Positions 1 to 64,000 of a DNA stretch of 64,000 bases are shown in pieces; the first letter of the stretch is position 1; the number at the start of each line of letters is the position of its first letter. The DNA is taken from the NCBI GenBank assembly GCA_030272155.1, contig CP126191.1:2936501-3000500 (forward strand). The letters are read 5' to 3'. This stretch comes from Tetradesmus obliquus (lineage: Eukaryota; Chlorophyta; Chlorophyceae; Sphaeropleales; Scenedesmaceae). Under the pieces are notes generated by a model. It had not been told where the DNA came from and ran no database searches. It saw nothing but the letters and a program-made list of their open reading frames with translations. The position numbers and the translations under genes were made by a program.

Positions 1-222
1 GTGAGAGCCGTGCAGTGGTGGCTGTTGCGGTCTGCTGTCTACTGTATAAACAGTAGATAAATATGTATATACATATCCAGCTACTGCATGAATCTAGCTG
101 GCACGGTGTGTACGGGAATGGCCCCCTGGTGCTGCAGGTAGCAGTTGCAAGTGCAGGACTGTGCACAACCCCCATAGCTTGGTGGAATTGAAGTGCTGGT
201 ATTGCTGCTGCATTGAATGCAG

Positions 223-552
223 GTCGGCTGGACAGGCACAGCAGCAGATGAAGTGGGGGCAGGCCGCATCATGACCGTCAAGCTCAGCAACGGCAAGCTG
301 CAGCCCTTGACAAAGCCCAATGACAGATTCGCCGCCTTTGCATCTGGCGGCATCTTTCCCGCCCTGCGTGGAGATGTTACTCCTGCTTGGAGCCCTGATG
401 GCAGCCGTGTTGCTTTTGCAAGCCAGAGAGGGCCCAGTGGGGCATTTGAGGTTGTGAGTGTGCGGGCCTCTGATGGAAAGGATAGGAGGGTTGTTACTAG
501 CGGCTCGACTGAGCAGCACGTGACTGTTGCGTGGCAGCCAGTGCTGGCATGA
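223..552 (+). CDS. TolB-like beta-propeller protein, 3'-terminal exon (partial)
   Basis: This is the last exon of a gene that begins before the window. It opens after an acceptor ending TGAATGCAG (AG at 221-222), preceded by a short CTG run, and stops at TGA 550-552. The window itself starts with GTGAG, a consensus donor, so positions 1-222 are probably the final intron. The 109 residues contain a clear PD40/TolB propeller motif (AWSPDGSRVAFASQRG) about 50 residues in, followed by a second strand set ending in VAWQP. Such propellers usually act as protein-interaction or periplasmic-type scaffolds; in algae the family occurs in large proteins of unknown role, so no specific function is claimed. 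Family call is fair; full-length architecture cannot be seen. Confidence 0.7.
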   Translation, partial: VGWTGTAADEVGAGRIMTVKLSNGKLQPLTKPNDRFAAFASGGIFPALRGDVTPAWSPDGSRVAFASQRGPSGAFEVVSVRASDGKDRRVVTSGSTEQHVTVAWQPVLA

Positions 553-2530
553 CGATCATGAAAGTGGTGACGCTTCAGCAATGAGTTGAATTGCATTGTT
601 ACCAACATGTTCTCATCCTCTCTCATTACCTCTACAGTACTGTGAAACATGAGCTATGTCAGTTAACCAATGCACTCATCCTGCTCACGCTGTCATCCAG
701 TCAGCAGCGATCATACCGATAACAACCACGTAAGGGGAGGGGGCATTTGCTACACTGCACAAAGCACACTAGCAAACAGCACCTGACTGTTTACACGTGA
801 TGTACGCAGCCCCAGGCAGCCAAAGTCTGCAGGTGGTGCATCAACGCCAGCGCACCTGAAAATAATAACAAAAAAAGCTACTGCAACAACAGTTCCAAGA
901 CCCCGCTGTACACCGTCAGGCAATTTTCAACCACCAAACGTTTCTGCTAAAAGGTGCTGTGCAAAGCAGCTGTGTGCTGCTATCACAGCCATCGAGACAA
1001 CTGGCAGGCAGCACCAACAACGGCAACTGCCAGAACCGAGCTGTCTTGCATTTCACGCAACCTGCAGGATGAATTATCTGTGCTAGGCTCTTGCAGCGGC
1101 AGCTGCACTGCTTCTGTGCACCGATTGCAATGGCCGCAGTACATGTACGTACATCCTGCTATTGTACACACAATGCCCATGAAGGGCATAGCACTCGTAC
1201 CGGTGTTCATGCACCCAGTTGGAAAGAAAGCACACCGCAGAAGATTCAAAAATCCAACCACTGCAAAACCCAAGCCCTGCAGGACGACGTAAAAAGTACA
1301 TATGCAATGCAGGAGCTGCACGTTGGGATGAGATGTGAAGAGTGCGAGAGAGCTCATCACCAAAGGGAGGCACAACCTGCACAGACATGTCTGTACAGGC
1401 GTGCATGCAAACAGCTCTTGCAGCGAGCAAGAAAACAAGATTACTAGCAGCCATACAGTGTGCTGGCACAACGCCGCATGCGGCAGAGTCCAACTTGCTG
1501 TATAGAGAGCCACATGTAGCTGTGCTAAGTGTGCATGCACCTATTCCGTGGCCCGACGCAGCACATGGTCGAGTAATGCTGCTGCTGCCTGAAACACTGC
1601 CTCCTGGTGTACGTCATGCTGCTGCAGCTCACACACCCACACAGAGACACCACCACACACACGCAAGCTGATCACAGCAGTTGCATTGCAAAGCATCGCA
1701 TGATCTACTTCAACAACACATTCAACTCAACTGCTCATGCACACTCTGGCGCTACAAGGTGCCGCTGCAGACTGTCCCAGCCGCCAACAACAGCTGCTGC
1801 CGCCAGTCCACCACAGCTGCTGCGACCCACAAAAGGAGGGACGATCCATCCACCACTGCGTTAGTTTAGACCTAGCACCAGTTTCATCTTACTGTTGGTG
1901 ACATGCTCACTCCACCGCCCAGGTGGTAGCATACAGCACATCTCCCAGCCGCTGTCCAGTTCCAAAAGAATGCGCCTTGGATCTGGCAAACCCAAAGCGC
2001 ATGCACGCAGGCTGCATCGATGCGCATCCTAGCAGAGGATGATGGCCGCAGCCAATGAGATAGTTGGGCATGCAGAGCTAGCTGCAACCAATGGTGCAAT
2101 GTGCTCAGGCCATGCTAATGTGGGGTTCGTAAACCGGCCTGAAACTGGCAGGACTGATGTAGATCTGAGAACAGTTGAGCTGAGCTGAATCAACTGGACT
2201 AACTCACAAGGCTTTACTGGTTTACAGGGGCAGCAGCGGCCACTACCCGCAAGGGACAGCACATGCGGCATCCAGCTGCAGCACCAAATCACATCCACAC
2301 ACTGCAACCGCAAAACTGGCACAGCACCCCAAGTACTCTACAAGGGCGGCAGGGGTCCCGAGCGGCAGTGGGGCAGCACCTGCTGCGCCCACCTGCACCA
2401 TCGTACCACAGCCACAACCTCTTCAACCACAAACTTGTGACAAACTGGCACAGCACTGAGTTGATGCATATGTACTTCACAAGGGCGGCACGGGTCCCCG
2501 CCGTTACAAGGGCGGCGCGGGTCCCCGCCG
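553..2530. other. intergenic / two convergent 3' UTRs
   Basis: No credible coding sequence was seen on either strand. The region lies between two convergent genes and should hold both 3' UTRs. Short open frames here are Cys/His/Ala-rich shadows without recognisable domains. Confidence 0.5.
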
Positions 2531-2572
2531 TTACAAGGGCGGCAGGGGTCCCCAGCGGCAAGTGGGGCAGCA
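2339..2572 (-). repeat. repeated copies of the E3-ligase 3' coding end and stop codon
   Basis: The last codons of the RING E3 gene, including its TAA stop (2531-2533), lie in a 27-bp tandem array: the core caagggcggc begins at 2480, 2507 and 2534. A further copy at about 2339-2379 matches 2532-2572 at nearly every base and extends back into the last Cys codons of the RING. Upstream flanks (aaactggcacagcac, then gtact) are also shared between about 2314 and 2441, so a longer segment was duplicated as well. Because 27 bp is nine codons, the array is open in another frame. Confidence 0.85.
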
Positions 2573-4054
2573 CATACCTCCCAGGGGCACCTCCATCCAC
2601 TGCAGCAGACACTCCCTGTGGTAGAAGTGCCCACAGGGCGTCACCACTCTGCTGTCTAGAGGCATGAGGCTTGCAGGGCCCATGCAAATGACACACTCCA
2701 CCACACCCTCGCCCGTTATAACGTCATAACCCTCCACCACGTCATGCAGCAAGCTGTCACCTGCTGCATAGCTGCTGCGCCAGTTGCTGATGCTGCTGCT
2801 CCAGGGGTCAGTTGCAGTGCTGCTGAGACCTGCGGGCCTGTTCTGCTGGCGGTTGCTGCAGCTGCAGCTGCTGTCTGATAACAAGTACTGCGCATTCTGC
2901 TGCTGCTGCTGAGGTGCTGTGGGTGCTAGGCTGGACACAGCACGCCTGCAGGAGCACTGCTGCTGTGGCAGCTGTCTGCTGCCGGTTATGCGTGTGCAGC
3001 TGTACCGCCGCTGCTGCTGCTGCTGCAGTGGCGGTTGCTGCCAGCAACTGCTGGCCATGCTCGACCTGCTGCATGAGCTGCATTGCAGTTCACATACAGC
3101 CGCTGCTGCCATCTGCTGCTGATTACTGCACCATTCATGCCCTGCTACTGCCCCTGCTACACCAGCAGGCAGACAGCAATCTCCTGCTACTGCAGCTGCA
3201 GGTTGTTTGCACGCTAGTGCCATCTGAGTCACGTGCTCACTGCTACAACAGCTACTAGACTTGGCTGCTAGATGCCTGAACTGCCACGGCAACTCTGGCC
3301 TGTGGTAGTTGTACCTCTCAGGGTGCAGCACAGCCGGCAGCAGTACATGCGGGTGTGTGAAGTGCTGCAGCAGCAGCAGTGCCACTTGTGCACCCACCCA
3401 CAGCAGCAGGGCCCTTACAAGCCACGGCTGTGTTGGTAGCGACAGCATGTTATCTGGGCAGCTGAAGATATACATTGGCATCAAAAGGCGAGCCGCACTT
3501 GATGATAAGATGTAGGAAGGCTGGATTGGCTGCTTGGCTGTGCTCTGTATGCTGTGCAGCAGCTGAGGCATCCAGAAAGAGTAGGCTGCTAGCAGCAGCA
3601 GCAGCTGCGCCTGGGATGCAAGCGCCCAGGACACCGCAGTCGCTGCAGGAGTGCATGGCAGGTGCACAAACACAGCAGAGTGAACTAGTGAGTGCACGCC
3701 TTGCGCTCAACACAGAGACACGGGTTGGGCTGCATGGTGGTGGCTGCACAGATGCATGCAAGCACACATGCTTCACAGGAAAACAGCTGCAGTGGGCCAA
3801 AGGGTTGCTGAAAGGACACAGCACTTTCAGCACATGAGGTGAGCCTGGCAGCCAGGCAGCGCAAGCAAATGCAGCTGGGACAGCCTGCAGTCAGACCTTG
3901 GTCAAACTGATTGAAAAAGTAACATCTGCTTACCTAGCAGCAGCACTAGGTAGAACCGCACGTACAGCAGCAGCAGGCTGCGCCCTGTTGCCAGCTGCAC
4001 CAGGGCAGCAGCAGCTGCATCCACTGCCGCATTGGCGGCTGAGTGCAGCCTGCC

Positions 4055-4092
<38 letters not shown>

Positions 4093-4492
4093 CAGTATCA
4101 TCATCCCCGCTAATGAAGCTCCTCACGCGCTGCGCCTGCAGCTGCCACTGCTGCATTGCTGCTGCAGCAGCAGTCTCAGCTAGCAGCGGCAGGCTCAAAA
4201 GAGACAACCTGCTGCCCATCCTGCCTGCCGCATGCTGTACCCGATGCTGTGCTGCACCAAACTGCTGGTCAGACGTCTGGCTAAGCTGCTGCGTGTGCTG
4301 TGTTCGCAGCTGTTGGTGCTGGTGCTGGTTGTGTGCACGCCAGACGTGCATGAGCAGCGTCATATCGGCCCCTGCAAACAACGCAAATTGAGCTGCTGCC
4401 ACCACCAGCAGTGGCAGGCTAATGTCGGGTGCTGCCAGTGCTGCTGTGAGGTGGGCCATGCTGAGAAAGGCGTCCAGCTGAGAGCCGGCACT

Positions 4493-4558
<66 letters not shown>

Positions 4559-6310
4559 CGTGGTTACATACTTGTTTAGTGGTGCGTATTCTCAACACAC
4601 TCAGCAGCAACATACGGCGATGACAGACGTGTTCAGGGTGGCTGTCAGATGTTTGTGCTGCATGGTTTGTGCAAGGTGCGCAGCAAGGCACCATGCATAC
4701 GCGAGCATCAGGCACGCTGCAGTCACCATAGCTGCCCCAGCTAAGTTCATTATATCAGACACACACACAGCCATAGCGCCACTCACCACACCCCCACAAC
4801 TGACACCCGCAGCGCAGCAGCCGAGCTGCTGGCCACCCTCTGCGCCTGCCTGCGCAGCATCACCACCTGCAACAAACACGCCAGCAGCGCCACCACCGCA
4901 TAGCACATCGCATGCCGCTGCAAGCCGCCCGGCGGTAATGCAACAGCAGTCAGCGCCCAGCTGGCATTGCAGTTGTCACTTAGCAGCAACCCCTGCAGGA
5001 TGAGCCGGTGCTGCTGCCGGCGCTGCTGCTGCTGCAGCTGCAGCCTGCAGCGCAGCTGGTGCTGCTGCAGCGGGTGTGAGCAGGGCAGCAGCCAAGTATC
5101 GACCAGCGGCAGCCGTGCTGCTGCCTCCTGTGCCAAGATGCGCTGCAGCTGCTCTCGAGATGCGGCCAGTGCAGCCTCGCTGACGCTGCTTCTGGCAGCA
5201 CCAGCAGCAGCATTGTCAGCAGGGTTACTGGCGCGCTTGTTGTTGCTGCCTTTGCTCCTGGGTCTGCTCTTGGCTACAGCTCTGCGACTGCTGCTGCTGC
5301 TGCTGCCGCTGCCGCTTGGTGCAACCTGGCTGGGAGGTGCGGTAGATCTTGCTCCTGCTACTGCTGCTGCTTCCGCAGCAGCTGATCCCTGGGTTGGCGC
5401 TGCAGCAGTATGAGTTTGCTGCTGCTGCTGCTTGATGCCTGGGAAGTCTCTGCTAAGCAGGGCTCTGGCAACATGCTGCGGCTGCTCAAATTCAGCAATG
5501 CTGCTGCTGATGCCTTCTTGCTGCTGCGGATGTGCTTCTACCTGCAGGCCTGGCTCCTCCCCTGCAGTGCTGCCATCCAAAACTCCTGCTGATGCAGTTC
5601 TTGGGACAACTGGTTCTGGGTTAATTGCGGCTTCCTGCAGTGCTGGCAGCGAGTCCACTGCACACGGCCTGGCCATAATACTTGGGGGCCCAGCTGCTGC
5701 CATATGCAAGCTCGTCAATGCAGACTCGTCACCGGCAGCAGCTGCTGCTGTCGCCATTGCTGCGGCCGCCACGCGCTGACTTGCTTGCTGCACCAGCAGC
5801 GCCGCCTGCTCTGCCTGCTGCTGCAGCTGCTGCTGCTGCTCCTGCCAGCGCAGCAGCAGCATCTCAGCCTCATCCTCAGCACCATCTACATCATCCATGG
5901 ATAATGCGACCACCTCTATCAGTGACCGCTGCTGCTGCTGGCGCCGCACTGCTGTTGCAGCCGCGGCAGCAGCAGCAGCAGCAACCGCATGTGCATCTCT
6001 GTCGGCGCTGTCAGCCCTCCTTACTTCAAGCTCCAATCTGAAGTTGCATTCGACACCAGCTGCCAAGCCTGCACCGTTGCCTGTCTCACCGCCTATCTTT
6101 GCAGCTGCACGTCCTGCTGCTGCTGCTGCTGCAGCCGCAGCAGCTGCGGCAGGTCCTGCAGTGTTGGCAGTGCCTGTTCTCCTGTTGGAAGGGGAGGATT
6201 TCAGGCTGCTGCTGGGTTTGGTCTTTGGCCGCTGGTGCTGCTGCTGGCCAGCTGCTGCTGCTGCTGCCTGCCTGCCCCGCGGCCAAGACGTATGCGGCAC
6301 TATAAGCACG

Positions 6311-6349
<39 letters not shown>

Positions 6350-8048
6350 TGATGGTGCTGCTGTGCATTCTGCCCGTGCCTGCTGAACCCGCCAGCCGCT
6401 GCTCTCACCCCTGCCCCACGCAGCTGCTTGCTGCTGCCGGCAGTTGCATTGCCGAACATCAGCACAGCTGGGGAGGGTGGGATTGCCACTGCGTGTAGAG
6501 TTTGTGTGCCTTCAGCGCTAGTGCGGCTGATGCCTGACAGCTGCAAGTGTTTCAATCCAGGGCCCAGCACCAGGCGGCCCTCTGACAAGTGCAGCACGCC
6601 CTGCAAGTGCGGAGTCGGAGCAGAGAAAGAGGTGTTATAAGGCTTGTGCAGAGGCAGCTTGCTGATGCTGATGCAGTGCAAAGCTTTGTGATGAGAAGCA
6701 CATTTGCAGCAGCAGCATGTGAGCTTGTACTGCTTGGCTTATGGGGACTCCTGACGGTGGTAGTGCAAGATCGTATACATTCTGCGATGCAACATTGAGG
6801 CTTAACATTTGAACGCAGCGTGTGTACACAGCAATGGCCACACATCAGCACCCACCATCGCGTCACCCTGAGCTGTTCACAGTATACACTCCGCCGATTG
6901 GGTTTGAGGCGCAAAGCTACACACATGCACTCCACACCTACCTAGCGTGCAGCTGCGGCTGCATGTTTGCCGCCTACTCAATGCAGTGTTCAACAGCAGC
7001 CAACACGCATGCACATGTCCTGCCAGCCACGGCCTCACCTCTATGCCTGCCAGCTGCTGGCCACCCTGGCTGGCTGAGCCCGCCTGCAGCTGCAGCAGCA
7101 GCCTGCCACTGGCCCCCTGCATCAGCAGAGGGGGATGGGTGCCGCTGCTGCCAACTCCGGCCTGACCTGCTGCTGCTGCTGCATGTCTGCTGCCGGCCAT
7201 GTATGGAAGCCGTGTCCATGTCCCTGCAGGCAGCATTGATGTCAGACAAGACGTTGACTTTTGAGGACGCTAGTCAACAGCGATATTTGTCAAGGTGGTC
7301 ACAGTGGCGGGCAGCTGTTTTCAGAGAGCACGCGGTTTACAGCTGCAGTGCACCATGCACCATATGCGTGGCTGACACACTCTGACACATGTACTGCAAG
7401 ATGCACAGCTTTGAGGAGCAGACAATGCAGGCTCAGAACAGCAGCTGATGACCGCGCTCCTCGTTCTGCAGTCGTCCTGTGCTGCACGAACTGCAATGAG
7501 GCTGCGGTATGTGGGTGGGGATGTTGCCTCAGACATGATGTTCACAGCTTCCACAAGCACCGCGGAGTCCTGAGTTACATTCAGGCCAATGCACTGTTGT
7601 ATTAACGCGGGTTCAGCGGCTGCATCTGCTGATGTATCTCAGCGCACCTGTGTACACTCCGCTGACATCCATGACCTGGCCTTGCTTGGCATTCTTCCCC
7701 AATGCCTGAAAGCAACAGCCAAAGGACACAGGAATCAGCTGCAGGCTTCTGCACAGGTTCGTAAACTTTCACTGGACAAACGATTGACTGCTGAGACTGG
7801 CTGGACATAGCTGCCATGAGTTGCAAGCGTTCAGCAATGCAGCTGCAGCACTGGGGCAGCAGCTGCATCACCAGTTCAGGCAGTGCTGCAAGCCCTTGTA
7901 CATTGCGAATGCCGCACGTCAGTCGACGTACCTTAGCTTGATAAGCATTTTGTTGCCCGTTTGCTGGACGAGAATGGACGATGCTGGCAGTAGTATCTGG
8001 TGCTGCCAGGAGCAGGCCAAGCACGGCATGGATCATCGTCAAATACAT
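2531..8048 (-). CDS. Transmembrane RING E3 ubiquitin ligase, FLY1/TUL1 (Dsc1) family
   Basis: Endomembrane E3 ligase; plant FLY1 and yeast Tul1 members act in Golgi/endosomal membrane-protein quality control. Model: complement(2531..3642, 3934..4490, 4787..6600, 7039..7223, 7648..7705, 7932..8048), six exons, in phase, 1,280 residues. Exon 1 is a signal peptide (MYLTMIHAVLGLLLAAPD). Next comes a luminal domain (VSGVYTGTW and the strand GVLHLSEGRLVLGPG), hugely expanded by poly-Gln, poly-Ala and poly-Ser. The multi-pass membrane part starts near residue 690 and contains family blocks such as AYSFWMPQLL, PSYILSSSAARLLMPMY and LLLQHF. A C-terminal RING (CVICM, CGHFYHRECLLQW, CPTCR) ends a few residues before the stop. 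An insertion of roughly 190 low-complexity residues separates the last membrane segment from the RING. Start chosen because it gives a signal peptide. Family assignment is firm; exons 1-3 are short and slightly less sure. Confidence 0.87.
4493..4554 (-). repeat. (CTG)n run abutting a 3' splice site
   Basis: About 20 CTG units on the sense (minus) strand run directly into the acceptor CTGCAG of the 4491-4786 intron of the FLY1/TUL1-like gene. The following exon is fixed by family conservation (LTAALAAPDISLPLL), so the acceptor position is secure. Confidence 0.9.
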
Positions 8049-8442
8049 CTCGCTACTCTAAGTTGGTGAGATACTACACTTTGCAGGGGAGTTGCGGCTT
8101 TTCACTCGGCACCATACGCCAGGTCACCAGCGATGATCATCAGCATGTGACTCCGGCGCGCAGTACCATAGTCGACAAAGCTGAAATTTCTGTTCAGTAA
8201 CGCGACAAACACACCGTGTCAAGGATTGCTCAAGGCTCCAAGGACAGGTGATAACTCCCTTCGGGAGAAACCCTCCTCGCTCGGAAGACGCCAATGTAAC
8301 TCAACAAGCGACCGATTGCCCAGAAACAACTTGTTTCAACATAATAGGTACCAAATGAGTCACATTCTCGCTGCATCAAATCAATTGGCTTGATCCCGGT
8401 CCAAGGCCAGGCTGGTACCTGCCCCGCCACACACAACCTTGG
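8049..8442. other. spacer between two same-strand genes
   Basis: This holds the 3' UTR of the UBL-WLM-PUB gene and the promoter/5' UTR of the FLY1/TUL1-like gene. No ORF or distinct motif was recognised. Confidence 0.4.
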
Positions 8443-8882
8443 TCAACTGCTGTCCATGAGCCTGCCTTCGGCGTCCTTCACCACGGACAAAACCAACCAC
8501 AGTAACCCCGGGTCATGCCGTGCATACACGAGCACAGGCTCTGGCACACCAGCTGCACCTTCTGCCTGCAGTCCCAAACCGCCCTGCCCAGCAGGGACAG
8601 CTGCCTGCTGCCACACCAACTGCTTCTCTGCAAACCCAGCAAGCAGTAGCAGCTTGACAGCTGCAGGAAATCCCAGCTTCCTCTGAAATGCAGCCTTGCT
8701 GCACCTGAGCCGTTTGTATTTGGGCTCATCTGGGTGTTCTGCCAGGCTGCTCAGGACTCCTGCAACCGCCTGCACAGCTGCTGCGCTGCTGGCACCAGCT
8801 CGGCTCGCCTGCTGCTGCAGCTGCTGCAGCAGCAATTGTGCCTGCTGCAGCTTCTGCATCACCACATCGTCGCCAGCAGTAT

Positions 8883-8928
<46 letters not shown>

Positions 8929-9023
8929 GCTGTCAAGGCCCTGCATGACTGCATCCTGTGGCTGCACTTGCTGCTGCTGCTGCTGCTGAACTTCTGGCGC
9001 TTCGTGTACCAGCAAATGGTTTG

Positions 9024-9060
<37 letters not shown>

Positions 9061-9700
9061 AGTTATGAGCTGCTCTGCATCCCGTGGCACACCACCCACT
9101 GCTTCCTGCTTAGCAGCATGAGAGCTTGGCTGCTGCTGTTGATCCGCCTGTGACTGCTGAAGCTGCTGCTGCTGCTGCTGCTGCTCAACAGAAACACAAA
9201 GCTGCTGCTGCAGCTGCTGCTCTACTTCCATGTCAGCGCCAACCTCTCCCGGCTGAAAGCTCCCAAGCCGCCGCATCTGCTCCTCTGCTGCAGCTGTTGC
9301 TGGGTCGTCAGTATACGCCCCTTCCTCCGCAGCAAAGCCTCCTTTTGTATCTGCTGCTGCTGCTGCTGCAGAGCCAGTATCATTGACAGCAGCACCAATG
9401 ACAGCAGCACCAACAGACCCCGTTTCATCTGGCAGCAGAGAGGCGCCTCTCAACTGCTGCGTTGAGCTAGTGCTGCCGTGCTCAGCAGCAGCAGCAGCAG
9501 CTTGGCCAGGGTCGACAAGCAGCTGCTGCTGCTGCTGCTGCTGCTGCTGTTTCTGCTGCTGCTGCTGGGTGAGTTGCTGGTTCACTTCCCATCGTGCCAG
9601 CGCAGCAACAGCAGCAGACTCCCGAGCAGCAAGTACACCCTGCAGGCCACTGCCACCTGCGCCTGCTGCAGCACCATCTGCCAGCACCCTGCCTTTCGCA

Positions 9701-9736
<36 letters not shown>

Positions 9737-11517
9737 TGGCCATCCTCCTCCTCATCTCCGAGCCAGCTGCTGTCAAACACACCGCCTGCTGCAAGCGTCC
9801 TGCCACCTGCTGCTGCAGCAGCCTCGTACTGTGCCACCTCGCGGTTCAGCAGGCTGTTGAGGGCCTTGAAGTGGGCATCATGGTCATCATGCACCCTGCA
9901 GAAGCAGCAGCAAGACAGAAGGCTTCATGCGCCCCACAACCGCCCCAAGCTCACGCAAAATAAGTTCAAGTGATCAAGGCTATCAAATGGCTCAGCTTAC
10001 TGTGAAAGATCTTCAGCTGCCACAACACATGCCAAGCAACCCACGGCAGCCGGCAGAACGCACGACTCTCACCACCCCCCACACCCGCACTCACACGTGG
10101 GCCACCTTCCCCACTGATTATCAATCACATGTGCGTCAAAACACCCCACCCCTCCCCACCCCCCACTCACATGTGTGCCAGCTCATGCAGCAGCGTCTCC
10201 CTGATGCGCAAGTACTTCCTGAAACCCCTGTAGTCATCTGTGCGCAGCCGCAGGCTGATCTCCTGGCCGCGGTTCACATTAAACCCCAGCACGCACACCG
10301 CGCTAACCCCTACACGGCCCTCTGGGGGCATCTCTGACAGCAGCCCCACACGCCAGCCGTGTGACGTCATAACGTGTGTTATTGCGGGGTCGGAGGCCAG
10401 GCGGTGCAGCAGGGCGAGGGCTGCTGAGGGGGTTGGCGCGGAGGGTGGGGCGCCTGGTGGAAGCGGCAACTGTTGGAAGGATGAAAACTTGCCTGCAGCA
10501 CAGCAAGCAGAACGCAGAAAAGCAGTGAGAGAATAAACGCGCGAGTGTCTAGCAGGAAAGTGGTAGAAAGACACATGCCAGTCTGAAGGTTGAGGCTGCA
10601 GCTGTCACCCTTGCTGAAGGGATGGCATTTAAATAAAGGCATGAGTTAACACAGGATACAGCACTTCATAAGATTTCATAAGTGATACAGTCAGCAGGCG
10701 CTGGGCTCAGCTGGTTGCCTACCTGCCGCCGCTGCTGCCGCAGCTGCTGCTGCGCCTGTGCTGCCGCTGCCCCTCCTGCGCTGTGCTGCCCTGGCTGCCT
10801 CGTAGTCAAAGCCGGGCAGGCGCAGGCTGGCCTCTGCTGCGCTGCTGGCCTGCAGGCTGGCCAGCTCAGCAGTATAACTGCCCAGCAGCATGAGCCTGGC
10901 GCATGGCTGCACGCCTGCAGGAAAAGGTGTATTGAAGGTTTTTGTGGCGAGATGCATGGTGTTGATGTGGGAAATGGACGTTAAGAGTGGGTGATGTGGG
11001 TTGATGATTGATGTAGAAGCTGCCATGCATGCAAGCAGTGCTGCACAGGGTGCAGAGCGGGAGTTGCCAGGAGTGTTTCCTTGCATGTCGCAGCAGCAGG
11101 CACCTGAGCGATATGCAGGCCCGAACAACTGGCCCTGTGTCCAAGTTATACAGCCAATCTCATCATTGTATTAAGCAACATTGTGCTATACCAGCATGCA
11201 TGCATTACGTAATGCACTCCACGCATGCTGCAGCAGCATCACATGTGCATGCATGCCAGCTGCCAGATTCTGAACTGCTATCTCCATGCAAGCATCCAAC
11301 TTGTCTCACCAGCATCACCAAGCAACAGCTGTTGCTGCTGCTGCAGCTGCAGAGTTTGGCTGCGTGACTTGCTCAGCAGCAGCTTCAGTGTGTGGGGTGC
11401 CAACCCAGGGATGGCCTCCTGTACTGCGCTGCATAGCTGCCCTAGTGTAGCTGTGGCAGGATCAATTTCTATCTGGTACGGTTTGCCTCTGAACGTAACG
11501 GTTATGCTGCCTGACAT
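8443..11517 (-). CDS. UBL-WLM-PUB metalloprotease (Wss1-type, plant WSS1B-like)
   Basis: Predicted zinc protease of the Wss1/SPRTN-related WLM family, which clears DNA-protein crosslinks and SUMO/ubiquitin conjugates and partners with Cdc48/p97. Model: complement(8443..9895, 10171..10492, 10723..10914, 11310..11517), four exons in phase, 724 residues. Residues 1-70 are a ubiquitin-like domain (SITVTFRGKPYQIEID). A linker (RLMLLGS, GFDYEAAR) follows, then the WLM domain at about 140-260 with DPAITHVMTSHGW and the HELAH zinc site; the third His comes from the next exon (MVHDDHDAHF). The HELAHM/VHDD junction is split by an intron but joins perfectly. A long poly-Ala/poly-Gln region precedes a C-terminal PUB-type domain (PDEPKYKRLRCSKAAF), a known p97-binding module. 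Start: an ATG immediately before the UBL; an upstream in-frame extension is possible. Confidence 0.92.
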
Positions 11518-12298
11518 CTGCAACCAATGCTGAAAATGAGCACACAGATGATGCACCACTGTTCGGAACACTCTTGATGTGGTGTGAAACTTGCTAGACG
11601 CGCACATGAAGCCGTCTAAAAGCCCACTTAAGTCACGTTCCGACAAGTGCAACCCATTCGAGCGTAATGTAAGCTGCACAGCGCTCACGTTATGTCGTGC
11701 ATAACACCTGAGGCATGACTAAGCTGCAACCACCACAAGTGCCTGCCATGCGCTCGTGCGGCTGTTAGCGACTTTGATGTTATATGGGTCGACATAAGCT
11801 GTCATTAGTTGTACGCGCGGCTCCTTTCGTCTCGACAACGAACCCTAGCAGCCCACCACCGCCACGCCCACCATCTCTACCGCGCAACGCATTGCCGTCT
11901 AAGTCTGCAATAATCGTTCAACTTGTGTAGACGCTCTTCTGGGCTGCAAGACCCGCCCTTGCAGCAGCTGTGCGATGCAGCAGGTGCTGGGACCAGTGTG
12001 GGGTAGACCAGCAGTAGCTGGCTGCAGGCCCCAGCCACACAGCCCATGCTGCCAAGCTGCTGGGAGGCGCATAGCAGGTGACTGAGGTGGTATTTTGTTA
12101 AGGGGGCGTTCCTGTACCAGCAGCTGTCCTGCATGTTTCAGAGCTGACAAGGACGTCACCCCACGGGTGCAGCATGTGTGGCGACTTGCGCATGCCCATG
12201 TTTGCTCTACTGCTGGCACTGCTGCCAGAAATGCGCGTAACAATACATGCTGTGTTGCTAATGTAACTGCTGTACGTGACTGTACTGCCCAACTGCAG
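11518..12298. other. divergent intergenic region, missing 5' exon expected here
   Basis: This is the promoter side of the WLM protease gene (-) and the 5' side of the next gene (+). The first recognisable exon of the + gene has no in-frame ATG, so its initiating exon, possibly with a transit peptide, should lie here. I could not choose one with matching phase. Confidence 0.4.
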
Positions 12299-12988
12299 TG
12301 CATGCGGCAAAGGGTGGCAGCCCTTGGTCAACTGGCCCAGGATCAAGCAAGGGCAGCAGCAGCAACAGCAGCAAAGGCAGCGGCAACAAAAGCAGCGGCA
12401 AAAGCAGCAGCAAAAGTAGTGGCGGCAGCAGCAAGGGCGGCGGCAGCTCAAAAACAGGCAGCAGCAAACCCAAGAGCAGCAAACCCAAGAGCAGTAAAGC
12501 CGTGCCTAGTGGCACAGGGTTTGCCCCCAAGGGGCTGCAGCAGCAGCAAGTGCCAATGTACAAGCTGACAACACCACTCACGCCTCAGCTGCTGGTGAGT
12601 GCGCCAGTGGCAGCCTAAACGCAGCAGGTATCATCATGCCTTGTCAGTGTTCAGAGGCTTTGTTGATGGGGTTTCTACGGAGCATGTCTTACAAGCAGTG
12701 TTGGCAGCATGCAACTTGGGCACACACTGCTTGCTGGCTAATGGGTTAAGCATGCGCACATGCAGAATATCAACACGTGGCCTTTCATAATGTAGCCCCT
12801 CCCATGCCGACGCCATTTGTGTCGAACATCCCCAGAAGCAAATGCAAATGCAAATGCATGCATTACACTTGCAGGATGAGCTGTCAGGCTGGGAGATGGT
12901 GCCCTCCCCGCTGTGGGGCACCTTCACAGGCCACTGCGAGGGAGAGTGGCTGGGCCAGTACGCAGCATACACGCCCTGGGGAGGTGAG

Positions 12989-13052
<64 letters not shown>

Positions 13053-14003
13053 TACATTGCAGCAGCAGTCAGCAGCAGCAGCAGCAGCAGCGTGTTAAGG
13101 AGCGGGGCACAGCCTTGTCGAGTGCAGCACTGGTAGCTCTTGCTGGTGCTTGCATAGCTGCACTGCCGCAACTGCTGCTGCGCCTTCTTGGTTGATGCGA
13201 GCAGCTGCATGGCAACAGCAGTGCATCGTTGGTGTTTGCGTTGAGTGTTTGCATTAAGCACGCGTTGGATGTTCTGCAGGCGACCCTGACCCAGTGTGGG
13301 CTCATCATCATCAACTTATCAGTCCAGCCGTAACAATTACGTCATAACCATAACAATTCCACCAGCCTTGCATGCGTCTTATGTCTTTGCAGGTGACCCG
13401 GAGCCAGTGTGGGCTGACGCGTCTGGCGCATACCTGCTGAATGCATACAGCAGGGCCAGCGAGCAACGGCAGCAGGTGCCAGCAGACGCAGATGCAGACA
13501 CAAATGAGGATGCAGACATGCTTGTGCGCACCACGCTGCGCTCAGCATCTGTCAGCAGCTTGATCGGCGGCACATCGGCCAGCAGAGCAGCAGCAGCGGC
13601 AGCAGCAGAGCGCGCAGCGGCGCGCGCTGCAGAGGCTGCTGCAGGCGGCAGCGCAGCAGCAGCAGCAGCAGCAGTGGGTGGTGCGGATGCTGCTGCTGCT
13701 GAGGAGGCAGCAGCAGCAGATGATGATGCTGAGGGCTTTGCTTACAACAGCGGCGGCTCTGTGGTGTTCAATGGCGGCTCATACTCCATAGGTCCCAAGC
13801 AGCTGGGTGAGTGGTGCGTGTTAGTGTGGTGTTTGGGGAGACCTGCTGGCACTTGAGCAGCTACAAGCAAGTCAGTCTCAGTGCAGCACTGGCTGGTTCT
13901 TGCTGACCAAACTTGCTGATGTAATGCATTGCACTGTGGGTCCTTGCGAGTGTTTGCTGATGCTTGCTGTTGCTCTCTGCTGCTCTCTGTTGCTTGCTCT
14001 TAC

Positions 14004-14052
<49 letters not shown>

Positions 14053-14262
14053 ATGTTGCACCGCAGAGGGCCCTGAGCTTGAAATTGACTTGCAGGAGCT
14101 GGCTGCAGAGGACCCAGATGCCCTGGCCAACCTGCCACACAGCACGGCAGTGTTTGAGGCTGCGCTGGTGGCTGGCGGTGATGTGCGGCTTCGCATGGTG
14201 GCCACGCTCAAGCTGCGGCAGCTGCCCGGGGAAGCAGAGCTAGATGTGGAGGTGGGTGGTGG

Positions 14263-14334
<72 letters not shown>

Positions 14335-15530
14335 AGTGGTTTATCAAGGTACAATTAGTGCTTGAACATGGTGTGTGGAGTGAAGTCATTGGGTAGTGGG
14401 CTGCTGGTGGTTGGCAGCCACACCAACCTGCATGCAGAGAAGCGGCCCCTGTGTGCGCTGTTCTGTCTGTTGTGTCAAACACACAGCACTGCTTGTCATT
14501 CTCCCTTGCTGCCTGCCAGGTGGCGCGCCTGCTGCTGTACAAGGAGTACTGGTACGGTACGGCAGAGAGCACTGCCGGCCTTACCAGGAAAAGCAAGCAG
14601 CTGGCAGCAGCAGCAGCAGCAGCAGCAGATGCGGACACACCCAGCAGCAGCAGCAGCAGCAGTGAAAGCCCGTCCGGCCATGTGCTGCAGCTGCTGCCGT
14701 CACACAAGTTTGACGTGCCGGTGGTCAACCTGCCGCGCCCGCAGCCGCAGCAGCTGGCCGGCTGCTGGAACGTGTTCCTGGTGGCTGCAAACCCAGTTGT
14801 GGAGGAAAACCCTGACACGCTGCAGGTGGGTGCATTTCAAACACAGAGCTTCAAGCTCAAGCAAAGTTTGCTCAGAGTAGTGCGGAGCTATGCTGATGTG
14901 CCAGGCACAAGTGGGCAATGTTCCAGACGTGCAATAGCGCAAGCGCTTCTGCAAAAGGATAAATCATATACAAATGCATGGCTGGTTGAGTCGGCTGCCC
15001 ACACTCGCTGCTCTTGCTGCTTGCTGCTTTCTGCCTGCACCATGCAGGAGGAGGAGGTGCTGGTGTATAGCAGCCGGGAGGAGCGGCAGCAGTGGCATGT
15101 GCCGGGCCTGACCAGCAGTGCCGCGGTTGGCAGCAGCATCAGCAGCAGCAACGGCAGCAGCTCAAATGGCACGGGTGCTGGCGCTGCTGGCGAATCATCC
15201 ACACCAGCAGCAGCTGCAGCAGCGGAGGATTTTGATGATGATGGTTCAGGTGGCTCCTTCTGGCTTCCTGGCGGGGCGGTTGTTACAATTCGAATGGTGC
15301 AGTGGCCGCCAGCTGGCACTCCAGGAGCAGTAGCAGCAGCAGCAGCAGCCAGCAGCAACGGCAACGGCGCCAGCAGCGCTGTGGCTCGAGGGCTTCAGGT
15401 TGGGCTGCACTGGCTTGTGGATGGTGGCAGTTGTTTGTTTGTGGAGCGGCAATATGACGCAGAGGCGGTGTTGGCAGAGGTGCGGCAGGGCACAGCAGTC
15501 AAAGGAGGCTGGAGTGGGGGCCGCATGTAG
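12299..15530 (+). CDS. Conserved protein of unknown function, probably plastid-targeted (5' exon missing)
   Basis: Model: join(12299..12594, 12875..12983, 13393..13806, 14067..14251, 14520..14825, 15048..15530), all in phase; the start exon was not found. The first exon is a Ser/Lys/Gly-rich linker followed by GTGFAPKG, a pattern common just after transit peptides. Conserved blocks follow: ELSGWEMVPSPLWGTFTGHC and EGEWLGQYAAYTPWG; VFNGGSYSIGPKQL; LLLYKEYWYG; HKFDVPVVNL with GCWNVFLV; then EEEVLVYSSREERQQWHVPG and FWLPGGAVVTIRMVQ; and a C-terminal VGLHWLVDGGSCLFVERQYD. The GEW start and the barrel-like strand order recall lipocalin-like DUF3598-type plastid and cyanobacterial proteins, but that is a tentative resemblance. 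Low-complexity Ala/Ser runs interrupt exons 3, 5 and 6. Exon content is well supported; function unknown. Confidence 0.65.
12990..13050 (+). repeat. (CAG)n run just after a 5' splice site
   Basis: About 20 CAG units on the sense strand begin six bases after the GTGAGC donor at 12984. This is the opposite sense to the CTG runs that precede acceptors. Confidence 0.9.
13279..13302 (+). pseudogene. decayed copy of an exon start with its acceptor
   Basis: The sequence from 13279 (gcgaccctgacccagtgtg) repeats the start of the real exon at 13393 (gtgacccggagccagtgtg), about 114 bp upstream. The acceptor ctgcag is intact. Its reading begins GDPDPVWA like the true GDPEPVWA, then departs and meets a stop, so use of this site would give a truncated product. 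Confidence 0.75.
14005..14052 (+). repeat. (CTG)n run before a 3' splice site
   Basis: About 16 CTG units stand just upstream of the acceptor ACCGCAG (ending 14066) in the unknown plastid-type gene. Confidence 0.9.
14262..14334 (+). repeat. (GCT)n run near a 5' splice site
   Basis: About 24 sense-strand GCT/CTG units start ten bases after the GTGGGT donor at 14252. This is an exception to the CAG-at-donor tendency. Confidence 0.85.
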
Positions 15531-16401
15531 GCAGGTGTTATTTGTATGCTTTGACTGCCTTGGTGCTTGTCGAGGCTGACGGGGGTGTGGGCAGTAGCCC
15601 GGCAGTTGTCATAGCAGTGGGCCACAGGGGTGGCCTGTGCATGGCATGTGGGGAGGAGGGGAAGTAATCAGCTTGTGGCTGAGGTGTTGCTGCAGCTGGT
15701 GCTCGCAAGACAATACATTTGTCGCGAACAAGCCAGCGTTCAGGCGATGTGCCGATGCACTTGGCATTGCAATAGGAGGTATTAGTTACACCCTTCCTTT
15801 GGTAACCTCCCCGTCTTGGTAAGCTGCCAAGCCTTGGATATGTATTTGGACAAGTTGAGGCCTATTGATGAGCCGCTTGCAAGCACTGGATCGCTCACAT
15901 CCAAGCCACAAGCACCTGCATCGATTTGCATGCACAAGCAGCAGGAGCGAAAACTCGACTAAATTTGAGGTAAAAACTATGCCATTGATTCCTATATGCA
16001 ACATAGCGACGATCAGGCCACTGGTGTGTGTCAGGGCAGTGTTCGCACTGGACGGAAGGCATCTAGGGCGCACAAATAAGTGATATAGCTTGTTGTGGTT
16101 TGTACATGTGGCTGCGGTATTCTTGGAGCGCTGTGACTAGCTGCGTGACCACCCTTCTGCAACCCGCTTGCTGAGAGCGAAGTGCTGTGCATGCTGTCCT
16201 GCAGGCCACGCACTGCTGATCGGTGCTCATTAAATAGCTGTCTTGCAGCCGTTTGTCAGACACAGCATACCTGTGAGCAGGAGCAGCGTTGCAGAACAGC
16301 ACCGCTTGTCTGACACTGCACACAGCCTCGCGAGCCTCGGTGCCCGCTCTGCTGGCGTTTCTTACGCCAGTGCGGGCTGCTGACAGCACTGGCCGCTCGG
16401 C
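15531..16401 (+). other. 3' UTR of unknown gene and 5' region of YAK1 gene
   Basis: Two same-strand genes flank this stretch. The first part is G/T-rich, as expected for a 3' UTR here. No coding sequence was recognised. Confidence 0.45.
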
Positions 16402-19400
16402 ATGGGAGATGGCAGTGCTGTCATGCAATCTGTGATGATGCTGAGGGGCACAGGCAATGGCCACTCAGCACCAGAAGGCTTGCCTGCAGTTGATGGCAGC
16501 GCGTCATTGCTGGGCAGTGCACTTCAGCAGCTAGAAAAACGCTTCAGTTCAGGCTCTATGGGTGCAGGCAGCAACGGCTGGGGCCCGGCCTCAATGCAGA
16601 ATGGCGTGTTCAGTCAGTCACAGCCAAACAACAGCGTGCAAGCAGATCTGATGGATAGCCAGCAGCAGCACGTAGCGCTACAGCAACCAGAGCAGTCAGG
16701 GCTGCAACAGCAGCAGCAGCAGTTTGAGTTTGCGCAGGCAATGCAGCAGCAGTACCAGCAGCAGGTGACCCACATGCAGGCCTTTGTAGGTGCACAAATG
16801 GCACAGCTGCATGGCAGCGTGGAGCAGCAGCAAGCCGCTGCTGCCGTGCAGCAGCAGCTGCAGCAGCAGCAGGCCTTGCAGCTCGCCAAAGCTGCTGCGG
16901 CAGCAGCAGCAGCACCAGCAGCTGCTGGCGTTCCTCGGCCGAGGCTGTCAAAAGATGGCAGCTGGTTCAATCCAGGCAGCGCCACCCAGCAGCAGCAGCA
17001 GCAGGGGCAGTTGCAGCAGCAACAGCCTCACCACCAGCAGCAGCTGCAAGGTGCTGTCTCTGCGTTGCGCCAGAGCCTCATGCAGCAGCAGCAGCAAATG
17101 CAGCGGCGCCAGAGCTTGGAGCAGCAGCAGCAGCAGCACAGCTTGGGTCAAGATGCTCAGCTGGCAACCAAGCCTCTGGTATTCAAGGTTGGCTCACAAG
17201 CGCAGCCTGGCACACACATGGTGTTTGCGAAAGCAGGCAGTGGTACATTTGGCAGTGCACCAAGCAGCAGCACACAGGCGCCTTACATGGCCTTCCAGCA
17301 GCTGCAGCAGCAGCAGCAGCAGCTTGCGGGCGATGGCAGCACACAGGCATCTGCTGCTGCTAATGCTGCTGCAATGCCAGGCTCCCAGCCACACAACAGC
17401 AGCAGCAGCACAGCTGCCGCTGCCGGCAGCACCAGCAGCAGCAGCTGCAGGTTCAGTGCAAACGGCCCGCCCAGCAGCAACCTGACGGTGCGCATGACCA
17501 TTCAGTTGGTGGCGACATACAAGAAATGCACACCTGTGGGGCCAGGGGCAGGCGTGCCGCAGCCGCTGCCACGCAGGGTGCTGACTAAGCCCGGCGCAGC
17601 GGTGAAGAACGATGGCTGGGATAATGAAGCAAGCGACTTGGTGCTGTGCACACAGGTGAGCGGCAGCAGCAGCAGTTAGTAAGTGTTGCCGTGCAGACAT
17701 GCAGGTGGTGTGGGTGTGTATGTCGATGCATAGGTTATGAGCCTGCAGTGCGGCAGCAGTAGCTGGCTGACTTGCCAGCCTGGCGGCCCCTGCTGTGAAG
17801 AAGCAGAAGCCTTTTGGAGCAGCGGATGTTGCGGTTCTGGGCAGGGTTTCTGTCTGTCTGCAACGTATGCTTGCATATGGTTGCATGAACGCTGGCAATG
17901 CACACCAACAACAACTGCTGCTGCTGCTGTGCCAGGACGTGCTGGTGAATGCCGCGGGGCAGCGTTACATCGTGCTGGACATGCTGGGCAGCGGCACCTT
18001 TGGCCAGGTGGTGTCAGCGTACAGCGAGGCAGCAGGCAGGCCCGTGGCCGTCAAGGTGAGGCCGGCAGCAGCAGCAGCAGCAGCACCTGAGCAGCGGCTG
18101 TTGTGTCGCGTGCGTTGGTGGCAGCAGCATGTTGGCCAGTGCATGTTTGTATCGCTTGCAGCAGCAGCAGCAGTGACGTTTCTTCAGAGCACAGACGTGC
18201 AGCAATAGGCAGCATGTCTCTGCAAGTGTCGCGCACTCCTGGCACGCCTGTCCCTTGCAGCTGATCCAGATGTGGCCCAGATGTGGCCTGAACCACACAG
18301 TTTCCATCCAAGGGCCTCATTGTCATGCCATTGTCTCCTTCGCTTCCGGCCCCCTGCTTGCCCCGCAGGTGACCAAGACCGCGGGTGATCAAGCACCAGC
18401 CCACCTACTACCACACAAACAGCTTGGTCCTGTGTCCATCACATGCATTGCTGTGCTGCTCTGCTTGCCCCGCGGGTGATCAAGAACCAGCCCTACTACC
18501 ATGCACAAAGCTTGGCCCTTTGTTTATCACATGCATTGTCATTCTGCTTCCGTCTTTCCCCGCAGGTGATCAAGAACCAGCCCGCCTACTACCACCAGGC
18601 ACGCGTGGAGGTGGGCATCCTGCAGCTGCTCAACGGCCGCTGCGACCCGGGTGACGCGCACCACCTGGTGCGGCTGCACGACGCCTTCCTGCACAGGCGC
18701 CACCTGTGCCTGGCCTTTGAGCAGCTGGGCATCAACCTGTTCGAGCTGCTGAAGCGCAACGGCTTCAGGGGGCTGAGCCTGGGGCTGCTGCGGCTCTTCC
18801 TGCAGCAGGTGAGCTTGTTTGCTGTGTATCTGATTGCAAGTGCTGTTTGCATCTACTGGGGGAGTGAAGGCATGTACGCATATCACAGAGTCAGGCTGCG
18901 TTTGTGTGTGTCGTGCTGTACAGAGCGTGTTTCTGCGTGGTGCTCTGGTGTGCTGATGGCTGGCATATGTGCGTGGCGGCTGTTCCTGTGATGACTGTCA
19001 TTTGCGGGCTGCAGTGGCCTGGTGCTGTGTTGTCCGACCTATGCACCTGACTTCATGTCCTGTCTGTCGGCTTACCCTGCATGCGCCAACTGATAGGATC
19101 GCATTGCGTTGACTGACATGCGGCTTTGCCCCGTGCTTCTCGTCCTTCCCCTGCAGATCCTGGACGCGCTGATCGTGCTGCGTGACGCCTCCATCATCCA
19201 CTGCGACCTCAAGCCCGAAAACATCCTGCTGGCGCCCCCAGCAGCCTCAGGAGGCGCCCTGGGCCAGCTCAAGCTCATCGACTTTGGCAGTGCATGCTTC
19301 GAATCCCGCACCGTGTATAGTTACATTCAGAGCAGGTTTTACCGCAGCCCTGAGGTGCTGCTGGGGCTGGCGTACTGTGCGGCCATCGACATGTGGAGCT

Positions 19401-22400
19401 TTGGCTGCGTGGCTGCAGAGCTGTTCCTGGGCCTGCCGCTGTTCCCAGGTGAGGCAGGGAGGTGCAGTGGTGTGGTGAGCGTAGTTGAGCTCACTCCAGC
19501 TGTAGCTGTGTTGTGGGCACGGCAGTGATGCTTGATCCATGTGTGCAAGCTTCAGGGGTGCCCACAGGGGTGCACACCAAGATGGGACAGCGGTTGTGCC
19601 AGTCCTCGCACAATGCACGTGCATCTCGTCAACTCTTCAGCAAAAACCCTTTCACCAATCATGCTGCTGTTGCCGCCACCGCTCGGCTCTGCCCTCTGTG
19701 CAATTTTGCTTGCTTCTGCTGCAGGTGCCAGTGAGCACGACCTGCTGTGCCGCATCATAGAGACGCTGGGGCCGCCTCCCGCCTGGATGATGGCAGCAGC
19801 CAAGCGCACCAACACCTTCTTCAAGCAGGTGCCTGCTGGCGCTGCTGGCGACGGCAGCAGCAGCAGCGCGGCAGCAGCAGCAGCAGCAGGCGGCGATGGT
19901 GGCGGGTACCGGCTGTATACGAAGGAGGAGTTTGAGGCAGCAAACAAGACCCAGGTGGGTGAACAGGTTGAGTCTGCATGCAATTGCTGAGGTGTGCATG
20001 GTAGAGGTGCGCACGTCTGTCTGTAACAAAGCCTAAGCATGGTGTCATGGGCAAGCCAACCAGCTCAAGAGCACCTACCGCTGCCAACTCAACATGGAGC
20101 AATGCACCATCTCAGCGGTGCAATACTGCTGCTGCGGCTGCTGCTGCTGCTGCTGCTGCCAGGCGCCCGCGGGCAAGCGCTACTTCAGCCACAGCCGCCT
20201 GGCAGACATCATCGGGCACTACCCCTTCAAGCAAGGCGCCTCAGAATCTGAGGAGGCACACGAGCGGCAGCAGCGCGAGGCCCTGCTGGATCTGCTGATC
20301 GGGGTTTTGGATCTGGACCCTAAAACCCGCTGGACCCCACGCCAAGCCATCAAGCACCCTTTCATCACAGGGGAGCCCTTTACAGGGCCATACCAGCCAG
20401 CAGCAGACAGCCCCCCGCAAGGCATTCAGCATCATCACCATCACCACCACCACCATCGGCACCACGGCGGGCAGCAGCAGCAGAGTGCAGCAGAGCAGCA
20501 GCAGCAGTTTGCGGCAGCAGTTGCAGCAGCCGCTTCGCAGGAGCAGCTGGCGGGGTCATTAGGTGCTGCTGGAGTCGGGCTAGCTCAGCAGCAGCAGCAG
20601 CAGGCCGGCAGGGCGGTGCCAGTTGCCATGGCAGCTCGCAGCTACGCCCACCAGCAGCAGCAGCAGCAGCAGTTTGGCAGCCACCAGCAGCAGTACGCGG
20701 CAGCAGCAGCAGCGGCAGGCATGCTGCAAGCCACACCCCCAAGTGGCTTCCTAGGACCCGGAAGCTTCACTGTCACAGCAGGAAGCTTTGTGCCTGGCTC
20801 AACAAGCAACTTGCTGCAGTACTCACCAGCAGCTGCACAGGTGCATGCCCGGGCACATGCGATTGCCATGGCAGCGCTGCAGCAGCTGAGCCCGCAGCTG
20901 GGCAGTAGCTTCCAGGCGCAGACTGCTGCTGCGTTGCTGGGCAGCAGTGTGAGCAACAGAGGTGGCGGCAGCGGCAGCTACAACGCATCAGCAGGTGAGT
21001 TTGCATAGCGCTGTGGTGTGCGGCGTGTATGCTTGCCTGTGTGAGTGCAGTGCGAAGCACTTGCGCTTACTGCAGTGATTCAGCGTTTAACGTAGAAGCA
21101 TGCTCGAGCAGTGGTCCGGCAAGCAGTAGTAAAATACCTGCAAGTGGTGAGTTCAATGGCCATTCTGCAGGCTGCTCACCGTGCCTTTGCTGCATTGCTC
21201 TGCCTGCCTGCTGCTGCAGGCATGAACCTCCTGCAGCAGCACCACCAGCAGCAACAGCAGCAGCAGCAGCTCAGCAGCAGCTTCAGCCCCGCTCGCCCGC
21301 TGCTGCCCTCCGGCCGCACACCACTGTCCGCACAGCAGCAGCTCCTGCGGCAGCAGCAGCAGCAATTAGGAGGTAGCGGCGACTTCTCCTCACAGGTCAC
21401 TGCAATGGCAGCTAGTCCAGCACCTCCACCTGCACCCCGCAGGGGCAGCCTAACTGGCAGCATGGGGCCGCCATTGCCTGCTGCCTCATCTGGTATGCGC
21501 CAGAGCAGCTTTACAGGTGGCAGTCAGCAAGCCGCAGCAGCTGCTGCAGCAGCGACAGCAGCAGCAGCAGCAGCATCAGGGGACTTCATGGGCAGTGGGA
21601 GTCTGGCGCATTCGTTCAACCACAACCTGCTGATGTCGCCTGTGAGCCCGGCACACATCAACAACATGGCAGCGGTGCTGGCAGCTGCGCGTCGGCAGCA
21701 GCAACAGCAGCAACAGCAACAGCAGCAGCAGGGTTTGGGCATGGCGCCTTCGGTGAGTGCCGAGTGCTTGGCATTGCAAAGATATGGTGGGCCCTCATTT
21801 TGTTGTTGAAGAATCGTTTGCAAGGCTGTGAGCAACATACATACTACAGAGTGCAGCTCTTCACTTCGATGCTTGTGCCTGACAGATTAGTGTTGGCAGA
21901 ACATGGCATCAGCATAACTACGGCCACTGAACGCTGGTGCGCTGCCACGCTGTGTCCTCTTATCGCAGAGCGCGCCACGCAGCGGGAGCCTGCAGCAGCG
22001 CTGGCGCAGTGCAATGGAGCAGCAGGCGCCTGCTGGGCCGGCTGCAGCAGCACCGCTGGCCTCTTCTGCAGCTGCAGCAGCGGGCTTGCACATGCAGCAG
22101 ATCGCTGCACACCAACAGCAGCAGCAGCAGCAGCAGCCGCTGGCGTTCTTCCAGCAGTACCAGCAGCAGCAGCAGCAGCAGTTGTCAGCAAGCTGGCAGC
22201 AGGGTGCTGCACCTGTTGGGCTGCTGGGCCAATCCGTACCATCAGGTGCTGCTGACAGCAGCGGCATGCTGCAGTGGCAGCAGATCCAGCACTACTACGA
22301 GCAGCAGCAGCAGCATCAAGCCGCCGCAGCAGCAGCAGCTGCAGCACTGGCCTCCAAGGCTGCTGCTGCTGCTGCCAGTTCCAGCTCAGGTCCGCTGCCT

Positions 22401-23600
22401 GGCTTGAGCTCCGGTGCATTGACTGGCAGCCCTGCTGTTACTGCTGCTGCTGCTGCATCAGCAGATGGCGTGCAGCAGGATGGATTTGGTGGCCTGCCGC
22501 CGCCGCGCGGCATCCGCAACAGCAGCAGCGGCACGCTCGGGCAGCAGCATGGCACGCCGAGTATGCGTGTGAGCAGCGCGGATGATGTCATGTTCATGAT
22601 GGAGGAGGCAGCGGGTCCCAGTGGCAGTGCAACACCAAGCATGCAGCAAGACAGTGTTGAGGGCACTGCTGCAGCAGCAGCAGCAGGTGGCGGTGCAGGC
22701 ATGCACATGCACAGCAGCCAGCTGCATCATCAGCAGATGCCCTTAGCAGCGCTGCAGCAGCAGCAGCAGCAGCAGCTGGGCAATCCTGAGCTGATTGCAT
22801 CTAGTCCACTGGAGCTGGCACCGATTGACGAGCAGCAGCAGCAGCAGCAGCGCTCTCTGCTTGGTGTGGGCAGCTTGGCGCATGCTCAGCCGCAGCCGCA
22901 GGCTGCTCTGATGCAGCCGTCACTGCATGCCACAGGGCCACTGCAGCAGCAGCAGCAGCATGACGATGATGATGATGACTTGGAACTGCAGGAGGAAGAA
23001 GTGATGGAGGATGAGCACCCAGGAGACTGGAACCCGCTGTACAGCGATGAGCAGCTGCTGGGCGAGCAGCAGGCGTCACCTGCCGCAGCAGCAGCAGCAC
23101 TGGCACCAGCCCAGCAGCAGCAGCAGCAGCAGCGGCAGCCGGCAGGGGTCCTGCACAGCGGCGCCTTGCATGCTGCACTGCCTGGTGCGCCGCTGAGCTA
23201 CGGCCCTGCTGCTGCTGGGCTGCATGAGGCGGCTGGCGCTGCCGGCATGCTGCAGAGCAGCAGCAGCCGCAGCAGGCGCAGCAGCATGGCGCATGTGAGG
23301 GCCATGTCTGTTGAGCTGCCGGGAGGGGCCAGCACAGAAGATGAGATAGAGGCTGAGCTTGTGGCTGCTGGCGTGGGTGCTGCCCGCATGCCTGATGGCA
23401 GCCTGCCTAGCCGGCCAGTTAATGTGGTGGCGGCTGCTGCTGCAGCTGGTGCTGGTGCATCGCCTAGCACTGCAGATATGGAGCTGGGGATGGGGTTGGA
23501 TCCTTACTGGAGCTTCAGGCAGCCAACAAACCTGCTGCACAATCCGTTGCACGCCTTGCAGCAGCAGCACCAGCAGCAGCAACACCAGCAGCAGCAGTAG
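16402..23600 (+). CDS. YAK1-type dual-specificity kinase (DYRK family)
   Basis: Protein kinase of the YAK1 branch of DYRKs; algal and plant members link nutrient/TOR status to growth and lipid storage (Chlamydomonas TAR1 is one). Model: join(16402..17655, 17936..18055, 18566..18808, 19157..19448, 19725..19954, 20163..20994, 21220..21752, 21969..23600), eight exons in phase, 1,711 residues. A Gln-rich N-terminus (about 420 residues) ends in the YAK1 signature YKKCTPVG and [11 protein letters not shown]. The kinase domain (about 427-775) has the glycine loop GSGTFGQV, lysine in VAVK, catalytic [13 protein letters not shown], the activation-loop [13 protein letters not shown] and the YAK1-type end [14 protein letters not shown] Gln/Ala/Ser-rich tail of about 930 residues with Ser-rich phospho-site-like segments follows. 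Three relic copies of the exon-3 start lie in intron 2. Very secure. Confidence 0.96.
18323..18565 (+). repeat. YAK1-like: tandem copies of the YAK1 exon 3 start within intron 2
   Basis: The true acceptor CCCCGCAG (ending 18565) and exon start gtgatcaagaaccagccc recur upstream at 18476 (offset 90) and 18385 (offset 181), with a further gtgaccaag after an intact ccccgcag at 18369. Flanking catgcattg-type sequence is shared too, so the unit is about 90 bp. The copies at 18385 and 18476 read CGCGG where the true site reads CGCAG, so their acceptor AG is lost; the outermost cryptic acceptor at 18367-18368 remains. Confidence 0.9.
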
Positions 23601-25594
23601 CTGGCGTTAGAGTGCGCTGCAGGCACCTGGTGTGCAGCTGCCAGTGTGGTTATGTTTGGGTAGCAGGCAGCAGTTGCAGGCGAAGGTACATGGAGTTGTG
23701 TGCAGGCAGGATAGTTTGGAAAGTACAGCAGCACTGCTTGTGAAGGCGTGTGCAGCTGTCCTTCTGTGGGACTGGAATGTTTCTTTGGGTGTGTTCTTCT
23801 TGGTGGTGGCAAGTTGGAGTGGCTTGCTGCTTTGTTGTGTTTGTGGGCAACGGAGGCCAGTTCTGGCCGGCTGTGTCTCTCCTGGGTGGTCTGTGCACAG
23901 CAGCTGTGCAGCAACGCCTTCAGGTAGCATCACTGCTGGCCAGTGAGCTGGTTGGAGTTGGCTGTTTTATCTCTGTGAATACAGGAGCAAGGAGCTGTGT
24001 GAGCTGCACAGTACACCATGTGGGTTGTAGCTAAGCAGTTACTGGCTAGTAGCTGCGGTAGTGTGGTTGTGGTTGTCCTGGGCTTTGGCAGTGTTGCTGA
24101 TGGCGTGGTTGCCACCAGCACGCCATCACGCCAAGCTGCTGTTGCTTGCAAGTTGATTGCTGTGTTTGTGTTTGTTTTAGGCTATTCCTATGCTGCAAAT
24201 GCTTGCAGCTTGTGTGGGTTGCAGAGTGATAAAGTTTGGTTTCAGGGCTGCTGTGCTCGAGTCAAAAAGTTGAAAGCCATTAGTTGGGTGGCAGCTTGTG
24301 TAGTGTCAGCAGTCAAGAGCGCTCTCTAGGCTAGTACGGTGGTTGTGTTCTCATGTTACAACAGCAGAGGCATGCAACAAAGACACGAGTGTACACAGAG
24401 TGCCGGGACCTAGTCAGGCTTCCTGGAAGCTCAGTGCTGCTTGCTGATGCCTGTGCGAGAGCCGCCACAGTGGCTAATTTATTTCTGGGCAACTCAGCAA
24501 CTGGGCATGTGCGGGTGTCACCAGTGGTCTGGCTGTGTTACATTGTCGTGTAGTTGCAGCTTGGGTTGTTGGCTAAACAATAGACTGCTGGTGCTATGTG
24601 GTGGCTGTGTGTGTGTGTTGTATAGCGTATGTTTAGAGTGGCACTGTCTAGCTTGTTGGCTGTGGTCGACTTTTTGGTGGTGGCCAGCCATCGTGTGCAG
24701 GACTGCCAGCAGCAGCGGCAGTTCTATGCACCATCATCATGTTACTATGCACGATCATTGAGCAACCCTTTGGAATCATGCTGATTCCGTTGCATATGCT
24801 GGTCATCAGAAACAGACAGGAACTCTGCATCGAGGCTTTCTGATGTCACTGGTAGCGGCTGCAACACCAGTGTTGCAGGTTTCTGCATCAGTGTCTGTTT
24901 TCTTCGCACTGGAGTTGAGTAAACACCACAATGCTAAGAGCATAGTTGCCGTACAGCCTCACCGCACTGTGTGCATCTTGTGTCCGATTGGCAACCCTGC
25001 CGAGAGGCAGTCCCGTCACAGGACACAGTGTGCTGCTAGCTTTCAAGGCTTCTTGCACCAGAGGTTGTGCCGTCACAGCATCATGCTGTGAGCTTGATGC
25101 TTACCATAAGAGAGTGGCATGCGAGGGGTGCTGACGAAGCATGCCCCACCTGATCTGCACAGGTCACTAGGAGGAGTCACTGGTATGTCTGCTGGTATGC
25201 AGTTGTCAAGGCATGTTGTGTTGTTGAGAGAGACTTTGCAGTTTGACGTGTAAGCGTGTTGTGTAGCATACATTCGACACCAGTAGATGAGTCGCAAATT
25301 CAGTTGTGAACAATCTCTTGTTGATAGCGTACGTGTCCGCAATGGCCAACAACGGCTGCCAACACGGCCAGCCAGTGGTGCAGGCTCTGGCCGACCCCTG
25401 GGCTCTGGGTCACCTGGGCGGCACTGGCCCAGCAGTGCCTGGGCCCAGCAAAAGTTGACGACGACTTGCGCGACTATTAAACACTTTTTATGTTGAGCAC
25501 AGACGCTTGAACGCTGTTACAATTGCCGCTGCTGGTTCACAACCGCGACCTTTGAATTGATTTTGAGCCGAGACCTGAAACCTGTGCTAGGCGC
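23601..25594 (+). other. long G/T-rich 3' region of the YAK1 gene
   Basis: The first 1.1 kb or so after the YAK1 stop is strikingly G/T-rich on the coding strand (many tgttgtg and gttggc words) and lacks ORFs with recognisable motifs. It is probably a long 3' UTR. The remainder to 25594 shows nothing recognisable. Confidence 0.45.
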
Positions 25595-26020
25595 TCACAG
25601 TCCGTGAGCGAAGCCAATATTAGCCACTGCTATGCCAATGTCAAGAGGCCCACGCAGCTGTTCCTTAATCAACCCCACCTGACCTGATGTGAGCTTGCCC
25701 TCTCCGAAGCAAGTTGCAAGTGCACAGCTGAGGTAGTTTTGGCACGCAATCCATCTCAAAAGGGTAATCAGATAGTCCCGTGGGTACAAGTCCTCTTGGC
25801 GCCACCATCTTTTGCAGGCAAGCATCGTGGCTGCTCTAAGAAGCAGGCCAGACGAGCCGAGCCCTTCATGCCTGCTGAAAGCTGTTTCGATAGTTATCTT
25901 GAATATTTTCTGTGGCCTGCACTCATCGAGTCGTCGTTGTTGAGTATCGGAACTGCTGTGTCTGACATCCAAACCTATGTCGCTTGCAGGCTGCCAGCAA
26001 CCTCCACTCCGCTCGTTCAT
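25595..26020 (-). CDS. possible small gene or exon, unknown
   Basis: An ATG-started frame of 141 residues lies head-to-head with the gene at 26142. Its last 90 or so residues (for example LLLRAATMLACKRWW, LYPRDYLITLLRW, CFGEGKLTSGQVG) have a balanced, helical-looking composition, unlike the Cys/His/Ala-rich chance frames around it. An acceptor-like TTTCAG stands just before that part, so it may be a terminal exon. No family was recognised. Confidence 0.28.
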   Translation of the reverse strand: MNERSGGCWQPASDIGLDVRHSSSDTQQRRLDECRPQKIFKITIETAFSRHEGLGSSGLLLRAATMLACKRWWRQEDLYPRDYLITLLRWIACQNYLSCALATCFGEGKLTSGQVGLIKEQLRGPLDIGIAVANIGFAHGL

Positions 26021-26141
26021 CAGCCGACACCACAAAAGTCAACATCTGGCACCCGCAGAGCCAACAGCAGCTCTCCTGCCTACACCCAGAACCTGTCAGC
26101 CACCCTGCAGCTGCAGCCTGCAGGCATATCTTGATTCAGCC

Positions 26142-27171
26142 ATGATGCAGTCACGCAAGCGCTCCTTCAACAACAGCGCAGGCGAGTGCATCGTCCTGCG
26201 AAGCCCAGCAGACAGCGTGGATGTGCTATGCCGCCCGCACCGCGATCAGCAGCACAAGCGCAGCTGTGGCACAGACAGCAACCCAGCACCAGGCCAGCTG
26301 CGCCAGAGTGATGTGCAGGCCTTTTTCAACAGCCTCCTGGCTCCCTACCTGCACAACGTGCCATCTTCACAGGCCCTGGCAGCTTACAGCGGCCTGGATG
26401 AGGCCGGCTGGCAGTCGTTCGCGGAGCTGAATGCTCTGATGGGGCAGTGCTACCACAAGCTGCCATCCGGTGCCCTGCGAGGCTACCACAGGTGAGTGCT
26501 GGATGGTGCAAGGGGTAGGTACTGTAATGGGGTGCTGCAGCTCCACTGCTTTCCTGCAAGTGTTGCATGCGGTGTTATCTTCAGCAGCAGCAGTTCCTGC
26601 AAGCAGCAGTTCCTGCAAGCTGGGTTGAAGGTGTCCTGCAAGCACATCAGCATTGTTCAGGCGTCTGGTGGCAACTGATAGTGCTGAATTCTTGTAATAC
26701 TTCCACATGTAACGTGCGCATCAGCTGCAGTGCAACAAGTGCTCAACCTCAAAACAACGCATGTGTTCGTGACGTCAACTGCTACTGTGCTGTGCTCATG
26801 CTGTGCCCTGCACCCGCAGCTTCACCACTCAGGAGCGCTCCGCCCTGTGGCTCAACTACGCAAAAGCGCACCACGTTCCTGCGGAGGCAGCGACCGCACC
26901 AGCGCCTGTGGCCTACAGCCCTCGCCACCTGCAGCTGGTGCGCTTCCTGCTGGAGTGGGTGATGTCATCAGCAGCAGACGCGTCCCTCACAGAGTACACA
27001 ATTGAGCTGCCAGACTGGATGGTGGGCTATGCTGCGCGCTGGGGCTGGGGCCAGAGCAGCATTAAGCTGCTGGTGCTGCAGGGCTACCCTGCGATGGACC
27101 CCTGCTGCAGCAGGGTGAGCAGCAGCAGAGCGCACTGCTGCCGCCTGTTTATGCCGATGTCAATTGCTTAG
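26142..27171 (+). CDS. Small two-exon protein of unknown function
   Basis: Model: join(26142..26491, 26820..27171), 233 residues, phase 2 junction restored as a Ser codon (YHR/S-FTTQERSALW). The start is a double ATG in a good context (gccATGATG). Composition is normal and free of long homopolymers: SDVQAFFNSLLAPYLHNVP, ALAAYSGLDEAGWQSF, then ALWLNYAKAHHVP, HLQLVRFLLEWVM and a Trp-rich LPDWMVGYAARWGWGQS. It may be a helical nuclear or cytosolic protein; the Lys/Arg stretch near the N-terminus (SRKRS) is basic. A further donor-like GTGAGC occurs near 27114, so the C-terminus could differ. No family recognised. Confidence 0.5.
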
Positions 27172-30100
27172 AGCGTGCGGCGGCAGCGCGCTTCTGCTTT
27201 GCCAGCGCAGGGTGCGGCACGTGTTGAGGCCAAGCGCCTGCGATGCGTGCTGCCGATACCCAACATGACATTATGACCTCTGACCGCCTGCCTTCGGCGT
27301 GTAGTGACTAAGTTCAGCAGCATACTGCCGCTCCTTCCTTTGTTAAGTAGATGCATGGGCATGTGGTGCCGACAATCTACTGTATAATTACATCAAGCTT
27401 TTGCAGCTGTGGCTGGCCTGTGCGTCCTGCCCAACATTCGCAAGTTATATCAGTAGTGTTCTGGCCCGTGACATGCTTCCATCTGCCAGCAACGAGTGCG
27501 GTGTTGTGCAGGTGCACAGTGTGCTTCTGGCTGTGCTGTGGCATAGCATGCTTGGCTATTCTTTTACAGCAATACTAGCATACACTTGCGCTGACTGAAG
27601 TGTGAAGCGCTGTGATTGGTTGTGCTGCAGCGGCACTCTCAGCAGTTCACTATGCACTGGGGCTCCTGCAAGGTTACGTGTTTAAATACGTGATACAAAG
27701 CAACTGGGATCTGGCTGTTGCCAGGAGTGCTGTCCACTGTCGCTGAAACATGTGACGTATTCTGAGCAAGGCTGTGCATGGGCCTGTTGTTTTTCCTTTG
27801 TAGCTGCACGCGACTGGGTCGCAAAGCTTGAGGCTTGCCATACACGCTGCCCACTGGTGGCCATCAGCATGCACAACAAGTTAAGTGCCAACTGCTGTTC
27901 AGTCAATCCTGCCATGTGCTTGTTGGCTGGCTGTCCACACTAGTAGTACTTGCTGATAGATTGCACGCTGTGCTGTGACCTGCAGCAGCTGAATGATGCT
28001 GTCCTGACTTCTTTTCTGGCATGCTCTTGTCACCTACTGGTGCAGCAGCACACTTGGACCACTGCTCCACGCAGGTTTTGCAGCTGCATATGCGTGTTTT
28101 CCAGTGTACCTGCAGCACTGAGCGATTGTCTTGGACTGCTCTGCTGCACTGTGTCCTCACTCTCAAGTGATCTGGCATGCGGCCATGATGTGGTCATTGT
28201 CATCTGGTTTAGGACACACCTGGCAAGTGTACTCATGTATGAAGAGAGCAAATGTACTCGTATGCATACCATACATATGTGGTAGCTCGACACATCACAA
28301 CAGCCCTGTATGCCTGCTTTTGAATGCATACTGATGATCAGGTGACTGGGGATGCAGAGTTGGAGCGCCAGTATGCGAGAGTGTGCTGCTGCTGCACTGC
28401 AGTACGCTGCATGGAGGGTTTAAACAAAATAAATCGGGATGACGCACACTGCTGAGGTGTACAGCACCAGCTTGCTTTGACCTGTTGTTCACGATCTGTA
28501 ATATTCCTTTTCTGCCTCGTGGGTAGTGTCGGTTGTAAAGAGCTTACAAGCTGGCTCATGCTACCACATGGTGCAAGTGCATGTGATGATGATGCAATGC
28601 CAGCTTTCCAGCACATGCCCAATGCATGGAGTCATCACAACACCACCTTGAGCAGTGGCCGTGTGGCCATTGGGCAGCAGTTGCTTTTACAGCAGCTAGC
28701 CAGCACTGGCTGGCGAGAGCACCAGACAATTTGCTGGACTCCAGCTTGATAATGACAGGCACTGTCTGCCAGTGGAGCCAGAGTTGAAATGCGCCCCAGC
28801 GCTGAGCCTCTGATCCCAGCAATGCTGGGGCATGCTGCTCTGTCTGACCTAAGGACACCAAAACTTGAAGGCCAAAACTTGAAGACCAAACACAGCACAC
28901 ACTGCAGCAAGAGCACGACAACCTGGGTCGGGCAAGGGCTTTCCTGTCAGTCCTGCTGGTAGAAAGCATAGCAGGCCACAACACACATGGCTCTAGTGTC
29001 GCGCTCTGTTGGTACAAGGGAGGCGTGCAATAGCATGCCATGCAGCGCGAGGCGCGCTGCTGCCCGCAGAACTGCTCAAACAATACACACCCCTCAAAAA
29101 CGCACAGAAAGCGGAGACATCAACAATCAGCACAGTGATCAATCAGGCAGCATGAAACATTGTTGCTGTCGCTGTCGCATGCGGCAAGGAAGCAGCAGTA
29201 GCAGCAGCACAAGGCTGGTACCCTTCCTTCATGCTGGTCACAGCTGCGCTGGTATGTAGCAGCCACTGTCAAACCAGAAAATGCTACTGTGTTCAGCACC
29301 ATCCATTTTTACGCTGCTCCAGTCAGCACTTCAAAGATTGACATGTCACTGCGCCTGAGCTGATCATGACACCACCGCCACCACCACCACCCATTGCTTG
29401 TGGCAGCAGGGAACCCTACCCTGCTGCCAGCAAGCTGAGAGACAAAGGAAGATCTACTGTACAAGTGCAGGGTGCTTGGCTGCAAGGATGCTCGCGCCAA
29501 GCACATGCATCGGTGGTGGACTGCCACCTCACTCTGCTTATATACAAGTCCAACGACACACACTCACGATGGTGGTGTACAGCAGCACCGCAGCTGTAAC
29601 ACAAGCACCTGGGGTGCACCCGCCATACACCGTAACTGGGAACTGCTGCGGAGTATATTCTTCTGTACAAAAGCGCTGCAGGACAGGTCTGCACACATTG
29701 CTGTAGGTGCAAGATGCATGTGTGATGCCTGAATGTAAAAGGCACACATTGCCTGAATGTGTAAAGGGCACCCGTCAAGATGTCATCAGCCACAGCATGC
29801 CTCTGGATGTTAGGCGATGCTGCAGCATTCATAGGTGTGTCATGCTCACACTGCTCTCCTGCATGATGTTTGCACCACACACTAGTGAGGAAATGAGAAA
29901 ACGACCATGCAGTGGCATCCCGATGACACAGCGTGCAAACTGGCGACATGTGCCGGTCCTTTTGTGATAAAATACATGGCAACACGCGCCACTATGTGGG
30001 TGCAAAGAAGCGTTGCACACAAGCTCCTCGCTCGTCAGATGAAGCACAACAGATGATTGCACCTCTTAAGTCAGCCACAAGGCCAGTTAAGGCAGGGCAG

Positions 30101-30461
30101 TGCAACCGTCACATCCTGCAAAGTGTCCTAGTTGAGCACTATTGAGCAACAATAACAGCACTGCATTGCACCAATGCATGGCACCAAAGCATCCCATAAC
30201 CCCGCAAGCTGCCGTTCTGCCATGCACAGAGGTGCTTCACAGCAGTACAAACGCCACACTGGCAGCACAATGACCGCTGCAAGCTGCCAAAATCAGGTCC
30301 AGCGCTGGCTGGCTAGCCCCAATGCCGCTGCAAAACCTGGGATGTAAAAGCATACGTGCCGCACCTGTGACACAACATTCCTGTAACGCCATCGATCAAT
30401 CATTTGCTAGCACGAGTAACAACCCAGACACCATCACTACACGTTTCCGTGCTGCATACGT
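27172..30461. other. gene-free stretch between convergent genes
   Basis: No coding sequence, RNA gene or mobile element was recognised in 3.3 kb. Small direct duplications occur, for example tgcctgaatgt at about 29734-29771 and aaaacttgaag at about 28859-28885. The right part is A/C-rich on the plus strand, consistent with a G/T-rich 3' UTR of the minus-strand lipase. Confidence 0.45.
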
Positions 30462-31482
30462 TCACTGCGGCCAGGTGTCCTGCTGCAGCAGCGTCACCAT
30501 GCGCCGCCTGTATGCAATCATGCGGTGGCCAGGGAACATGCCCCCTAGCTGCTTCAGCCCCAGCCCCTCACCACTCCTAGGGTAGCTTTTCAGCGGCCGC
30601 ACAACCGGCTCGAGCCCTGAGCCAGTCATGACGTACTGCTGGCCCAAAGGATGGCTCACAGGCAGTGCTGCTTTGCCCACAAGGTGCATCGCAGCTAGCG
30701 CTACAGGCGCCGTAAGTGCCGCCGGCAGCATGCTGAGCAGGGACAGCTGCGGGGCCAGCAGCTGGGGTGCTGCAATTGCTGCGCTGCAGCGCACGCCAGC
30801 TGCCAGGGCGCCAGTGACGAAAGCTGTCATGCCAGCTTTCGCGAGGCTGACTCTGGACCAGCCCCTGCTGCTCTTGCTGCTGCTGACTACGACATGCTCC
30901 CGTGTGCTGTTGATGCTGCTGGTGGCATCCTGCAGCTGTTGGCTGCTGGCAGACATCCATTGTGTTGCTGCTGCGGACGCAAGCAGCAGCGATGTCTCAA
31001 GCCCGCTTGTGAACGCAGCCAGGCTGCTGCTGCTGATAATGCTGCTGCTGCTGCTATCCGATACCTCTGACAAGCTTGACAGGCTGTCACTGCTAGCACT
31101 GTTTGTGTCACTAGCATCACTCAGACTGCGCTGTAGCTGTGCCCTGCGCTGCAATCGCTGCTGCTGCACGGCTCCTCGTGCTGCTGCCAGCCAGTTGCTC
31201 AGCTCTGCACTGCCGCCGCTGGGAGCCAGCGCATACGAACCAGCAGCGCCGGCTGCTGCATGTACATACACCTGCTGCGCTGCCTGCAGCTGCTGCGGCT
31301 GCGCAAGCAAGCCGTACTCCCAGCCGGCCGCAACCGTCTGCATTGCGAAGGCCTGCTGCTGCGCATTGTAGGTTGTTAGATCTGTCAGGCTGTCCCATGA
31401 GCTGCTGCGGGTGAAAGGCATGCTGGCAACGCTGTCGCTGCTGTCGGACCTGTGCATGCCAGCTGCAATGCAGCTGCTGGCT

Positions 31483-31516
<34 letters not shown>

Positions 31517-33282
31517 GCCGTGTGAGCTTGGATGTCAGCTTGCTGGCAAGGAGGCTGCTACTGGTTGGTGAGCTGGGTGCTGCTGGTGCCTTGAGCAGCA
31601 GGTTGACAAAAGGCACAACAGGGTCCTCTGCGATGCAGCAGCAGCACCACATGCAGCACAATGGTAGGTTCAGTTTGTGTGAAGAACAGGGAAATGACCA
31701 TGTGTGTTTGTTGTGGGAGCATGCTGGCTTGACTTGCAGGCAGTGCGCTGGGTACACTACTCCTGCAAAGATACACCAGCACGCTTGCAAGGACACTGCA
31801 AGCTGCACCGGCAAGGCTAAATGGCATGAAAATGCAAGGATACTTGGGTTTTTGAGCCAACATGGCTGCCAGAAACTGACAGCATGCTCACTGACCTGGC
31901 AGGATGATGTTGGTGATGAACTGGTCCCAGCCAGCAGCAGCCACCTCCTGCAGCAGGTCTGCATTGGCGACTGCCGGAGTTGCGAAGCTAATGCAGCGGA
32001 TGCGGGGGTCTGGTGCTGCCTGCTGCTGCTGCTGTCTCAGCGCCAGGCCACGCAGCAGCCGCACAGTGGTCAGTGTGGCAACTGCCCCACCCAGGCTGTG
32101 GCCTGTCAGCACCAGCCGCTTGCCTGCTGCTGCAGCTGCAGCATGCAGGGCTTGGATGGACATGGCTGCGTGGTTGGCGCGGCGGATGAAGCCACCGTGT
32201 GCGCGGGCGCGCCGACTGCTGCTGCTGTCCGTGCTGCTGCTGCTGCTGCTGCTGCTTGTGTCATCATGCTGATGTTGCTGCAGCAGCGGCTGCTGCTGCT
32301 GCTGCTGCTGCTTGTGGTGCCAGAGTGGCCCGTGGAAGAATGCCAGGTTTGCCAGCCAATCTGTGGGTGTCCTGGTGCCCTGGAATGCTACATAGATGGC
32401 AGCATCCGACTCACCAACCAGGTACCTGCAGGAATAAACAAGGGCAGCAAACAGTTTCAGCAACATGCTGAGGCACAATGTGACCATGGGCTGCAGGTTG
32501 CGCTTCTGGCCTGTGCTGACAGGTGCAGGTGGTAGTTGAGCTGGTTGTGTGCTGCTGCTTGCGCGTTTGCTATGCTGCATGCCTGCAGACATACAGCAGC
32601 TGTGCCAGCTGCAGGCCTGCTTACACAACGCACCTCTGCCCGCCTGTCTTGTGGTGGCTGATGTTTGGGAGGCTGGCGCCCAGCTCTGACTCCAAGGCTG
32701 TGATGTGAGCAGCAAAGCTAGCCTCCGTGCTGCACTCGGCTGCTCGGTAGACCAGCTCGCTCAAAAGCGTGGCATAGCGGACGTCCTAAGAAAGGATGTA
32801 TCCGGATCGGGATCCGGCAAGCAGCAGGAAGCAAGGCAGCGGATGAGACCACAAGAACAGCATGCTGTACATTGCATGCAATCTGCAAGATAAAATAACA
32901 GATAGTGTAGTTTGATGTATTGATGTGTATGAGAGCTGAGTGACATGCGCAGTGCGCGGAACTCAGCAGCGTTCCTTTGACCGTCCATGCCAAACGTGAG
33001 GCAGTGCAGCAACATGCCAAAATAGGCAATGTGTATTGTGTGTAGTTCAAATAGCACCAGCATAAAGCGCACCTCTGCTTGCATGGACATGGTTGACTCT
33101 TGCTGTTGTGCGAGGTGTTCCTGCCGATCCTGCTGCACTACCACCAACGCTGAATGCAGTAGGAGCTGCTGTCTGGTGTTGCTTGTGGTGTCAGCGGATT
33201 GCACCCTGAGCGTGGCCACAGCAGTTCTGCTGAGCCTGCAAATCGAGCCGGGCGGCAGCAGCAGAGGACTTGTGAAAGGCAG
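30462..33282 (-). CDS. Class 3 (fungal-type) triacylglycerol lipase, 5' end uncertain
   Basis: Lipase_3 family alpha/beta hydrolase acting on acylglycerols or galactolipids. Secure exons: complement(30462..31627, 31896..32425, 32634..32785), in phase. The N-terminal block DVRYATLLSELVYRAAE is followed by AAIYVAFQGTRTPTDWLANL (oxyanion region) and the nucleophile elbow LTGHSLGGAVATL. The catalytic acid is in ILPEDPVVPF, an exon junction, and the His is probably in GHRMIAYRRRM close to the C-terminus. Poly-Gln/Ser replaces a lid-like loop after GPLWHHK, and about 190 Ser/Ala-rich residues separate the Asp from the His. A further exon 33073..33282 (70 codons, acceptor TTACCAG, donor GAG/GTGCGC, same phase) is likely; the initiator ATG was not resolved. 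Confidence 0.85.
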
Positions 33283-36200
33283 CTGGTAAGAACTTAACAG
33301 AACTAGGTTGTGCACTGTTGCACACGGTATGCAGGTATATAGGGCGCCAAGGACTGCCACCCGAACAAGGAACGCATGTCACGTTCCAAAAGCTCACACA
33401 TGTGGTCGGATGAATACGGCAAAACTCGGAAAGGAGACAAAGCACTATCAAACCAACGTCGAAATATGTTGCTTACCTTGTGCGGTGCGCTCCTATGCCA
33501 AAGGGGTGGAAGCGTCCCACAGCTGCTGACCCAGACTTGCACTGCGCCTGGGCAGGTGCTGGTGCTCCCACGCAGTGCTCCACTAACATTTTGCTGTTTA
33601 TGGTTGCACTAGCTGCGCATAGTCAGCTTCTGCTGCAGGTCAACTGTAGAAGCTGGCGCGCCAAAATGTCCTGCTGAGCACAAGACGGGTCCACTTGGGT
33701 TGCAGCACGGATATGACTTGTTTCAGCTTCGAAACAAGAAAGCAGAAACTAGTACTGTCTGCTGCTGAGCGCGCTGCCAGCACATGCAACAAGGTGTCTC
33801 GAAAGGGATGTCAGCTGCAGTTGCGGGCACGCCTGGTAGAACAGCACACTAACACATCGGTATCCGTCTGATCACCAGTGCCTCAAACTGAAAGGCTCTG
33901 AGCGTCGTCTGAGATGTGATGCGTTGGCACTTGAAGCGAAAGCAACAATGCCTATACATTCAGCTGCGTGTGGCTTGTGACCTTCGGCGTCTGCAAAGTG
34001 GTTGCTACTGTTTGGCAGTATTATTCGTCTCAATGCACGTCCGCTGTGTGTGCTCTTTCTATGCGGTGGGTGTCAAAACCCAAACCTCATGTACAGGATT
34101 TCTGGCATGGGCCCCAGCAATCCCTGCAACCGTGCCACTCGACGTAATCATTCTACAAGCTTTTACATTTGAATGTTGCGTTCGAACGTCTTGGGATATC
34201 AACTGTGGGCGACAGGAGCTCCGCTGCCCTTCATCAGAAGAGTTGAGGGTTTTCTGTCGTGCGCGCATGCATGCACTGCACTGTGGCACATGCCTCCAGC
34301 AAAGCTTGTGTTGCTGCCCCATGCCAGACCAGCTTGGGAACATAATCTAATCATTTGGCATTGCAAATGTTACTCTGTACTAAAAATAGTCCAGCGGTTG
34401 ATGCACCGAAGCAGCGTCATAACAGCGAGCTGCCTGGGCCCATCATCAAAGAAGCACTACACGTACAGTACAGTGCCAGCCACACAATGGCACGGACGGT
34501 GCATGCACAGCATTGCCGAGCAATCAAAGACAATCAACTCATAGCCAAAGCCCCAACTGTACAAACGCTGCGGCAAAATCTTCTGAGCAAAGACTACAAC
34601 TTTCAACTCTAACATGCGTTGCAGCGTACCCCTGGCAGGCGAGTTTGCATGCCCAGGCCACAAGCAGCCTGCGATCAAAATTGGCTGTGGCACTGAGGTG
34701 TGTGCATGGTATGCTGCCACAGTTCAGAGTGGCAGTGAGCCACAAGCAAGGGAGGCAAGGCAGACAGCGCCGCTGCTGCATATCAACACACTGCAGGATG
34801 CTGATCTGCTGGCACGCCACAAACCAACCGGCCAGCACAGCAGCACCAGAATGAGCAGAGCTCAGAAGCGGGTACATCCCCGCACATTGCAGCAGGCCTC
34901 GGCCCTTGCAGGGCCCTCCACACACAGCAGTAACAAGCTAGAAGCTCACCCCAAGCACACACAGCTTGCACTCACAGCACAGACAGCCCCCACAAAACAC
35001 ACCAGACCTGCCCAGCCGCACACGACGTAGTGCACTAAGCACGTGCGTATTGCGCCTGCATGCATCCTGGGGTGCTGTAGTGGTGGTGCTGGCAGCTGTT
35101 TGCATTGCATGGGAGTGAGCGTCAACAAGGACAGAGCACTATCAGACAAGCAATCGACGTATGCTGGCATGCCATGTCCATCATGGACGACTATGATAGC
35201 CGTGCGAGCAGGCACCCTTTTAAACAGCACATGTGGCGTGTGATTGAAAGCTGCGTGGCTGCCAACCTGCCAAAATCAGCAACACATCCCAAGCTGGCTG
35301 ATGACAACTACTGCCAGACTTATCCTCTGTGTGATGTGTTGCTGCACTCAAATCTAGAACGTCGCCAGGTGACCTTGCTGCCATGACACAGCTGCTCACA
35401 TGACTCTCTGGCGGGCGATTGCACTGCTGCTGTAACTCTGCCGTAAGGAGCCAGGCACAGCATGCAAGTGCCGCACAACCATGCAGCAACTGGCGGGTTT
35501 AGCATGTACTGACGACTAAACATGACACTACCAATGCATGACCAAGGGCCGTGTGCTGCATTGAAGACCTTGAAGGGCCCCAACTCTGCAACAGCACAAC
35601 TCTGTAGACCAAACTACAACAACTACTACTGTCAGTCAACATATATGTAGATGCACTATGAGCAGGAACTGTGCAGTGGCAAGTTGCCTGCGATGTGTTC
35701 AGTGGGGGCATGATGCTCAGCAAAGGCCAGTTGTAATGGTGTGTATGTGGAGCCAGTCGGAGTGGTCTCCGAATGACCTGCCACAATGAGCTGTTGCTAT
35801 TGCAGCAACAACCCAGCAGTATGTATCAGCCAGTGCAGGATCCAGAAGGTGACCGCAGGCCTGCCTCAGGCAGCTGACCCAGAACACAAGCAGCGGCAGT
35901 TGACCGCTGTTTTCTGCTGGCGTAGTGCATTTCCACCTCCTGAACAACCCTGCTTCCCTGTCACATGCTAGTCAAGGGTGTGATGGACGATACAATGCTA
36001 TGATAGCTGTGCATCCAAACTGGTGCTGCACAGCAGCTGCTGTCAGAGCAGTAGTGCCCACATGCAGCAGTCGCTACAGCATCGTGCAAACACATGCCCA
36101 TACTGTTGCCAGCTACGCAAGTCGTGCCAAGATGGCCGCACTCTTGCAGCTGACTGAGCAGAAGCAGACACTTGCACACCAACAATGTACACCACCCGTA

Positions 36201-38119
36201 GTCAGCATAGACGCCGCTCCCGACGGTGACACCGCTGCCAACACGCTGAGGATGATGACACCGCCCTGAGATGGGCATATGCCTATAGCTGCCTGCGCCA
36301 AGAACAAAAACTACAACCGTACGTGACCCTTTTGGGTGCTGCCGAACAGCCAGACTGTTGATATCAACAGCAAACTACAGAGCATGGCTATGCTAGCAAG
36401 TTGTTGTAGTCAACGCTGAACATTGTGCCACGCAGCACCGCCATGGCACCAACAGCAGCAACAGCACAAGTGCATAAACAAGAGCCAGGCAGGCGCAGCT
36501 TGCAGCACCTGATCCTGTCCCTGTATCATGTTGCATGCAGCTGCCGCCCGCACACAGCAGGTGCAGCTGCAAGCAGGATTGCCTAATCACTGTTGTATCA
36601 TGGCAACCACAGACACATGTAGAATGCAGGTTGGGCTTCCGCATGTTGTGCACGTCTGCATCTGTGACGTCCTTCCTTGCCTGGCATGCCCAAGCAGGAC
36701 GCATATGCACATGCTGCGCATGCCATGCTTGGTCTTCAAATGCACGCTTCGGCATCCTACCAAGGATGCTCGAGCCGTTCCGTACACAGTTATGCCCCCA
36801 AAACCCAGACGCCCTTTTCAGGGTGTCGTGGCATTACCCACTCATTGCAGGAATGCAGCAATGCAAGTGCTGTGTGTCCTGACGAACAAAATGACACCCC
36901 TGCAATGAAATGCACTACACAACTGCAAAGCTATTCAATGAATTGGCTGACGAATCGCCGTGTGACTAGTCAACAGCAGTGCTCCCCTTGCACAGGGGCG
37001 ACAAGAATTCGCTCCCACTAGTCAAATATGACACTAGTCAAATACACGCAACAACAAGCAACGGAAGCATATATGATGCACGGTGTTCTAAATGCGTCAA
37101 CTCCTGCAATTATGCACGTCAAAGAATAGGTATAGATACAAGGGGTCTTGACTGCGCCGGCTGGAAGGCCCTCGCAAGCAACAGTCAAGTCTGGTCAAAC
37201 CAAAGCCCACCTTGACCATCCAAGCCTGCATGGCAGCAGCAGCAGCCATGCGCTCAACTGCCAGCCACACGTTGCAGTGCAGCGGCAGAAGCAGGCAAGA
37301 GCCCGGCATCAATGCCCCAAGCAGTTCCACATGCCCATGGCAGATGCTTGTGCCCCATGCTCAGCACAGTGCAGGTGCAACTCCATGCATGCCATGCGCA
37401 TGCCATGCTATGCAACTGCCGTGCAGGCAAACATGAATATGGACTGCGCCCTGACGCGCGCATGATAAGCCAACCTTTGACCGCTGCAGATCAACACACG
37501 CGTGGCACCAGCAGCTGCAAGCTGGCAGCCTGCAGCAAAAACTGCAGCCACCGCCACACCGAGTGCTTGGGCTTCATTTGCTGCGCTCAACCCAGCAGCA
37601 AGACCTGCTGCCACCGGCTGTCTTGGCATTGGTTGCAGCACGCAACAGATTGTGCACCTCTTGACGCACCAGATGGCAGCAATTTGAAGGCCAGCTGGTG
37701 CAGGCTTCACTGAAACAGCGTACATCAGTGCTGCTTGCAGCACCATCGGGTGGCGCAGCACCCAACAACTGTCGGTCTCGCGCACAGGCAAGGCACCCAC
37801 CCAGGCATGCATGGATTGAGTGCGATCAGTCAAGCTTTGCTGACCTGTTCACGGCACACGAACGTCATGACGACAGTTGCTGCACCACCAGGCAGCACCA
37901 CCGCCTGCCTGCAGCTGAGACACCTGTGCATGGCTGCAAGCATTTCGAACGATTGTAGCACCACACACAGCCTGCCTCCACCCTGCAGCTGCCAGCGCGG
38001 CACAGTGTACACGCAGCGCCCAGCAGGCAGCATGCAATCCCTTCAAGTCTGATGCAGGCTGTGCTATGACTGCAACCTGCTGCTGCTCCTGCAGCAGCGT
38101 CAGCACCACCACCCGCCAC
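33283..38119. other. 4.8-kb stretch without recognised genes
   Basis: Only short, compositionally biased frames were seen on both strands; no domains, tRNA or repeat family. The part next to 38119 is A/C-rich on the plus strand, consistent with a G/T-rich 3' UTR of the minus-strand MADS gene. The left end should hold the start of the lipase gene. Confidence 0.4.
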
Positions 38120-38813
38120 CTACATCGCTCCCTGCGCTGCAACACCACCATCCACCACAGCACACTGCTGCAGCTCATCTGCAGCAGCAGCAGCAGCAGC
38201 GTCGCCAGCATCAGGCGGCGCTACAGCTGCAGCACTGCCAGCTGCCACATCCCCCATCTCTGTATCGCAGTCATCAAGCACACAGCCGCCGTCACAGTCA
38301 CCCTCATCCACCGCCTGCGCCAGCACTGCCTGCAGCATGCTGCCATCATCCTCAGCATCATCATCACAACCACCACCAGCAGCAGCAGCACCATCCCCTG
38401 CACCCTCACCCTCTCCTGCAGCAGCAGCAGCAGCATACGCCGCCGCCATCTGCGCTGCGGCCGCCTCGCCGCCGCCCACCGTCACAAACGTGGGCAGCGA
38501 GCCGCTGCCGACCTTGCCCAGGCTGTCAAATTTCAAAAAGCTGTCGCAGGGCTGCATGTTCCCAGCCATCTTCACGCTGTCGTTCGCAGCAGCAGACGCC
38601 GCCCAGGCCACTGCATCATCCTCGCCTAGCTCTGTCTGCAGCAGCGTGGCAAAGCTGGGTGGCTCTGGCAGCTCCCTGCAGGCCCTTTTCAGTGGGCTCA
38701 TTGCCTCAGCGCCAGCCTCACTGAATGCTGCTGCACTGGAAGCAGCGAGGCCGAAGGGGCCCGAGCAGGGCTGGCTGCGCTTGAGGGGGCTGGAGCAGGC
38801 AGCCATGCCTGTG

Positions 38814-38849
<36 letters not shown>

Positions 38850-41111
38850 AGGTCGGCCAGCAGGCTGCCTGGGGCAGAGGAGGCTGGGTGCTGCTGCTGC
38901 AGTGATGCGTGTGCAGGGCTTGCTGCAGCAGCGTCAGGAGGTCCTGGGTCGCTTGCAGCTGGGGACGCCTGCCGGCTGTGGTGCGTGGCAAACAGGTGCG
39001 GGTTTGCTGCGGCAGCTGCCATGCCAGAAGCAGCACCCTGCTGCTGCTGCTGCTCGAAGCTGATGCTTGGCTGCATGCCCATCATGGCATTGCTGCTCAC
39101 TGGCATCGCCATCACCTGCGGCATGCAGCCGTAGCCGCCTGCTGCTGCTGCCATGCCGCCGCTGCTGCACATCTGCTGCTGCATGCCCTGTTGCACGCAG
39201 TAGCCCGCGCTCACTGCTGCTGCCATTGACATCGGCACCAGCACCGGCACAGACATGGACATGCAGTTGGCTGGCATGGCAGATGCCTCGCCCCCGCCCA
39301 TCTGCTGCTGGTGCTGGTACATTGCCATGCTGCCTGTCCCAGACTGCCCAGACTGCCCGACATACCCAAGTATGCTGCCTTGCATGCCTTGCATGTTGCT
39401 GGGCATGCCAGGCGCGTCCATGCCGGCAGCAGCAGCGGCGTCTATGGCTGGGCTTGTTGCAGACAGCCTGCTGGGGCCGTGGCGCTGCTTGCCGCCGCCT
39501 TGCATGCAGACAATGCCGGCGCCACGAGGCAGGTAGTTCACGCCTGGCACATTGCCTCCCGCAGACTGCCCCATCATTGCCTGTTGCTGCTGCTGCTGCT
39601 GCTGTGGTGGCAGCATCATCATGCCGGTGTTGCTGCAGCTGCCAGGTGGCAGTACAGGGCTGCAAGTTGTACTGCCGCTACAGCCGCTGGCCGTACCGCA
39701 GCCCCTCGCCAGCAGCGCCTGCTGCTCACGGTCCCTGATCAGTGCCATGAGCTGCTGCTGCTGCTGCGGCTGCAGCTGCAGGGACAGCAGCACCTGCCGC
39801 ACATGCTCCTGCCAGGCAGGCTTGTCGGCATCTGACTTTGGTGGCAGCGGGAAGTGCTGCAGCAGGCCAGACAGCTGCAGCAGCTGCTGCTGTTGCTCTG
39901 GCTGCTGCTGCTGCTGCTGCTGCTGGGCTCCCCTGCTGATTGGAATCGGCATGCTGTGCTGCACCTGTGGCTGCTGGCGATACTGCGGCTGGCCATACTG
40001 CCCCAGCTGCTGCTGTTGCTGATGCTGCTGGGCATTGCTGCCATAGTACAGCACCTGCATTGCTGGCTGCTGCTGCTGCTGCTGCTCCTGCTGCAGCGTG
40101 GCCTCCATGATGCTCATGTGCTGGTGGTGCTGCCCCCCAGAGGAGCCGGGCCTGCTGCGGCTGCCGCCTGCCATGGCCTGATCCATCAGCATCTCCATCA
40201 GAGGGTCAGACACAAGGTCATCGGTGCGCGGAATGTACGCGCCCTGGTTGTGCTGCTGCTGCTGCTGCTGCTGGTTTGAGGCGTCATGCACAGAGGCGCC
40301 CTGCTGGGCGGAGGCTTCAGCTCCTCTGCCCTGCTCCTGCCAGCCACCCAGCTGCTGCTGCTGGTCTGCTGGCACAGGCCCCTCATGCATAGGGGAGTCC
40401 ATTGCAAGCAGCGAGCAGAGCTGGCTGCTCAGCGCAGCGGTGGGCGAGGGGTCTGCAGATGCAGCCTCCCTAGCAAGCAGCATGCTTGCTGCTGCACTGG
40501 AGGGGCCGCTGCCAGCAGCAGCTACTGCTGGCGACGCAGCTTGCCCATCAATGGGGCTGCTCGTGCTGGCACGCTGCGCATTGGCATTGCAGCTGGGAGA
40601 CGCCCCGTAGCTGCTGTACCCGCTGCTGCTGGCGTAGCAGCCGGTCTCACTCATCTGCCGGAGGTTGTCTGGCTTTGACTCAAACTCAATCCACTGCGAG
40701 GGCCGGCCTGAGGCGCCTGCAGGGCCTGCCGGCGCGCTGTGTGCACCATCAGCATCACGCCAGTCTGCTGCTGCTGCTGCCGCCGCCTGCGACTTGGTGC
40801 GCACTGGCGGCAAGCCGCGCATCATGTGCTCAAAGCTGCAGCCTGCTGTGCTGTTTGGCGCGCTGCTGCTGAGCACGTGGGTGGGTTGCAGGAGCTGCTG
40901 GTTGGCTGCAGCCTGCTGCAGGGCGGGCGGCCACATTGCTGCTGCATTGCCGGTGCCAGAGCCTGGGTAGCCAGTGCTGCAGACGCGCAGCTGGAGCTTG
41001 CTGTCTTCATCGTTGCCTGCAGCGGCACCATAGCAGCGCTGGTTGCTGACCTCCACAGCCACCCAGCCATCAGCCGTCTGCTGGTACTGCTGCTGCTGCT
41101 GCTGCTGGGCA

Positions 41112-41150
<39 letters not shown>

Positions 41151-43283
41151 GAGTACTGCTGCTGCTGCTGGTATGCATACTGCTGCCAGTTGTAGTTGGC
41201 CTGCTGCTGCAGCTCCTGCTGCTGCATCCACTGCAAGCTGGCTGGCTGCTGCTGCTGCTGCCAACCCTCGTCACCGCCTTGGCTGATTGCAATCGGCATG
41301 CCGCTAGCAGCAGCAGCGTTCACTACTGCTGCCAGCCGCACCCCTGCAGCAACATCTGGCGGCAGCATCTGCTGCTTGCTGCTGCTTGGTGAAGCGCATG
41401 ACGCTGCCATGTCACTGACAACGGTAGGGCTGTCATTTGCCACAGCTGGCTGGTTCATCAGGTTGTACATGCCGCAAGGTGTGGGAGGTTCCATGCCCAG
41501 CAGTTTGCCACCCTGGGCACGCTGCTGCTGCTGCTGCTGCTGCACGTACTGATTGTGTGCTGCTGCTGCTGCGCTGTTTGGGCGAGCGCCCCCTGCCATG
41601 CTGCTGCCTGATGGCGGCCGTGCATGCTGCTGCTTGGTGTGGGGCAGCTCCTCAGACTGGAGAGACAAGTGACAGTCGCAGGAGACACAGCAGCAGTTGC
41701 GTCAGTGCATGACATTCCTGGATAAGGCTTAACAAGGGTTGCGGCGCTGTGCTAATGTCATGTAGACATAGTAGCTGCGGCATACTACGCCACACTCTCT
41801 GGCACAAAGCACCAGATGCACATTGGTCGCCGCAGATTGGGCGCTGCTGTTTCTTTTGATAGCCCACCTGCGCAAGCGACTGCGCGCGCGTGTTGGTGGT
41901 TGTGCTGCCAGACCGTGCCAGTGGCACCCGGTCATTACAAGCGCCAGCTGGCGCTCCGTCCCCACTGTAGCTGCTGCGGGTGCGTGCAGGTCCATTGCCT
42001 GCTGCTGCACGCATGGGCGGCACACCGACTGGCACTTGGTCTGCCCTGTGTGGTGCTGCGTGCTCGTCTGCAGCTGCTGTGTCTGCTGGCTGCTTGGCAT
42101 TTGAGGGATCAGGCATGACCTGGGTGAGCAGGTTGCAGCAGCAACGTTAGGACAAAAGTGGGGTCAGTTTTGAAGGGTCAACTGGTTCAGGATTGAGCAG
42201 CGAGGCTCAGCAACAGCCGGATGTGACTAGAGGCAGGTGGTGATGCTAGCTGGCGGCTGCAGGAGCGGCATGCCAGGACTGCAGGATGCGCTGCGTCCTG
42301 GGACTGCACTAGCTGCTGGCAGCAGGTGCCTGCAATGTGAGGACCATGCAGGGTTTACTTGAGGTGCAAGCCGCTGCCGTCGTATAATGCTGTGGGTGCG
42401 GCTCTATGCTGCTGGCGGTGTTGCTCCTGCTATGTGCTGCATCGTGCTGCTGCTGTTGCCGCTGCTGTGCGTACCTCTGTGATGAGCTTTGCTGACTCAG
42501 GCACATGCGCCAGCGACCGCAGCTGCTTCAGCAGGTCAGCGTCGAGCGAGCTGCTGAACCCTGGCGTGGCATACGCCCAGGAGGTGCCCTTGTCATTCGT
42601 TATGAACATGAACACCTGAGGCAGCAGCAGCAGCAGGATGAGTCGGCAGTGCGTCAAGGGGCAGGAACGGTGCAGCTGCTGGATGCGGAGAACTGCTTGC
42701 TGGCTGTCATGACTATGCCAGTGGCATCTATACCAGCCAAGTATGGCCGGCTCTGAGTGTGCAAGCATACCCATGCACCTGCAGTCTGCAGGCAACATGT
42801 GCTTGTGCTATGTGCGACTGTTCCTGCAAGCTGCTGCTACATAGTACAGTTGACTAGCGGTGCAACGGTGTTCCGCCCACCTTGGCGTCTGTCAGAGCAT
42901 TCAGCTGGTATGCTTTGAGCACAAGCCCCTTCTTGCGCTTGCTGAACGCCTGCCTGATTTGGTCAGAGCCCTGCAAAGCACAGAAACAAGCAGCAGCGGT
43001 GTGTGTTTGCCACAACGTAGTCAGCATGCGGCCTGTAATGGCCCTAGTATCCAGTGCCATGGCTGAAAAGGCATAAACCAGTGATGCAAGGTTATGCGGG
43101 TGCTGCTCTGCATGCATGCGGTGGTGCACGCTGCTCCAGTACAGCAGCCTTTGTACTGCTGCTGCGCACCTGTGGGCGCTGGTGTGATTTGCGCCTGGGC
43201 TTAGCTTTGTGCTGTGCTGGGCCCATCTCATCTTCACTGTCATCGTCATCTGGACACATGTCCTCCCGCTCGTACCGAGCCAT
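38120..43283 (-). CDS. SRF/type I MADS-box transcription factor with long Gln-rich tail
   Basis: Predicted DNA-binding regulator. Model: complement(38120..41656, 41868..42119, 42475..42615, 42881..42970, 43170..43283), in phase, about 1,377 residues. An acidic start (CPDDDDSEDE) is followed by a MADS box at about 25-95: basic KAKPRRK, IRQAFSKRKKGLVLKAYQL, LTDAKVFMFITNDKG and SWAYATPGF, the last two as in SRF-type proteins. The first DNA-contacting third is divergent. The remaining 1,200 residues are Gln/Ala/Ser/Met-rich with short ordered pieces (LPPKSDADKPAWQEHVRQVL; RELPEPPSFATLLQTELGED) and an acidic C-terminus, as in activation domains. Joining the tail to the MADS exons is my inference: the tail exon at 42119 has a strong acceptor (CTAAC branch-like, CTCACCCAG) in the right phase and no separate promoter. 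A tiny alternative terminal exon lies between. Confidence 0.78.
42309..42329 (-). other. possible alternative terminal micro-exon of the MADS gene
   Basis: After an acceptor CACATTGCAG, seven codons read APAASS and then stop TAG, in phase with the exon ending at 42475. If used, the product is a 121-residue MADS-only protein without the Gln-rich tail. Confidence 0.4.
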
Positions 43284-44775
43284 GCGGGCAGTGATGAGGC
43301 CCGATCTCCTGCTGCTGCTGATGGGCCCTCCACCTCTGCACCGCGCCTGCACATGCAAGATACATATATCTTCTTGACTTCTCGTAATGTTCAGGGTGCA
43401 GTGGGACGTCGCATGTAAGCACAGACTCAGAGCACCCGGTCAACAAATCCCTGCCAGGGTGAACCTGCTTCGCCGTAACCGAACCCGCTGCATACGTGCA
43501 AGGTTGCTCCACTATGTATACCTATTTTGCACCACCCGTATTGCTTTGTCTCGGCGGCTACACTTGCTGCTGAATTTGGCTCTCTGACGTCAGAGCACCT
43601 GGTCGCTGTGGTCTCGATCAGGCTGCCGCTGCGGCACAGTCCGCGTCTGTCACCCGCGTTTGCTCACTTTGAGAGCTGCTTCCCCCAGCGACACGTCCTT
43701 AGTGCTGTGAGACTGATTGCTGAAAAGTAAGACCCCGCTTTAGCGAGTCTGACGGCAACCAATGCGTGCACTTTCTACAATATGCTCAGGACTGCCGGAA
43801 AACTAGTATCAAGTATTGCAGATTGGTCTTGGTCTGGCGTAGGCGTAAAGCCAAACTTTGAACACACTGTTCGTGGGTTGTCAAGGTCATTAAGTCCATC
43901 AGAACTGATTGTTGCATTCAATCATCGGTGCCAAACAGCATGGGACGTGCACTAATGGAAATGCTGAATCGATGCATGCCAGGTCAGCATCAGGGTGCAG
44001 GGGGTGACAACTGTGCTACGCCATGACCAGCATCGATTTGCGCAGCACACATTCAATAATGTAATGTAAGTACGGTAGCAACATATCCGTTAGCCTTGGT
44101 GAGCAATCTGAGCGTGTCACTGGAGGAGCAGGAAGGACCACATGCCCTAGTGAGAACGTCATCTGCTGGTCACAGCACCAGTATGCTCTTGCGCCCATAT
44201 GGGCCTGTCAGTACATGCATACTCACATACAGTAAAACCGCATAGGGCTCCAGGTTTCAGCCATGTTTACACTGAGTTCCCATGATGCGTACCCCGCGTA
44301 TGTCTGACCTGCCAGGCGTTGGCAGCACCTGCACACGTCAGTCACAACACCACTGGTGGCACCAGCACAGACCTAGCCAACAGCAGCCGCTGCTAGAGGC
44401 TGCCAACACGCCATCGGAAGCCGCACTGTGCCTCAAACCGACAAACTTGCGGAGTAACCTTGAAAACAACGTGGGCGTCCCAGAGATCTGGCCAAACACA
44501 AAGCCTTGAAACCATGCTCTGTATGAACACGCCTGCAACACGCTGCTTGCCTGTAGTGCTGCGTAGTTTCATAAGTGTTCAAAGGTGTTAACATAAGCTA
44601 CGACTCGAACGGTAACATACAAAGATGATAATGAAAAGCACCCACCAGACAGCACTGGCGCACTCGTGGCCACTGCCCAGCATCTACAGCGATGTGCTGA
44701 GCCGCTGCTGGAACACATCCAAGCACAGCACGCTGACAATCAGGATGCACTCGCTCTGTCAACGGCACGCCAGCG
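43284..44775. other. 5' region of MADS gene and 3' region of next gene
   Basis: Both flanking genes are on the minus strand. This 1.5 kb is less repeat-rich and more AT-balanced than its surroundings and contains no recognisable ORF. Confidence 0.45.
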
Positions 44776-46823
44776 CTACTGCTGCTGCTCCTCTACTTCA
44801 GCCACCTCCAGCAGCGGCTGTGGAGGCAGCATGGAGCTGCCAGGCAGGCCAGGCAGCGGCAGCATGCTGCGCCCACAGTCCAGCTGCTGCAGGCTTGCTG
44901 GTGCACCCTCGCCCTGCTGCTGCTCCTGCACCATCAGTGCCCGGGCCTGCAAGCAGTGCGACAGTTGCAGGGGCAGTGTACGGTGACCGGTCAATCCAGG
45001 CAAGGGGCGCATGCCGGCTCTGTGCGTACACACACCACCACCACCGTGTGTTGCTACAAATGCAGCGGTGGCGTCAACAGCAGCATTGACAACCAAGAAA
45101 CTGAGTGTGCTGCCGGCTACATAACAGCAGGGCTAACCCCAGATGCCGGCTGCATTGCTCCTAGGGTCGTGGCTGTAACGCCTGCTGTAAACTTGCATCA
45201 TGCCCAACGTGTGGTGTTTGGCCTTGTGTAGGCATGCAGCTGCCTCGTGTGGCGCGTAGCTGGCTCCTACAAATGCACATACCATCCCTCCTGCTTCCCT
45301 GCACTATCATTGATGTGTCATGCGGAATAAGGGTACACTGCCGAGAACGGGACACAACAGGTGCTGCATCGGACTACCCCCCACACCTTGGCAGCGCAGC
45401 TGCAAGGTTGACAAAAGGTGCACAACTGCTGAGGTCAATCAGTACTGCGTTGAACACCCCCCACATATCAATTTGCACAAAAGTACTGCTGACGATGCTG
45501 TACGCCTACCACGGCTCGTCGGCTACTACCACACCATATGACAATGCACTTGCACTCAATGCTACTACTTGTCCAGTAGCATTGAGTGCAAGTGCATTGT
45601 CACATACTAGCAGTCTCACACACACACGCATCTGATGACCACACACTACCGTCAGGTGGCTGACACAAGCACTCTAACACCAGCAATCTATCTGCATATA
45701 CAACAAACTGCTGCAGTTTGTTTTCTTGGCAGATTGATTGCTTGTGTCAGAGTGCTTGTGTCAGCCACCTGACACTAGTGTGTGTTCACTGCAAGCCCTG
45801 CTGCCGGTGCTGCATGCCCTGCCGCCGCCTTACCTGCTGCTTGGCTGCATTGTCCCACTTCTCCAGCGTGGTCACTCGTCGCTGCACCACACCCCGCTGC
45901 TGCATCTTCTGCTGCGCGTTGGGCAGCCGGCGCTGCCTGTTGCGGTGCGCCTGCGCCACACGCTTCACCCTGCTTGGAGGGCCCAACTGCGGCAGTGCGC
46001 GCTGCAGCATAGCTGGGAACACGCGCTGCGCATTTTGTTTGTGCATGGGCATGGGGACAGCAGCAGCAAACAGCAGGCAGAGATGCTTCAGCAACAGCTG
46101 CACCACATGAGGGCTGATGACTGCTATCAAGAGCTTTTGAACAGCCGTCATTCGACATCCTCATCCAAGCATGCGCCCATGCAAACTCTGCTGAAGCACC
46201 CGCAGCAGCTTGCAGGGTGCAAGCATACAGAGCAATGCCCAAACAACGACGGCGAGCCGTTCAGCACTGCAGCAGCCAGCCCACATGCATGTGCTAGCAT
46301 GCATGTGCCCACAGCTCACCACGGGCGGTAGCTGCTGCTGCTGTTGCTGCTCCAGCTCCAGCTGCTGCTGCAGCAGTAGCAGCTGCTGCTCCTCTGGGCA
46401 GGGCTTAGGTTTGAAGCAGCGCCGAAGCAGCTGGCACACTCTGAAGCCGATGAATGCTGTCAAGGCGACAGTGCCGAAGCTGAGGGTGTGTGGGCGTGCT
46501 GCTGCCATGTGGCGCTGACCTGGCCGCATGCGTTGACCTGTCCTGGGGTCAACAACCTTGCCGTTGACTTTGTGGTACACCACAACGCCAGCATCTGCTG
46601 GCCGCCTGGGCCTGCACGTTGCATACACCAGCATGAAAGCCGAGACAATGGGATGTTGATACAGGCAGTGATGCAGTAAAGGCAAACTTGCAACAATACT
46701 GTTGTAGTGCGTTTGAATCCCGCAAAGGGCTTCACCCTTGGACATGCAGCGGATGCACCTGACTAGCCGCAGCCACAGCCGCTGCCGCAGCTGCAGCAAC
46801 AGCAGCAGCAGCAGTAAGGCCAT
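44776..46823 (-). CDS. Small membrane protein of unknown function
   Basis: Model: complement(44776..44946, 45834..46025, 46320..46611, 46759..46823), in phase, 239 residues. The start gives a signal-anchor-like leader ([12 protein letters not shown]) followed by basic RQRLWLRLVRPRR. Then come VVVYHKVNGKVVDPRTGQRM, a second hydrophobic segment (LSFGTVALTAFIGFRV) and KPKPCPEEQQ with a Gln/Leu run. After that, an arginine/lysine/glutamine-rich helix (RVAQAHRNRQRRLPNAQQKM, TTLEKWDNAAKQQ) and a Pro/Leu-rich end. It looks like a two-segment membrane protein with a basic cytosolic domain. The acceptor at 46025 is the least certain junction. No family recognised. Intron 44947-45833 contains two fold-back repeats. 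Confidence 0.5.
45539..45602. repeat. perfect 28-bp inverted repeat with 8-nt loop
   Basis: Arms 45539-45566 and 45575-45602 are exact reverse complements (tgacaatgcacttgcactca and its complement, continuing to the loop acttgtcc). It lies in intron 3 of the small membrane-protein gene and would form a stable RNA or DNA hairpin. Confidence 0.95.
45636..45790. repeat. long imperfect fold-back (about 57-nt arms) with palindromic loop
   Basis: Left arm about 45636-45695 and right arm about 45730-45790 are near-perfect reverse complements, including gtcaggtggctgacacaagc and its complement. The loop contains its own palindrome, aacaaactgc/t/gcagtttgtt. It is about 35 bp from the 28-bp hairpin, in the same intron. 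It may be a MITE-like element or a small-RNA precursor; no clear target-site duplication was seen. Confidence 0.9.
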
Positions 46824-49800
46824 TGGCAGCAGCGGCAGCACTGTACCCGTAGCTGCTCTTAGCACTGCTTCAGCAACCACAGGTTGCACTCACAGTGTAA
46901 ACAGGTTGCCATTTGTTCCCCTGACTTCAGTCTCAGGCCGATCAATCGTGACTGTCGTGGAGTCAAGTCTGCCAGAGCGCACCCTCGTCTGTGCTGTATC
47001 TCGGGGCATGTTCAAATGTTTTTGCTACTGTAAATGTGTCTCGTAAATATGCTGCTGAAAACTGTGTAGGTGATGCAACTAGCTGTGCCGTATATGCACT
47101 GGTGTCTGCCGCTTCAGCCGCCGAACCTAATGCAATCGCAACTCCTTACGGACACCCGGAAGGATGGTGGTGCTTTGACGACACGAGGCGGGGTTCGCAC
47201 AACATATTGGGTCATGTGCGGGTTGTCAGGTCAGGGCTCAGGTCTGAAGCTTGGCCCATGGCCATGCAGGCAGATATGGATATCCTGGTCATGACGCCGC
47301 AGTGCACGTCGCGCTTGGACCTTATTGAGGCTAGTCTATGACAATGCTCAATCTGGGCGATGACAGCGTTTGGCTACCAGCTGCTTCCAAGCGCAGCTCA
47401 TAAGACCACACCGGAACATCAGAATCAACACGTCAGGATAGCCAGTGCAAGGCGGCCCTTCGGTGATACGCCAAACAGAGGCCTCAGGCAATTGCCCGCC
47501 CTGCAAGACTTGCCCATAAACCGAGCAACAAGCTAAACAGAGCAGCGCCAATGAATGCAAGCAAGTTGCTAATCAATTGACCGCAGGCACTGATCTGCTG
47601 TTGTACAAAGCCAAGGCTCTGTTGCATGCTGTGCAGAATGACAATGAATGTCACTTAATCAGAATCGCAGCACTGCTGTGCCAGCCCTGCAAGCTGTGGT
47701 ATCTTCCCCACCAGCACGGCCCAGCCAGAATATACTTGCACCACCTGCTGGAGATGCCAGCAAAGCCCAGGCGCGTTGACCCGTGGCATGCAATTGTATG
47801 ACCAGCAAACAGTACCAGCTGTGCTGCAGGACACAACAGATGCCGGGAGTTTGACCACCAACCCAGGCATTGCAACCGCAAGGCAAAAAGGGACATCTCC
47901 CACAAGGAGGCCAGAACCTCCTGCAAGTGCTGCTCCATCAAACCACCCACAGCCACTAAGATAGCCTTGCCGTACTCCACAAGAGTACAGTACATGAGTC
48001 CTGAGCTGCAAAAGCACAGACGTACGCACACACAAGCAAGTTTAGCGCGTGTTCTGTGAGCGAATCCTGCAAACCCCAGAAGAAGCTCGAACAGGCCAGG
48101 TCTCAGGTATACACAAGCGACACCTGGCGTGCTACTGACCATGGAAAAAACCGTAATCCAACAAGCGACAGGCAGAGAGCAGACTGCCTGTGCACTGAGG
48201 CAACTCCCAGACAGGTCACCACCTGCTGTACAGCCAAGCACGCATTGCAACAGGACATGACCGTGCCAGTTGATGCGAGACCAAGACAGAAACAGGCGTG
48301 TGTATCAAAATTGGCCAGAGCACGGTGCACAAAAGGGTGCGGGCTGCACATCGAAACCCCAGTCGGCCTAGCTAGTTGATTCAAGTTGTTGTTGATGGTT
48401 GACTGGGGTGAAACAAACACAGTAGGCTGGGTTTGACTGACATGCAGCCCTGCGACACCGAGCTCTGCCTAGCAACAGCTAGTGGTGACAAAAGAAGCAG
48501 TTCATCGTACAAAGTGCAGCATAGCTTAGCGTGCAAGCACCATCATGTAGCGTGCTGTCATCCCTCGGAAGATGACATGCATAGGCGCTGCACTGCATGG
48601 CTGCAAGAGTAATGCAGCCACACGATTGCCATCCCAACTCCCGAGAGCAGCAGACGTGCACTGCACACAGGAAGGGTTGTGCATATGCGACATGAGTGTG
48701 TACAACAGGCAGCAAAGTGTGCCTGTGTAGCAGATTTAGCATACCACGGTGCATGCATGTGAGAAAAGCGACGTTAATGGTGTGCAACATCAAAAGCACA
48801 AGAGGGTAGTGCAGGTGCAAGACTATTCCACTCCCTCGGCAAAGAGGCAAAATTGATCGGCCCAAAAGCAGCGGCCTGCAAAGCGCTACCAAGCATGCAT
48901 CGCATGCATGCATCATACGCGTCACGGGAGCTGCATCACATGTTTTAGTAGTACAAACACTCGCCCCCATTTGACCTATGGAAAGCACACAGCAGAACGT
49001 ACATTCCACGCACCTAGCAACTCCTTCAGCACAACAGAGACCTACTCAGCAAGACCCACCACGCAAGCAACCGCAACCTCAGATAGACCACCACCAGCTC
49101 TCTGCTGCTGTGTGCCCGTAGGCAACAGCTGCGCCCAACACCAAAACCTTCAACCTCAGCATGGCACAATGCAACAGTACATGGAAACCCCAACTCCAAC
49201 GGCAGCAAGCCGCATGTCTCACATCGCACGTTACAACCATTCCACCACGTGCTGCAGCACAACTGTGTTGTGCAGCAACACGAAGCTGCTCCCCGCTTCA
49301 AACCCAGGCCTCCTCAACCCCTCCGCACCCACCCACATGTTAGTCCCTCAACCCCCACCAAAAACGGCTGCAAGCAGCACACCGCAGTACATCATTCACA
49401 GAGGTGCATGCTGCTTTCCAGCCTGTGCTAATGCCCGTAACAATCAATTCTCTGTGGCCAAATCTGTGTTAAGCTGCAAAGCGGGAGCAGCTCTGCCAAC
49501 TTGCGTGCGATGCAACACGCAGCACACACCATTTCACTCTAGGCTATCCTATGCATCATGCCACCAGTTGCAACATCACTCGAAGCATTAAAGCAGCAGT
49601 TAGAGAGCACACTGCTTGACTAAAAGCAAAGCACAGCAACAGCCTTTTCAATGTAGCAGCAGGGTGTTTCCACGCGGGCATCCCGAAAAACTGACAAGGC
49701 TGCGCACTGCGCAAGTTGCACCAAGCCTGGTATAACACAGCAGGCAGTGCATACAAAGTGCTGCTGTATGTACACAGGGGTATCACTTCCCATGACAGAC

Positions 49801-50198
49801 TACCAAGTACTGCGCCCCATCCTTGCAACTGGCACTCAAGCAGTGAGATCATCTGCAGCAGTGCTCTGATAACATGCACCAGGATGCAAAGGCACTACCT
49901 CAACTCAACTACGTGTTGCCCAGTCCACAATCTGTTTCCATCGTCTATTACAGACCGTTCTTATTAATCTCCATTGTCTGGTGCTAGCAGCGCCAGTCAA
50001 CGCGCACCAGAACTTGCAAGCCTTCAGCAACACTATGCGTGTCAGCTTCATGTTCAATGCATTCACCACACATCTGTGCAGATGTGTTTGTGTCCGCCTT
50101 GCGTCGGTTGGCACGGCACCGCAAGCGTCCGCGGCCTTGCTCAGTATGCGTAGTGGCAGGCAAACGAACCGTTGGGCGTTGCACGCCTGCAGCAACAT

Positions 50199-50231
<33 letters not shown>

Positions 50232-50406
50232 AGTTAGCCCAGGGCTCCACAAGCTACTGTGCAGATGCTTCTGCTTGCAGGAAATGCAGCTACATCCAAA
50301 CCCAAGCAGCCCGGCACGCAATTGCACAACACCCAGAACACCATGCCTCTAAGCCCTCCCTGCCCGCATACACGCGTTTTCAACATAAACCGCAATGCAG
50401 CGCCAC
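46824..50406. other. 3.6-kb stretch without recognised genes
   Basis: No domain-bearing ORF. The half nearer 50406 (roughly 47.8-50.4 kb) is A/C-rich on the plus strand, so it would be a G/T-rich 3' UTR of the minus-strand ferredoxin-like gene. A plus-strand frame at about 46991-47341 was considered and not accepted. Confidence 0.4.
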
Positions 50407-52035
50407 TCACTTTGAGATGTCGATCGCCGGCAGCACGCTGTGAGGCACGTCGGGCCGGTTGCTGCGGCTGCCCATCATCACATGGCTGCCCACCACGTGG
50501 CCCCCCAGCAGGTGCTCCTCAATGATGCGCTCAAGCACCAGAGGGGATAGCCGCTCATACCACACACCCTCGGGGAACACCACAGCAATGGGGCCGTGGC
50601 AGGGCTGCGTAGAGGCAAGTGCCGGCAGCAGGTTCTGGGCCTGGCGGGAGGGGTGGCAGCAGCAACAGCAGGTGGCAGGGAGTGCGGAGTGTGAGCGCTG
50701 ATAGGCGTACGGAGTTGGAGTAGCGCACATGCTAGAGGCAGCATGCATGTGTGTGAGGCTGCTGCAACAAAAGCATGACAGAATGAGAGTCAACCTGTTA
50801 CAACCTGGTCTGTACGTTCAACCTGTGATGTAAATTCAAGGTCAGCGCAGCGGTGGTGCCCCACCTGCACGCAGTCGATGCGGCTGCCCAGGATGGGCTC
50901 CTCATTGTCCTGCTCACTGCGCAGCTGGTTGATCTCCTGCAGGTGGCACCAGCAGGCAGCAGCAGCAGCAGCAGCAGCACAATGAGCATGGTGGAGCTGA
51001 AAGGTGATGCTCTTTTCAACCTGAAGTAGCCCTAACAATGATGAGCTGTCGGGCTGGCAAGGTAGCAGTGCAGAGGTTGCTGTGCATACAGCACGCTCGT
51101 CGGCAAATTGTGACGCCTCAGGGGCTCACATCAGCAGCACGTTTCTGTGCCGATGCAATTCTCAAAATCTCACAATCCTCAGCGCCCGCACCTGCAGGCG
51201 CTTGCTGAGGTACTCCCAGCTGCGCTGCCCAGTCTGCGCGCCACACGAGCCGCAGCTGTTGCAGGTGGCCTTGCAACCCACACCAGCACACAGCATGATG
51301 TGCTTGGCCTGGTGAGCATCAAACGCCTTGCTCATGGCGCTGACGGTGCTGCTGCTGCTGCTGCGGCTGCTGTTGTTGCGGCGGCTGCGGATCATGTCCA
51401 TTTGCGCTTGGTTGAGAGCCGGGTACACATTGCCTTGCCGCATGTTGGGTGGCTGTACTGGCAGGCCCAGGCCTGTTGGGTGCAGCAGCAGCAGCAGCAG
51501 AGGAGCAGCGCGCACAAAGTGTGAGCTGCAGCTGTGCTGAGCTGAGAAAGGTATTTGCGAGTGGCTGTGGCTGCAGCGCAGTGCCCGGAAGAAGATGTGG
51601 CTGGGGAGCAAGGAAATGCACGGCCCCACTGGCTGTGTTACTGCCAGTCCCACGCAGCAACCGGCGGACGAGTGCACTCACCGCTCTGGTCCAGCGCCTT
51701 GGATGTACAGCTGCGTGTTTGTCGGAAAGCCGCAAAGGCATCTGCACGGACGGCAGCAGGTAGCCGTGGTGATCAGTCTAGCGTGCCGGGCAAATTTTGG
51801 TCCGAGTTGACATTGCTTGGTGAGAAAGCCACAAAGCCGGTCAATTTCACCATCAAACTACTTACTTTGTAATCTGGAAGATGCCACGATGACTGCTGGC
51901 GAGCAAATCAAGGCCTGCGCCAGACGGAGACGTGCACCTCGTCAGCACAACCAGGCAGCGATGGATTTCGCTCCAAGACATAAAACATAAGGTTGATCGT
52001 ACCTGGTTCATAGATATGAGCATGGACAGGCTCAT
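50407..52035 (-). CDS. Thioredoxin-like [2Fe-2S] ferredoxin domain protein
   Basis: Predicted small electron carrier or Fe-S protein. Model: complement(50407..50604, 50865..50936, 51192..51452, 51682..51741, 52003..52035), in phase, 207 residues. N-terminus (MSLSMLISMNQ, then basic RRWTRA) could be an organelle presequence. The core begins HIMLCAGVGCKATC with extra cysteines, SWEYLSKRL, and continues INQLRSEQDNEEPILGSRID. The second ligand pair is CVQPC, a C-x3-C formed across an exon junction, followed by the family block HGPIAVVFPEGVWYERLS and IIEEHLLGG. I chose the acceptor at 50604 rather than 50640 because only it restores C-x3-C next to HGPIAVV. The cysteine-rich CNSCGSC segment is unusual. 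Exons 1-2 are less certain. Divergently paired with the phosphatase gene. Confidence 0.82.
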
Positions 52036-52412
52036 GATGGCCGGTTTTGACTTCACTGCAAGTTTCGAACAATACACTTCAAGGCTGTCCTCTTCGGAGG
52101 CAACTTGACGGCTGAAAACCTTATATTGACGTGGGAGAGCAGGGTTGCCGTCATGCAAAAAGCTGTTGAAGGGCGTGACACCAAGAACCACAGGACCCGA
52201 GACGACACGTGAAAGAAGAATAGCCAGATAGTGCTTTCGTGGCTTTCGTAAAGCACATATAGCTGCCTTTGGACACCTGGCAGCAGCCTATCACCGTTAC
52301 GCTGGGAGTGTCGGTAGAGTGAGACGGTGTGAAGTCCAGCGTCATCATTGGGCAGCTGCAAGTGCCGTTTGATGAGGCGTGTAGTCCGCTCAGCTCTCTG
52401 GTTGTCGACAAA
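52036..52412. promoter_or_regulatory. bidirectional promoter region, 377 bp
   Basis: The two start codons (52035 minus, 52413 plus) face away from each other with only 377 bp between, so both promoters and 5' UTRs must fit here. No TATA-like or other motif was assigned with confidence. Confidence 0.6.
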
Positions 52413-53183
52413 ATGAACTCCCTAACGCCCAGCGCGACTCGATCTGCCACTTTGCGAGGCTCTCACATGTCCAAGCAGCTGTTGACAAGGCGCAACCTTG
52501 GCCTAGCAGGCGTTGGCCTTGCAGCCACTACAGCCATCCAACTAAGCTTCCAGCAACGCGTTAACGCACTACCTCAAGCCCCAAGGGCCGAGCAGATGGC
52601 TACCAGCGCCAGCATGGCCCCAGCCAGCCCGCTGCGTGCAGTGAACCTGCGAGACATAGGCGAGGTGGACCCCCGCCTCAGGAAGGGTGTGCTCTTCCGC
52701 TGCTCCCAAATCTACACACCTGAGGTCCTGCAGGAGCTCAAGATCCGCACAGTGGTCGATCTTCGAGGCAGGGCAGAGAAAAAGAAGGTCAAAACCCCCA
52801 AGCCTGGCGACAGTGCAGCAGCAGCAGCAGCGCCAGCCGGCCCTCCTCAGCTGCTGGCTCATGATCAAGCAGAGGCCCTTGCTCCCCCCGGCCCAGCTGC
52901 ATCATCCACCCCTGCAGAGGAGGACATTGCAGTGACACGGCTGCGCCACAATGCATCCGCTGCCTCTGTCTCATCAGTTGATTCAGAGGAAGAATCCTCA
53001 GGCAATGGAGGCAACGGCGGCACTGTGCGGCGTGCTGCTGGGGCAGAGGAGATGGCTGTGGGGCTCACTGAGGGCACTGATGCCATGGGCTTTGGAGGGC
53101 CTGACACGGAGCGCTTCAATGTGATCCCCACAAAGGAGTTTGGCCTGGCGATGCTGCGCATGCCCTGGTGGGTGCGAGTGGGT

Positions 53184-53224
<41 letters not shown>

Positions 53225-55692
53225 TGGGGCAGCTGGGCGGGTGCAGGGGGGTTTGAGAAGATTTTGTAAGATGCTGCATGCATTCTGCATGAACCTGTTT
53301 GGTCACAAGCAAGCGTCACCTTATATTTCATGTGCCATCCTTGGTGAGGAGATGCCTTGAGGGTTTCACGCACATGCACATGCGCACCTTGAAGTTGCTA
53401 ACCCATGCTGCGCATGCCCTGGTGGGTGGGAGTGGGTGCAGCAGCAGCAGCAGCAGCAGCTGGGGCAGCTGAGTGGGTGCATGGAGTCCGTAAAGAAGGG
53501 AAAGAATACTGCATGCATTTGGCATGACACTGTTGAGTTACAAGCTAGCAATTCCTCACCTTGCACCCGCCACCCAACAAACGGACAATGCATGAGTGCT
53601 TGATGCACGTGCGTGCCTTGGGTTTGCCAACCCAGGACGCATCAGTCACTGACCGACCCCACATAATTTGTGACACATGCCTGCTGCTGCTGCTGCTGCC
53701 GCCTCCAGGCGCGTGTGGCGCTCCGCGCTGGGCAACCTGGCCACGGGGCACGATGCGCGCAAGCCCTTCGTGGACGCCTTCGCTGATGAGCAGCTGCTGG
53801 GCTTCACCAAGGTGGGGGGTGGGCCAGCAGGGCTGCATGAGTGCGTCCCAAGTTGCTTGGCAAGGCAGCGCATTGTTTGTGGTGAACACGCATCGCATGC
53901 AGTAGCATGCAGGCAGGCAGGCAGCCCGGCACATGATGGATGTATGCGTTCAGCAGCATGACAGCAAGGTTCCCATGTGCCTTGCGATGGACGAGGTGTA
54001 GCGTGTGGACGCATTTGCTGACCAGCAGCTGCTGGGCTTCACCAAGGTGCGGGGTGTGGCGGCAGGCACCATGCATGCATGAGTAGTAGTAGTAGTAGTG
54101 GTAGTAGTGTATGTTTTCCTGCAGTGCATTGGCTATTGGCCATGAAGATACTCCTTGCAGGCAGGCAGGCAGGCAGGCAGGCAGGCGGATGAGCAGGCAG
54201 GGAGGCGAGCACGTGATGGGTGCTGCAGCTCGACTTCAAACAAGTCACCTCTTGTGCCTTGCACCAGGTGCTGTGTAGCTGCTGGCTGTCTCACAGGCGG
54301 AAGAGCTGCTGCTCATTTTGGATTGTTGTTGAACACGCAAAGCAGCAGCTGAGTTGCGCTTGTGCTGTGCTCTGTGTGCTGCTCATCGCTGCCTGCTTGG
54401 CCTGCAGTACTACACCATCATCCTGGAGCATGCCAAGAAGAACATCGCAGGTGCGGCAGCGCTGCTTGCAGTGTCTGGTTCAAAAGTAGCGCGGCAGACG
54501 CTGCCTGTTCTTGCCTGCCCGTTGCTGTTTATCCCCGTACAGCAGTTGTCTTGCGGGTACTGTTGGCAGCGTGTCAGCTCGCCTGCTCCTGCAGTGCTTG
54601 CATCGGGGTTCAGGCGTTCCAGTAAAATCATGCTGCAGCTATGCTTGCTCCGTATCGGCAGCTCCTCTGCAGTGCCTGCGTGCGCAGCTGCTACCCGCTG
54701 TTTTTCGAGCTTGCACTGGGCAACCTTGCTGCATCATCTGCTGCTAGTGTCCATGCTCACGTGCCTGCTGCTGCTGCAGCCATCATGCGCATCTTTGCCA
54801 AGGAGCGGGCGCTGCCAGCGCTGGTGCACTGCGCGCACGGCAAGGACCGCACTGGCGTGGTCATCATGCTGCTGCTGCTGCTTTGCGATGTGCCTCATGA
54901 GGCCATCGTGCAGGACTACGTGCAGGTGGGCGGGCGGGGGGGGGCATGTTGCAGCTGCTGTTGCTGCTGATGCTGATGCTGCTGCTGCTGGTGTGTGACG
55001 TGCCTCATGAGGCCATAGTGCAGGACTACGTGCAGGTGCGTGGGTGCTGGGGACGTACTGCTGCTGCACCTGCTATGTCAAGAGTTTATTGCTGAACAAT
55101 GCTGATGACATTGCTGGCAGTGTGGCTATACCATGCTGATTGTGTAGTATGCCGTTGCTACTCATTACAAGATGCTGATGGCGTTCTCTTCTCTGCTGCT
55201 GCTGCTGCTGCTGCCAGTCCGAGATCGAGCTGCGCCGCTACCGTGAGTCGCTGGGGCTGCCCGACCCCACGGGTGCCACTGGCGCCATCATCCCCCTGAA
55301 TGACGTCATCATCGCCAGCACACAGGAGACGCTGCGCGCAGTGCTGGTGAGTATTGGTCAAACTTTGACCCTCGAAGATTGAAATTAAAATTGAAATCAA
55401 TCAGCCTTTAGTAAATCTCAGCTAAAACCATACTGGCGCTACAAATGCTACCCATGAAGCAGTTTGTCTTGCTGTGTGCGCATCCTACACACATGGTCTC
55501 ACACGCACTGCGTGCATTTGGATTTGACCAGAGCCAAAGGAGATGGCTGCAGTACAGAGAAAAAGCTGTGTTTGTATCCATCTTGATTTGCTGCAGGGGA
55601 TGGGTACACCAGGCGGGCAGCAGCTGCTCCCGGCTGCTCTGGGCGCTTACTGCCGCTGCCCCGCCACCTGCACATGCTGCCACATTTGCTGG

Positions 55693-55729
<37 letters not shown>

Positions 55730-55944
55730 CCTACATGGACTCCACCTACATCACCGTGGACAACTACCTGGCCAGCTGCGGCCTCAGCCAGCAGGAGATT
55801 GAGGCCATCCGCAACAACCTGCTGCAGCCAGGCGCCCCCAGGCAGGGCGCTGGGGGCGATGAGGCCCCGAGTGAGAAGGCGCAGGCGGCAGCAGCAGCAG
55901 CAGCGGCAGCAGTGGGGCGCGGCGCGCAGGAGGGCGAGCTGTGA
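52413..55944 (+). CDS. Protein tyrosine phosphatase (NLRD-type, Tyr_phosphatase_3-like)
   Basis: Cysteine phosphatase. Model: join(52413..53167, 53709..53811, 54408..54450, 54780..54925, 55218..55346, 55729..55944), in phase, 463 residues. The N-terminus is Arg/Ser-rich with a hydrophobic stretch (RRNLGLAGVGLAATTAIQL), possibly an organelle signal. The domain opens with AVNLRDIGEVDPRLRKGVLF and LKIRTVVDLRG; an acidic, Ser-rich insertion of about 110 residues follows. Then come RVWRSALGNLATGHDARKPF, YYTIILEHAKKNI and the active-site loop HCAHGKDRTG (Cys near residue 319), and EIELRRYRESLGLPD. The exon-1 donor (CCCTG/GTGGGT) was chosen by phase, giving MPWRVWRS. Every intron but the fourth begins or ends with CAG/CTG runs, and three introns and the 3' UTR contain tandem copies of the adjacent exon edge. 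Confidence 0.92.
53403..53640 (+). repeat. tandem copy of phosphatase exon 1 tail plus intron segment
   Basis: The sequence atgctgcgcatgccctggtg with its GTGGGT donor, the following CAG run and ctggggcagctg recurs at 53403 after the original at 53152, an offset of about 250 bp. The downstream intron also aligns loosely (gcatgcattctgcatga against gcatgcatttggcatga). Confidence 0.88.
54005..54240 (+). repeat. tandem copy of phosphatase exon 2 tail plus intron segment
   Basis: The codons for VDAFADEQLLGFTK and the following donor recur about 230 bp downstream as VDAFADQQLLGFTK/gtgcgg. Three of four differences are synonymous. The intron following each copy carries a (GCAG)n run, longer in the second copy (54156-54186), and the second copy also has a gtagtagtag run near 54085. 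Confidence 0.88.
54978..55033 (+). repeat. tandem copy of phosphatase exon 4 tail with donor
   Basis: The last 14 codons of exon 4 (CDVPHEAIVQDYVQ) recur about 108 bp into the intron with only three changes, all synonymous, and again end in CAG followed by GTGCGT. Confidence 0.92.
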
Positions 55945-55998
55945 GGGTCTGCTGTGGTGATGGTGGGTTGGGACAATTTGTTGTGTGATAGCAGTGTT

Positions 55999-56047
<49 letters not shown>

Positions 56048-56055
56048 CAGCAGAG

Positions 56056-56187
56056 CAACAACCTGCTGCAGCCAGGCGCCCCCAGGCAGGGTGCTGGGGG
56101 CGATGAGGCCCCCAGTGAGAAGGCGCAGGCGGCAGCAGCAGCAGCAGCGGCAGCAGTGGGGCGCGGCGCGCAGGGGGGCGAGCTGTG
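56056..56187 (+). pseudogene. first 3' UTR copy of the phosphatase C-terminal coding end
   Basis: This copies the last exon from NNLLQPGAPRQ to GRGAQ-GEL plus the TGA stop, about 244 bp downstream of the original. The segment is preceded by a (CAG)n run at about 56000-56045. Most differences in the first 25 codons are synonymous. Confidence 0.92.
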
Positions 56188-56283
56188 AGGGGGGAGGGGC
56201 TGAGGAGCGGCTGTGGGTGATGGTGATGGCGGGGGTCGTTGTGGTGTATGATAGCAGTGGTGACAGCAGCAGCAGCACCTGGG

Positions 56284-56420
56284 CAACAACCTGCTGCTGC
56301 CGGGGGCCCCCTGGGAGGGCGCACCGGGCGCAAATGAGGCCCCCAGTGAGAAGGCGCAGGCGCCGGCAGCGGCAGCAGCGGCAGCAGTGGGGCGCGGCGC
56401 GCAGGGCGGGGAGCTGTGAG
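56284..56420 (+). pseudogene. second 3' UTR copy of the phosphatase C-terminal coding end
   Basis: A third, more diverged copy starts about 228 bp after the previous one. It keeps the frame, the EAPSEKAQAPAA stretch, GRGAQGGEL and the TGA stop. Confidence 0.9.
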
Positions 56421-56668
56421 GGCCTGCAGAGCTACTGTGGTGGCGGGTGAAGTTATGCAGTGCTTGACAACAGCAGCTGCAGGTGGTTTGTGAGTGGCTC
56501 CCTCCTCAGGAGTCGCCTCTTGCTAGAAAAACGTGTAATTGATTGATTTATTGAGCTGCAGCAGTGGCAGCGGCGTCTGATGAGCGCTGCTTTTGCAGGC
56601 AGCCACATACAGCACTGCAGGATGCCCTTCTGACAGCAGTAGGAGGCCGGCTCATAGCAGGAGCAACA

Positions 56669-56707
<39 letters not shown>

Positions 56708-57081
56708 GAAGTGATTACGTCCAGCAAGGCAGGCAGTGAGGGCTGTTGACCTCGGAGTTGCACAGGTGGATGGCTCTGCCGCGCCGGGCAACGGATGGCC
56801 CCAAAGCCATGCTTGCCTGAGCCCGCATGCCACATGGGTGAGGATATGCTGTGTGCAGTGGGTGCTGCATGCTCTGTATCATCAGTGTGTGTATCTCAAT
56901 TCAGCATGCCTTGCCTCTGGAACCGTTCGTGGACCAGGTGGCAAGTGGCAGTGGCAGCGGCACTTTTGTTCCTCTGCTAATAAAACGAGCTAATAAAGCG
57001 ATCAGCATGGAGCAATGGCATTGCCAGGCTGCATCCTTGCGCGTGGAACACGTGCATCTGCAACGATGGTTGATCGATCAA

Positions 57082-57139
<58 letters not shown>

Positions 57140-58996
57140 TGGCACGGGGAGCGTATGGTTGCGGCACCTTGCGCCTGTGTGCAAGCCGGCAGAGGTTGTT
57201 GCTACTTGAACAAACAGCGGTTGTGAATGGCTTGTGCAACTTTCACATGGGATGCAGTACACACGTGTCACGTAGCATCACTTTGTCAGTTGTGAACTGC
57301 AATGGGGCGTGCATGGGTGTCGGTCTTTTTAACATGCTTCGCTCTTGAGTGTGCCAGGAGGCGCGACTTTTGCGACCTAGTTTGTGTGGCATTGGTGCAG
57401 GGCGTGTTGAGTGGCAGCAGCGGCTGCTGAGCTTCAATGTGCGCGGCATACTGCATGTGCTGTAGGTGCCGCGTGGCCCTCTCTCTGTTGTCTCACTTGC
57501 GTTTGCTTCCCTTTCCTTTGTTAGTCAGGATTAACAGGACGTGTGTGTGGACTGTTACAGTGTGGACTGTTTGTATCTGTCCGTTGCTTTTGATTTAGGC
57601 AAGGGGTTACTCTAGCTGTATGAAGCACTCTATTGCGTGGTTGCACCGCATGGTTGCATGGTTGCACCGCATGGTATTCTGCATTGCAGAAGTATATGTA
57701 TGACGTGCGTGCAGCTGAGCAGCTTGCACGGTGCCACTGAGCCTGAGGCTCAGCCTGCACTGCGGCGAACGCAAGTCGTGTACATGTTCACATGGGTCAT
57801 TTTGACGGCGGCTGTTAAACTCGCTGGCTCTCGCTGGCTGACAGACTTTTGCAGAAGCAGGGAAAGTACAGTCGGTGGCGGTTACCCAGCTCACACGCTT
57901 GCAAGTGTGGCGTGATCTGTTGTAGTCAGACCGGTAGCAGAATGATCCACACTCTCTCTGATACTTGCACATCAACCACGTGCTTACGGTGGACAGCCGC
58001 AGCAATGGCTGCCAGAGCCACAACAACAGCATTGCTTCAAGGTGCGCAGCTGTGCATGACCAGCGTACTTCGGTATCCTGGCTTTGTCTAGAATTCGTCA
58101 TTTTACAACAGCCGAGGTCGCGGTCGCGATTGAAGGAGTTTAGGGGACACAGCGCTGCATGCATGCAACGTCCCCACAGCCTACCACTCACTCGCAGGCA
58201 AGCAAAGCTGCATACACCCATGCGTGCTGGCTGTCTGAACAGCACAACGTTGCCTAGGAGTCTTGCAGACTCACAGGCTGCTGTGCTGCCACAACAGCGC
58301 AGTTGCAGTGCAGCTTGCTGTGGGCCTCACAGCCATGCCGTACCAGCGCCAACAACAGCACGTGTGCTGCTGCATGTGTACCAGCACACCTGCTCCGTGG
58401 GTCGTTCAAGCATCTTTGGTGGCAGGCTGCTGCAGTGCCGTACATGCAGCAGCGTGAGGCCACAGGCCATGCATGCTGCGACCGCCATGACCAACACCAC
58501 GAATGGGCAACACACTAGCAACGATCCAACAAAGGCATGCAGTGCTGCATGCACAGCAGCACTGCCTTGAACCAGCAGCGCTCGACAGCTTGACACAGCA
58601 CGCGCTTCAATCAGCAGCAGCAGCACGCCTCATAATAGCATCCCCACTGCTGCATGGCAGCATATGTACACCATACAGCCCTATGCGTAGCCCAGCTGAA
58701 GTCATGACTGCTCCGGTGCCGATAACGCCAGCTGCCGCCACCGGCAGCTTTGAACGGCACGTAGCGAGCCTGGCAGCAGCTCAACACGGCAAGTCACGCA
58801 CCCAGGTGCACTTCTGGCCATCTATGCAAAACTGCACACAGGATTGTCTCCTGCTCGGCTGAACACCAGCAGAGCTGCATGCACAACAAACACGCCACAA
58901 CAATCTCCCAGCTGCATGCCAGCTGCTGGCACTTGCCTCAACATCCCGCAACACAAAACAGCAACCGACAAAGTCCGAGGTTCCACGACATCCCAA
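56421..58996. other. intergenic between convergent genes
   Basis: No gene recognised. It includes a (CAG)n run at 57083-57138, another at about 56671-56703, and a short tandem duplication of tggttgcaccgcatggt near 57639-57674. The left part is G/T-rich and the right part A/C-rich on the plus strand, matching the 3' UTR directions of the phosphatase (+) and Snu114 (-) genes. Confidence 0.45.
57083..57138 (+). repeat. (CAG)n microsatellite
   Basis: About 18 CAG units lie outside any recognised gene, followed by cgtggcacgg. Confidence 0.9.
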
Positions 58997-59096
58997 CTAC
59001 AAGGCCATCTGCTGGAACTCCGTGTCCTGCTTGGCCAGCTCCAGCAGCATGGGGTCTTCAAAGAACTTGGCCACGCTCACGTCCTCGCTCATGCCA
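58997..59096 (-). pseudogene. 3' UTR copy of the Snu114 C-terminal coding end
   Basis: The last 31 codons of Snu114 ([20 protein letters not shown] onward) and the TAG stop recur about 260 bp downstream of the real stop. Three base changes are seen: one synonymous, D to E in FFDDP, and the last codon F to L. It stays in frame to its own TAG. Confidence 0.92.
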
Positions 59097-59258
59097 GCAG
59101 AGCAGCTGCATGCATCTCCTTTTTGTTTGGCCACCATGCCACAAGCCCGCTGCCAGCTGCTGACACCAAAACCCGCTGCCAGCTGCTGACACCTCAGTCA
59201 GCACAGCACAACGCAGCACGCTACAAAGCCGCAGCCCTCAAACCACCCTAAAAACCTC

Positions 59259-60809
59259 CTAGAAGGCCATCTGCTGGAACTCCGTGTCCTGCTTGGCCAG
59301 CTCCAGCAGCATGGGGTCGTCAAAGAACTTGGCCACACTCACGTCCTCGCTCATGCCCTTGCGCCGCCGCGTCTTCACGCAGAACTCACGAGCCAGCGCA
59401 GCAATTGGAGCAGGTTCGAGCGGCCGCAGCACCACGCCGCGGTCCAGGGGGTCGCCCGGTACCACCGCCCAGTGGTCAAACACGCACTGGCAGAACGCCT
59501 GGCCCTGCGGGGTGCAGAAACAAGGAGGGAAGGGAGGAGCAAGCGCAGCAGGAAGGGAAGGGGGTGTGGCACATCCGTGCGTCAGCGACTTGCTGTTAGC
59601 TGTCTTGCGTGGTGTGGCATGTGCAACAGAGGTAGAAAAGATAGTTGTCAGCTGTGCACTGGCAGAGGATGTAGCACCACGCCGCGGTCCAGGGGGTCAC
59701 CCGGCACCACTGCCCAGTGGTCAAACACACACTGGCAGAAGGCCTGGCCCTGCGGGGTGCAAAATAGTGATTGAATGACATTTGTAGGGGTGAGATCTAC
59801 AATGTAGCTCATGAGTGTGTCAGTAAATGAGCTTGCAGGTATGAATCAGGGCGCAGAAGAGCAAGCAGAGCAAGGCGGGGAGAGGTATGGCACGCCAGTG
59901 TGTTGGGTCAGTATGTTGATGACTGGGCGTCCAGCTGGGGTGCAGGGAACAGCTGGCGGCCACATGCATGGTGTGGCGTGTGCACTGTAAGTCAAAACAG
60001 GCTCCCCAGCCCAACAGGGCGCTGAATGCATCCAAAAAGCACTGCAGGGCAACCACCACCCCCTTCCCACCCGATTTCGCACCTGTGTGTGGTACCGCAG
60101 GTCTGTTTCAAACCCGAAGCTCTCAATCACGGGCAGGTACGCCTTGACAGTAAAGATGGGCGTGCCCGGCCGCGGCAGGTCCTTCGTGACGTGGCCACGG
60201 CGCTTCGCGAGCACGTTGTAGATGGCTGCGATGCAGTCTGCGGGTGTCTGGATCTCCACGTAGTACATGGGCTCCATGAGGCGGGGTGTGGCCATGAGGA
60301 AGGCGCTGTAGCACACGCGGCGTGCGGTGGGGATGACCTGCAGCAGAGTGGATGTGTGGCAGAGTAGAGCCAGCATTGGTGCGTGTGCATGCACCGTGTT
60401 GATGGCGGCACCCACCTCGAAGAGAAGGACAGCATGCGGCCGGCATCTGTGTGTGAACGAGTGCGTCTGGACGGGCAAGACGGGAGACGCAGGTGCCGGG
60501 ATTTGCCATCAGCCATGCCACGCGCTGAAACAGTAACCAAGCATTCTCTGATTCAGAGCAGTAGAGCTTCTGTCTACCTACAACCGGCAAGCCACGCTGG
60601 GAATACTAGGCAGCAGCCAATGGGTGTCAGGCTCAGCACGCTGCCGCCCTCTCCCTGCGCGCAGTGCAGACCATCCTCACCTGGCCGCCTCCCCTGTGCA
60701 GCGGTTCGTCTGCGATGAGTGCGTCTGTCACCTTGAACTTCACGTTGCGGATGGGCTCGTCACACAGCGGGCCCTCACGCGTGCCCCACTGGAAGCCCTG
60801 CTCAAGGAA

Positions 60810-60851
<42 letters not shown>

Positions 60852-61693
60852 CAGCAGCGGGAAGATGAGACGCTGCATGACAATGCAAGCACTTGAGTAC
60901 ACGCAGCAAGTGCTGGGCCAACAAGCCAGCGGCCAGCTGCGGCATGCAGTCTCCCAGAATACAATGCGCAAAAGCCGCCAGCAGCCAGTCAGCCCAAATG
61001 TTACGACAGCGACTCACGAGTCAACCAGCAAGCCACTACAAGACAAGCAACGAAAGCAACGCACCTTTCACACCGGCAACAAGAAAGAAAAACACGCACC
61101 ATAAGAACCTCACCTGCACAATGCTGTCCCTGACTGCCCCCAGCAGCCCCTTATCCACCTCGCCAGCCAGCGTGTCATCCAGCAGCACGTTAGGCCCGTC
61201 AGCAGCAGGCCCAAAGGCCCACACGCTGCGCGCAGCCAGCGGGTCCCACTCGTAGGTGTCCACAAGGTAGGTGCCCAGCTTGCGCGCTGGCCAGGTGATG
61301 CTGTAGATTGACAGATAGATTGAGGCGGGCGGGAGGGTGGTCAACAGCAGCAGGGGCAGGCAGGCAGGGGTTGGCAGTGGAGGTGAAGCAGCACAATTAG
61401 TTGGCGTTGACAAACATACAGGCATCTGATGTGCTTAGGATGGACGCCTGATACCATTGCTGCATTACACACCTGTCATGTTGTGACAATGCCATAATGA
61501 CACAAATAACACGTTATAGCACACCTGATCTTGCCCGACTCAATGTCCTCTGCCAGGCCCTTGTCCAGCGGCTCTGCGATCATGGTCAGCTTGTTGCGCC
61601 TGTTGGGTGTTTCTGCAAAGCATTTGAGGCTGCTGGTCTCCACCACAGTCTCACAGAAGGCCACCACGGGGTCAGCCACCTTGACCTCAATGT

Positions 61694-61738
<45 letters not shown>

Positions 61739-61848
61739 GCAGCCGGCAGATGCGGCGGGAGCAGCAGGCATGGTACACAGGTCAGTGACATCTGAAAGAA
61801 GGGCAGGGGAAGGCCACCACCGGGTCAGCCAGCTTCACCTTGATGCCT

Positions 61849-61889
<41 letters not shown>

Positions 61890-62579
61890 GTTCACACAGG
61901 GCCAGCTACATCCTAGCCATCCGCATCGCAAGCAGGCATAAAGCAGCATGAAGGTCGCTGACGATGGCTCCTGCTCAACTGTTCCAGTACAACACATCAG
62001 CTGAGAGTGCATTTTGGCTTCATCAAACTTGTCTGCTACCCTGCAGCACTGCCGGCGCCATGTGGCACAGGCGCCAACTGCTGCAGCGCGCCTGCTTCCC
62101 TAGTACAAACGCACCTGCGTACATCTCCCGCAGGTCCTTCATGATGCTGTCCAGGTACAGCTCGCCTGTGCCCAGCAGCGTGTGCTCGCCAGACTCCTCC
62201 ACACGCGTCACAGCAAGCGGGTAGCTGCACACACAAAGAGTGCAACCAGGGCAGCAGCGGCAGGAGGGTCGAAGGATTGACACTGATGCTGGCACAATGC
62301 ACAACTGCCATGGCCGGGTACAAGTGGGGCAGACGCACCAGGCAGCACTGACTTGTGTATGCCTGTTACACCGTGACACCCCATGCACAATGGCGACATC
62401 GGTGGCCCCTGACTAGACAGTTAGCAGAAGTATTTGGCCATGCAGAGAGAGGTCTCCCTGTCAAACCCTGTACTCAGCAACAAAGCAGCGCCGCACCTCT
62501 TGTTGATCTTGCGCAGGCCCTCCACCATCTTGGGCAGCTCGCTCGGCTGCAGCGGCTCGGTTGCGATCTTCATCACACT

Positions 62580-62658
<79 letters not shown>

Positions 62659-62968
62659 GACAACCTCCCAACGAACTCATTAAGCACAGCAGGCGCCGCA
62701 AACGCCTGACTCTGCACAGTCGAGCTCACAGATTTCAGCAGGCGTGCAGTACGCAGTACCACACGCTCATCATCAGCTGTATGGCAAGCTGCAATGCTCA
62801 TTCGGTTCATCTACACAAGCCGCACCTGCGCGTCTGGAAGCGCAGCGGCTTGAACACGTGCACCTCCTCATCCAGGTGGCGCCCCACCACCGTGGCTGTC
62901 TTGCTGATGAGCCCGTCCAGCCCCTCAAGCAGCACCAGGTTGCCCGCGGTCACCTTGCCCAGCGGCAC

Positions 62969-63003
<35 letters not shown>

Positions 63004-64000
63004 GTGTAGGGATGCGAGTTGGTCAGAGCAATGCTTGTCTTTGACCAGTCACAACAGTAAAAGCGATGAATCTGCCTCATGCAGGGGCCATGACGCAAAG
63101 CGAGAATCACTATCTAAACCACTGTCAGTGGCGTGTTTGGTAAGTGTGCCTCGCCGCACCTGTAGCGCGCCTGGTAGAGCCACACGTTGCTGACCACGGC
63201 GTCGCCACTGTCCTCGTCATCATCGGGCGTGAAGCCCTCACCCAGCACACGCACCTGAAGCCCAGCAGAAGCAGCAGCAGTGGTGGCGGCAGCAGCAGCA
63301 GCAGCGACCGCAACAAAGACAGCAGCATGGCATGTTACCCGTGGCACTGCGACAAAGCGCGCGACACTGCATGCGTCTGGAAGCAAGTGAGTGCTCAGCC
63401 GAATGCACACTGACAAAACCTGCACACAGCATGAGCTTGTGCTGCACAAGGCTGCAGTTGCTCCGCTGCTCCAAGTTCTGGCTGTAAGTATCTGTTTCCA
63501 TCATCTACACACGCATGCTGAAGCCGCAACCCGCGCACCTCGTCCCCTGGCCGCAGTGTGCCGCTGAAGATGCGGCCGTATGCGTCAAAGCTGCTGGCAT
63601 CATTCTTGGGGAACAGCTTGGCCACATGCACCACCAGCGGGCCTGCACAGGATAACAGCAGCCACGCATCAAGCAGCATCGGCATCTCAGCAGCATCAGC
63701 ATCTCAGCAGCAAAGGCGGCGATCAGGGCTGAGAAACATCAGGTCACAGCAACATGCACAGCATGCAGCACCATTCACACTGTCGCCAGCAAACCATCTC
63801 AGCCACAGGCAAGCACCCAGCAAACCCTGCAGCGCACTCTCAATGGCAAGCGACACACAGGCAAGCTACAACATGCAAGCTATAACAAACCATCTCAGTT
63901 ACAGGCAAACACCCAGCTGCAGCACTATCCTGATTGACAAGCGGCACACAGGCAAGCTACAACAAGCCACAATACAAACCCTAACGTTACGCACCTGTGC
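59259..64000 (-). CDS. EFTUD2: U5 snRNP GTPase Snu114/EFTUD2, C-terminal two thirds (runs off the edge)
   Basis: EF-2-like GTPase of the U5 snRNP that controls spliceosome activation and disassembly. Model: complement(59259..59504, 60083..60337, 60681..60797, 61114..61300, 61525..61693, 62115..62224, 62497..62577, 62826..62969, 63160..63254, 63539..63642, 63995..>64000), all in phase, about 503 residues. Blocks in order: [65 protein letters not shown] (domain II); [38 protein letters not shown] (domain III); [69 protein letters not shown] (domain IV); [20 protein letters not shown] and the C-terminal [14 protein letters not shown] (domain V and tail). The G domain lies beyond the window. CTG runs precede at least five acceptors. 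Assignment is certain. Confidence 0.97.
59648..59749 (-). other. duplicate of the Snu114 terminal exon start, potential alternative last exon
   Basis: This copy lies in the last intron, 245 bp upstream of the true exon start, with the same acceptor CACCCCGCAG. Its first 25 codons ([20 protein letters not shown] onward) differ from the real exon at five bases, all synonymous. It then diverges and ends at a TGA after HPLPVHS. It is in phase with the preceding exon, so its use would give a Snu114 lacking about 50 C-terminal residues. Confidence 0.85.
61809..61888 (-). repeat. copy of CTG run, acceptor and exon start of a Snu114 exon
   Basis: A sense-strand CTG run (61850-61888), an acceptor TAG and about 38 bases of exon-like sequence (ADPVVAF conserved) repeat the true arrangement at 61655-61736, about 153 bp upstream. 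The copy differs at several codons (IEVKV to IKVKL) and loses similarity after VVAF. Confidence 0.85.
62581..62655 (-). repeat. (CTG)25 run abutting a 3' splice site
   Basis: This is the longest pure run in the window: 25 units ending in CTGCAG directly at the acceptor of the Snu114 exon that starts at 62577 (SVMKIATEP). Confidence 0.92.
63792..63964 (-). repeat. two-copy intronic tandem repeat, about 95-bp unit
   Basis: The words aaccatctcag, acaggcaa and acacaggcaagctacaac recur in order in two consecutive units within the Snu114 intron 63643-63994. Confidence 0.75.

Follow-up and report, generated by a model that had tools for sequence, protein, structure and literature searches.

The window analysed here is a 64-kb stretch of the Tetradesmus obliquus genome that contains a tyrosine-phosphatase-like gene (OEZ86_011041) and a homologue of Snu114/EFTUD2, the U5 snRNP GTPase. 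Gene models were obtained with a self-trained HMM on 364 kb of sequence and were checked against the phosphatase, amidinotransferase and Snu114 proteins. Direct-repeat pairs were searched with simple repeats masked, at offsets of 25-700 and a score of at least 22, and two block shuffles were used as control. This yielded 22 pairs in the window and 0 in the shuffles. A sequence-only reading had noted partial copies of exon ends in adjoining introns or 3' UTRs, and every one of its loci overlaps a detected pair, with starts differing from the noted positions by at most 16 nt (50 nt for 56284). The matching pairs are 2339/2532, 13275/13388, 18379/18560, 18404/18492, 53151/53405, 53770/54005, 54884/54994, 55811/56055/56334, 58997/59259, 59419/59664 and 61656/61809. 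The features are as follows.

2339..2560, no strand given: 29-nt pair, offset 193, with a 27-bp array at 2479-2553 (repeat search)
13275..13415, no strand given: short pair, offset 113, 89% (repeat search)
18379..18595, + strand: acceptor-side copy of exon 18566-18808, offset 181, with a further pair at offset 88 (repeat search)
52596..53167, + strand: first exon of OEZ86_011041, 3' end placed manually according to public protein P0121 (402 aa); the HMM extended it to 53240
53405..53437, + strand: copy of the first-exon end and donor, in intron 1 (repeat pair, alignment)
53770..53811, + strand: phosphatase exon 53709-53811, its 3'-terminal part, which is the parent of the 54005 copy (HMM, alignment)
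54005..54066, + strand: copy of a phosphatase exon end with donor, parent at 53770 (repeat pair, alignment)
54884..54925, + strand: phosphatase exon 54780-54925, its 3'-terminal part, which is the parent of the 54994 copy (HMM, alignment)
54994..55052, + strand: copy of a phosphatase exon end with donor, peptide VCDVPHEAIVQDYVQ (repeat pair, alignment)
55811..55945, + strand: last phosphatase exon, its 3' end including the stop codon (NNLLQPGAPRQ...EGEL*; repeat search)
56055..56191, + strand: second copy of coding end and stop with some 3' UTR, 98% identical
56284..56454, + strand: third copy of the phosphatase coding end and stop (repeat search)
58997..59095, - strand: copy in the 3' UTR of the last ~97 nt of the last Snu114 exon, 97%, offset 262
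59259..59505, - strand: last exon of the Snu114/EFTUD2 homologue, both ends placed manually (59275-59504 in the HMM)
59664..59764, - strand: acceptor (TGCACCCCGCAG) and initial ~86 nt of the last Snu114 exon, repeated in the upstream intron, 90%, offset 245
61525..61685, - strand: Snu114 exon with duplicated acceptor side (HMM, gene joining)
61809..61848, - strand: copy of this acceptor side, 85%, offset 153

In the phosphatase gene the 3' end of the first exon (53151-53167) is duplicated together with its donor; 53151-53183 and 53405-53437 form a pair of 97% identity, and the intron part of the unit (53271-53377 and 53506-53612) is still 64% alike. The exon-part mismatches of the 54005 copy, over 42 nt, are distributed 1/0/3 by codon position. 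In the 54994 copy the V of VCDVPHEAIVQDYVQ is the residue found in Scenedesmus NREL 46B-D3, while the exon has L. The 56055 copy is preceded by (CAG)n, and the matched part of the 56284 copy (from 56334) is 94% identical to the second copy and 83% to the first. None of the copies is included in the public phosphatase model.

The joined product of the Snu114 gene matches the T. obliquus SNU114 homologue P0001 at 98%. The likeness of the 58997 copy to the exon ends at the TAG stop, the exon-part mismatches of the 59664 copy are distributed 0/1/8 by codon position, and the 61809 copy is flanked by two (CAG)n tracts. A Snu114 paralogue as source of the copies was rejected, as a genome search with the last 166 residues gave the gene itself, its own copies, a 54-55% homologue and one 28% match.

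The five window pairs that were aligned have the splice site or stop codon within the copied stretch, as had been proposed. The decay described for the outer side is likewise seen over all copies, with an identity of about 0.9 within the exon that drops, past its edge, to about 0.5 at nucleotide 8 and about 0.4 at nucleotide 16. The copies had also been called immediately adjacent; this is too broad as a blanket claim, since the part that matches covers, in the median, 0.4-0.5 of the offset.

Two classes of exon-edge copies

For comparison, 30 additional 10-kb pieces were sampled, 20 at chosen places and 10 at random. The density, which had been taken to stand out in the window, is low there: at a score of at least 25 it is 2.5 pairs per 10 kb, and in the sampled pieces it ranges from 0 to 146 (median 10), with 22 of the 30 exceeding the window. 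The satellite-rich pieces L015, L020 and L029 were excluded from the edge, array, private-change, identity-profile, retention and two-class counts, and exons under 90 nt were left out of the edge counts. At least one copy was found at 88 of 642 long-exon edges, namely 5/108 in the window and 83/534 in the 27 sampled pieces, and copies of all kinds numbered 137 in 334 kb.

The copies reported earlier mix two classes: complete tandem arrays together with copies whose intron flank still aligns, and copies without alignable flank. Judged on 60 nt of flank, the intron flank aligns in 23 of the 137 edge copies and does not in 82, and 32 are in between. A whole unit is repeated head to tail in 16 arrays, two of which are multiples of 16- and 29-bp units. 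Seven of the 16 touch an exon edge (null 8.5 +/- 1.8, P = 0.87), or nine if the arrays of L010 and L018 (at 2850) are counted in, which are made up of exon-edge-like sequence and touch no predicted edge. Complete duplications located at borders occur in L002, L014, L016, L018 and L027. What stands of the earlier interpretation is that local duplications exist, that they lengthen introns and that old copies are tied to exon edges (88/642). That complete and for the most part recent duplications are concentrated at splice borders is not supported, and a lack of border excess, which the sequence-only reading had itself named as speaking against it, is what was found in this small sample of 16 arrays.

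The nonsynonymous ratio is 0.63 in the 23 flank-aligned copies, 0.38 in the 32 in between and 0.29 in the 82 unaligned ones (aligned versus unaligned, Fisher P = 0.029; the contrast between the two classes reaches just P = 0.03-0.06). The flank-aligned copies change almost neutrally, roughly the codon-blind decay expected of ordinary tandem duplications or minisatellites, which the copies as a whole do not show.

Codon pattern, divergence and junctions of the copies

The copies without alignable flank differ from their exons mostly at synonymous sites, a pattern that the sequence-only reading did not foresee, nor the single divergence value described below. Three L028 pairs were excluded from the tests of third-position share, two-fold codons and homogeneity of divergence. 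Among differences at the third base only, the two-fold codons of 46 unaligned pairs show 30 synonymous transitions and 2 amino-acid-changing transversions, compared with 42 transitions and 60 transversions at their four-fold sites and 504 and 483, respectively, in noncoding repeats. Third positions hold 0.68 of the differences, compared with 0.43 +/- 0.03 in simulated neutral copies. Per site, nonsynonymous changes in single-difference codons reach 0.13-0.21 of the four-fold level; with multiple changes counted, the ratio in old copies is 0.29 on the acceptor and 0.35 on the donor side. CpG mutation was rejected as the cause of the third-position excess because the excess persists at non-CpG sites (0.146 versus 0.036 and 0.042). 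Old copies contain 11 stop codons in 1832 codons; the 3 stops in the third-position-share set (neutral 4.7 +/- 2.3, constrained 2.3 +/- 1.7) decide nothing. Three compared copies differ from the exon at five residues, three of which are the residues of other Scenedesmaceae, and in the remaining two the copy is the odd one (E to Q in the phosphatase 54005 copy, V to I in L030). The copies evolved, or were acquired, as coding sequence.

Third-position divergence is homogeneous at 0.208 in 44 unaligned pairs from 16 loci (chi2 33.5, 43 df). It is also homogeneous, at 0.182, over all 67 pairs pooled (P = 0.20), and less so in the 23 flank-aligned pairs (P = 0.03). Models with divergence spread uniformly over 0.1-0.31 (P = 0.006), with a standard deviation of 0.05 (P = 0.02) or with exponential ages (P < 0.001) were rejected. 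Synonymous saturation does not explain the uniform value, as it would lie at 0.46 compared with the 0.21 observed.

Splice sites are kept as a rule, the acceptor AG in 73 of 82 copies and the donor GT in 47 of 55, with five further GC donors. A second splice site was looked for at the inner end of the copies and none appears. The ratios do not depend clearly on the offset modulo 3 (0.25/0.39/0.26 for acceptors, 0.36/0.50/0.41 for donors), and retained in-frame extensions were rejected on this ground. The seeding of new exons, another earlier suggestion, is not supported: a donor that is open in frame occurs in 6 of 37 acceptor copies and in 26 of 360 control acceptors, although individual loci may have one. 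Complete mini-exons, first hinted at by HMM parses with copies of 3n length, were set aside because the parser forces 3n and a second splice site is not seen. Copy and exon can be interchanged at AG|GT in 6 of 71 pairs (5/37 acceptor, 1/34 donor), and a shifted register gives 10-12%; the AG/GT route of intron gain invoked earlier shows no excess over chance.

Slippage at repeat-rich splice borders is not supported either. Inner junctions lie near a simple repeat in 3 of 137 copies, as against 195 of 5600 intron positions, and near CTG/CAG-type triplets in 33/137 and 1109/5600, respectively (P = 0.23). Tracts of (CTG)4+ occur just upstream of 79 of 461 acceptors and in 106 of 5850 random intron 45-mers. 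The spacers measure 50-110 nt in 43 of 54 old copies with offsets under 200 (range 30-164). A mobile, introner-like family was rejected as their source, as most 71-nt flanks match only their own neighbourhood in the 364 kb, where scattered weak matches form no visible family.

Two to four copies are borne by 36 of the 88 edges, and at several of these the copies are as unlike each other as they are unlike the exon. Divergence inside such arrays is scattered from 0 to 10-11 of about 15 third positions; coding-allele-like differences with one divergence value are found for the nearest copies and vary within the arrays. Changes private to one array copy are distributed 70/69/104 by codon position, with 8 transversions and 17 transitions in two-fold codons, and are nearer neutral, yet not wholly neutral. 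The exon start in L010 shares an identical stretch of ~35 nt with its four copies, whose spacers differ, and some copies in L028 and L003 are plainly decayed.

Origin of the copies and comparison with known systems

The copies look like remnants of other versions of the genes and not like freshly slipped repeats. The synonymous differences, the single divergence of 0.21 and the lack of a second splice site, a frame rule or repeats at the junctions lead us to propose, tentatively, that most copies may be junctions between two diverged versions of one gene, produced by one-sided repair. Both the source, a diverged homologue, and the repair route are what we infer from this pattern; the setting was perhaps a heterozygous diploid. 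In keeping with this, strain UTEX 3031 is reported as diploid with diverged haplotypes in the title of Biondi 2024 cited in PMC12636532 and in passages of the latter, two assemblies of 17 contigs with 100.3 and 104.7 Mb exist (PMC12571836), and the DOE0152z assembly comprises 208 Mb (PMC5552973). A break would occur within an exon and one end would invade a homologous template, copy the rest of the exon and continue past its edge, mostly 50-110 nt into the intron or UTR, before being released and end-joined to the other broken end. The exon would remain whole, and the old exon end, including its splice site or stop, would be left behind in the intron or 3' UTR. An identical template would give an ordinary tandem duplication, introns included, and a diverged homologue a match in the exon part only. 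Such events would begin in exons and appear at exon edges because lineages resemble each other only in the exons. For homologues, however, 0.21 is a high third-position divergence. Two haplotypes as the only source cannot suffice, since copies at some edges are no closer to one another than to the exon. It becomes necessary to assume repeated events with several lineages, an assumption hard to square with one uniform divergence, and edges with several mutually different copies fit the diverged-lineage junctions imperfectly. The stop codons in copies, the two residues at which the copy is the odd one, the scattered divergence and nearly neutral private changes within arrays, the plainly decayed copies and the modest contrast between the two classes also count against this reading.

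The same pattern might come from the assembly, if consensus building, polishing or joining had strung two diverged haplotypes or strains together at exon edges, so that an exon with its own intron part from one haplotype lies inside the exon of the other. Such an artefact, which we consider unlikely though deserving of attention, would account for the synonymous pattern, the single divergence, the intact splice sites and spacer lengths comparable to short reads (43/54 at 50-110 nt). It agrees poorly with the edges that carry three or more mutually different copies, of which later decay may explain part, with complete duplications at various stages of decay and with an assembly termed telomere-to-telomere, gapless and phased in a cited title.

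Selection on ordinary tandem duplications, with the exon half kept as an alternative exon end spliced into some transcripts, appears somewhat less probable still. The protein-level constraint, the good splice sites and the partly constrained private changes of single copies agree with it, and full mini-exons of 45 or 54 nt are conceivable for some copies in L014 and L028. It is opposed by the inner ends without a second splice site, the few in-frame open donors, AG|GT interchange at about chance, the absence of a clear frame effect and the public phosphatase model, in which the copies are absent; moreover, copies of many ages should not share a uniform divergence, and an insertion in Snu114 would probably strike a conserved domain. 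Ongoing slippage or break repair at repeat-rich borders, followed by decay, is improbable: complete duplications at some borders and the (CTG)4+ tracts upstream of acceptors speak for it, but the complete arrays lack edge enrichment, the inner junctions are not near repeats and decay would not spare codons. Frequent gene conversion that keeps exon and copy alike while introns drift could explain the identical stretch in L010; it is nevertheless very improbable, as conversion without selection on the copy should, by our reasoning, give a ratio of at least about 0.5, compared with the observed 0.13-0.35.

If one-sided repair between diverged homologues is the source, the introns and UTRs of T. 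obliquus could hold thousands of stranded half-exons of earlier or alternative alleles, a genome-wide fossil record of allelic exchange, which we put forward with still more reserve than the junctions themselves. Each copy would then date and identify a past partner lineage and mark the end of repair synthesis. Scaled to 105 Mb, the 137 edge copies in 334 kb would correspond to tens of thousands, in a sample that is uneven and only partly random. One genome of a diploid alga would thereby reveal the frequency, reach and partner of homologous repair that runs into non-homologous sequence, events that to our knowledge are otherwise studied with engineered breaks, and exon-like intron sequence that might pass for exon birth would have a neutral origin. 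If the assembly is at fault, the public reference needs fixing at thousands of exon borders, and derived gene models are affected. We know of no description of diverged half-exons stranded in introns across a genome, and no published description of these copies in T. obliquus was found in literature searches.

In the border-crossing duplication with recruited donor described for potato, an intron end and exon start are likewise directly duplicated. The potato copy keeps the acceptor and polypyrimidine tract, the same gene has a further 83-bp intronic duplication, and a cryptic exon donor creates a new intron seen in RNA reads; in most T. obliquus copies, in contrast, no donor is found, and their intron halves are usually unmatched. 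Tandem coding copies near splice sites are also a feature of the AGGT duplication model (Rogers 1989, cited in PMC4974935) and of novel Drosophila introns (PMC2891723), but the AG|GT interchange is at about chance in T. obliquus. The allodiploid Auxenochlorella (PMC12636532) likewise has diverged haplotypes, mixed by mitotic recombination; the available passages list T. obliquus as a possible hybrid and do not mention exon-edge duplications. Direct duplications have also been ascribed to staggered-break repair by Pol alpha-primase/CST (PMC8355091), and that paper cites hints of break-repair duplication in plant and human insertions. Fill-in of the same molecule yields identical copies, so this process alone would not produce divergence confined to synonymous sites next to unrelated introns. 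In plants, a homologous template invaded from one side, with end joining afterwards, has been described. This route predicts that the target stays intact and that the duplication has one junction that is homologous and one that is not, as proposed here for the T. obliquus copies.

Sampling and distribution of exon-end copies

The window (C1:2936501-3000500; genome 104.66 Mb, 17 contigs) was compared with 30 further 10-kb pieces of the same genome (L-numbers), which came from all 17 contigs and of which 10 were taken at random places. Assemblies of T. obliquus of 104.70 Mb and 100.30 Mb, with 17 contigs each, are listed in a published table (PMC12571836), and the DOE0152z assembly has 208 Mb (PMC5552973). 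Based on the latter size and on the title of Biondi 2024 in a reference list, the two listed assemblies are probably the haplotypes of diploid UTEX 3031. A simple exon-intron HMM was trained on the 364 kb and the repeat search was rerun; OEZ86_011041 (the phosphatase-like gene) and OEZ86_003343 are public proteins of Tetradesmus obliquus.

Genes in the window interval 53150-61890
+ strand: tyrosine-phosphatase-like gene
minus strand: Snu114/EFTUD2 homologue

All loci at which the sequence-only reading had recorded partial copies of exon ends in the adjoining intron or 3′ UTR overlap pairs from the masked self-comparison, and two shuffles yielded none. The density in the window, which had been considered outstanding, is low: local repeats are common, and 22 of the 30 sampled pieces hold more of them per 10 kb. 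Edges were counted for long exons only in 28 sequences, three satellite-rich pieces being excluded. At least one copy in the adjoining noncoding sequence was found for 88 of 642 edges, and two or more for 36 of these 88. Copies are strongly clustered by region: they accompany 16/28 edges in L014, 12/18 in L017 and 5/108 in the window, and none in L007 (0/34), L008 (0/24) and L019 (0/24). Pieces L010, L012, L014, L016 and L017 contrast with L007, L008, L011, L019 and L021, the share falling from more than half of the edges (L014, L017) to none.

Geometry and sequence surroundings

Of 85 repeat pairs with one member in a long exon and the other in noncoding sequence, 38 span the acceptor, 35 the donor and 12 neither; the copy lies upstream in 37 of the 38 and downstream in 34 of the 35, respectively. 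No offset between copy and exon is below 85 bp, most are 100-160 bp and a second group lies near 200-275 bp. In 43 of the 54 old copies with an offset below 200 bp the spacer between copy and parent measures 50-110 nt, and in the remaining ones 30-164 nt. Mean identity for the whole set of copies is about 0.9 within the 29 exon nucleotides nearest the edge; on the intron side it amounts to 0.92 and 0.91 at positions 1 and 2 and drops to about 0.5 by position 8 and 0.4 by position 16.

The inner end of the copies carries neither donor nor acceptor, in-frame open donors are rare (6/37 acceptor copies vs 26/360 control acceptors), AG|GT interchange between copy and exon occurs at about the chance level, the offset modulo 3 makes no clear difference, and the junctions are not near simple repeats. 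These results argue against the earlier proposals that the copies seed exons and that they arise by slippage at repeat-rich borders; the mechanism first suggested, slippage or repair at such borders, is considered very improbable.

Tracts of (CTG)n were observed directly upstream of acceptors, e.g. at window positions 55193-55217 and 55687-55727. At least four CTG units within 45 nt are present at 79/461 predicted acceptors vs 13/456 positions just after donors, and in 106/5850 random intron 45-mers; the tracts may serve as polypyrimidine tract. In L002, two diverged copies of the exon start precede the Snu114 P-loop exon (about 3040-3390; 67040-67390 on the window scale), and two identical copies precede the start of the next-but-one exon (VTAAMRLADG; 2127-2459). 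Four copies of one exon start (5423, - strand) lie inside a single intron of L010; exon and copies share an identical stretch of about 35 nt, and the spacers differ except for two that appear identical by eye.

Two classes of copies

Copies whose intron flank does not align have diverged from their parent exons as coding sequence. In such pairs (46/70) the share of mismatches that fall on third positions is 0.68 vs 0.43 +/- 0.03 for a simulated neutral copy; in the other 24/70 the share is 0.51 vs 0.44 +/- 0.04. The cleanest control is the comparison of transitions and transversions within third positions: two-fold codons, where a transversion changes the amino acid, show 30 transitions and 2 transversions, vs 42 and 60 in four-fold codons and 504 and 483 in noncoding repeats. 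CpG sites were considered as the cause, but the effect persists after their exclusion. In the Snu114 gene, copy and exon differ at 9 sites within 86 nt, 8 of them third positions; a genome search with the last 166 residues as query revealed no further close gene.

Nonsynonymous relative to four-fold change is 0.63, near the neutral-copy expectation, in 23 copies with clearly alignable intron flanks (a second, ordinary class), 0.38 in 32 intermediate ones and 0.29 in 82 without alignable flank (0.63 vs 0.29, Fisher 0.029). Whole units of 87-287 bp are repeated in 16 arrays, two of which are multiples of shorter minisatellites. Exon edges are overlapped by 7/16, with 8.5 +/- 1.8 expected for random placement in the same piece; in this small sample, complete duplication is therefore not visibly drawn to exon borders, contrary to the enrichment of endpoints that had been proposed. 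Two more arrays consist of exon-edge-like sequence away from any predicted edge. L015 and L020 contain arrays whose periods are close to 312 and 333 bp, and array offsets step by about 41 bp in L029, a piece located 10-20 kb into contig 6.

Protein-level comparison with other species, which may reveal ancestral residues, was possible for three copies. At a position where its exon encodes L, the phosphatase copy at 54994 has V, as does Scenedesmus NREL 46B-D3. The copy in the amidinotransferase gene of L030 has V for A, as UTEX 393, NREL and the related protein of OEZ85, and Q for R, as NREL and the OEZ85 protein; the related proteins used may be paralogues. Contrary cases are I in the L030 copy where all others have V, and, at 54005, a phosphatase copy with Q against E in both its exon and NREL. 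At about 8690-8704 the L030 gene carries TAA in place of the Y found in the UTEX 393 protein (GVAYVALSE), and the public OEZ86 model lacks this segment. The T. obliquus amidinotransferases P0243 and P0241 share an almost identical C-terminal half, and their N-terminal halves look far less similar by eye, a pattern suggestive of paralogues that have undergone partial conversion.

Origin of the copies

Duplications that arise continually, whether they decay or are preserved, would be expected to vary in age; a split between diverged gene lineages gives a single divergence value. Third-position divergence is 0.208 in 44 pairs without alignable flank from 16 loci (saturation would be 0.46), with scatter no greater than binomial sampling; values spread uniformly between 0.1 and 0.31 do not fit (P = 0.006), and exponential ages fit still less. 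In multi-copy arrays, by contrast, the copies also differ mutually, the number of differences ranging from 0 to 11 in about 15 third positions. Where an edge has a single copy, mixing of haplotypes during assembly would produce an almost identical pattern, and such an artefact is unlikely here; that the copies are functional is slightly less likely still.

The copies are quite possibly real junctions between lineages. A break would arise inside an exon, and one broken end would be extended on a diverged homologue until synthesis had passed the exon edge; end joining with the other broken end would follow, leaving an allelic exon end with a real splice site stranded in the intron while the exon stays whole. 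For edges with at least three mutually different copies such repair would suffice only if events had accumulated with several partner lineages, and changes private to one copy show only partly relaxed constraint. Events would begin only where the homologues are alike, and a self template would produce identical geometry, so that repair on a diverged homologue or on a self template would account for both classes of copies.
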